Shown: piece by piece, positions 1 to 40,165 of the stretch
Numbering within the stretch: the first letter of the stretch is position 1
Layout: each line of letters opens with the position of its first letter
DNA from: Elusimicrobiota bacterium
GTDB taxonomy: Bacteria; Elusimicrobiota; Elusimicrobia; UBA1565; UBA9628
NCBI GenBank assembly: GCA_028714015.1
Contig: JAQTNG010000005.1
Location: 1 to 40,165 of the forward strand
Direction of reading: 5' to 3'
Length of the DNA stretch: 40,165 nt
The notes under the pieces: generated by a model
Databases searched by the model: none
What the model was told of the DNA's origin: nothing
The model's input: the letters and a program-made list of their open reading frames with translations, nothing else
Position numbers and translations under genes: made by a program

Positions 1-177
1 TACAGGATTCTCTTCCTCTCCGGCCTCACCCAGACCGAGGCGCTGGCCCAGCTGAAGGCCGGCGGCAAGCCCGACCCGATCGTCCAGGAGTGGATCGACT
101 TCATCGAGTCCGCGGGCAAGCGCGGCTATATGCGCCCGGCCGTCGGCGCGACGGAGCTCGAAGAGGCCGCGGCCTAA
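1..177 (+). CDS. lpxA: LpxA, UDP-N-acetylglucosamine O-acyltransferase (3' end only)
   Basis: Only the last 58 codons are in the window, ending at TAA 175-177. The translation begins YRILFLSGLT and continues with a helical tail containing a WIDFIESAGKRG segment. This matches the C-terminal helical domain that follows the left-handed beta-helix of LpxA (compare YRILFRSGL and FIxFIxxSKRG in the family). LpxA adds the first 3-hydroxyacyl chain to UDP-GlcNAc, the first step of lipid A synthesis, in the cytoplasm. The next gene, lpxI, starts 3 bases after the stop, and lpxB follows two genes later, which supports the call. The catalytic and chain-length-determining residues lie outside the window, so acyl and sugar specificity cannot be read. 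Confidence 0.85.
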   Translation, partial: YRILFLSGLTQTEALAQLKAGGKPDPIVQEWIDFIESAGKRGYMRPAVGATELEEAAA

Positions 178-180
178 TAC

Positions 181-1023
181 ATGGGAACGGAGCCGCTGGG
201 ACTCATCGCCGGCTCCGGCCGTTTCCCGTTTCTCGTCGCCGAGGAGGCGCAGCGCCGCGGCGTGCCCGTCGTGGCGTTGGGCATCCCCGGGGTCACCGAC
301 CCCGGGCTCGAGGCCGTCGCGGGCGGCCTGACCTGGTTCAAGCTCGGCCAGATCGACGCTCCCATCAAGGCGATGAAGGACGCCGGCGTGCGCCGGGTCG
401 TGATGGCCGGCAAGGTGCAGCACGTGTCCCTGTTCGGCGGGGTGATGCCGGACTGGCGCGCGGCGAAGGTCCTTCTCTCGCTCAAGGACAAGCGCACGGA
501 CACGATTCTGAAGGCGGTCGTCGATGAATTCGCGAAAGACGGCCTCGAGTTCGTGTCCTCCGCGCTGTACCTCGAGCATCTGCTCGCGCCGGTCGGCCCG
601 CTCACGAAGAGAGCGTTCACCGTCGAGGAACGGGCCGACGCGATGATCGGCTGGCGCGCGGCCAAGGCCGTCGCGGGCTTCGACATCGGACAGACCGTCG
701 TCGTGCAGGGCGCGGCGATCGTCGCCGTCGAGGGGATGGAGGGCACGGACGCCTGCGTCGCGCGCGCGGCCGCTCTCGCCCGCACGCAGGGCAAGGAGGC
801 CGCGCTCGTCGTCGTCAAGGTCGCAAAACCGAAGCAGGATTTCCGCTTCGATCTGCCCGTGGTCGGCCTCGACACGCTCATCAGCTTTAAAGCCGCGGGC
901 GTGAAGGCCATCGCGCTTGAAGCCGGATCCACTTTGATCTTCGACAGAGATCGCTTCGCGATTAACGCCGACGCCGCCGGCATCGCCGTCGCCGGCTTTC
1001 CCCCGGAGGGGCCAATTTCATGA
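181..1023 (+). CDS. lpxI: LpxI, UDP-2,3-diacylglucosamine pyrophosphatase
   Basis: This 280-residue protein has the LpxI (DUF1009) layout. An N-terminal domain opens with GLIAGSGRFPFLVA. A C-terminal domain carries the FDLPVVGLDT segment around residues 223-232 and ends with an INADAAGIAVAGFP motif. The Asp of the DLPVVG motif (about residue 224) corresponds to the catalytic Asp reported in Caulobacter LpxI. The enzyme hydrolyses UDP-2,3-diacylglucosamine to lipid X and UMP and replaces LpxH in many bacteria. Length is normal for the family. The ATG lies 3 bases after the lpxA stop, and the stop overlaps the next start (ATGA at 1020-1023), so the genes are translationally coupled. Confidence 0.93.
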   Translation: MGTEPLGLIAGSGRFPFLVAEEAQRRGVPVVALGIPGVTDPGLEAVAGGLTWFKLGQIDAPIKAMKDAGVRRVVMAGKVQHVSLFGGVMPDWRAAKVLLSLKDKRTDTILKAVVDEFAKDGLEFVSSALYLEHLLAPVGPLTKRAFTVEERADAMIGWRAAKAVAGFDIGQTVVVQGAAIVAVEGMEGTDACVARAAALARTQGKEAALVVVKVAKPKQDFRFDLPVVGLDTLISFKAAGVKAIALEAGSTLIFDRDRFAINADAAGIAVAGFPPEGPIS

Positions 1024-2063
1024 CCGAGACCTCGAAGATCCGCATCGCCGTCATCGGCGCGGGCAAGATGGGCACCCATCACGCGCGCGCGCTGTCGAAG
1101 CTCCCCGACGTCGAGCTCGTCGGCGTCTGCGACACCAACGTCTGGAAGGCCCAGCTCGCGGCCTGGCAGTCGAACACCGTCGCGGTGCGCGACTATAAGG
1201 ACGTGCTGCCTCGCGTGGACGCGGTGATCGTGGCGGTGCCCACGCCCCTGCACTACGAGGTCGGCAAGGCCGTGCTCGGCGCCGGCGCGCACTGCCTCAT
1301 CGAGAAGCCGCTCGCCTCCTCCGTGGAAGAGGCGAAGGAGCTGCTGGCGCTGTCCGAGGCCAAGGAGGTCATCCTCCAGGTCGGTCACATCGAGCGCTTC
1401 AATCCCGCCGTGCTCGAGGCGGTCAAGCACATCCGCGACCCGCGCTACATCACCGTCGAGCGTCTCGGCCCCTACGATCCGCGCATGAGCCACATCGGCG
1501 TCGTCATGGATCTGATGATTCACGACCTCGACATACTGCTTACCTTGGTGGGCTCCGAGGTCGAGAGCATCGAGGCCCTGGGCGCGAACCTGCTGTCCGG
1601 CCACGAGGACATCGCCAACGTGCGCGTGCGCTTCAAGACCGGCTGCGTGGCCGACCTGACCGCGAGCCGCATCTCCCTGACCAAGAGCCGGAAGCTGCGG
1701 GCGTTTCAAAAAGACTCGTACATCTCGCTCGACTACGGCAACACCGCGCTCAAGGTCTACCGCAAGAAGGCGCCGGTGATCAAGAGCCTCAAGGACGTCG
1801 AGTACCTGAGCCCGAAGCTGTCCTCGACCGACCCGCTGCGCAACGAGCACCAGCACTTCCTCGACTGCATCCGCCACAACCGCAAGCCCTGGCCGAGCGG
1901 CGAACGCGGCGTCGAGGCCCTGAAGCTCGCCCTTCAGATCTCGGAGGAGCTGGAGCGCTACGAGCTCTCGGGCCACGCGGGCTCGCGCTCGCTGATACCC
2001 AGCTGGGCCCAGGACCTGGGCAAGCTCGCCAAATCCGTGGGCAAAGACATTCTACGCAGTTGA
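1020..2063 (+). CDS. Gfo/Idh/MocA-family NAD(P)-dependent oxidoreductase, possibly GnnA-like
   Basis: This 347-residue protein has an N-terminal Rossmann fold with the dinucleotide motif VIGAGKMGTHHA (about residues 11-22). The family EKP motif (IEKPLASS, Lys96) follows, then GHIERFNPAV and an MIHDLDIL segment holding the catalytic-region Asp/His. The C-terminal half is the usual beta-sheet substrate domain. It lies between lpxI and lpxB with a 4-base overlap upstream, so it is very probably in the lipid A operon. In Leptospira and Acidithiobacillus, GnnA of this family oxidises UDP-GlcNAc at C3 and GnnB transaminates it, giving a diamino sugar for LpxA. No gnnB-like aminotransferase is visible here, so the GnnA role is inference; another sugar dehydrogenase is possible. 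Confidence 0.85.
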   Translation: MTETSKIRIAVIGAGKMGTHHARALSKLPDVELVGVCDTNVWKAQLAAWQSNTVAVRDYKDVLPRVDAVIVAVPTPLHYEVGKAVLGAGAHCLIEKPLASSVEEAKELLALSEAKEVILQVGHIERFNPAVLEAVKHIRDPRYITVERLGPYDPRMSHIGVVMDLMIHDLDILLTLVGSEVESIEALGANLLSGHEDIANVRVRFKTGCVADLTASRISLTKSRKLRAFQKDSYISLDYGNTALKVYRKKAPVIKSLKDVEYLSPKLSSTDPLRNEHQHFLDCIRHNRKPWPSGERGVEALKLALQISEELERYELSGHAGSRSLIPSWAQDLGKLAKSVGKDILRS

Positions 2064-2080
2064 GCAAAGAAGTCATCCGT

Positions 2081-2102
2081 AAAATTCCACCGGTGGAATT
2101 TT
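2081..2102. repeat. 22-bp perfect palindrome just upstream of lpxB
   Basis: The left half AAAATTCCACC (2081-2091) is followed without a gap by its exact reverse complement GGTGGAATTTT (2092-2102). It is AT-richer than its surroundings. It lies between the oxidoreductase stop (2063) and the probable lpxB ATG at 2120, so it is likely in the intercistronic leader. It could be an operator or an mRNA hairpin that tunes lpxB translation. There is no T-tract beyond the stem, so a Rho-independent terminator is unlikely. Confidence 0.6.
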
Positions 2103-2119
2103 GCGGACAACTCAGAGCA

Positions 2120-3238
2120 ATGCAACCGAAACTCTTTCTCGTCGTCGCGGGCGATCCCTCCGGGGATCTCCACGCCTCGAACCTGATTGTGGCGCTCAAG
2201 CGCCGGGACCCGTCCGTCCGCGTCGCCGCGGTCGGCGGCCCGCTGTGCCGGGCCGTCGCCGACGAGTTTCTCGAGGACCTCGCCTCGAGGGGCGTCACCG
2301 GCTTCCTCGAGCCGGCCTTGAAGATACCCTTCCTCTTCAAGCTGGCTTCGCGCCTTCGCGACTTCGTGGTTCAACGCCGCCCCGCCGCGCTGATCTGCGT
2401 GGACTACTACGGGTTCAACCGGCGCATACTCCCGTTCGCCAAGGGCGCCGGCATACCCGCCTTCTACTTCGTCAGCCCCCAGGTGTGGGCGTCCCGCCCC
2501 GGCCGGATCAAGGTGCTCAAGCGATTCGTCGATAAGATGTTGGTCATCTTCCCGTTCGAGGAAAAGCTGTATCGCGACGCGGGCGTCCCCGCCGAATTCG
2601 TCGGTCATCCCTTGCTCGATTTGATCCCCGAGCCGAAGGCGAGGGCCGCCGTTTCTTCGCCGATCGTCGGCCTTCTGCCGGGAAGCCGGTCTTCCGAAAT
2701 ACACCGCCATCTGCCGGTCTTCTTTGAAGCCTTCCGAGCTCTGCGCGCGAAGCGCCCCGCGCTCCAAGGCCTCCTGTTCGCATCCGCGAACCAGGACGAC
2801 GCCGCCTTCGGGACTCTCCCCGACGGCGTCAAGCTCGTTCGCGAGCACGACTACGCGCTCCGTTCGACTTTGGATCTGGCCATCTGCTCGTCGGGCACGG
2901 CGACGCTCGAGAACGCCTTGCTCGGCGTTCCGATGGTCGTCGTCTACAAGCTGTCCTGGCCGACCTACGCCATCGCGCGAGCCCTGGTGAACGTCAAGCA
3001 CATCGCGATGGCGAATCTGCTCGCCGGCAAGACCGTGGTTCCCGAATTGATCCAGCGCGACGCCACCGCCGGCCGCGTCGCCGCCGAAGCCGCCGCCGTC
3101 CTCGATCATCCGGACCACGCCGCGTCCGTCCGCGCCGAGCTCCTGAAGGTCCGCCGCTCGCTGGGCGAGCCGGGCGCCGCCGACCGCGCGGCTCTCGCCG
3201 TCCTGGCCGGCGCGGCGAGCGAGGCACGGAGCCCATGA
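2120..3238 (+). CDS. lpxB: LpxB, lipid-A-disaccharide synthase
   Basis: LpxB is a GT19 glycosyltransferase that joins UDP-2,3-diacylglucosamine and lipid X into the lipid A disaccharide at the inner membrane. From ATG 2120 the protein has 372 residues, a normal length, and opens MQPKLFLVVAGDPSGDLHAS; the AGxxSGD motif is the LpxB signature. Further family segments are CVDYYGFN, YFVSPQVWASRPGR, FVGHPLLD, LLPGSRSSEI and SSGTATLENALLGVPMVV. An in-frame TTG at 2060 overlaps the upstream stop and would add 20 residues. I prefer ATG 2120 because the family starts there and because the extension would run through the 22-bp palindrome. The stop overlaps the exporter start (ATGA 3235-3238). Confidence 0.93.
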   Translation: MQPKLFLVVAGDPSGDLHASNLIVALKRRDPSVRVAAVGGPLCRAVADEFLEDLASRGVTGFLEPALKIPFLFKLASRLRDFVVQRRPAALICVDYYGFNRRILPFAKGAGIPAFYFVSPQVWASRPGRIKVLKRFVDKMLVIFPFEEKLYRDAGVPAEFVGHPLLDLIPEPKARAAVSSPIVGLLPGSRSSEIHRHLPVFFEAFRALRAKRPALQGLLFASANQDDAAFGTLPDGVKLVREHDYALRSTLDLAICSSGTATLENALLGVPMVVVYKLSWPTYAIARALVNVKHIAMANLLAGKTVVPELIQRDATAGRVAAEAAAVLDHPDHAASVRAELLKVRRSLGEPGAADRAALAVLAGAASEARSP

Positions 3239-4977
3239 CCGTTCGCCGGCGCCTCGCGCGCTACGTCAAGCCCTATCTCCCCCGCTTCGGCTGGGCCTGC
3301 CTCGCGATGATCGCCGTCTCGGCGTTCAACGGCCTGGGGATACTCCTGCTCAAGCCGATCGTCGACGAGGTTTTCATCGCGAAGGACATCCGCATGCTGG
3401 CCTTGGCGGTGGCGGTCGTGCCGCTGCTCGTGGCGCTCAAGGCCGTCGCGTCCTACATCCAGAACTACCTGATGAGCTGGATCGGCCAGCGCGTGAGCCA
3501 GCAGATCCGCGAGGACCTGTTCCGGCACCTTCATCTGCTTCCCCTGGAATTCTATTCGGGTCTGCGCGGCGCCGACGTGCTGTCGCGCGTGACCGGGGAC
3601 CTGACGCTCGCGCAGGCCGCGCTGACGACCTTGCCGGTCTACCTGATCCGGGACAGCCTGACCACGGTGTTCCTCGTCGCGTCCCTGCTCAAGCTCGACT
3701 GGCGCCTCGCCCTGCTGACCGTGTTCGGCTCGCCGTTGTCGTTGGCGGCGCTGTGGGTGCTCTCCCGCAAGATGCGCGACGCCAGCCGCCAGTCGCAGAT
3801 CGCCGTCGACCGCCTGCACCACCGCTTCCAGGAGAGCGTGCAGGGCATGATGACGGTGAAGGCCTTCAACTACGAGGAGGGCGCCACCGAGAAGTTCCAG
3901 GAGGAGAACGAGTCCTTCTTCCAGCCGATGATGCGCTACCTGCGCGCCACCGCGCTGATGAACCCCCTGCTCGAGATCGGAGCCTCGGTCATCGTCGCCG
4001 CCGTCATCTGGTTCGGGGGCCGCGAAGTGATCCGCGGGCGCATGACGCCGGGCGCCTTTTTCGCCTTCATGGGCGCCATGCTCGCCGCCTACGCGCCGAT
4101 CAAGAACCTCGCCCGCGTCAACGCCGAGGGGCAGCGCGCCTGGGCCTCGGCCGAGCGCCTGTTCCAGCTCCTCGACGAAAGGACGGCCGTGCCCCGCAAG
4201 CGGATGCCCGCCTTCAAGCACCTCCAATCGAGCGTCCGGCTCGAGGGCGTGGGCTTCCGCTACCCCGGCTCGCGCGCCTGGGCGCTGCGCGGCCTCAGCC
4301 TCGAGATTCCGAAGGGCGCGCGCACGGCGATCGTCGGCCCGAACGGCTGCGGCAAGACGACGGTCACGAAGCTTCTCCTGCGCCTGCATGATCCGATCGA
4401 GGGCCGCATCACCTTCGACGGCGTGGACGCCCGCGAGCTCGACGCGTCCTCGATCCGCGCCCGCGTGGGCCTCGTCTCCGCCGACGCCGTGCTGTTCAAC
4501 GACACCGTCTTCCAGAACCTGGCGCTCGGCCGCAAGGTCGTGACCCTCTCCGAGGTCGAGCGCGCGGTGCGCTCCGTCGGGGCCGAGGACTTCGTGGCCG
4601 CGCTGCCCGAGGGCTACCAGACGACGCTCGGCGACTGGGGATTTTCCCTCTCCTCCGGACAGCGGCAAAAACTCGCGATCGCGCGCATGCTGCTCAAGGA
4701 TCCCGAGATCGTCGTCCTCGACGAGGCGACCGCGCACATCGACGGCCCGGCACGCGAGGAGATCCTCGCGGTGCTCAACCGGGCGCTCGCGGGGCGCACG
4801 GTCGTCACGATCGCCCACGACCTGGCCTCGGTCGCGCCGGCGGACAAGATCTTCGTGCTCAACAACGGGGGCCTGGCCGAGTCCGGCACCCACGCCGAGC
4901 TGATGGCGAACCGGGGCCTGTACCGCCGGCTGTTCGAACTGCAGAGCGTCGCACGCGATTCCGCCGAGGCACCATGA
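3235..4977 (+). CDS. MsbA-like ABC exporter (fused membrane and ATPase domains)
   Basis: This 580-residue half-transporter has an N-terminal six-helix ABC exporter domain (about residues 15-310) and a C-terminal ATPase. Walker A is GPNGCGKTT with Lys374, the signature is LSSGQ at 472-476, Walker B ends at Asp496-Glu497, and the switch His is at 528. All motifs are intact, so it should be an active homodimeric exporter. Length and order match MsbA, which flips lipid A-core across the inner membrane. Its position directly after lpxB, with a 4-base overlap, supports lipid A as cargo. The family also includes peptide and drug exporters that are hard to separate by sequence, so I leave out the gene symbol. 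Confidence 0.88.
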   Translation: MTVRRRLARYVKPYLPRFGWACLAMIAVSAFNGLGILLLKPIVDEVFIAKDIRMLALAVAVVPLLVALKAVASYIQNYLMSWIGQRVSQQIREDLFRHLHLLPLEFYSGLRGADVLSRVTGDLTLAQAALTTLPVYLIRDSLTTVFLVASLLKLDWRLALLTVFGSPLSLAALWVLSRKMRDASRQSQIAVDRLHHRFQESVQGMMTVKAFNYEEGATEKFQEENESFFQPMMRYLRATALMNPLLEIGASVIVAAVIWFGGREVIRGRMTPGAFFAFMGAMLAAYAPIKNLARVNAEGQRAWASAERLFQLLDERTAVPRKRMPAFKHLQSSVRLEGVGFRYPGSRAWALRGLSLEIPKGARTAIVGPNGCGKTTVTKLLLRLHDPIEGRITFDGVDARELDASSIRARVGLVSADAVLFNDTVFQNLALGRKVVTLSEVERAVRSVGAEDFVAALPEGYQTTLGDWGFSLSSGQRQKLAIARMLLKDPEIVVLDEATAHIDGPAREEILAVLNRALAGRTVVTIAHDLASVAPADKIFVLNNGGLAESGTHAELMANRGLYRRLFELQSVARDSAEAP

Positions 4978-6419
4978 TCACCAAAGAAGCCCTGCTCGCC
5001 AAATTCACCGCCTACTCGCCGCACGTGGACCCGATCGCGCTCGAGCTCGCCTGGGACTTCGCGGAGAAGGTGCACGTCCATCAGGCGCGCGCCTCCGGCG
5101 AGCATTACCTGACTCATTGTGCGGCTGTAGCTGAGTCCCTTATAGAATGGCGCATGGACCTGCCCACGGTGTGCGCCGGGCTGCTGCACGACACGATCGA
5201 GGACACCGCGACGACCGAGATGCAGCTGCGCGCCGAGTTCGGCGAGGAGATCGCCATGCTCGTCATGGGGGTCACTAAGCTCGACGCCCTCAAGTTCGAG
5301 TCGCGCGACGAGGCGCAGGCCGAGAACTGGCGCAAGATGCTGCTCGCGACCGCGCAGGACATCCGCGTCATCGTGGTCAAGCTCGCCGACCGCCTGCACA
5401 ACATGAAGACGCTCAATTTCCTCAAGCGCGAGAAGCAGGAGCGCATCGCCGCGGAGACGATGGCGCTGTACGCTCCGCTCGCGCACCGCCTGGGCATGTT
5501 CAAGCTCAAGGGCGAACTCGAGGACCTGGCCTTCAAGTACCTGCATCCCGAGGAGCACCTCGAGCTCTCGCAGAAGGTCGCGGCCCTGGTCGCCGGCAGC
5601 GAGAAGAACCTCGCGGAGACCCGCGCGTCCATCGAGAAGGTGCTCGCCGGCACGAACATCCCCTGCCGCATCCTCGCGCGCAGCAAGACGCTCTGGTCGA
5701 TCTACGGCAAGATGGAGCGGCAGCAGAAGCCCTTCGAGGACATTCAAGACGCCCTGGGCGTCCGCTTAATAACCGACACCGTGGCCAACTGCTACGCGCT
5801 GCTCGGCATCATCCACACCAACTTCAAGCCCGTGGCGGGCTCCTTCACCGACTACATTTCAACCCCTAAACTTAACTTATACCGGTCGCTTCATACGACG
5901 ATCGTCAGCCCGACCGGCGAGTTCGTCGAGATTCAGATCCGCACCGAGGAGATGCACCGCTCCTCCGAGTACGGCATCGCGGCGCACTGGCGCTACAAGA
6001 CCGGCGAGTCCGCCCGCGACGCCCACATGGAGGAGAAGCTCAACTGGCTGCGGCAATGGATGGAGTGGCTGCAGGACCTGAACTCCCCGCGCGAGTTCCT
6101 CGACAGCCTCAAGACGGACCTGGAGTTCGACCAGGTCTTCGTCTTCACGCCCGCCGGAGAGGTGAAGGTCCTTCCGGCCGGGGCCACGCCGCTGGACTTC
6201 GCGTTCTCCGTGCACACGGCGATCGGCTTCTCCTGCGTCGGCGCCCAGGTCAACAACAAGATGGTCAAGCTCGACCTGGCGCTCAAGTCGGGCGACATCT
6301 GCAAGATCATCACGAAGAAAGGCTCGATGCCGAAGAAGGACTGGCTCAACTACGCGAAGACCGCGCGCGCCCGCTCGAAGATCCGCCACTATCTCCGCGA
6401 GCAGGGGATCGTCGCGTGA
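4974..6419 (+). CDS. RelA/SpoT-family (p)ppGpp synthetase/hydrolase, short form without ACT domain
   Basis: This 481-residue protein has a metal-dependent HD hydrolase domain (about 1-190) with the HDTIEDT motif (His72, Asp73, Glu76, Asp77) intact. The synthetase domain (about 220-350) contains RSKTLWSIYGKM, FEDIQDALGVRLI, YRSLHTTI and EIQIRTEEMH...GIAAHWRYK. A TGS domain (about 388-450) includes VFTPAGEVKVLP and ATPLDFAFSVHTAIG. It then stops about 30 residues after TGS. Typical long Rel/SpoT proteins exceed 700 residues and end with helical, zinc-finger and ACT domains that are missing here. Both catalytic halves look functional. The 4-base overlap with the exporter places a stringent-response enzyme in the lipid A operon. 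Confidence 0.9.
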   Translation: MITKEALLAKFTAYSPHVDPIALELAWDFAEKVHVHQARASGEHYLTHCAAVAESLIEWRMDLPTVCAGLLHDTIEDTATTEMQLRAEFGEEIAMLVMGVTKLDALKFESRDEAQAENWRKMLLATAQDIRVIVVKLADRLHNMKTLNFLKREKQERIAAETMALYAPLAHRLGMFKLKGELEDLAFKYLHPEEHLELSQKVAALVAGSEKNLAETRASIEKVLAGTNIPCRILARSKTLWSIYGKMERQQKPFEDIQDALGVRLITDTVANCYALLGIIHTNFKPVAGSFTDYISTPKLNLYRSLHTTIVSPTGEFVEIQIRTEEMHRSSEYGIAAHWRYKTGESARDAHMEEKLNWLRQWMEWLQDLNSPREFLDSLKTDLEFDQVFVFTPAGEVKVLPAGATPLDFAFSVHTAIGFSCVGAQVNNKMVKLDLALKSGDICKIITKKGSMPKKDWLNYAKTARARSKIRHYLREQGIVA

Positions 6420-6886
6420 TCCGGCACGGGCTTCTCGCCTTGTTCATCCTCGCCGCGGCGGGCTGCTCCCGACAGGCGGGGCTCAACTACCGCCGCTGCC
6501 TGAAGCTGCGCGTGGGCATGACGCGCGAGCAGGTGTTCGCCGCGATGGGTCCGCCCGAGGAGACCTTCCCCTACGTCGAGGGCAAGTCCCTGCCTCACCT
6601 GAAGGGGCGCACCGCCTATGAGTGGAGCACCCCGGCCTCGATGCCCGCGCCGAACCGGGTCTCGTTCGACGACGCCTCCGGGAAGGCCGAGAGCATCCGC
6701 TGCGGCGACTCGGTTATCACCGCGGGCGTGTTCGTCGAGCCGCCCGCGCCCGCCGTCTCGACGGCGGCGGTTTACGGAGTGGAGATCGCGACCGCGACCG
6801 CGGCCGCCCCGCCCCCGCGAAGGCGCTCCCTGCGCGAAGGCGGCTCATCGAGCGCGCGATCCTCCGGACGGCCCCTGACCGAATGA
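6416..6886 (+). CDS. Lipoprotein with SmpA/OmlA (BamE-like) domain
   Basis: The GTG at 6416 overlaps the Rel stop codon, and the protein of 156 residues opens VIRHGLLALFILAAAGCS. This is a lipoprotein signal peptide with Cys17 as the probable lipidation site. Residues about 25-45 read LKLRVGMTREQVFAAMGPPEE, close to the LxxGMTxxQVxxxLGxP pattern of SmpA/OmlA-type outer membrane lipoproteins such as BamE. The last 40 residues are Ala/Pro/Arg-rich and probably disordered. A direct role in outer membrane assembly is not shown; many unrelated lipoproteins carry the same small fold. Its stop overlaps the next start (ATGA 6883-6886). Confidence 0.75.
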   Translation: MIRHGLLALFILAAAGCSRQAGLNYRRCLKLRVGMTREQVFAAMGPPEETFPYVEGKSLPHLKGRTAYEWSTPASMPAPNRVSFDDASGKAESIRCGDSVITAGVFVEPPAPAVSTAAVYGVEIATATAAAPPPRRRSLREGGSSSARSSGRPLTE

Positions 6887-7383
6887 AAATCGCGGCGCTC
6901 GTGATCCTGGCCGCGGCGCTCGCCGCCTGCGGAAAAACGCCCCCCAAGGCGCCGACGCCCGAAGCCGTGGGCGCCGAGCTGGCGACGTTCCCGCAGCTCC
7001 TCGTGCCGATCTCGAGCCAGACCTGGGCCGGGATGCAGGTGGCGGCCAAGATCAACGACCCGGGCCACGTGAACGCGAACCAATACCCGCATCCTTACGC
7101 GCACGGCTCGGTGCTCGTCGGCGGCCGGGAGACCGCCGTCATCGTCGCCTACACCGGCGTCTGGCTGGCGCCGGCCGCCGTTCCCCTGCAGCCGATGTCG
7201 GTCCAGCAGTTCCTGCGAACCTTCGGAGCCGATCCGGGGACCGACCTCGCGGGCGTGATCGCCCAGAAGGGCAACATCTTCTTCACGCGCGAGCAGCTGC
7301 CGGACGTCATCGGCGCGGCCAGAAAGTCCGGCGCCACCTCCGAGGACCTGCCTTACAGCATGGTCCGCGGCGCCGGGCGCTAG
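6883..7383 (+). CDS. Putative lipoprotein of unknown function
   Basis: The 166-residue product begins MKIAALVILAAALAACGKT, a lipoprotein signal peptide with lipobox LAAC (Cys16). The mature part is Pro-rich at first. It then contains a YPHPYAHGSVLVGGRETAVIVAYTG segment region and ends with a helical stretch. I do not recognise the family. ATG 6883 overlaps the previous stop, so it is probably the last gene of the lipid A/Rel operon. The reading frame ends at TAG 7381-7383 and faces a convergent gene 12 bases on. I see no clear terminator in between, only a short GC palindrome around the stop. Confidence 0.7.
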   Translation: MKIAALVILAAALAACGKTPPKAPTPEAVGAELATFPQLLVPISSQTWAGMQVAAKINDPGHVNANQYPHPYAHGSVLVGGRETAVIVAYTGVWLAPAAVPLQPMSVQQFLRTFGADPGTDLAGVIAQKGNIFFTREQLPDVIGAARKSGATSEDLPYSMVRGAGR

Positions 7384-7395
7384 CCTAGGCCGGGC

Positions 7396-7938
7396 TTAGT
7401 CCCAATCGTCGCCCTCGCCGCTCATGCGGACGAAACGGCTCTCGATCGCCTTCTCGCGGGAAGACTTCTTCTTGGCGATCTTCGCCCTGAGCTCGGCGAC
7501 GTGCTTCTCCATCTTCGCGAGCATGGCGGTTTCCATGGCGAGCTTCGCGTCGAACAGCTCTCCGAGCGTTTTCCGGAGGTCGGCCTTGGCCGCGGCCTTC
7601 TCCGAGTCCGAGCCCTGACGCAGGACCTTCGAGATTTCGCGCGTCTTCAGCTCGAGCTCGCGCGTCTTCTCGAACTTCTCCTTCATCTCGGGGTCCATGT
7701 CGCGCGGGCCGCGCGGGCCTTCCCCCGGCTCGCGGCCGACCATGCCCTCGCGCCGCTCGCGCGGGCCGCCGTCGCGATCGCCTCGGGCTTCTTCGCCGCC
7801 GTCATGATGCATGCGCTTGCGGACCTCGATGGTCTCCTCGTCGCCGTCCTTGCCCCCGTCCTGGGCCCGCGCCGCGAGCGGGAGCGCCGCCCAAACGGCG
7901 GCCAGGGCGGCCGCCAACGCCAGTCGAGAAAGTTTCAT
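7396..7938 (-). CDS. Small exported charged coiled-coil protein
   Basis: The 180-residue product starts MKLSRLALAAALAAVWAALP and has a signal peptide ending near AARAQDG (about residue 26). The mature protein opens with a Gly/Asp/Glu/Arg-rich low-complexity stretch. A long Lys/Glu/Ala helix follows (about 85-165) that should form a coiled coil. No enzyme motif is visible. An in-frame start 57 bases upstream gives an Arg-rich extension that would hide the signal peptide. I chose ATG 7938 because it has an AGGAGG ribosome-binding site 9 bases upstream (plus-strand 7948-7953) and a promoter just before that. Periplasmic chaperone-like or metal-binding roles are possible but not shown. Confidence 0.75.
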   Translation of the reverse strand: MKLSRLALAAALAAVWAALPLAARAQDGGKDGDEETIEVRKRMHHDGGEEARGDRDGGPRERREGMVGREPGEGPRGPRDMDPEMKEKFEKTRELELKTREISKVLRQGSDSEKAAAKADLRKTLGELFDAKLAMETAMLAKMEKHVAELRAKIAKKKSSREKAIESRFVRMSGEGDDWD

Positions 7939-7966
7939 GTCGAGGTTCCTCCTGAAGCGACGACTA

Positions 7967-7995
7967 AGGGTACCCCGCGAACGGATCGCCGTCAA
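7967..7995 (-). promoter_or_regulatory. Sigma70-type promoter of the small exported coiled-coil gene
   Basis: On the minus strand TTGACG (7990-7995) is followed by 17 bases and TACCCT (7967-7972). Transcription should start near 7960. That leaves a leader of about 22 bases containing AGGAGG before ATG 7938. Unlike many promoters in this window, this one gives a normal leadered mRNA. Confidence 0.6.
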
Positions 7996-8036
7996 TGGCC
8001 GTTATGTCACAGGTTGACGGGCATGGCCGGCTGTCC

Positions 8037-9575
8037 TCAAGGATAGCCGGAGTCGTGACGGGCCTTTTCGGCGTCGACGGCGGCCGCCGGAGCCTCGCCG
8101 CGGGCCCGGGCGTCGGAGAGCGCCTCGCCGTCGCCGGGGCGCCACCAGCGGTACTCATGCGCCGCGAGCCACGCGGCCGGGACCTTCGCGCGGTCCACGA
8201 AGATCAGCGCCTGACGGTCCCACCAGACCAGGGCCCAGCGGTCGCGAGGCAGGTAAGTCACATACCAAGGCCTCGCGAGCTCCCGTCGCGACCCGTCCGG
8301 ATAGACGCGCACGCCGGACAGGCGCTCGGGGTAGTTTCGGATCAGCAGGGCGTCCAGCCGGTTGCGCTCGACGAAGGCGGCCATCGGCGCGTCGCCGGTG
8401 AGCGCCTCCCGCAGCTCGGCCAGCTGGCCGTGAAACAGGTACCGCCCGTCGCCGTACACGCGGCCCTCCGGGCCGAGGCGCCAGCCCAGATAGCCGCCCC
8501 ACTCATAGGTGTTGAACGAGCGCAGGGGGTCAAAGACCCCGCGCTGAGAGACGACGAAGTCCGCGGCGCGGCGCGCGACGAATATGTCCTGGTACGGCCG
8601 GCCCCATTCGACGACGCGCAAGGACGCGGCGAAGAGAACCGTGATCACCGCGAGCGCCGCCTCGGCCGGAATCGCGCAGGCCAGAAGCGGCACGGCGGCG
8701 GCCGGCCAGTACACGTTGAAGCGGGCGGAGTACAAGGTCGCCGCGGTCAGCGCCAGCGCGGCGGCGGCGAGCCCCGGCTCGCGCCGGCGCGCGCGCCACG
8801 CGGCCCACGCCCCGGCGGCGAGGGCCGCGGCGAGCGCCCACTGGAACGGATACAGCAGGGAGAACGGGCCCCACTCCGTGACGCCGGCGCGCACCGGATC
8901 GAGCGCGTGCGTCACGAACACCGCGTACAAGGAAACCCCGTAAGGATTCAGCAGCGAGCCGAGCGCGGCGCCGCACGCCTCCGCCCATAATCCCGCGGGG
9001 CGCTCCTTATGGGCGGCGGCCTGGACCAAGGCCCACGCCGGATACAGCGCCAGGCCGAGAGCGAAGCCCGCGTGCAGGTTGACCCAGCACGCGAAGGCGA
9101 TGAAGCCGGCGAGAAAGGACGCGCGCCCGGCGGCGAGCCGGCGCAGCTGCCAGGCGAAGAGCGCGGCGGAGATCAGGTCGGCGCGCAGGTCGGCCTTGGG
9201 CAGGATCGCGGCGGCCCACAGCGCCGCGCCCAAGGCCCGCTCGAGAGGCGAGGCCTTGCGGTCGCGCAGGAGCCCGTCGATCGGAAGAAACGCCAGCGCC
9301 AGAAGCAGCGCCTTCGCCGCCCACAGGCCCCAATCGCCGAGCAGGCCGAACGGATACAGAAGAAGCTGGAAGCCCCACTCGAAGTCGATCCAGGGGGCGC
9401 CCGCGCGCGTGAAGCTGAACGCGTCGGCCAGGGGAACGGCGCGGTGCGCCCAGATCCAGCGTCCCGCGGAGAGATGCCACCACGCGTCCGGACTCAGGAC
9501 GGGCAGGCAGAAAACAATCAGGGCCAGGGCATAAGCCCAGGCCCTGAGCGCGCCCCCTTTCGGAAGGGCGGACAC
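8037..9575 (-). CDS. Polytopic membrane protein, GT-C glycosyltransferase-like topology
   Basis: The product is about 512 residues with roughly ten hydrophobic segments in the first 350 residues, then a soluble C-terminal part with Trp- and Arg-rich motifs. After the first membrane segment it carries SPDAWWHLSAGRWIW and later WIDFEWGFQLLLY. The pattern DxxWHLxxGRWI...FSFTxxGxPWxDxEW recurs in a widespread set of uncharacterised bacterial membrane proteins. Their early acidic loop motif and fold resemble lipid-linked-sugar GT-C transferases. Substrate and activity are unknown. The start is uncertain: GTG 9573-9575 falls just after the rpmB stop, while an upstream start at 9632 would overlap rpmB by 49 bases. 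It is probably co-transcribed with rpmB. Confidence 0.65.
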   Translation of the reverse strand: MSALPKGGALRAWAYALALIVFCLPVLSPDAWWHLSAGRWIWAHRAVPLADAFSFTRAGAPWIDFEWGFQLLLYPFGLLGDWGLWAAKALLLALAFLPIDGLLRDRKASPLERALGAALWAAAILPKADLRADLISAALFAWQLRRLAAGRASFLAGFIAFACWVNLHAGFALGLALYPAWALVQAAAHKERPAGLWAEACGAALGSLLNPYGVSLYAVFVTHALDPVRAGVTEWGPFSLLYPFQWALAAALAAGAWAAWRARRREPGLAAAALALTAATLYSARFNVYWPAAAVPLLACAIPAEAALAVITVLFAASLRVVEWGRPYQDIFVARRAADFVVSQRGVFDPLRSFNTYEWGGYLGWRLGPEGRVYGDGRYLFHGQLAELREALTGDAPMAAFVERNRLDALLIRNYPERLSGVRVYPDGSRRELARPWYVTYLPRDRWALVWWDRQALIFVDRAKVPAAWLAAHEYRWWRPGDGEALSDARARGEAPAAAVDAEKARHDSGYP

Positions 9576-9583
9576 TTTCGCTA

Positions 9584-9784
9584 TTATCGAGTCGGGCGAA
9601 CGGCGCGCCCGGACTTGATGCAGTCCGTGCAAACGTAGACGGTCTGCGTCTTGCCTTCGATCGCGACCTTCTGCCGCTGAAGATTCGGGCGGAAGACGCG
9701 ACGGGTGGCCTTGTGCGAATGGCTATAGCTGTTGCCGGCCTTGGGACCTTTGCCGCAACCGGGAATCTGACATTTGAATGACAT
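9584..9784 (-). CDS. rpmB: Ribosomal protein bL28, zinc-binding (C+) form
   Basis: The 66-residue product starts MSFKCQIPGCGKGPKAGNSY and contains the L28 core segments HSHKATRRVFRPNLQ and YVCTDCIKSGRAVR. Cysteines 5, 10, 52 and 55 form two pairs as in the zinc-binding variant of L28. Duplicate forms lacking these cysteines exist in other bacteria. The frame stays open 13 codons further upstream, but ATG 9784 matches the family start. A TACTAT hexamer on the minus strand (plus 9794-9799) is a candidate -10 element, 9 bases before the ATG. The 40-base gap to recG holds a divergent promoter region. Confidence 0.95.
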   Translation of the reverse strand: MSFKCQIPGCGKGPKAGNSYSHSHKATRRVFRPNLQRQKVAIEGKTQTVYVCTDCIKSGRAVRPTR

Positions 9785-9824
9785 TGTGTTTTCATAGTAG
9801 CAAACCATCGACGGGCCCCGCAAG

Positions 9825-11915
9825 ATGACCGATCAAACGCTCAGCACGCCCATCCAGTACCTGAAGGGGGTCGGTCCCCGTCGGGCGGTGCTCTTCGAGC
9901 ATCTGGGCGTGAAAACCTTGGGCGACCTGCTCACCCATTACCCCCGCCTCTGGCAGGACCGCCACGAGACCCAGGACCTGAAGCTTCCTCAGGGCGGCCT
10001 CGTCGTCCTGAGGGGACGCGTCCTGCGCGCCTCGAAGCACGGCGCGGGCCCGACGCTGGGAATCTACAAGGCGACGCTCGCCACCGCGCACGGCAAGGTC
10101 GAGTGCCTGTGGTTCAAGCATCTCTCGCGCAGCTACGACGCCTTCGCGACGCTGAAGGCCGAGGCGGCCGAGGGCGCCGACCTCTGGGTCGTCGGCCGCG
10201 CCGAGCCCGATCTGACCGGCGTAAGAGAGATCCGCGTCGACGAGCACTACCCGCTCACCGACGAGCGCTGGCGCATGCACGCGGGCCGCATCACGCCGAT
10301 TTACGCTCTGACGGAGGGGCTCTCGCAGCGTTTCATACGCGAGGCCGCGCACAAGGCCCTCGAGCTCTCCGCCGACTCCGCGCGCGACATCGTCCCCGCC
10401 GAGCTGATCACCAAGCGCCAGCTCCTCGCCGCCTCCCAGGCCCTGCGCGGCATCCACTTCCCGCGCTCCGACGCCGAGCTCGAGGCCGCGCGCGCGCGCC
10501 TCGCCTACGAGGAGCTGCTCCTGCTCGAGCTCGCCTGGATTCTCAAGCGCCGCCAGACCCGCGGCCTGCTCAAGGGCTTCTCGTACGAGGTCAAACGGAC
10601 CTTGCTCACGCCGTTCCGGCAGAAGGCCGGCTTCGAGTTCACGCACGCGCAGAAGCGCGTCATCAACGAGATCTTCGACGACATGAAAAATCCGTATCCG
10701 ATGACGCGGCTCCTCCAAGGCGACGTCGGCTCGGGAAAAACGGTGGTCGCGCTGTCCGCGTTATTGCTCGCCGTCGAAAACGGCGGCCAGGCCGCCTTGA
10801 TGGCGCCCACGGAAATCCTCGCCGACCAGCACCGCGCCACGCTCGACCGGTTCTTGAAAGGGCTTCCGGTGAAGGTCGCCTCCTTGACCTCGCGCGTCCC
10901 GAAAAAAGAGCGCGAGAAGATTTCGGCGGCGATACGCGCGGGCGAGATCGACATCGTCGTGGGCACCCACGCCTTGCTCGAGGGCGGCGTCCAGTTTCCG
11001 CGGCTGCGGCTGGCCGTCATCGACGAGCAGCACCGCTTCGGCGTGCGCCAACGCACGACCCTGCGCCAGAAGGGCAACCTCATCGACCTGCTCATCATGA
11101 CCGCGACGCCGATACCGCGGACCTTGGCGCTGTCCCTGTACGGCGACCTCGAGGCCTCGACGATCGACGAGATGCCGCCGGGCCGCACGCCGATCAAGAC
11201 CTTTCTCTCCCCCGAAAACGAGGCCTTCGACGCGATCCGCCGCGAGGTGAAGGCGGGGCGCCAGGCCTACGTCGTCTATCCGATCATCGAGGAATCCGCG
11301 AACCAGGACCTGCAGTCGGCCAAATCCGAATTCGAACGGCTGAAGACCTCGGTCTTCCCCGACATCAAGGTGGATCTCATCCACGGCGCCATGACGGGCA
11401 AGGCCAAGAGCGCGGTGATGACGGATTTCTCGTCGGGGAAATCGAAAATACTTGTCGCGACCCAGGTCATCGAGGTCGGCATCGACGTGCCCAACGCGAC
11501 GGTCATGGTCATCCAGAACGCCGACCGCTTCGGCCTGGCGAGCCTGCATCAGCTGCGGGGACGCATCGGCCGCGGAGGGGCCGAATCGTACTGCCACCTC
11601 GTCGCCGACCCGCGCACCGAGCACGCCCGCGCGCGCCTCGACATCATGACCGCGACCGCCGACGGCTTCAAGATCGGCGAGGAGGACCTCAAGCTGCGCG
11701 GCCCCGGCGAGCTGCTCGGCACCGCGCAGAGCGGCGAGCTCGCGCTCGCCGTCGCCGACCTGTTCAAGGACGCCGAGCTGCTCGCCTTCGCGCGCGCCGA
11801 CGCCGACGAGCTGCTCAAGGCCGACCCCAAGCTCCTGGCCCCCGGCCACCGCGCGGTCCGCGAGCGGCTGATCTCGCTGTACCAGAGCCGCTGGAACTGG
11901 ATCGACCTCGCCTGA
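9825..11915 (+). CDS. recG: RecG, ATP-dependent DNA helicase
   Basis: RecG remodels stalled replication forks and Holliday junctions. The 696-residue protein is a normal length. Its N-terminal wedge region begins with TPIQYLKGVGPRRAVLFEHLGV, the family opening with a helix-hairpin-helix-like GVG motif. Helicase motif I is GDVGSGKT (residues 299-306, Lys305), motif II is DEQH (400-403) followed by RFGVRQR, and motif III is MTATPIPRTLAL. Motifs V and VI lie in VATQVIEVGIDVPNATVM and QLRGRIGRG. The C-terminal part has LKLRGPGELLGTAQSG, also typical. It is divergent from rpmB with only 40 bases between the starts; I see no strong promoter of its own. Confidence 0.97.
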   Translation: MTDQTLSTPIQYLKGVGPRRAVLFEHLGVKTLGDLLTHYPRLWQDRHETQDLKLPQGGLVVLRGRVLRASKHGAGPTLGIYKATLATAHGKVECLWFKHLSRSYDAFATLKAEAAEGADLWVVGRAEPDLTGVREIRVDEHYPLTDERWRMHAGRITPIYALTEGLSQRFIREAAHKALELSADSARDIVPAELITKRQLLAASQALRGIHFPRSDAELEAARARLAYEELLLLELAWILKRRQTRGLLKGFSYEVKRTLLTPFRQKAGFEFTHAQKRVINEIFDDMKNPYPMTRLLQGDVGSGKTVVALSALLLAVENGGQAALMAPTEILADQHRATLDRFLKGLPVKVASLTSRVPKKEREKISAAIRAGEIDIVVGTHALLEGGVQFPRLRLAVIDEQHRFGVRQRTTLRQKGNLIDLLIMTATPIPRTLALSLYGDLEASTIDEMPPGRTPIKTFLSPENEAFDAIRREVKAGRQAYVVYPIIEESANQDLQSAKSEFERLKTSVFPDIKVDLIHGAMTGKAKSAVMTDFSSGKSKILVATQVIEVGIDVPNATVMVIQNADRFGLASLHQLRGRIGRGGAESYCHLVADPRTEHARARLDIMTATADGFKIGEEDLKLRGPGELLGTAQSGELALAVADLFKDAELLAFARADADELLKADPKLLAPGHRAVRERLISLYQSRWNWIDLA

Positions 11916-11930
11916 GGGCGTCTCGCGCCG

Positions 11931-11939
11931 TGATATACT
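11931..11939 (+). promoter_or_regulatory. Extended -10 promoter of the adenylate cyclase gene
   Basis: TGATATACT combines a TG-N extension (11931-11933) with a TATACT hexamer (11934-11939). The hexamer ends 6 bases before GTG 11946, so transcription should start at or within a base or two of the start codon. No good -35 hexamer is visible, as is common for extended -10 promoters. Confidence 0.6.
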
Positions 11940-11945
11940 GACCCC

Positions 11946-13184
11946 GTGATCGAACCCACCGAGGGCGTCCTCCACCGCGCCCTCGACAAGGAGCGGCGCC
12001 GCAACGCGCGCTGGCTTTGCTCGATCCGCCTGGCCGGCGTCGGAAGCGTGTTCGCGATCTCGCTCTGGTTCGGCCTGCGCGTCGGCCTCAGCGATTGGCG
12101 CGCGACCCTGCCGGCGTTCGGCCTCTATTTCCTGCTCAGCGCGGGCCTCGCGCTCGCCGCCTGGAAGCGGCCGTCCCTTCACCGCCTCACCGGCCTGGCC
12201 CTGGCGCTCGTCGACGCGCCGCTCGTCTACTGGATCCAGAATTCCTCCCTCGCCGCCTCGCCGTCGCCCGCGGGAACGGCGAGCTTCGCCTTCGGGCTGT
12301 ACTGCGCGTTCATCCTGCTGGCCGCGCTTTCGCTCGACCAGGGCCTCATACTGCTCGTGGCCGGAGCGGGCGCGGCGCTCGAGCTGACCCTGATGCGCGG
12401 CGCGGGCGTGGCCGCGGGGCCGCAGGCCGCCGCCCTCGTCGTGCTTTTCGGCGCCGGCGCCGCGGCCTGGCATCTCGTCGGGCGCACGCGCCTGCTGATC
12501 GTCTCCGTTTCACACGAGGGCCTCAAGCTCGAGAGGCTCGGACGCTACTTCAGCGCGTCCGTCATCGAGCGCCTGCAGAACGGGGCGCAGGGCCCCGCCC
12601 AGTCCTGCGAGGCGACGATCCTGTTCTCGGACATACGGGACTTCACGGCCCTGTCCGAGAAGCTCCCCCCCGAGCAGGTCGTGGCCATGCTCAACGAGTA
12701 CCACGAGCGCATGGTCGAGACGATCTTCAAGCACGGCGGCACGCTCGACAAGTTCATCGGCGACGGGATCATGGCCTACTTCGGCGCGCCGGTCGCCAGC
12801 GCCGACCATCCGCAAAAAGCCGTCGATTGCGCCCTCGAGATGGAGAGCGAGCTCGCCCTGCTCAACGTCGCCCGCGTCCGGCGCGCCGAGCCCGTCCTGC
12901 GCATCGGCATCGGCGTTCACACCGGCCGGGTCGTCGTCGGCGACATCGGCTCGCCCAAGCGCCGCCTGGAGTTCACGGCAATCGGAGACGCGGTCAACCT
13001 GGCGTCGCGCATCGAGGGCCTGACGAAGGTCCACGGCGTCGTGACGCTCGTCTCCAAGGCCACGCGCGACCGCGTGGGCGACGCCCTCTCCTGGACCGAG
13101 GCCGAGCCGGCGACCGTCAAGGGCAAGTCGGAGCCGGTGCGGACCTTCGTCCCCGGGCATAGGCCCATTCGCCCCCTTAATTAG
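11946..13184 (+). CDS. Membrane-anchored class III adenylate cyclase
   Basis: The product has 412 residues from GTG 11946. The N-terminal 190 residues hold about six hydrophobic segments. A short linker and a class III cyclase catalytic domain (about 215-400) follow. Metal-binding aspartates are in FSDIRDFT (Asp229) and [10 protein letters not shown] (Asp273). Lys269 in LDKFIGD and Thr344 in [10 protein letters not shown] fit the adenine-selecting Lys/Thr-or-Asp pair, and Asn351 and Arg355 supply transition-state contacts. All catalytic positions are present, so it should make cAMP from ATP as a homodimer. The sensor input of the membrane part is unknown. It has its own promoter, and no cAMP-binding regulator is encoded nearby. 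Confidence 0.9.
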
Positions 13185-13219
13185 GGCCGAAAGACTCACG
13201 CCGGGCGCTCGCGTTCCGG

Positions 13220-13227
13220 TATAGACT
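13220..13227 (+). promoter_or_regulatory. -10 region of the phospholipase-D-like gene
   Basis: TATAGACT at 13220-13227 can be read as the hexamer TAGACT, ending 6 bases before ATG 13234, or as TATAGA two bases earlier. The first reading gives the same start-codon spacing as several other promoters in this window. No convincing -35 is visible. A leaderless or nearly leaderless transcript is predicted. Confidence 0.45.
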
Positions 13228-13233
13228 GTGCGC

Positions 13234-15150
13234 ATGAGCGCTCTCCTTTCGCTGCTGCCGGCCCTCCTCGTTCTGGGGCCGTGCCCGGCCCGGGCCGGCG
13301 TCGTCGCCGGCCTTCAGGCGCTGCCCGGCGCGCCCATTCCCGTCGTCCTGCTCTCCGCGCCCCAGGTCCGGCCGGTTTCGTTCCTGAGCCCCGCGGTCCC
13401 GGCCTTGGCCCCCGCGCTCGCCGTCCCGAGCCCGCTTCTCGCCGCTCCCGCGATCGCCCTGCGCGCGGCTCCCGCGGCCGCCGTCCCCGTTCCCGTGAGC
13501 GCGGTCCGCTCGCTCGCCGCGATGGCCGCCGCGATGCCGGTTCTCCGGGCGCCGGCCCTCTCCGAGATGAGTTTCCGGCTGTCCGCCGGGGCGGCCTTCG
13601 ACGGGACCCAGACGGGCCCCGGCGCCGTCGACCCGGCGCCCAATCCCGCGGTCGACGCGTTCGTCCGGGAGCTGCTCGTCGTCCTGATCAAGGCCGGAGG
13701 CGATCCGACGAAGGCGGAGGGAGAGCTCATCGAGGTCCTCGCGCGCGCCCACGCGGCGGGCCAGCTCGCCCCGGTCCTTCAGGCCCTCGTCGCCGACCCG
13801 CGCGTGGCTTCGCATTTGCCGCCGATGCCGGCGGAGAAGCGCGCCGCGTACGCGGCCCAGTTCGCGTTCATGGTCGGCGCCGAGCTCGAGGGCGCCGGCC
13901 GCATACCCGGCACCAAGCCCTTCGAGACCTGGGACGACATGTCGCGCCGTCAGCTCGCCGAGGTCGCCGCGAGCGCCTTCGCCCCGCGCGGCCCCGGCGA
14001 GGCCTCGCTGTTCGCCGAGCCCGGCTTCGTCAAAGAGTACGAGGCCCTCGCCGGCGCCGCCTTCACCGACGGCAACTCGGCCAAGCCGCTCATCGACGGC
14101 CCCGCCTCCTTCAAGGTCCGCTTCGGGCTGATGCGCAAGGCCAAAAAGAGCATCCACATACAGAGCTGGGCCTTCTACGACGACGCGACCGGCAACGCCG
14201 CCGCCGACCTGCTCATCGCCAAGAAGACAGAGGGCCTCGACGTGAAGATCATGGTCGACGGAAAGACCGCGTCCCAGCACGGCGCCGCCGTGCTCGCGCG
14301 CATGGCCGCGGCGGGCATCGAGATCGTCCTCTTCAACGACGCCGCCCGGAAGTACGACGGCCTTCACACGAAAATCCTGCTGGTGGACGGAGCGCATGCG
14401 ATCGTCGGCGGCATGAACTTCGGCGACGATTACTCTCACATGGGGCCCGGCCCGAAATGGCGCGACACCGACCTCTACTACCGCGGCCGCGCCGTCGGCC
14501 AGACGGCGCGCTTCATGGCCGCCCTGTGGAACGCGCAGGTCGCCGCGCAGGGCCTGCCCCACGGCCTCATGACCCCCATGGCCGTCCTCCCCGCGTCCGG
14601 GAAGGCGCGCATGTCCTTCCTCGCCGACGGCCCCGAAGGCGAGGCGACGATCATGCTCGCCTACCTCAAGGCCATCGCGGGCGCGAGCACGGTCATCAAC
14701 ATCGAGAACGCCTACCTCATCACGATGCCCCAGCTTCGCGCCGCGCTGCTGGGCGCCCTGCGCCGCGGCGTGAAGGTCAACATACTGACCAACTCCGCGG
14801 AGAGCATCGACGAGCAGATCGTGATCGCCCCCATACTCGCGAGCCTGCCCGAGCTGATCGCCGCGGGCGCGACGGTCGGGCTCAAGCGCGGCGACACCGT
14901 GCACAGCAAGTTCATGACGGTCGACGGCCTGTTTTCGATCGTCGGCTCCTTCAACCTGCACCCGCGCAGCATCCGCTACGAGTTCGAGCTGATCGTCAGC
15001 GCCCTCGATCCGCGCCTCGCCGCCGGCCTCGACCGCGCCTTCGCCGCCGACATGGCCGCCGCCACGCCCGTCGCCGACCCGGCCGCCCTCGCCATTCCCG
15101 ACTCGCCGCTGACGAGGATCGTGCGCCGCTACCTGTTCAACCAGCTCTAG
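13234..15150 (+). CDS. Exported phospholipase D-like (HKD) protein
   Basis: The 638-residue product begins MSALLSLLPALLVLGPCPARAG, a signal peptide. An Ala/Pro/Val-rich stretch (to about residue 110) and a helical region follow, then two PLD half-domains. HKD motif 1 is LHTKILLVDG (His378, Lys380, Asp385) followed by IVGGMNFGDDY; HKD motif 2 is VHSKFMTVDG (His557, Lys559, Asp564) followed by IVGSFNLHPRS. Both motifs are complete, so phosphodiesterase or phosphatidyl transfer activity is likely, as in PLDs and cardiolipin synthases. The signal peptide suggests action in the periplasm or outside. A GTG at 13228 is a possible earlier start, but ATG 13234 gives the better promoter spacing. Confidence 0.85.
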   Translation: MSALLSLLPALLVLGPCPARAGVVAGLQALPGAPIPVVLLSAPQVRPVSFLSPAVPALAPALAVPSPLLAAPAIALRAAPAAAVPVPVSAVRSLAAMAAAMPVLRAPALSEMSFRLSAGAAFDGTQTGPGAVDPAPNPAVDAFVRELLVVLIKAGGDPTKAEGELIEVLARAHAAGQLAPVLQALVADPRVASHLPPMPAEKRAAYAAQFAFMVGAELEGAGRIPGTKPFETWDDMSRRQLAEVAASAFAPRGPGEASLFAEPGFVKEYEALAGAAFTDGNSAKPLIDGPASFKVRFGLMRKAKKSIHIQSWAFYDDATGNAAADLLIAKKTEGLDVKIMVDGKTASQHGAAVLARMAAAGIEIVLFNDAARKYDGLHTKILLVDGAHAIVGGMNFGDDYSHMGPGPKWRDTDLYYRGRAVGQTARFMAALWNAQVAAQGLPHGLMTPMAVLPASGKARMSFLADGPEGEATIMLAYLKAIAGASTVINIENAYLITMPQLRAALLGALRRGVKVNILTNSAESIDEQIVIAPILASLPELIAAGATVGLKRGDTVHSKFMTVDGLFSIVGSFNLHPRSIRYEFELIVSALDPRLAAGLDRAFAADMAAATPVADPAALAIPDSPLTRIVRRYLFNQL

Positions 15151-15175
15151 GTCACTGGCCGGGCGGCCCGCGCAC

Positions 15176-15184
15176 TGTTATACT
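15176..15184 (+). promoter_or_regulatory. Extended -10 promoter of the exported repeat-protein gene
   Basis: TGTTATACT has a TG-N extension (15176-15178) and a TATACT hexamer (15179-15184). The hexamer ends 6 bases before GTG 15191, predicting a leaderless mRNA. It lies 26 bases after the stop of the PLD-like gene, so the two genes are separately initiated. Confidence 0.6.
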
Positions 15185-15190
15185 CAGACC

Positions 15191-16063
15191 GTGCGCGTCC
15201 TCCTTCTGCTCGCCGCTCTCGCCGTTCCCGCCGCCGCGCTCGACATCGAGCGCGAGGAGTACAAGATCATCGGCTGGAACGACGCCTGCTCGGTCGCCGT
15301 CGAGCGCTACGCCTATCCCCGGCTCGGGGAGGCCATCGTCGGCGAGCCGATCACCTCGCGCATCGGGACCTTGGCCATCGTCACCGAGAAGCCGACCGTG
15401 GAGACGCGCTGGGTGCTCGAGGCCGACGGCGCCAACACCTACGACAGGGTCGCCATACCGGCCTTCCGCAAGAAGCTCCGCCGGGCCGGCTTCGACCGCC
15501 CCGGCTTCGACGAGACGATCCGCGACGCCGCGACCGTCGAGTCGCCGGGATCGGCCGAGGTCATCCTGTCCACGGCCATACTCGAGGCGCGGCCCGACTT
15601 CTGGCCCGACACGGGGGTTTGGCGCCTGGGGCACGCGCACTACAACCCCCTCGGCACCTGCGCGCTGCTGGTCTACGAAAAGATCGGCGAGCGCGACCGC
15701 TTCAAGTTCCTCCTGACGCGCATCTACAACGCGAGCGCGCGCTCCGACCGCGGCCGCGCCCACACGACGAACGGACGCCTGCTGTTCAATAACGGCGACC
15801 TTCCCGCCGCGCTCGCCGAGACCGAGATCGGCGCCCGGATGGCGCCCGAGCTGGGCGGCACGCGCTACCACTACGCCGCGATGCTGGCGCTCAACGGCCG
15901 TCTCAGCTCCGCCATGAGCGAGCTCCTCGCCGCGATCAAGCTCGACGACCGCTTCGCCGAAAAGGCCGCGGAGGACCTGGATTTCGAATCGCTGCGCGTT
16001 CGCCAGGATTTCCAGGAGCTCATCCTCAAGAAAAATCGCGCGCCCGCCCCGAGCCCCCCCTAG
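15191..16063 (+). CDS. Exported protein with a C-terminal TPR-like segment
   Basis: The 290-residue product starts from GTG as VRVLLLLAALAVPAAALDIE, a short signal peptide with cleavage near residue 17. The central part (about 20-185) is of unknown fold and rich in Arg, Asp and Tyr. Residues about 190-270 contain helix pairs (NGRLLFNNGDLPAALAETE, then HYAAMLALNGRLSSAMSELL) with the length and alternation of tetratricopeptide repeats. I do not recognise the family. It stands between the PLD-like gene and the metH leader, with its own promoter and no overlap with either neighbour. Confidence 0.65.
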   Translation: MRVLLLLAALAVPAAALDIEREEYKIIGWNDACSVAVERYAYPRLGEAIVGEPITSRIGTLAIVTEKPTVETRWVLEADGANTYDRVAIPAFRKKLRRAGFDRPGFDETIRDAATVESPGSAEVILSTAILEARPDFWPDTGVWRLGHAHYNPLGTCALLVYEKIGERDRFKFLLTRIYNASARSDRGRAHTTNGRLLFNNGDLPAALAETEIGARMAPELGGTRYHYAAMLALNGRLSSAMSELLAAIKLDDRFAEKAAEDLDFESLRVRQDFQELILKKNRAPAPSPP

Positions 16064-16089
16064 AACTCCCGGCCGCGAAACGCTATAAT
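16061..16089 (+). promoter_or_regulatory. Promoter of the metH operon
   Basis: A consensus -10 TATAAT (16084-16089) is preceded by 17 bases and a weak -35 TAGAAC (16061-16066), which overlaps the previous stop codon. The predicted start near 16096 leaves a leader of about 105 bases. The leader begins almost at once with the riboswitch-like element and ends with the ribosome-binding site of metH. Confidence 0.6.
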
Positions 16090-16095
16090 CACCGT

Positions 16096-16156
16096 GCCGC
16101 AGGCGAGGATTTGTGCCCGATTGCCCCAGCCGCTTAACGGGAGCTAAAAAGGCCCC
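16096..16156 (+). ncRNA. Probable SAM-II-class riboswitch in the metH leader
   Basis: Two blocks resemble the SAM-II (SAM-alpha) aptamer: a loop block GAUUU (16108-16112) continuing to CCGAUUGC (16117-16124), and the 3' core AGCUAAAAAGG (16142-16152). A closing helix can form between GC-A-GGC (16099-16104) and GCCGC (16129-16133) with one bulged A. A pseudoknot is possible between GCC (16115-16117) in the loop and GGC (16151-16153). These are the parts of an H-type SAM-II pseudoknot. SAM is the downstream product of methionine, so repression of metH by SAM makes sense. The match is by eye, and SAM-V shares the same core. A terminator follows directly. Confidence 0.6.
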
Positions 16157-16158
16157 AG

Positions 16159-16185
16159 AAAACCACGCGTCGCGGCGTGGTTTTT
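16159..16185 (+). terminator. Intrinsic terminator (attenuator) in the metH leader
   Basis: AAAACCACGC (16159-16168), a 6-base loop and GCGTGGTTTT (16175-16184) form a 10-bp stem whose 3' side runs into TTTTT (16181-16185). It lies between the riboswitch-like element and the metH ribosome-binding site. It would therefore stop transcription before metH unless prevented, the layout of a transcriptional attenuator. It could also end read-through from the upstream gene, but its place downstream of the metH promoter favours regulation. Confidence 0.75.
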
Positions 16186-16201
16186 CGTTTACAGAGGAAC
16201 A

Positions 16202-19731
<3,530 letters not shown>

Positions 19732-19735
<4 letters not shown>

Positions 19736-20784
19736 CTTTGGCGCTGCTGCTGGCGCTCTGCGTCCCGGCCTCGGCCCAGACGCCCCAAGCCGTCGTCGAG
19801 CGGGCCATGGCGCGCGCCGAGAAGCTCGTCGCCTCGGAGAAGGGCAAGGACGCCCTCGAGATCGGCGACCTCGACCGGGCGGCCGAGAGCCTCGCCAAAG
19901 AGCTCCGGCCGCTGGGCTGGAAGGCCGCCCCCGCCCTGGGCGCGGCGGCCTCGGACCTCAAGCGCCCCGAGAAGGTCCGCCTGTTCGCCGCCTCGTTCCT
20001 CGCGCTGATACGCGACCCCGCCGCGTTCCCCCCGCTCGAGGACATCCTCCTCAACCGGGAGCTGTCGCCGTCCGTGCGCGCTCTCGCCGCGCAGAGCCTC
20101 CCCGGCCAGGGCGCCCCCGACGCCGCCGTGAGCAAGGCCCTGTGCGCGGCGCTCGCTCAGGAGGACCTTCCGCGAGAGGTCCTCTCCGAGACTTTGCTGT
20201 CCCTCTCGCGCCTGGGCTGCCAAGACCCGGCCGCGCTTTCGCGCGTCGCCCGCTCCTTCGGCCCGCGCCCCTCTAAAAAAGATCTCGCCCTCGTGAGCGC
20301 CGCCCTCGCCGCCCTCGGACGCTCGCGCGGCGCCGTCTCCGGCAAGGCCCTTCTGGCGCTCGTCGGCTACTTCCCGTCCTCAGGGGCCCCGCGAGCCGCC
20401 GCGATCGCGGCGCTCGACGCCCGCCGCGCGGAGATCACGACCTGGCTGGCGCCCGAGGCCCTGCCGGTGGTGGCCGAGGCCCTGCGCTCCGAGACCGAAC
20501 GCTGGGACACGATGATACCTCTCATTCACATCGCGACCGCCCTCGGCCCCGAGGGGGGCAGGGCGCTGCTGCGCCTGACCCGTCATCCCGACGCCGAGGT
20601 CCTGGCCGAGACCGCCGAGGCGCTCGCCGCCTTCAAGCACGTCGAGGCTCTGCCCGCGCTCGAGGCCGTGATCGCGGGCGCGATGAACGACCCGCGCTTC
20701 TCTCCCAAAGAAGGCCGTCCCGATCCCGCCGTTTCGCTCGCGCGCCTCGAGAAGGCCGTCGCGACGCTTCGCCGCGCGCGCTAA
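19732..20784 (+). CDS. Exported HEAT-like repeat protein
   Basis: ATG 19732 overlaps the metH stop (ATGA). The 350-residue product begins MTLALLLALCVPASAQ, a signal peptide cleaved near residue 16. The rest is almost wholly alpha-helical, Ala/Leu-rich, with repeated units such as SVRALAAQSLPGQGAPDAAV, REVLSETLLSLSRLG and EVLAETAEALAAFKHVEALP. Such units are typical of HEAT or PBS-lyase-type repeats, which form protein-binding solenoids. No catalytic motif is visible. Coupling to metH is probably transcriptional only, because an exported scaffold protein has no evident link to methionine synthesis. Confidence 0.7.
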
Positions 20785-20791
20785 GCGGTCT

Positions 20792-20800
20792 TGCTATACT
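20792..20800 (+). promoter_or_regulatory. Extended -10 promoter of the small beta-rich protein gene
   Basis: TGCTATACT (TG-N plus TATACT at 20795-20800) ends 7 bases before ATG 20808. The start site should fall at or next to the ATG, so the mRNA is predicted to lack a leader. No clear -35 is visible. Confidence 0.6.
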
Positions 20801-20807
20801 TTTCCCC

Positions 20808-21287
20808 ATGCCCGACTACTTCCCCCTCGTAAAAGGCGCCGTGCGTGAGTACGCGACGGAGAACTCCCGCGGCGCCGGCACCTATAAAGTCGAGGTGCTC
20901 GAGGTCTCGGCCAAGGACGCCGCGACGACGGCCAAGTGCCGCCGCACCATAAACCTGCCGGGCGAGCCCGAGCGGGTCGCCGAGTTCACCGTGACGAAGG
21001 ACGCCTCCGGCGTCCACGAGGGGGACGACGTCGAGTTCAAGACCCCGCTCGAGGCCGGCACGGAGTGGGTCAGCCCGCCGCGCCGGACCTGGATCGAGGC
21101 GCTCGACGCGGAGGTCGAGACGCCGGCCGGCAAGTTCACGGACTGCCTGAAGGTCGCCTACCTGATCGCGGAGGGCGACGGCGGCTCGGGCGAGCGCCAC
21201 TACGCTCCCGGCGTGGGGCTCGTGAAGGTCGCCGACAACGACGAGGGCGAGCCCCTGACGTATCAGCTCGTCAAGAAGCTCGGCTAG
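20808..21287 (+). CDS. Small beta-rich protein of unknown function
   Basis: The 159-residue product begins MPDYFPLVKGAVREYATENS and later has YAPGVGLVKVADND. The pair 'YFPLxxGxxxxY' near the start and 'YxPGVGLVK' near the end occurs in many uncharacterised bacterial proteins, often secreted, with a single beta-rich domain. No signal peptide is visible here. It contains two Cys and many alternating hydrophobic strands, and has its own promoter. I cannot assign a function. Confidence 0.65.
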   Translation: MPDYFPLVKGAVREYATENSRGAGTYKVEVLEVSAKDAATTAKCRRTINLPGEPERVAEFTVTKDASGVHEGDDVEFKTPLEAGTEWVSPPRRTWIEALDAEVETPAGKFTDCLKVAYLIAEGDGGSGERHYAPGVGLVKVADNDEGEPLTYQLVKKLG

Positions 21288-21301
21288 TCATAATTTAGCC
21301 C

Positions 21302-21330
21302 TTGTAAAACAACGGTTGACCCCCTATAAT
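21302..21330 (+). promoter_or_regulatory. Promoter of the XRE/nucleotidyltransferase operon
   Basis: TTGTAA (21302-21307), a 17-base spacer and consensus TATAAT (21325-21330) form a strong sigma70-type promoter. The last T of the -10 is the first base of the first palindromic operator. Transcription should begin near 21337, inside that palindrome, so a bound repressor would block initiation directly. Confidence 0.7.
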
Positions 21331-21366
21331 ATCGCTATAGCGATAATTATATCGCTATAGCGATAT
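21330..21366. promoter_or_regulatory. Two identical palindromic operators overlapping promoter and start codon
   Basis: The 16-bp perfect palindrome TATCGCTATAGCGATA occurs at 21330-21345 and again at 21350-21365; the second copy extends to 18 bp (21349-21366). Their centres are 20 bp apart, about two DNA turns, so two dimers would sit on the same face. Copy 1 abuts the -10 box and covers the likely transcription start. Copy 2 contains the A of ATG 21365. This is the expected layout of an autorepressed operon with the downstream XRE protein as the probable binder. Confidence 0.8.
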
Positions 21367-22153
21367 GACGACCAAGAAAATCCTCCGTCACTCTCCCATC
21401 GGCGAGCGCATCCGCGCCCTGCGCCAGGAACGCCGTTGGACTCAGAAAGAGCTTTCGGAACTGCTCGGCATCTCGCAAAACTACCTCTCCGAGCTGGAGC
21501 GCGGCCAGGGCTCGTTCACGGCGGAGCACCTGCTGACGATCCTCCAAACCTTCAACGTGCCGGTCGACTACTTTTTCCCCGCCGGAGCGGGAAGCCAGGA
21601 CCGGATTCAAAGCGCCCTGGCGAGGTTCGGCGCCACGCATCTGTTCGAATCGGCGGAGACCGCGCCCACCGCGCTTCTGAAGGACGTCGCCGATGTCGTG
21701 CGCGAGGCGCTGATCTCGGCGCAATCGTCGCGGCTGATCACGGCGCTGGCGCCCGTGCTCGTGGACAACATCAACCGCATCAATCTCCGGACCCTGCAGG
21801 CGCGCCTCCATGAGGCCGGCCTGGAGCAGCGCTTGGGATGGGTTCTGGAAAACACGCTGGAAGCCCTTCGCGGCGAGTTGTCGCGCCCCCTGCCGCGGGA
21901 ATGGGCGCTGAAATACGGCCGGGCGGAAGCGATCCTGAAATCGTTTCTTTCTCTCGACCGGCCCGGCCGGAGGATCGAGGGGTCGCCGGAGGATCTCAGC
22001 GACGTGCTGGACCGCGACATCGCCAGCGACAAGTCGCTGGCCGAGGCCCGCCGGGAAAGCTCCGCGATTTCGAAGCGCTGGGGAATCACGACGCGGATCA
22101 AGACGGACGACTTCGCGCAGGCATTGAGAGCGGCTCGTGAAACTCATCCATAA
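21365..22153 (+). CDS. XRE-family HTH regulator, probable antitoxin/autorepressor
   Basis: The 262-residue product has a classical XRE/Cro HTH at about residues 11-70, with IGERIRALRQERRWTQKELS, GISQNYLSELERGQ and AEHLLTILQTFNVPVDYFF. The remaining 190 residues are mostly helical and unrecognised, far longer than a simple Cro-like repressor. They may contact the partner protein. The start ATG lies inside the second operator. The gene overlaps the next by 17 bases, so the two are translationally coupled. XRE proteins in such pairs usually repress their own operon and neutralise the partner. That role is inferred from context. Confidence 0.85.
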   Translation: MTTKKILRHSPIGERIRALRQERRWTQKELSELLGISQNYLSELERGQGSFTAEHLLTILQTFNVPVDYFFPAGAGSQDRIQSALARFGATHLFESAETAPTALLKDVADVVREALISAQSSRLITALAPVLVDNINRINLRTLQARLHEAGLEQRLGWVLENTLEALRGELSRPLPREWALKYGRAEAILKSFLSLDRPGRRIEGSPEDLSDVLDRDIASDKSLAEARRESSAISKRWGITTRIKTDDFAQALRAARETHP

Positions 22154-22727
22154 ATTTCTCGCCGAAATCGACGCGCGGTGGAAGCCCGCGGGCGGCGGAC
22201 CGATCAGGTTGAAAATCATCGGATCGGCCGCTCTCATGCTCCAGGCCGATTACGAGCGCGGAACGAAGGACGGAGACGTTTTGGAGGCCGACGAGATCAC
22301 GCCCGCCGTGCGCGAGCAATTGCTCGCCCTCGCCGGTCCCAAGGCGGCTCTTTTTCAGAAATACCGCATGTACGTCGAGATCGTGACCCGGGCGATCATG
22401 TTCCTGCCGCAGAAACCCGTCTTCCGCCCGGTTCCGGGCCTGGCGTTGAGCAATTTCTCGGTCGAGGTCCTGGACCTGACCGATGTCGTCGTCAGCAAGC
22501 TGAAACGCCTCAACCAGAACGATATCTCCGACATCGAGGCCATGGCCCAAATGCGGCTCCTGCACCACGCGAGGCTGGTCGAGAGATTCGAAGCCGCCGT
22601 CGATTTTCACTCGACCTCCGCTTATGCGGAGGATTTCCCGAAGTGCATCGCGAACTTGAACCGCATCGAACGCGACTATCTCAGGGTTCCGGAATCGGCG
22701 ATCGAACTCCCCGATTGGATGCAGTGA
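22137..22727 (+). CDS. Nucleotidyltransferase-fold protein (DUF6036/AbiEii-like), probable effector
   Basis: The 196-residue product starts at GTG 22137 inside the end of the XRE gene. Near the N-terminus it has LKIIGSAALMLQ (Gly29-Ser30) followed by RGTKDGDVLE with Asp45 and Asp47. This is the G-S...D-x-D pattern of the polymerase-beta nucleotidyltransferase superfamily, which includes MNT, AbiEii and DUF6036 proteins. A later DLTDVVVSKLKRLNQNDISDIEAM segment also resembles AbiEii-like proteins. Such enzymes often modify tRNA or proteins as toxins, neutralised by a neighbour. The overlap with an autoregulated XRE gene supports a toxin-antitoxin or abortive-infection pair, but activity is not shown. 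The stop is 7 bases from a convergent gene. Confidence 0.75.
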   Translation: MKLIHKFLAEIDARWKPAGGGPIRLKIIGSAALMLQADYERGTKDGDVLEADEITPAVREQLLALAGPKAALFQKYRMYVEIVTRAIMFLPQKPVFRPVPGLALSNFSVEVLDLTDVVVSKLKRLNQNDISDIEAMAQMRLLHHARLVERFEAAVDFHSTSAYAEDFPKCIANLNRIERDYLRVPESAIELPDWMQ

Positions 22728-22734
22728 CGATCGG

Positions 22735-25700
22735 CTAGGGTTTAGCGGCCTCTTTGGCCGCGCCCGCGGGCACACGCTCCACGAAGGCGTCGAGCGCGTC
22801 GCCGATCTCCAGGGCCGCGGCGCGGTACGCGGCGTCGCTGCCGCCCCAAGGATCGTCGATGTCGCCGCCGACCTTCGTGTACTCGGCCAGCGAGAACACC
22901 TTGCCCTTGGCCTCGGGGTGGAGCTTGAGCACCGTCTGCGCCTGCCCGCCGGTCATCGTGAGGATCAAGGCGCTTCCCGCGACGTCGGCGGCGGTGAGCG
23001 GCAGCGCCTGGTGGCCTTCGGCGTCGACGCCCAGGCCCGCGAGCGTCTGCCGGGCCTTCGCGTTCATCGCCTCTCCCGGCCGGGAGACCGAGAGGCCCCG
23101 AGAGATCACATCGATGTCCGGGCGGCCGCGGCGGGAGAGCTTCTCGCGCGCGAGGTGCGCCGCCATCGGCGAGCGGCAGGTGTTGCCGGTGCAGACGAAC
23201 AGGAGCCGCTTGGGCTTGGGCGCCTGCGCGGGCTTGACCTGGGAGCCCTGGGTCACCGCCGGCACCGGCGCCTGCTTCTCGGCGCCGTTGCCCGTCACCG
23301 AGCGGGACTGGAGTATGTAGAGCTTGTCGCCGACGAAGCCGAACTCGATGTCGAGCGCGTAGCCGAAGTGGCGCTCGAGCGCGACGGAGACGTCGGAGAG
23401 GATCTTGAGCTTGGCCGGGGACATCGAGCGGCGCCGGCGCCACTCGGGCGGCATCTTGTGCTCGATCGTGCCGCGCCCGTCCTTGCCGCGCACGATCGCG
23501 AGCTTCTTGTCGGAGATCATGGGAGGAAGCAGCTCGAGGCCGGATTTCTTCGACAGGACGTACTGGTCGGGGGCCACGCGCCCGGAGACGATGCCCTCGC
23601 CGAGGCCGAACGCGGCGTTGACGATCACGCGCCCCGAGCTGCCGGAGACCGGGTCCTGCGTGAACGCCACGCCGGAGACCTCGGAGTCGACCATCGCCTG
23701 GACGACGACGGCCTGGGCCAGGTTCGTCGTGGACAGGCCGCGCGTCTGCCGGTAGAGCAGCGCGCGCGGGTTCCAGAGGGAGGCCCACACGTCCTTGACG
23801 TGCTCGAGCAGCTCCGACGGGTCCACGTAGAGATGAGTGTCGCCGGCGCCCGCGAAGGCGGCCTCGGCGCCGTCCTCGTCGACGGCCGACGAGCGCACGG
23901 CGAGCGGGGTCGAGTTCAGGCGCTGGGCGGCGAGGCCGGCGAGGATCTCGCGCCCGACGCCGTGCAGCGGGGAGAGCTTCGCGTCGAGGATCAGGCGCCG
24001 CGCGCGCTCGGAGCGCTGCTCGGGCGTCAGGCGCGCGTCGGCGCCCAGGGCCTCGAGGCGCTCGGATATGCCGGACTCCTTGAGGAAGCGCCGGTAGGCG
24101 TGGACGGTCAGCGCGATGCCCGGCGTGACCTCGCCGCCGGCCGCGCGCACGACGGCGGCGATCTCGCCGAGCTTGGCCGCCTTGCCGCCCACCCAGGGCA
24201 CGTCCACGTCGAGGATGGCGGCCAGAGGAAGCACCGCGGGCGCGGCCGCCTCCATGGCGGCGCGGCGGGAGCCCTCGAGGCGCGCGGCCTGCTCTTCCCA
24301 TTTGCGGATCATGTCCGGGTTCATGCCTCGGCGGCGGGCCTTGGCGATGGCGGACTTGATGCGCGGCAGGGCCTCGACCGTGGCGGCGGGAAACAGGCGC
24401 GCGTGGGTCTGGAGCTCGGACATCTCCTCGGCGAGGAGCTTCTCGTGGCGCTCGTGCGCCTCGGCCTTAAGCCCCGCGATCGAGATCTCGTAGGAGGCGA
24501 GCTCGGCCTTGCGGCGTCCGAGCTCGACGGCGATCGCGCGCAGGCCGCGCGCGCGCTGCTCGGCCTCGCGCCAGAGGCGCTCAACGGATTCCGTCGACAG
24601 GGACTCGGCGATGAGCTCGCGGCGCTCCGAGAGATCCGCGAGGGCGTCCTGGAGCTCGGCGGAAAAGCGCGCGTCGAGCGCGTCCGAGGCCAGGCGTCCG
24701 ATCGCGTCCTCCGGGCCGGGTATGACGGACAGCGCGCGGGCGAGAGCTTTGACCGCCCGGGGATCGGCCAGGGCGCGCGAGAACAGGCCGGCAAGGGCCT
24801 CGCGCACGAGGACCGACTTCTGCTCGTGCTGCAGGGACGACGCCGCCTGGCGGTTGCGCAGCCACTGGGCCAGCGCGCCGGCGTCGCCCGAGGCGTCGAA
24901 GCGCTCGAGCGCCCCCGCGGCGTCGAGAAGCGCCGCGCTCGAGCCCGCCGGGAAGAGCTCGACGACTCCCGTCGCGGGATCCAGGCGCACCACCTCGCCT
25001 TCGAGCAAGGCGAGGGCGGCCGCGGGCCTCGCGGGGCGCGCGATGAGCCCGCCGGCGCGGACCGGCTCGCCCAGATCGAAGGAGCTCAGCGACGCCGAGC
25101 CGTCCTTCCATTCGACGCCGGGCAGGATCGCGGCGGGTATGCCCATCTCGCGCGTCGTGATCGCGGCGTGGCTGAGAAGGCCGCCCGAGGTCGTGATCAC
25201 CGCCTTCGAGGCGCGGATCGCGTCGAGGTCGTCGGGCGTGGTGTAGGGGGCCACGAAGATGAAGCCGCCCGCGGCGGCCTTCGCCTTGTCGTAGGTCACG
25301 CGCGCGAGCAAGGTCCGCCCGTGGCCGGGGCTGGCGGCCATGCCCTGGAAGCTCCGGCCGAAGGACGCGCGCGCCGGGGCCGGCTCGCGCAGCAGCTTCT
25401 GGAAATAGGCCAGCCCGGGAGGCGACTGCGAGGGCTCGAACTTGGCGACCGGATGGCCCTGCGCCCGGAGCGCCTCGAACAGGGCGCCCGGCGTCAGCGC
25501 GCGCGGCTTTTCGCCCGGCTCGAGCGCCAGGATCTCCGCGCGGGCCAGGCCGATCTGGCCGTTCTTCGGATCGCGCAGCGCATAGACCGTCACCCACGCG
25601 TCCGGGTCGAGACGGCGCTGGGCGCGCTCGACGCTCAGCGCGCCGAGCGCGCCGATCGTCTCGTACCGGAACAGCGACGGATCGAGCGAGGAGACGACCT

Positions 25701-27963
25701 CCGCCATGCGCGCGCCGCCGACCGTCTCCCCGCCGAACGCCGCCGCCAGGGACGCGAGCGGATTGTACGAGGCGTTGCGGGCGAGGCGCCCGTCGGCGAT
25801 GAGGCGCAGCTGACCGCGCGCGATGGCGGCCTCGATCGGCTCGTTGACGAAGCGGTCGATCGTCCGCTGACCCAGCCTCTCTTCGGCGGGGATCTTCGGC
25901 AACCCCAAGGCCTCCAGGTTCTCGTCGAGCGCCGCGCGCAGGAGCGCGCGCTCTCTCCGCTCGGACTGGTACTGCTGCCAGCCCGCCACCATCGCGTTGT
26001 GATCGTCGTGGACGTAGAAGGGCAAGGTTCCCTCTCCGATCACGGTGTCCACCCAGTCGTCGATGCGCTGCCCGACCTCCTCGCTCGTCTTGGCCCCCGA
26101 GACGAGCATGGGCAGGGCGAAGTCCACGCCGACCGTCGCGTGCAAGGCCTGCACGACGAGCGCGAAGGTGTCGGTCATCTCGTCGACGGTCTGCGAGGCG
26201 TGGTCCTTGTCGATCACCGCGGTCAGGAAGCCGTTTTTCTGGTCCACATGGAAGCCGGCCTTATGCAGGAGGCGGCCGACGTAGTAGAGGCGGGTCTGGT
26301 TGTCGTAGAGCGTGCCCCACTCCTGATAGCGCACGCGGATCATGCCGCCCTCGTCGGGCTGAAGGAAGCTCGCGTAGATCTCGGCCGAGTGCGCGCCGAG
26401 CTTGAAGTGGCCCCAGAACTGGTGGTCCTGCATGATCAGCGAGCCCTTCGGCGTGTCCTTCGAGCGCGTCATCGCCGCGAGCAGCGCCTTGAAGCCGGGA
26501 GAGACGACGCGCCCGTCCCTGACGAGAGGGTTCTCCGACAGGTCCACGAGGGACACGGCCTTCTCCGCGGCGCCCGAGCCCAGGCGCACGGTCAGGTTCG
26601 CGGGCGAGGCGGCGTTCGTCCTGCCGACGGCCTCGAGAGCCTTCTGGTGGAGGTAGTTGAGGTACTTGTGCAGCGCGGGCGTGTCGATCGGCATCACGAG
26701 CTCAACGGCCCGAGGCGGCAAGAGGTCGGAGTCGGAGAGGCCGCGCACCGTCGCCTCGAGCAGGGCGCCGAGGCGCTTGACCTCGAGCTTCACGCCGAAG
26801 GCTTCCGCCGTGCGGGCGTCGTCGCCTTCGGCGAGCTTCGCGTAGGCCTCGGCCATCGCCGCCACGTGGCCGTGCACCGCGCGCGCGGTCTTCACCGTCA
26901 TCTTCGACGAGCTCTGCGCGATCAGCTCGAGCGCCGCGAAATTCGACTCGATGAGGCCGTTGAAGACCGAGAAGCGCGCGCGCAAAGCGGCGGTTCCGGC
27001 CGCGTCCTGGCCGCGCTCGAGGCGCACGCTCACGGCCTCGTCGGCCGTCTTCGCCACGGCCAGGCCCGCGGCGACGGGCGGCGCGTACAGCACGCGGTAG
27101 CCGAGCGCCACGAACCGCTCGCCGCGCCCGGAGCGGACGAGGATCTTGTCGCCGAGCTCCGGCTTCTTCCAGGGAAAAGCCTTGAGCGCCGGCTTGGGCT
27201 CCAGCACCGCGAGCGCGGGCGGCTCGCGGTCCGGCTCGGCCTCGGGATTGGCCTTGGTGAACGCCGACGCGACCGAGTCCCAGGCCTCGGACGCCGCGTC
27301 CGCCGCCGCGCCGATCTTGCTCTTGAGCCAGCGCTTCGCGCCCCCGGCCTTCGGCGCGGGAGGCTCCATCGCAAAGCCCGTTTTCGCCCCGTCCTTCCCC
27401 GCCGGCGCCAGGCCCGGCGAGCGCCCGGCGGCGGGATCGGCGGCGAGAGCAAAGACGCCGGTCTCCCCGTCGCCGGCCCGATCCCCGGAGCCGTCGTACA
27501 ATTGCTTGAGCTTTGCGTCCGACGGCGCGGCGCCGGTCTTGACCGCTTCATTCGCCCCGCCGAGCAACCGGGCATCGAGTTCGCCGGCCGACGCGGCGGA
27601 ATGCGAGGGCGCATCGATCGCCGGCGGCGCGGGCAACCGGACCTTCTTGGTTTTGGGCGCGGCCTTCGCCGCCGGGGGATTGAGCTCGGCCGCGGCGGGC
27701 TGAACGGCGGCCGCCGGCTTGGCCAGAGGCGCCGGCGCCGCATTGACGCCGAGCGTCGGCGCGAGCCCGAGGCCGAGGCCCGGGACGACGGACACTCCGC
27801 CGTTGACGCCGGGGGCGAGGCCGCCGACCGTCCCGGCCTGGCCGTGGCCCGTGCCGGCATTGCCCGCTTCTCCGGGCAAAGCGACGTCCACCGAGCGCGC
27901 GGGACCCGCCAGCAGGGCGGATAAGAGGAAGGCGAGGGCTCCCCGGAGGGGCGGCGGGGCCAT
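22735..27963 (-). CDS. Exported fusion: PEP-utilising His domain, PPDK ATP-binding domain and LMW protein phosphatase
   Basis: The 1742-residue product begins MAPPPLRGALAFLLSALLAG with a signal-peptide-like segment. An Ala/Pro-rich low-complexity region runs to about 270, then an unrecognised region (about 270-880). A phosphohistidine swivel domain (about 880-970) carries TSGGLLSHAAITTREMGIPA with His932. A charged coiled-coil stretch (about 1080-1240) comes next. A PPDK-type ATP-grasp domain (about 1245-1560) has VGGKAAKLGE, AVRSSAVDEDG and LYILQSRSVT. A low-molecular-weight phosphatase (about 1585-1730) has CTGNTCRS (Cys1591, Arg1597) and general-acid Asp1704 in DDPWGG. All key residues are present, but the PEP-binding barrel of PEP synthase is missing and the domain order is unusual. 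An ATP-using enzyme behind a signal peptide is odd. Substrate unknown. Confidence 0.85.
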   Translation of the reverse strand: MAPPPLRGALAFLLSALLAGPARSVDVALPGEAGNAGTGHGQAGTVGGLAPGVNGGVSVVPGLGLGLAPTLGVNAAPAPLAKPAAAVQPAAAELNPPAAKAAPKTKKVRLPAPPAIDAPSHSAASAGELDARLLGGANEAVKTGAAPSDAKLKQLYDGSGDRAGDGETGVFALAADPAAGRSPGLAPAGKDGAKTGFAMEPPAPKAGGAKRWLKSKIGAAADAASEAWDSVASAFTKANPEAEPDREPPALAVLEPKPALKAFPWKKPELGDKILVRSGRGERFVALGYRVLYAPPVAAGLAVAKTADEAVSVRLERGQDAAGTAALRARFSVFNGLIESNFAALELIAQSSSKMTVKTARAVHGHVAAMAEAYAKLAEGDDARTAEAFGVKLEVKRLGALLEATVRGLSDSDLLPPRAVELVMPIDTPALHKYLNYLHQKALEAVGRTNAASPANLTVRLGSGAAEKAVSLVDLSENPLVRDGRVVSPGFKALLAAMTRSKDTPKGSLIMQDHQFWGHFKLGAHSAEIYASFLQPDEGGMIRVRYQEWGTLYDNQTRLYYVGRLLHKAGFHVDQKNGFLTAVIDKDHASQTVDEMTDTFALVVQALHATVGVDFALPMLVSGAKTSEEVGQRIDDWVDTVIGEGTLPFYVHDDHNAMVAGWQQYQSERRERALLRAALDENLEALGLPKIPAEERLGQRTIDRFVNEPIEAAIARGQLRLIADGRLARNASYNPLASLAAAFGGETVGGARMAEVVSSLDPSLFRYETIGALGALSVERAQRRLDPDAWVTVYALRDPKNGQIGLARAEILALEPGEKPRALTPGALFEALRAQGHPVAKFEPSQSPPGLAYFQKLLREPAPARASFGRSFQGMAASPGHGRTLLARVTYDKAKAAAGGFIFVAPYTTPDDLDAIRASKAVITTSGGLLSHAAITTREMGIPAAILPGVEWKDGSASLSSFDLGEPVRAGGLIARPARPAAALALLEGEVVRLDPATGVVELFPAGSSAALLDAAGALERFDASGDAGALAQWLRNRQAASSLQHEQKSVLVREALAGLFSRALADPRAVKALARALSVIPGPEDAIGRLASDALDARFSAELQDALADLSERRELIAESLSTESVERLWREAEQRARGLRAIAVELGRRKAELASYEISIAGLKAEAHERHEKLLAEEMSELQTHARLFPAATVEALPRIKSAIAKARRRGMNPDMIRKWEEQAARLEGSRRAAMEAAAPAVLPLAAILDVDVPWVGGKAAKLGEIAAVVRAAGGEVTPGIALTVHAYRRFLKESGISERLEALGADARLTPEQRSERARRLILDAKLSPLHGVGREILAGLAAQRLNSTPLAVRSSAVDEDGAEAAFAGAGDTHLYVDPSELLEHVKDVWASLWNPRALLYRQTRGLSTTNLAQAVVVQAMVDSEVSGVAFTQDPVSGSSGRVIVNAAFGLGEGIVSGRVAPDQYVLSKKSGLELLPPMISDKKLAIVRGKDGRGTIEHKMPPEWRRRRSMSPAKLKILSDVSVALERHFGYALDIEFGFVGDKLYILQSRSVTGNGAEKQAPVPAVTQGSQVKPAQAPKPKRLLFVCTGNTCRSPMAAHLAREKLSRRGRPDIDVISRGLSVSRPGEAMNAKARQTLAGLGVDAEGHQALPLTAADVAGSALILTMTGGQAQTVLKLHPEAKGKVFSLAEYTKVGGDIDDPWGGSDAAYRAAALEIGDALDAFVERVPAGAAKEAAKP

Positions 27964-27969
27964 GGGCTC

Positions 27970-27975
27970 AGTGTA
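27970..27975 (-). promoter_or_regulatory. -10 element of the fusion-protein gene
   Basis: On the minus strand TACACT ends 6 bases before ATG 27963. A GGAGGAGGGG purine tract lies upstream of this hexamer, too far from the ATG to act as a ribosome-binding site if the hexamer is used. The -35 (TGGCGG, 17 bases upstream) is weak. The spacing matches the leaderless pattern seen elsewhere in the window. Confidence 0.45.
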
Positions 27976-28029
27976 GCCCCTCCTCCGAATCCCCGCCAGG
28001 GGGCGGCGGCGGCGTTCATCTCGCGTGCG

Positions 28030-28058
28030 TTGACAGGCGGGTCGCGCGCCGTTATACT
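28030..28058 (+). promoter_or_regulatory. Consensus sigma70-type promoter of coaD
   Basis: TTGACA (28030-28035), a 17-base spacer and TATACT (28053-28058) make the best promoter in the window. The -10 ends only 6 bases before ATG 28065, so transcription should begin at the A of the start codon and coaD should be leaderless. It is divergent from the promoter of the fusion gene. Confidence 0.8.
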
Positions 28059-28064
28059 GCGGAC

Positions 28065-28559
28065 ATGAGCCGAATCGCGGTATATCCGGGCAGTTTCGAT
28101 CCGCTGACGCGCGGGCATCTCGACATCATCCAGCGCGCCTCCAAGATTTTCGACCACGTGATCGTCGCGGTGTCGAACAACGCCTCCAAAAAGAACGTGT
28201 TCTCCGTTTCGGAGCGCATCGAGATGGTCGAGGAATCCATCCGCAACCTGCCGAACGTGGACTGCGACACCATCTCGGGCCTGCTCGTCGATTACATGCG
28301 CCGCAAGAAGGCCAAGGTCCTCATCCGCGGCCTGCGCGTGGTCTCCGACATGGACTACGAGTTCCAGCTCGCGTCCTTCAACCGCCGCCTCAACAAGGAC
28401 GTCGAGACCGTTTTCCTGATGCCGGACGATCAGTACACCTACCTGGCCTCCTCCATGGTGCGCGAGATCGCGCGCCTGGGCGCCGGCACCGAGCAGTTCG
28501 TCCCGTCCTTCGTGGCGCGGCGTCTCAAGCTGAAATTTGGCAGCCCCAAGGTCAAATAG
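28065..28559 (+). CDS. coaD: CoaD, phosphopantetheine adenylyltransferase
   Basis: CoaD transfers AMP from ATP to 4'-phosphopantetheine, the penultimate step of coenzyme A synthesis, in the cytoplasm. The 164-residue product shows the family start RIAVYPGSFDPLTRGHLDII, containing the (T/H)xGH nucleotidyltransferase motif. VLIRGLRVVSDMDYEFQLA and YLASSMVREIARLG, which carries the (I/L)SSxxVRE-like ATP-binding motif, follow. Length is normal. There is no ribosome-binding site upstream, consistent with a leaderless transcript. The end of the gene overlaps the next gene by 23 bases. Confidence 0.96.
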   Translation: MSRIAVYPGSFDPLTRGHLDIIQRASKIFDHVIVAVSNNASKKNVFSVSERIEMVEESIRNLPNVDCDTISGLLVDYMRRKKAKVLIRGLRVVSDMDYEFQLASFNRRLNKDVETVFLMPDDQYTYLASSMVREIARLGAGTEQFVPSFVARRLKLKFGSPKVK

Positions 28560-29388
28560 CCTTATAGCGCTGGCCGCGGCGCTGCTGCTTGGCGCCGCGT
28601 GCAAGCGCGCGCCCGTGCCGGTCCCGGACGAAACGCCCGAGTTGTCCGCGCCCGAGCCGTCCTCGTCGCTGATCTCGACGCCTCTCGACAACGCCTCGAC
28701 CGGCTTCACCAACGAGATGCAGGCCGCCAACCTGACCAAGGAAACCTCCGAGCTGGGCATACAGCAGATCAGCAAGAACATCGAGGAAGGCGACTCCGGC
28801 CAGGAAAACCGTCCCGCCCCGCCGCCGCTGACCGCGGTCGAAAAAAAGGAGCGCATGGCGCAGCTCAAGGAGATGCGCATGGAGTTCACGCGCATGCGCC
28901 GCGGCATCGACGGCGCGCGCGACAAGAGCGTGGCCCTTCCGGGATCGACAGCCGCCATCATCCCGGGGCGCGAGTCCGGAGGCATGCTCGGCGCCGTCGA
29001 GGACGGCCCCGGAGTCTGGAGCGGGGCGTACGGCGGGGCCGTCGAGACCGGCGAGCGCGTCGTGTCGGACGCCGCGGTCTGGGCCGAGCTGTGGGGCCGC
29101 CTGTCGCGCGAGACGCCCCCCGCGATCGACTTCGAGAAGACCCGGGTCGCGGCGGTGTTCGTCGGACCGCGCCCGACCTCGGGCTACCGCGCGCGGCTGA
29201 TCGACATCTCCGCGGAGAAGGAACGCTACCTCCTGCGCTGGTACGAGGAAGGCCCCGGCGAGGGCGAAGCCGTCGCGGACGGGGCCACCGCGCCCTTCCT
29301 GCTCGTCTCGGTTCCGAAGGACGACCGGGCCATACGCTGGGACAAAGTCCGCCGGAACAGCGGGGCCGAAGGGCCTAAAATAAAGTAG
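28537..29388 (+). CDS. Putative lipoprotein with PrcB-like C-terminal domain
   Basis: From TTG 28537, inside the end of coaD, the 283-residue product begins MAAPRSNSLIALAAALLLGAAC. This is a lipoprotein-like signal with Cys22; Gly at -3 is not ideal for a lipobox. Residues about 30-130 are Pro/Ser- and then Glu/Lys-rich and probably flexible. The C-terminal 100 residues contain RVAAVFVGPRPTSGYRARLI and, further on, TAPFLLVSVPKDDRAI. That resembles the PrcB C-terminal domain (VAxFxGxxPTGGYxxxI...PxxLVxVPK). PrcB belongs to a surface protease complex in Treponema; a protease-partner role here is inference. The start is uncertain because no ATG precedes the hydrophobic segment. Confidence 0.65.
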   Translation: MAAPRSNSLIALAAALLLGAACKRAPVPVPDETPELSAPEPSSSLISTPLDNASTGFTNEMQAANLTKETSELGIQQISKNIEEGDSGQENRPAPPPLTAVEKKERMAQLKEMRMEFTRMRRGIDGARDKSVALPGSTAAIIPGRESGGMLGAVEDGPGVWSGAYGGAVETGERVVSDAAVWAELWGRLSRETPPAIDFEKTRVAAVFVGPRPTSGYRARLIDISAEKERYLLRWYEEGPGEGEAVADGATAPFLLVSVPKDDRAIRWDKVRRNSGAEGPKIK

Positions 29389-29404
29389 GCCTTTAGTCCT
29401 TTTT
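29369..29404 (+). terminator. Probable intrinsic terminator after the PrcB-like lipoprotein gene
   Basis: AAGGGCCTA (29369-29377) pairs with TAGGCCTTT (29386-29394), 9 bp including one G-U, around an 8-base loop. A T-rich run ends in TTTTT at 29400-29404. The stem includes the stop codon of the gene. It separates the coaD unit from the next promoter, which begins at 29409. Confidence 0.6.
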
Positions 29405-29408
29405 CCGC

Positions 29409-29438
29409 TTGACTCGGTTTCCGGGCCGCGTTTATAAT
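29409..29438 (+). promoter_or_regulatory. Promoter of the M14 carboxypeptidase gene
   Basis: TTGACT (29409-29414), an 18-base spacer and TATAAT (29433-29438) form a strong promoter. Transcription should begin near 29445, leaving about 20 bases with GGAG 7 bases before ATG 29465. This gene is leadered, in contrast to several neighbours. Confidence 0.75.
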
Positions 29439-29464
29439 TGGGACTGTCCCGCCCGGAGCCCCCA

Positions 29465-30796
29465 ATGAAAACCCTCGCCGCCGCCCTCGTGCTGTTCGCC
29501 GGAAGCGCCCTCGCCCTTCCCGATCCGCGCTTCGACGGAAAACCCGACGCGGCGGCTCCCGTCGTCAAGGCGAAAGCCTCCGCCGCCGCCATCAGCGAGG
29601 CGGATTCGAGGGTCTGGGTCGAGCTCGAGGCTCCGGACAAGGCCGCGCGCCAGGCCGCGGTGAACGCCGGCATCAGCGTCGAGGAGGTCAAGCCCGGGAC
29701 GGCCGCCGGCTTCGCCACGCCGAAGGCGCTCGCGCGCGCCAAGGCCGCCGGCCTCAAGGTCCGCACGACGGTTTCGCTGCGCCAGCGCTTCGGCGCCCTC
29801 GACTTCCCCGAGAAGGACGCGGTCTACCATAACTATAAGGAGCTCGAGTCGGACATGCGCTCGCTCGCCGCGCGCGCCCCGGACCTCGTCTCGATCTTCT
29901 CGATCGGCAAGTCCACGCTCGGCAAGGACCTGTGGGCCGCGCGCCTGACCAAGGGCGCCAAGGGCTCCCAGCCGAGCAAGAAACCCGGCATCGTCTTCAT
30001 GGGCACGCACCACGCGCGCGAGCACCTCTCGACCGAGGTCCCCCTCCTGCTCGCCAAGCACCTCGTCGACAACCGCGCCGAGCCCGAGATCGCGCGCCTG
30101 CTCGAGACTCGCGACATCTACTTCATCCCGATGGTCAACCCCGACGGCGCCGAGTACGACATCGAGGGCGGCAAGTACCACATGCACCGCAAGAACATGT
30201 CGAAGAACGCCGACGGCTCGACCGGCGTGGACCTCAACCGGAACTACGCCTGGGGCTGGGGCGGCGGCGGGGCCTCGCCGGACCCGGGCGACGACACCTA
30301 TCGCGGGCCCTCCGCCTTCTCCGAGCCCGAGACCAAGGCGGTGAAAGCCTTCGTCGAAGCGCGCCCGAACCTCAAGACCCTGATCTCCTACCACACCTTC
30401 TCCGAGCTGATCCTCTACCCGTGGGGCGGCTCCGACGCTCAGATCCCGGACGCGAAGGCCCTGGCGGCGTTCAGGGCCATGGCCGGGGAGATGGCCAAGA
30501 TGACGGGCTACACGGCCGAGCAGTCGAGCGACCTCTACGTCGCCACCGGCGACACCTGCGACTGGGCCTATGCCGAGAAGGGCATCTTCGCGTTCACCTT
30601 CGAGCTGACGCCGAAATCGATGTGGGACGGCGGCTTCTACCCGGGCGCCGCGGCCGTGCAGCGCGTCTTCCAGGCCAACATACGCCCCGCCCTGTACCTC
30701 ATCGATCTGTCCGACGATCCGCTGCGGGCTGCGAAGGGCGCGAGCGTCTTCGCCTCGGCTCCGGCGTCGAAGTCCCAAGGAGAAGCGACCAAGTGA
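29465..30796 (+). CDS. Exported zinc carboxypeptidase, M14 family
   Basis: The 443-residue product begins MKTLAAALVLFAGSALALP, a signal peptide. Residues about 30-110 form an N-terminal region, and the M14 catalytic domain spans about 118-420. Zinc ligands are HHARE (His183, Glu186) and His310 in SYHTFSE. DLNRNYAWGW carries the substrate-binding Asn-Arg, and the catalytic Glu is Glu380 in FTFELTP. All essential residues are present, so it should remove C-terminal amino acids from peptides in the periplasm or outside. ATG 29465 has a GGAG site; an in-frame upstream start would hide the signal peptide. The stop overlaps the next start, so it shares an operon with the exported protein that follows. 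Confidence 0.93.
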   Translation: MKTLAAALVLFAGSALALPDPRFDGKPDAAAPVVKAKASAAAISEADSRVWVELEAPDKAARQAAVNAGISVEEVKPGTAAGFATPKALARAKAAGLKVRTTVSLRQRFGALDFPEKDAVYHNYKELESDMRSLAARAPDLVSIFSIGKSTLGKDLWAARLTKGAKGSQPSKKPGIVFMGTHHAREHLSTEVPLLLAKHLVDNRAEPEIARLLETRDIYFIPMVNPDGAEYDIEGGKYHMHRKNMSKNADGSTGVDLNRNYAWGWGGGGASPDPGDDTYRGPSAFSEPETKAVKAFVEARPNLKTLISYHTFSELILYPWGGSDAQIPDAKALAAFRAMAGEMAKMTGYTAEQSSDLYVATGDTCDWAYAEKGIFAFTFELTPKSMWDGGFYPGAAAVQRVFQANIRPALYLIDLSDDPLRAAKGASVFASAPASKSQGEATK

Positions 30797-31608
30797 AAAT
30801 CATACCGGCGATCCTCGCGGCGGCATGTCTGTCCTCGGCGGCGGCGGCCCAGTCGCTCGAGGCCCTGCGCTTCTCGGCCGACGCGGCCTTGACCGAAGCC
30901 CTGCCGTTGGCCCGCAATCCCGCTCTCGCCCGGCCGCAGGAGCCGGTTCTCCAGAAGCCCCTGAACCCGCGGCCGATGGGGCCCTTCGAGGCGCCCGGCC
31001 CGGTCGTCGGCAAGGCCGTCCTCTCCTCGCTGATGTCGGCCAACCGCCACTTCACGACGAGGCAGTTCGGCGCGCGGACGCTCGACCTCGGCATCGCGTC
31101 CGACGCCGCCTTCTCGAACAAATACTTCACCTTCTCGGACGCGAAGGCGACCGCCTTGGCCCCTTTGGGCGACCTCAACCGCCTGCGCGGCGCCGGCGTG
31201 AACGCGCGCGTCGACGCGAACACCGTCTACAACTTCAAGATCATCGTCAACATCTTCAGCCCCGTGCGCGGCAGCACGCTGAAGATGACCCCGACCCAGG
31301 GCACGTCCGGCCCGGCCTCCGACATGAAGACGGGGGCGCTGCTCGACGCGACCCGCGCCAAGTCCTTCGTCTTCAAGGCCAAGGGCCAGGAGCTGTGGCT
31401 GTCCTACGACGCCGACGTCCTGCCCGACGGCTCCGGCTTCGCCGCCACGCGCAGCTTCCTGTTCACCAAGGAGGACGGCCTCTCCTCGAAGGCCTGGCCT
31501 CTGGCCGAGTCCAAGCTCCCCCTCGACTCGAGCGCGACCGTGGACCTCGGCGGCCTCAAGCTCGGCCTGACCCGCACCGCCGCCGGCGAGCTCATCATCC
31601 GCGAATAG
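30793..31608 (+). CDS. Exported protein of unknown function
   Basis: GTG 30793 overlaps the carboxypeptidase stop. The 271-residue product begins VKIIPAILAAACLSSAAAAQ, a signal peptide cleaved near residue 20. A Pro-rich linker (about 35-75) precedes a beta-rich domain with NTVYNFKIIVNIFSPVRGS and LKLGLTRTAAGELIIRE. No catalytic motif or named family is visible. Translational coupling with the M14 carboxypeptidase suggests that the two are made together, perhaps as enzyme and accessory protein; that is inference. Confidence 0.7.
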   Translation: MKIIPAILAAACLSSAAAAQSLEALRFSADAALTEALPLARNPALARPQEPVLQKPLNPRPMGPFEAPGPVVGKAVLSSLMSANRHFTTRQFGARTLDLGIASDAAFSNKYFTFSDAKATALAPLGDLNRLRGAGVNARVDANTVYNFKIIVNIFSPVRGSTLKMTPTQGTSGPASDMKTGALLDATRAKSFVFKAKGQELWLSYDADVLPDGSGFAATRSFLFTKEDGLSSKAWPLAESKLPLDSSATVDLGGLKLGLTRTAAGELIIRE

Positions 31609-31615
31609 AGCGTCC

Positions 31616-31670
31616 GGCTTGCCAAAACCTCAACTTCTTCCTATCGGGGAAGTTGCGGTATTGGTAAGCC
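31616..31670. repeat. Long imperfect hairpin between the exported protein and the M3 peptidase
   Basis: GGCTTGCCAA (31616-31625) pairs with TTGGTAAGCC (31661-31670) with one G-U. ACC (31627-31629) pairs with GGT (31657-31659), and CAACTTC (31631-31637) with GAAGTTG (31649-31655). Only two single mismatches interrupt 20 bp of stem around an 11-base loop. There is no T-tract, so it is not a typical terminator. The 3' arm contains the TTGGTA -35 box of the next promoter. Confidence 0.65.
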
Positions 31671-31690
31671 CGGCACTCAACTAGTATCAT
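31661..31690 (+). promoter_or_regulatory. Promoter of the M3 peptidase gene
   Basis: TTGGTA (31661-31666), an 18-base spacer and TATCAT (31685-31690), which ends 6 bases before ATG 31697. A leaderless transcript is predicted. The -35 lies in the 3' arm of the long hairpin, so a protein bound to that palindrome could control it. Confidence 0.6.
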
Positions 31691-31696
31691 TCAACT

Positions 31697-33733
31697 ATGA
31701 AACACGCCCTCCTCCTTCTCGTTTTGTCGTCGGCCGCGTCGGCCGCGTCCGTGCCGTTTCTCCCGGCGTCGACTTTGCGCTACGAGCCGACGGCGGTCGA
31801 GCTGATGGAGGACTGCCGCTCAGCCAAGAAGCGCGCCGAGTCGGCGCTCGAGGGCGTCGCGAGCATGCCCGCGGGCAGCCGCACGTTCGACAATACGCCC
31901 TGGGCGCTCGACCGGATCGGTTCCGACCTCTCGGACAACACCGCGTCCGACACCTTCCTCAAGTACGTCTCGGTCTCCTCTTCCGTGCGCGACGCCGGCA
32001 ACGAGTGCGAGACTTTGCTCGGCCAGTTCTCAGTGGACATGTACTCGCGCGAGGACCTGTACCGCGCGCTCAAGGAGTACGCGGCCAAGGGCGAGGCGCT
32101 GACCGGCGAGTCGAAACGCCTCGTCGACAAGGAGCTGCTCGACTTCAAGCGCTCCGGTCTCGAGCTGCCGAAGGACAAGCGCCAGGAGGTCACCGACCTG
32201 CGCAAAAAGCTCGTCGAGCTCGAGGCGACGTTCGGCAAGAACATCAACGAGTACAAGGACTTCGCGCTGTTCGACAAGTCCGAGCTCGACGGCCTGCCCG
32301 AGGACTTCGTCGCGCGCCTGGAGAAGGTCGACGGCAAGTACAAGGTCGGCCTCGATTACCCCGACTACTTCCCGTTCATGGAGAACTCCTCGAACCCGGC
32401 CGCGCGCCGGACCATGGAGGCCAAGTTCGACGACCGCGCCGCGCGCCTGAACCTGTCGGTGCTCAAGGAGGTCCTCGCGCTGCGCCTGAAGGCCGCGAAC
32501 CTCCTCGGCTACCCGTCGCACGCGGCCTTCATCCTCGAGGACCGCATGGCGAAGGACCCGAAGACGGTGGCCGCCTTCGTCGCCCGCCTGCGCAAGAAGC
32601 TCAAGATCCTCGGCGCCGACGAGCTCGAGACGCTCAAGGCCCTCAAGTTCGTCTTCGAGGGCCGCGCCTCCGACGGCCGGTTCAACGCCTGGGACTGGCG
32701 CTACTACGACAACCAGCTCAAGAAGGCCAAGTACTCCGTGGACAACCAGAAGATCAAGGAGTACTTCCCCGCCGACTACGTGACCGAGCAGATGCTCGGC
32801 GTCTACCAGAAGCTCCTGGGCCTGAAGTTCCGCGAGGTCACCGACGCCGGGACCTGGCACCCCGACGTGAAGCTCTTCGAGATCACCGACGCCGCGGGTG
32901 GGGAGCCGATCGCGTACTTCTACCTCGACCTGTTCCCGCGAGAGGGCAAGTACAAGCACGCCGCCGCGTTCTCGATGATCACGGGCCGGGCGCTCCCCGA
33001 CGGGCGCTACCAGAAGCCGGTGTCGTCGATGGTCGCCAACTTCAACAAATCGACAAAAGATCGCCCGTCCCTGCTCACGCACGACGAGGTCGAGACCTTC
33101 TTCCACGAGTTCGGCCACATCATGCACCAGACCCTGACCAAGGCCCGCTACGGGCGCTTCGCCGGCTCGGCGACCGCGCGCGACTTCGTCGAGGCCCCGT
33201 CGCAGATGCTCGAGAACTGGGTCTGGGACCGAGAGGTCCTGCAGTCGCTGTCGGGCCACTACCTCGACCACTCCAAGAAGCTGCCCAACGAGCTCCTGGA
33301 CAGGATGCTCGCGGCCAAGAACGTGAACTCCGGCCTCGTCAACCTGCGCCAGCTCCTGTTCGGGTCGGTGGACCAGCTCTACCACGGGACCCCGCCTTCC
33401 GACACGACCAAGGCCTACGCGCGCCTGGCCAAGGACATCTCGATGATCCCGATGTCCGAGGGCACGCATCCCGAGGCGAGCTTCGGCCACCTGATGGGCT
33501 ACGACGCGGGCTACTACGGCTACCTGTGGTCCAAGGTCTACGCCGAGGACATGTTCTCGCGCTTCAAGGCGGAAGGAGTCCTCAATTCCGCGCTCGGGCG
33601 CCGCTACCGGACCGAGATTCTGGAACGCGGCTCGTCGCGCGACGAGATGGAGTCGCTCAAGGCCTTCCTCGGCCGCGAGCCCAACGAGAACGCGTTCCTC
33701 GAGAGCATCGGGTTGAAGCCCGGCAAGAGCTGA
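31697..33733 (+). CDS. Exported M3-family oligopeptidase (thimet oligopeptidase-like)
   Basis: The 678-residue product begins MKHALLLLVLSSAASAASVP, a signal peptide. A long helical body is typical of M3 enzymes. The catalytic region has FFHEFGHIMHQTL with zinc ligands His470 and His474 and catalytic Glu471, and the third ligand Glu499 in FVEAPSQMLENW. A DAGYYGYLWSKVYAEDMFSRF segment near the C-terminus is also characteristic. All catalytic residues are present. M3 enzymes cut short peptides inside a closed channel. Most bacterial members (OpdA, Dcp, PepF) are cytoplasmic, so a signal peptide is less usual and points to peptide digestion in the periplasm, together with the nearby M14 enzyme. 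Strong inverted repeats flank the gene on both sides. Confidence 0.93.
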   Translation: MKHALLLLVLSSAASAASVPFLPASTLRYEPTAVELMEDCRSAKKRAESALEGVASMPAGSRTFDNTPWALDRIGSDLSDNTASDTFLKYVSVSSSVRDAGNECETLLGQFSVDMYSREDLYRALKEYAAKGEALTGESKRLVDKELLDFKRSGLELPKDKRQEVTDLRKKLVELEATFGKNINEYKDFALFDKSELDGLPEDFVARLEKVDGKYKVGLDYPDYFPFMENSSNPAARRTMEAKFDDRAARLNLSVLKEVLALRLKAANLLGYPSHAAFILEDRMAKDPKTVAAFVARLRKKLKILGADELETLKALKFVFEGRASDGRFNAWDWRYYDNQLKKAKYSVDNQKIKEYFPADYVTEQMLGVYQKLLGLKFREVTDAGTWHPDVKLFEITDAAGGEPIAYFYLDLFPREGKYKHAAAFSMITGRALPDGRYQKPVSSMVANFNKSTKDRPSLLTHDEVETFFHEFGHIMHQTLTKARYGRFAGSATARDFVEAPSQMLENWVWDREVLQSLSGHYLDHSKKLPNELLDRMLAAKNVNSGLVNLRQLLFGSVDQLYHGTPPSDTTKAYARLAKDISMIPMSEGTHPEASFGHLMGYDAGYYGYLWSKVYAEDMFSRFKAEGVLNSALGRRYRTEILERGSSRDEMESLKAFLGREPNENAFLESIGLKPGKS

Positions 33734-33896
33734 CGACGCTGATGCAGGCCGGGGCGGGGAGATTCACCCTCGCCGGGGACGGTCGGGATTGACCCGACCT
33801 CCGGGGTCTGTCCGCGACGTATAAAAGACTCTTGTCGCGGCAGACCCAGGCCGCCGGCGAGGGTGAATCTCCCCGCCCCGATTGACCTGCGTCGTC
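33732..33896. repeat. Branched inverted-repeat element with a 27-bp perfect outer stem
   Basis: The 27 bases at 33750-33776 are the exact reverse complement of 33854-33880. Inside lie two more hairpins. GGTCGGG/CCCGACC (33781-33787/33793-33799) has a 5-base loop. GGGTCTG-T-CCGCGAC (33804-33818) pairs with GTCGCGG-CAGACCC (33834-33847) around a 15-base loop. Outside, GCAGG/CCTGC (33744-33748/33886-33890) and GACGAC/GTCGTC (33732-33737/33891-33896) extend the pairing. The whole folds as a three-way junction filling most of the 189-base gap between two convergent genes. No ORF is evident in the gap. It may be a structured RNA, a bidirectional terminator or a MITE-like element. Confidence 0.85.
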
Positions 33897-33922
33897 ATCG
33901 TCGCCCGAGGCCCGGCGGCGAG

Positions 33923-34765
33923 CTACGGCTTCCCGTCGGCGTAGATCGTGCGGGTCTCGGGGTTGGTCTCGCGCACGCCGCGGACCTTGAGCGCCCACGC
34001 GGCGGCGAGGCCCGCGGCGAGCGACACCCACTGCGACGGCGACAGCGCCGACGAGAGGAACACGCCGCGGTCGTCGCCGCGCAGGAACTCGATCGAAAAC
34101 CGCAGGATCGAGTAGTAGAGGATGTAGCCGATGAACGCGGTGCCGTAACGATACTTCCCCGCGCGGATGCCCGGCATCACCCAGCCGATGAGGACGGCGG
34201 CGGCCAAGGCCTCGCCGAACGCCTCGTAGAGCTGGGTCGGGTACAGGAGGACGCCGAGCAGGCGCGGCGGCACGCTCGACGCCGGGTCCATGAACGCCGA
34301 GCCCCAGGGCAGGCCGGTCGGGCGCCCGTGGCAGCAGCCCTCGGTCCAGCAGCCGATGCGGCCGAGCACGTGGCCCATCGCCAGCGCGGCCGCGAAGTAA
34401 TCGGCCACGGGAAGGTAGGCGCGCGGGCGGTGCGTCTTGTTGTGCCAGACCTGATAGAGAAAGCCCGCGAGGCAGGCGAGCAGGAAACCCGACCAGAACA
34501 CCCAGCCCGTGTTCCACTCGCGCAGCATCGGCCTGGGATTCGCGGCGAAATCGCGCCACTCGACGATGAAGAAGCCGAGCTTGCCGCCGGCCAGGGCCGC
34601 GACAAGCAGGGTCCCCACCAGGGAATAGAACAGCGCCGGCGTGGCCTGCATGTTCTTGACCTGGGTCCGCAGCCAGACGATCCCGGTCAGGTAGCCGAGC
34701 GCGACGAGGACCGAGTAGGTGGCCAGCGTCGTTCCGTCCGCCCAGCGCCACAGGATCGGGTGCAT
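33923..34765 (-). CDS. lgt: Lgt, prolipoprotein diacylglyceryl transferase
   Basis: Lgt attaches diacylglycerol from phosphatidylglycerol to the lipobox Cys of prolipoproteins in the inner membrane. The 280-residue product has about seven membrane segments. It carries the family signature HVLGRIGCWTEGCCHGRPTG, with the conserved GRxGC Arg, plus YPTQLYEA and RFSIEFLRGDDRG. Length is normal. Its ATG follows the stop of the CFA-like gene after one base, so the two form an operon. Several lipoproteins encoded in this window are likely substrates. Confidence 0.95.
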   Translation of the reverse strand: MHPILWRWADGTTLATYSVLVALGYLTGIVWLRTQVKNMQATPALFYSLVGTLLVAALAGGKLGFFIVEWRDFAANPRPMLREWNTGWVFWSGFLLACLAGFLYQVWHNKTHRPRAYLPVADYFAAALAMGHVLGRIGCWTEGCCHGRPTGLPWGSAFMDPASSVPPRLLGVLLYPTQLYEAFGEALAAAVLIGWVMPGIRAGKYRYGTAFIGYILYYSILRFSIEFLRGDDRGVFLSSALSPSQWVSLAAGLAAAWALKVRGVRETNPETRTIYADGKP

Positions 34766-34766
34766 C

Positions 34767-35936
34767 TCAGGGCTTCTCGCAGAGGATCTGCTTGAGCACC
34801 GATTGCGGCCCGTCCACCATCGACGCGTAGGTCAGATACAGGTGCCAGGCCCGCTCGATCGTGGGCGTGATCATGTGCCGCGTCTGCGGCAGGTTCTCGA
34901 CGTACAGCTTGTACCAGTGCCGCAGGGTCTTCGCGTAATGCCCGTAGCGGAAGTTGATGTGCTTCACGCGAAAGCCCAGCTTCTCGATGATCTTCAGGTG
35001 CACGTGGATCGGGAACTGGAAATGGTCCGGGAAGACGTACTTCTGCGAGAACGTTCCCGAAATCGTCGTGTAGTTGGTCAGGCCCGCGTCGTTGGCGGGC
35101 GGTATGATCGCGTGGAACCAGGCCTTGCCGCCGCTCTTCAACAAGCCATAGCAATGCCTATAGTAGCGCTCGATCTCGGAGCGGTCGAGGTGGCTGATCA
35201 TGCCGCAGGTGTGGAGCTTGTCGAAGCTTCCGTCGGCGGGCACCTCGAGGTAGTGCAGCAGCTTCAGGTTCCTCGAGAAGCCGTCATCGACCTGGTTCTG
35301 CGACAGGGTGATGCCGAGGGTGTTCTTGCAGCCGTACTTGGTCTCGGCCAGGTGCGGCGCGAAGCCGTAGCCGGTGCCGATGTCGATGAACTTGTCGCCG
35401 GGCTGGACCTGCAGGGCCGTCAGCGCCTGGTCGAACTTGTCGTACTGGGCGTCGTCGAGCGTCTGATCGTCGAGGTTTCCGATCTTGAGCGGGTCCTTCC
35501 ACATCGCGCACGAGTAGGCCTTCGTGCGCTTGTCGAGATAGGACAGTATGAAATCGTTGGGCAGGTCGTAATGCGAGCTCACCGCCCGCAGCTTGCGGCG
35601 TATGCCGGAGGGGAACAGCGCGGTCGTGACGTAGCGCAGTTGGTGCTTGAGCTTGATGCGCCAGAGCTGGTCCTGGCGCACGAAGTTGCGCGCGCCGACG
35701 AAGGCGTACATGTCGCCGTTGAGGTCGGCGTCGCCCATCGCGTAATGGTCGAGGAACTCGGACAAGTCCTGGCGCGCGAGGGCCGCGAGCGACTCCTCGG
35801 TCTTGCAGGCCATCTCGACCTTCTCGGGGCCGGAGCCGACGGCGCGGCTCTGGCCCTTGTGGGAAATGCGGATGGTGTAGGGAAGCGTCGGGAACATCCA
35901 GTTCATCGCGTCGCCGGCCTGGTCGAGTTTGGACAA
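34767..35936 (-). CDS. Cyclopropane-fatty-acyl-phospholipid synthase-like SAM methyltransferase
   Basis: The 389-residue product has VSSHYDLPNDFILSYLD and the SAM-binding motif FIDIGTGYGFAPHLA, followed by LGITLSQNQ. This order (HYDxxNxFY, then DIGxGxG, then GxTLSxxQ) is the CFA synthase/mycolic acid methyltransferase family, which modifies unsaturated lipid chains with a methylene from SAM. Acyl-chain substrate is not provable; tuberculostearate- or fatty acid methyltransferases are close relatives. The frame runs open upstream to 36581, but I chose TTG 35936 because AGGAG lies 5 bases before it and a promoter lies just upstream. The upstream extension is read in antisense to the next gene. 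Confidence 0.85.
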   Translation of the reverse strand: MSKLDQAGDAMNWMFPTLPYTIRISHKGQSRAVGSGPEKVEMACKTEESLAALARQDLSEFLDHYAMGDADLNGDMYAFVGARNFVRQDQLWRIKLKHQLRYVTTALFPSGIRRKLRAVSSHYDLPNDFILSYLDKRTKAYSCAMWKDPLKIGNLDDQTLDDAQYDKFDQALTALQVQPGDKFIDIGTGYGFAPHLAETKYGCKNTLGITLSQNQVDDGFSRNLKLLHYLEVPADGSFDKLHTCGMISHLDRSEIERYYRHCYGLLKSGGKAWFHAIIPPANDAGLTNYTTISGTFSQKYVFPDHFQFPIHVHLKIIEKLGFRVKHINFRYGHYAKTLRHWYKLYVENLPQTRHMITPTIERAWHLYLTYASMVDGPQSVLKQILCEKP

Positions 35937-35955
35937 GGAATCTCCTATGGCCTTA

Positions 35956-35984
35956 AGCTTAACGGCGGGCCGCGCGCGCGTCAA
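35956..35984 (-). promoter_or_regulatory. Promoter of the CFA-like/lgt operon
   Basis: On the minus strand TTGACG (35979-35984) is followed by 17 bases and TAAGCT (35956-35961). Transcription should begin near 35949, leaving a short leader with AGGAG before TTG 35936. It is divergent from a second promoter 10 bases away. Confidence 0.55.
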
Positions 35985-35993
35985 GGCCGGGGC

Positions 35994-36022
35994 TTGACGC
36001 AGGCGAGAGCCGGGGTCATAAT
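35994..36022 (+). promoter_or_regulatory. Promoter of the OmpA-like exported protein gene
   Basis: TTGACG (35994-35999), a 17-base spacer and CATAAT (36017-36022), ending 7 bases before ATG 36030. The transcript should start at or beside the ATG. Nothing like a ribosome-binding site separates the hexamer from the ATG. Confidence 0.65.
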
Positions 36023-36029
36023 CGTTTCC

Positions 36030-37121
36030 ATGAACGCCCTCCCCCTCCTGGCCGCCGCCCTGCTGGCCGCCTTCGCCGCGCTGCCCCTCCAGGCCCAGAA
36101 CATCGACCCGAAAGACGGGAAAAAGGCGGCAAAACTCGCCGAGAAGGACAGCGACTTCAGATCTTTGCCTGACGATGAGAAGCAGGCGGTCATCCTCTTC
36201 ATCGCCGAGCAGATCCACGGCCGCCGCCGCCGGGCGATCAGCGCGGACATCCGCACCTTGACCGGCCGGGACGTAGGGGCCTTGAAGAAAAGAGCCGCGG
36301 CGAGGGAGATCGTCCTCGCCGAGCAGGACAAGGACCCCGTCTCCATCCCCGGAACGAGCAAGCTCGAAATCAGGCCTATCGAGACTCCGGACTTCGGGAG
36401 GCTGTTCGGGGACAACGAGTGGACCGTGCTGGAGAACTCGGCCGAAGCCCAGACGCTCAAGCAGAACATAGACAAGGTCGTCGACTTGCTGAAGAAGAAC
36501 GACGGCCGCCTGGTGTCGATGCACGTCGAATCCTCGGCCAGCACCTTGCGCAACACGGGCAAGGCGGCGAACCTGACCCACCTTGAGCTGTCCAAGCTGC
36601 GCGCCGAGGCCGCCGCCCGGTACGCCCTCGACTATTTGAAGATGAAGGGCTTCCCCCTCGACGAGGACGAGCAGGTGACGCTCGACTATAAGGGGACCAA
36701 CGGCAACGGCACCTCGGGCCCCTCGAGCCCGTTCGCCGTCCCCGCCGACGCGGACCCGAAGCTCGTCGCCGCGGGCTCATGCGAGGCCCCTCCCGAGCTC
36801 AAGGCCGCCGCCGCCAAAGGCACGGCCATGACGACGGACGACTGGTCCGAGATCGCCTCGTTCTACAACCCGAACAAGTTCGTCCATTTCACCTTCGACG
36901 CCCTGTTCGAGGTCAATAACGCCAAGCCCGGAGTCAACACGCCCGGCGAGGCCCACATGGTCACCGCCGACGTCGATTACAGGAAGAAGCTGAAGATCCG
37001 GCTGCCGCACCTCGAGATTCATCTGCCGCGCATCAGCTTCAAATGGCTCGCCAACTTGTTCGATTCGGATAAGCGCAGGGCGCGGCACGCGGTCCGCTGC
37101 CCTACGTTCAAGAAGAGGTAG
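36030..37121 (+). CDS. Exported protein with a divergent OmpA-like segment
   Basis: The 363-residue product begins MNALPLLAAALLAAFAALPLQAQN, a signal peptide. Residues about 140-215 read in part LVSMHVESSASTLRNTG and LELSKLRAEAAARYALDYL. This recalls the OmpA peptidoglycan-binding pattern (GxTDxxGxxxxNxxLSxxRAxxVxxYL), though the key Asp is not clear. The C-terminal part is basic with SFKWLANLFDSDKRRARHA. A cell-envelope role is plausible; the domain match is weak. The gene ends 6 bases before the next start, so it heads an operon of this gene, the LPGTG-tailed protein and at least one radical SAM enzyme. Confidence 0.6.
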   Translation: MNALPLLAAALLAAFAALPLQAQNIDPKDGKKAAKLAEKDSDFRSLPDDEKQAVILFIAEQIHGRRRRAISADIRTLTGRDVGALKKRAAAREIVLAEQDKDPVSIPGTSKLEIRPIETPDFGRLFGDNEWTVLENSAEAQTLKQNIDKVVDLLKKNDGRLVSMHVESSASTLRNTGKAANLTHLELSKLRAEAAARYALDYLKMKGFPLDEDEQVTLDYKGTNGNGTSGPSSPFAVPADADPKLVAAGSCEAPPELKAAAAKGTAMTTDDWSEIASFYNPNKFVHFTFDALFEVNNAKPGVNTPGEAHMVTADVDYRKKLKIRLPHLEIHLPRISFKWLANLFDSDKRRARHAVRCPTFKKR

Positions 37122-37127
37122 ACGGCC

Positions 37128-38381
37128 ATGCTGACTTTGCTCGCGGCCCTATTCCTGTCGGGGCCGCCCGCGGCGCGCGCGGAGGGGCCGCCCGCCGCGC
37201 AGGCGCCCGCGCTCGACGCCGCCGACGAGAACGGAGACGGGATCGTCAGCGGCAAGGAACGCCGGCGCAAGCGCCGCGCCGACCGGCGCGCGCGCCGCGG
37301 CGACAAGGGCCCCAACGGCGAGATCATGAGCGACGAGCAGGCCGACGCCGCCGACGCCGCCGAGTCCTCGGCCCGGGGCTCGGCCGCCTCCGGCAAGGCC
37401 GCGACCGCCGCCGCGGCGCTCAAAGGCTCCTTGCCCTCCGCCGACGCGGGCGGCGGCATTCCCGGCTCGGCCGCGAACGGCTCGGCCGCGGGCGGCGGCC
37501 GAACGTCCGACGCGGCGACGAGCGCTTCGGCCGGCCGCTCGGCGACAGCCCCCGCGGACGGCGCTCAGAAGCCGAGCGGCAATCCCGGCAGCCCCAAGGC
37601 GCCGTCCGATTTCGCGCTGGCCGCTCGCTCCGGCTACGCCCCGGCCTTCGCGGCCGCGGGGCTCAAGCTCGGCCCCGACGGCAAGAGCGTCCTGCGCCTC
37701 GACGGCAAGCCCGCGACGCCGGAGGACTACGCGCGGCTGCAAAAGGAGATCGCCTCGATGCCGGCGGCTCTGGGCCGGCGTCCCGACTTCTTCTCCGTCG
37801 TCAGCCCCGAGCATTACGCCGGCCTCAAGCGCGGCTATAACGAGAAGAAGGACGACCCGGTGTACAAGGACGTCGGCACGACCGAGGAGGACCGCGACTT
37901 CGTCCACACCGCCTCCTGCTCCAAGCTCTCGGGGGACTGCAACAAGAGCGTCGAGAAGGCCTCCTACAAGAAGGGCGACTTCGTCGCCCCCGAGGACCTC
38001 GACAGCATGTGGAACGCCCTGCAGAAGGAGCTCGACGGCTCGGCGGAGGGCGGCGGGGGCGGCGGCCTGCCGGACCCCGGAGCGGCGCGCTCGCAGGTCG
38101 CGCGCGAGAAGGCCATGGACGCCGCGCGGGCCTTGAGCGACGGGAAGCCGGACGACGCGGCGGGCTCTTCCGGCGCGGCGACGACGGCGGCGAAAGCCCC
38201 GGACACGACGCCCGTCTCCCAGGCCGTGGCCTCGGTGCGACGCTTATGGAAAAACGCCGCCCTCGCCCTCCCGGGAACGGGCGGCTCGAAGGACGGGGGC
38301 TCGAACCCGCTTCTCCCGGCCGGCGCTTTGGCCCTCGCGGCGCTCGCCGCCCGCGCGCTGTTCATGCGCCGAAAAGAATGA
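37128..38381 (+). CDS. Exported low-complexity protein with EF-hand-like motif and LPGTG-type tail
   Basis: The 417-residue product begins MLTLLAALFLSGPPAARAEG, a signal peptide. Residues about 28-40 read AADENGDGIVSGKE, a DxNxDGxIxxxE calcium-loop pattern as in EF-hand or dockerin repeats. A long Ala/Gly/Ser-rich region follows, then a more ordered part (about 160-305) with only two cysteines (SCSKLSGDCNK). The C-terminus has LPGTG, nine mostly small residues, a hydrophobic helix and the basic end FMRRKE, the layout of a sortase or sorting-type anchor. An AGAGG lies 9 bases before ATG 37128. The stop overlaps the radical SAM start (ATGA). Function is unknown; it may be an anchored surface protein. 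Confidence 0.65.
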   Translation: MLTLLAALFLSGPPAARAEGPPAAQAPALDAADENGDGIVSGKERRRKRRADRRARRGDKGPNGEIMSDEQADAADAAESSARGSAASGKAATAAAALKGSLPSADAGGGIPGSAANGSAAGGGRTSDAATSASAGRSATAPADGAQKPSGNPGSPKAPSDFALAARSGYAPAFAAAGLKLGPDGKSVLRLDGKPATPEDYARLQKEIASMPAALGRRPDFFSVVSPEHYAGLKRGYNEKKDDPVYKDVGTTEEDRDFVHTASCSKLSGDCNKSVEKASYKKGDFVAPEDLDSMWNALQKELDGSAEGGGGGGLPDPGAARSQVAREKAMDAARALSDGKPDDAAGSSGAATTAAKAPDTTPVSQAVASVRRLWKNAALALPGTGGSKDGGSNPLLPAGALALAALAARALFMRRKE

Positions 38382-39280
38382 AGACACGCACCCTCGCTTC
38401 CCTGGTGATAAGAGGCGTCCGTGAAATATTCTGGCCCTCGGGGCGGCCCCTGGTCGGGACGATCATTTTGACGGATTTCTGCAACCTGAGCTGCGCCCAT
38501 TGCGCGACGTCCAACCATCGCCAAGAGCACCATTCGTACGACGAGGTCTCCCGCGAGATTCGCGCCCTGTACGATCTCGGCGTGCGCATTCTCTTCTTCT
38601 CGGGCGGCGAGACCATGCTGTGGCGGCACAGCGGGAGGACCGTCCGGGACCTCGTCCGTGAGGCTAAGGCGATGGGATTTCCCATCGTCAATTTCGTCAC
38701 CAACGGCACGGTCGATTTCGACACCCCCGAGGCGAGCCTTATCCTGCTGAGCCTGGATGGGACCAAGCCCACCCATGATGATATCCGCGGGGTCAGCTAC
38801 GACCGCATCATGGAGAATCTAAAGAGGGTCACCGCCTCCAATGTCTGCGCCTACGTCGCGCTCAACAGCCGCAATTACCTTGAGATCCCGAGGATCGCCG
38901 AGCTGGTCAAAGCCCATCCGAAGCTCAAGTCCATGTCGTTCAATTTCCACACCCCCTACCCGGGCACGGAAGGTCTGGCCATGAGCCGCGGCCAGAAGGA
39001 GCATGCGGCTCGGGAAATCAAGACGCTCATCGGGAAGGGATACCCCATTTTCAATCTCTCCTCATGCATCGACTCCTATCTCGACGGGACCTGGAGTCGC
39101 CCGTGCGCTCAATGCGTGGTGTCCGAGGACAACGCACGCACGACCTGCGGACGCTGCAGCAAGATCGCGGGGCTCTGCAAGGAGTGCGGATATCTCTTCG
39201 CCGTGGAGTACTCCAAGCTCTTCGCCGGAGACTTGCGGGTGATCTTCGAAATGCTGAGGACCTACCCTCGCTATGTCTAG
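38378..39280 (+). CDS. Radical SAM enzyme with Cys-rich (SPASM-like) C-terminus
   Basis: The 300-residue product has the radical SAM cluster motif CNLSCAHC (Cys35, Cys39, Cys42). FFSGGETML, a typical GGE motif, and FVTNGT and LLSLDG strand ends follow. The C-terminal 75 residues hold seven cysteines (230, 243, 246, 257, 260, 267, 270) in CAQC, CGRC and CKEC groups. They could bind auxiliary Fe-S clusters as in SPASM or Twitch domains of peptide-modifying enzymes. ATG 38378 overlaps the stop of the LPGTG-tailed protein gene. Base composition looks less GC-rich than upstream, which may hint at transfer. The substrate is unknown; the exported neighbour is a candidate only by position. Confidence 0.85.
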   Translation: MKTRTLASLVIRGVREIFWPSGRPLVGTIILTDFCNLSCAHCATSNHRQEHHSYDEVSREIRALYDLGVRILFFSGGETMLWRHSGRTVRDLVREAKAMGFPIVNFVTNGTVDFDTPEASLILLSLDGTKPTHDDIRGVSYDRIMENLKRVTASNVCAYVALNSRNYLEIPRIAELVKAHPKLKSMSFNFHTPYPGTEGLAMSRGQKEHAAREIKTLIGKGYPIFNLSSCIDSYLDGTWSRPCAQCVVSEDNARTTCGRCSKIAGLCKECGYLFAVEYSKLFAGDLRVIFEMLRTYPRYV

Positions 39281-39298
39281 CGTCCCCGTGAAGGCCCG

Positions 39299-40165
39299 AT
39301 GCCGGCCCTGATTCGCGCCGCGACGCAAGCCGCCCGGAACCTCATCGTGGGGGGCGGGCAGGAGTTCGTGTTCAGGCGCACGCACCCGCAAAACGGCCTG
39401 CGCTTCGGGACCCCGATTCCCGAGTCTCTTCCCTTCTACGTGCATATTCCTTTTTGCAAGACGCTCTGCCCTCACTGCCCGTACAATAAAATCACCTATG
39501 AGCGGAGTCTTGCCGGCGCTTATACCGCCGCTCTCATCCGGGAAATCGAACAGGCGCATCGGCAGCTCGGTTCATGCGAGGTCCCGTCGATTTACATCGG
39601 CGGCGGCACTCCGACCTTGCTGATCGACGAACTCCCGAGCATACTCGATGCCATTCGCTCCCGCTTTCGTCTCACGGGAAAAATCTGCCTCGAGACATCG
39701 CCCCAAGAACTCACCCAGGAGAAGATCGCCCGCCTCGAGGATATGGGGATAAGCATGCTCAGCATCGGCGCGCAGTCCTTCGACGACGAGCGGCTCCGAT
39801 TTCTAGGCCGCTCCCACACCGCCTCCCTGCTGCGGGAAGTCCTGCCGCGGGTCCTCGCAGCCAAATTCGACTCGGTGAATGTCGATCTCATCTTCGCCTA
39901 CCGGGATCAGACGGCGGCTCAGTTGCGGCGGGATATCGACGAAGTCCTGGCGACGGGCGCCACGCAGCTCACCTGCTACCCGCTCTTCACATTCCCGCAC
40001 AGCGCCGCGGGAGAGCAAAAGAAACTGCAGCGGATCCAGGGGCCCGGCATCCTCCGGCGGCGGAGCCTATACCGCGTCCTGCATGAACACTGCCTCTCCA
40101 GAGGGTTGGAGCGCACTTCGGTGTGGGGATTCAAGAAGGCGGGAGATGAGCGGTTTTCCTCGGTG
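39299..40165 (+). CDS. HemW/HemN-like radical SAM protein (3' end outside window)
   Basis: From ATG 39299 the frame stays open for 289 codons to the window edge. Residues 46-61 read PFYVHIPFCKTLCPHC, with cluster cysteines 53, 57 and 60 in the CxxxCxxC pattern. SIYIGGGTPTLL and LSIGAQSFDDERLRFLGR, the HemN/HemW signature segments, follow. Heme chaperone HemW, oxygen-independent coproporphyrinogen oxidase and several enzymes of unknown substrate share these. No heme genes are nearby. It follows the first radical SAM gene by 18 bases and probably shares its transcript. The start may be GTG 39288 in another reading, but ATG 39299 is in frame. Confidence 0.85.
   Translation, partial: MPALIRAATQAARNLIVGGGQEFVFRRTHPQNGLRFGTPIPESLPFYVHIPFCKTLCPHCPYNKITYERSLAGAYTAALIREIEQAHRQLGSCEVPSIYIGGGTPTLLIDELPSILDAIRSRFRLTGKICLETSPQELTQEKIARLEDMGISMLSIGAQSFDDERLRFLGRSHTASLLREVLPRVLAAKFDSVNVDLIFAYRDQTAAQLRRDIDEVLATGATQLTCYPLFTFPHSAAGEQKKLQRIQGPGILRRRSLYRVLHEHCLSRGLERTSVWGFKKAGDERFSSV

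What the first reader, a model, noticed from the sequence alone, without database searches (positions are those of the whole stretch)
33732..33896. 165-bp three-way-junction inverted repeat between convergent genes
A 27-bp perfect outer stem encloses two further stable hairpins, and shorter pairings extend outwards to the stop codon of the M3 peptidase. This is far more structure than a bidirectional terminator needs, and there is no T-tract. Possibilities are a MITE- or REPIN-like mobile repeat, a structured non-coding RNA, or a recombination or replication site.
Basis: seen in the sequence. Interest (0 to 1): 0.7.

Follow-up and report, generated by a model that had tools for sequence, protein, structure and literature searches.

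The report
Mobile DNA repeat with self-matching arms
The structure is one surviving half of a scattered, apparently mobile DNA repeat found essentially in one genus of Elusimicrobia bacteria; its long stem changes quickly between species, yet its two arms nearly always change together, so they still match base for base.

Summary
In detail: 33750-33776 and 33854-33880 form a perfect 27-bp stem enclosing two hairpins (z -9.9), with pairing out to the M3 stop codon. It is not single copy. A covariance model finds 16 copies in this genome and over 100 in the genus (Elusimicrobia MAGs). All 40 close doublets face each other (+ then -), whatever the gene orientation. In genome G007 the ~430-bp doublet occurs at five unrelated sites with 87-98.5% identity (two truncated by contig ends). 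At the window's own site one sister species has both halves, two keep the other half, and several have none; the window keeps one half plus a 13-nt scrap of the other. Between species at the same site the outer stem changes fast, but both arms change together (383 paired Watson-Crick changes against 115 one-sided), with no G-U excess. So pairing is kept at DNA level, probably by template switching, and not as RNA. Best reading: a non-autonomous REPIN/BIME-like mobile palindromic element with unusually large three-way-junction units, here decayed to one half. The mobilising enzyme is not identified; RAYT genes are present but none is flanked by this repeat.

The parts
33731..33739 (+). outer arm P0 (TGACGACGC), includes the stop codon of the M3 peptidase; the unit's left edge lies just after the stop codon, about 33735
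   Evidence: perfect 9-bp complement of 33889-33897; unit edge inferred from where G007 doublets stop being alike
33750..33776 (+). 5' arm of stem P1, hypervariable between copies
33781..33799 (+). hairpin P2, GGTCGGG-ATTGA-CCCGACC, loop ATTGA conserved in most copies
33804..33847 (+). hairpin P3 with one bulge and a 13-nt loop (33820-33832)
33854..33880 (+). 3' arm of stem P1, perfect complement of 33750-33776
33889..33897 (+). outer arm P0' (GCGTCGTCA)
33738..33886 (+). covariance-model match to the family (157 bits); 'B' half of an inverted doublet
   Evidence: the window is among the ten sequences the model was built from
33908..33920 (-). 13-nt remnant (AGGCCCGGCGGCG on +) of the 'A' half of the doublet, 2 bp before the Lgt stop codon
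   Evidence: sister genomes G003, G016 and G007 have an A copy at this position; sequence read directly
31697..33733 (+). host gene: M3 family peptidase (PF01432), upstream neighbour
33923..34765 (-). host gene: prolipoprotein diacylglyceryl transferase Lgt (PF01790), convergent neighbour

Best explanation
This is one half (the B half, with a scrap of the A half) of a decayed, roughly 430-bp non-autonomous mobile palindromic element. The full unit is two large three-way-junction palindromes in inverted orientation, joined by a short spacer that often carries its own hairpin. SHOWN: dispersed repeat, inverted doublets, occupancy differences and decay at an orthologous site, conserved three-way-junction architecture, paired W-C-only change of the arms. 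INFERRED: it spreads as a folded single-stranded DNA acted on in trans by an enzyme that recognises the folded junction and its conserved loops (a Y1/HUH transposase such as the RAYTs in these genomes is the leading candidate, about 35% likely). The stem arms stay matched because replication template switching copies one arm from the other, so stem sequence drifts fast while complementarity persists (about 60% likely). After insertion the copies probably have no obligatory host function and decay by deletion.
For: 16 copies in the own genome and over 100 in the genus. 40 of 40 close doublets are in the (+,-) order, in convergent, tandem and divergent settings. Doublets in G007 at five sites share 87-98.5% identity with no flank homology; two of the five are truncated by contig ends. 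At the Lgt/M3 site G003 has both halves, G016 and G007 keep A, the window keeps B, G009 has none (3 bp between the stop codons) and G001 a 24-bp spacer without a copy; the more distant G017 and G018 have none. Covariation: 1148 double-change cells against 332 (sd 14) in shuffles. Between orthologous copies 383 double W-C changes against 115 single-sided ones, of which 19 G-U and 43 A-C. Window against G003: 7 of 22 stem pairs changed on both sides, core 94% identical. G-U mismatches do not exceed A-C (15 v 48). Paired changes are more clustered than in shuffles. Arm homogenisation by template switching is a known process (PMC8604942, PMC7202029). RAYT-like genes are present in the genus.
Against: No element copy lies within the 32 stretches read around 28 Y1 genes, so the mobiliser is unproven; G013 and G014 have 8-9 model matches and no detected Y1 gene (draft MAGs; G014 is 72% complete). 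No target-site duplication was seen by eye. Many copies sit at orthologous sites shared by several species, so most are old. Direct proof of transposition is lacking; spread or replacement by gene conversion is possible. Ortholog comparisons share branches and are not independent.
Confidence: 0.7

Rival explanations
1. Domesticated DNA structure: the three-way junction is a binding site (for a cruciform, nucleoid, replication or recombination protein) kept by selection at fixed intergenic sites.
For: Copies persist at the same orthologous sites in up to five species with mostly 80-93% identical flanks; conserved loops and junction, variable stem.
Against: Absent or decayed in close sisters at the window site, absent from four genomes of the genus, proliferation in G007.
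Confidence: 0.15
2. Structured non-coding RNA or 3' UTR element of the upstream gene.
For: Very stable fold; many copies start 2-12 nt after a stop codon; massive covariation.
Against: Doublets have a fixed mutual orientation in all gene contexts, including divergent ones. G-U pairs are below 1% of P1 cells and mismatches show no G-U over A-C preference. No Rfam match.
Confidence: 0.08
3. Bidirectional transcription terminator only.
For: Sits between convergent genes.
Against: No T-tract; much larger than needed; also between tandem and divergent genes; dispersed repeat family.
Confidence: 0.04
4. A variant of the mobile reading: the three-way-junction core is an insertion that targets the centre of existing palindromes (REPINs, terminators), so that the outer arms belong to the target. 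Compatible in part with the best explanation.
For: Four copies lie exactly between inverted GTGTCAGGC REPs that elsewhere enclose 11-18 nt or a RAYT gene. Outer arms are palindromic in register around other copies (L018, L086, L081, window).
Against: Only 18 of 110 copies have outer complementarity above the null 99% level. Outer arms differ between orthologous copies (window against G003), so they change after insertion.
Confidence: 0.3

Closest known systems
REPIN (REP doublets forming hairpins, associated with RAYTs; Bertels and Rainey 2011, PMC3116915)
   Same: Extragenic, inverted doublet as the replicative unit, singlets as decay products, non-autonomous, RAYT-like genes in the same genomes.
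   Different: Unit is a ~145-nt three-way junction instead of a 20-40 bp REP; stem sequence hypervariable; no RAYT gene found flanked by it.
BIME (bacterial interspersed mosaic elements; PMC2817692)
   Same: Palindromic units in alternating orientation with modular spacers, mosaic subfamilies.
   Different: Far larger units, low copy number (up to about 30 model matches per genome), doublets and not longer arrays.
Large palindromic bacterial MITE-like repeats (e.g. bcr1, ERIC, NEMIS; from own knowledge)
   Same: About 100-500 bp, highly structured, dispersed in intergenic DNA, non-coding.
   Different: No terminal inverted repeat of a known IS and no target duplication seen; two three-way junctions per unit.
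Parvovirus (AAV-type) inverted terminal repeat, by analogy only (own knowledge)
   Same: T-shaped palindrome: one outer stem, two inner hairpins, in inverted orientation at two ends.
   Different: No virus and no rep gene seen; a few hundred bp in total; no homology tested or implied.

Membership tests
REPIN / REP-RAYT system | extragenic palindromic units occurring as inverted doublets | tested here: met
   40 of 40 close doublets in (+,-) order, intergenic
REPIN / REP-RAYT system | unit is a short REP (20-40 bp palindrome) | tested here: not met
   unit is ~145 nt with two internal hairpins
REPIN / REP-RAYT system | cognate RAYT gene flanked by the same repeat | tested here: not met
   no model match at E up to 1 in 32 stretches around 28 Y1 genes; the two examined closely carry a different REP (GTGTCAGGC), and REPs of that kind enclose four copies
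REPIN / REP-RAYT system | spread within a genome | tested here: met
   87-98.5% identical doublets at five unrelated G007 sites, two of them truncated by contig ends
MITE of a DDE transposon | terminal inverted repeats shared with an autonomous IS | not tested
   no IS library on hand; no autonomous copy found among the loci read
MITE of a DDE transposon | target-site duplication | tested here: inconclusive
   none evident by eye in the G007 copies or at the Lgt/M3 site
structured RNA family (Rfam) | match above gathering score | tested here: not met
   no match to 4227 families
structured RNA family | stem tolerance of G-U pairs as intermediates of compensatory change | tested here: not met
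   G-U 15 v A-C 48 among P1 mismatches; 19 of 115 single-sided ortholog changes
intrinsic terminator | T-tract after the stem | tested here: not met
   sequence from 33880 is GATTGACCTGCG
integron attC site | same-orientation sites following cassette genes in an array | tested here: not met
   sites lie between conserved host genes and in inverted doublets

The most novel reading that the evidence does not exclude
A mobile element class whose ends are T-shaped single-stranded DNA palindromes (recalling parvovirus ends) recognised by shape and loop, and whose stem is continually rewritten by self-templated synthesis, so that stem sequence is freed from conservation while perfect pairing is inherited.
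Probability: 0.25. Interest if true: 0.8.

Novelty: new variant of a known kind. Interest (0 to 1): 0.6.

Why it matters
It adds an unusually large, architecturally conserved palindromic unit to the miniature mobile repeats of bacteria, in a mostly uncultured phylum. It also offers a natural set of over 100 copies, many at shared sites in several species, in which arm-to-arm templating of a palindrome can be measured. It warns that massive covariation alone does not prove an RNA structure: here pairs change together with almost no G-U.

Tried and rejected
(1) 3' UTR module, one per gene: rejected, doublets keep their mutual orientation in divergent and tandem settings. (2) Autonomous element between two distant copies: the gene between the L074 copies is a host M16 peptidase. 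(3) RAYT flanked by the repeat: none. (4) Inverted duplication of a gene's 3' end at L092, noted early: withdrawn, the arm is a GTGTCAGGC REP. (5) Terriglobia hit of the pattern scan: chance, no model match. (6) Viral contigs: no pattern match. (7) Literature: nothing relevant under Elusimicrobia + palindromic repeat or three-way junction + palindromic + miniature inverted-repeat. (9) The end of the script failed on an index; the identities were recomputed. (10) A notebook entry says 15 of 18 genus genomes; the right count is 15 of 19 with the own genome included.

Full report
OBSERVATION. The structure is there at the stated place. A perfect 27-bp stem (33750-33776 with 33854-33880) encloses hairpin P2 (33781-33799, loop ATTGA) and hairpin P3 (about 33804-33847). 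The fold has -155.4 kcal/mol, z -9.9 against shuffles, and a further 9-bp pairing (33731-33739 with 33889-33897) reaches the stop codon of the M3 peptidase. No Rfam family matches.

IT IS A REPEAT. A DNA search of the own genome finds further copies, the longer ones at 80-89% identity. A covariance model built from ten of them finds 16 places in this genome and matches in 14 of 18 other genomes of the genus; outside the genus only three genomes of two other genera of the family have one or two weak to moderate matches, and none in other families. A second, stricter search of 248 genomes of the phylum gives matches only in the genus. An exact-pattern scan of 84,980 species gives 14 contigs, 13 of them Elusimicrobia MAGs; the Terriglobia one has no model match. 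Viral contigs give no match to the pattern.

ARCHITECTURE. 110 copies align to one model: P1, P2, P3, a conserved junction and conserved loops. Cells with a change on both sides of a pair number 1148, against 332 (sd 14) in shuffles and at most 234 when partners are slid. Copies come as doublets: all 40 close pairs are + then -, with 1-146 bp between them, in convergent, tandem and divergent gene settings alike (genes were called by a simple codon-usage score). The spacer often carries a TATCGCC..GGCGATA hairpin. So the unit is the doublet, and the gene settings follow from where it landed.

SPREAD AND DECAY. In genome G007 the doublet occurs at five sites with 87-98.5% identity over the aligned unit and no homology in the flanks; two of the five are cut by contig ends. 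At the window's own Lgt/M3 site, G003 has both halves; G016 has only the A half; G007 has A and a stripped B; the window has B and a 13-nt scrap of A at 33908-33920; G009 has 3 bp between the stop codons; G001 has 24 bp and no copy; the more distant G017 and G018 have none. The simplest reading is one insertion followed by loss of halves, though precise loss in the empty genomes cannot be fully excluded. Many other sites are shared among species whose flanks are mostly 80-93% identical, so most insertions are old.

PAIRING IS KEPT AT DNA LEVEL. Across 110 copies most P1 positions use three or all four Watson-Crick pair types. Among mismatches in P1, G-U (15) do not exceed A-C (48), as they should if an RNA were selected. 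Some A-C mismatches are inherited within subfamilies, so only the absence of a G-U excess is claimed. Between orthologous copies 383 pairs changed on both sides and stayed Watson-Crick, against 115 one-sided changes; the comparisons share branches and are not independent. Window against G003: 7 of 22 P1 pairs changed on both sides while the enclosed core is 94% identical. Paired changes cluster along the stem more than in position shuffles (2 of 1000 as high) or column shuffles (0 of 1000). Template switching between inverted-repeat arms is known to homogenise arms (PMC8604942; PMC7202029) and is the most economical cause; it is inferred, not shown.

WHAT MOVES IT. Y1_Tnp genes occur in 14 of 19 genomes of the genus; two examined ones score 77 and 79 bits against NCBIfam's REP-associated tyrosine transposase, just under its cut-off of 80. 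They carry a different repeat, GTGTCAGGC..AATTCGTTGAATTC, beside them, on both sides and inverted in the G016 case. No three-way-junction copy lies in the 32 stretches read around 28 Y1 genes. Four copies, however, lie precisely in the centre of REP doublets of that kind, where other doublets have 11-18 nt. This ties the element to the REP world without proving that RAYT moves it; the element may instead insert in palindrome centres.

COMPARISON AND VERDICT. It works like a REPIN/BIME-type miniature mobile palindrome but fails two defining tests for REPIN (short REP unit; cognate RAYT flanked by it), so it is filed as a new variant of that kind and not as a member.

Noticed in passing
L156 2367-3180, L146 2598-3411, L230-L234: A second repeat family, GTGTCAGGC-type REPs, lies beside RAYT-like genes and forms REPINs with matching but variable inner bases (CAACT, CAGTG, CAGCT, CTGCG); paired drift of arms seems to occur here too.
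   Followed up: partly
doublet spacers, e.g. L014 2801-2896, L099 1007-1131: The spacer between the halves often holds a TATCGCC..GGCGATA hairpin, GCTTC..GAAGC and AACGGC runs, perhaps a third repeat family.
   Followed up: no
window 22735-27963 (-): 1742-aa protein joining PEP-utilising (PF00391), PPDK_N (PF01326) and low-molecular-weight phosphotyrosine phosphatase (PF01451) domains; an unusual combination.
   Followed up: no
L074, L091, L100: One host gene (an M16 peptidase in L074, the copy that was checked) has element copies on both sides in three species.
   Followed up: partly
G007 and G003 contig ends (e.g. G007:C85, C78, C101, C109, C122; G003:C111): Several copies lie at contig ends, so assemblies probably break in this repeat and copy numbers are likely underestimates.
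   Followed up: no
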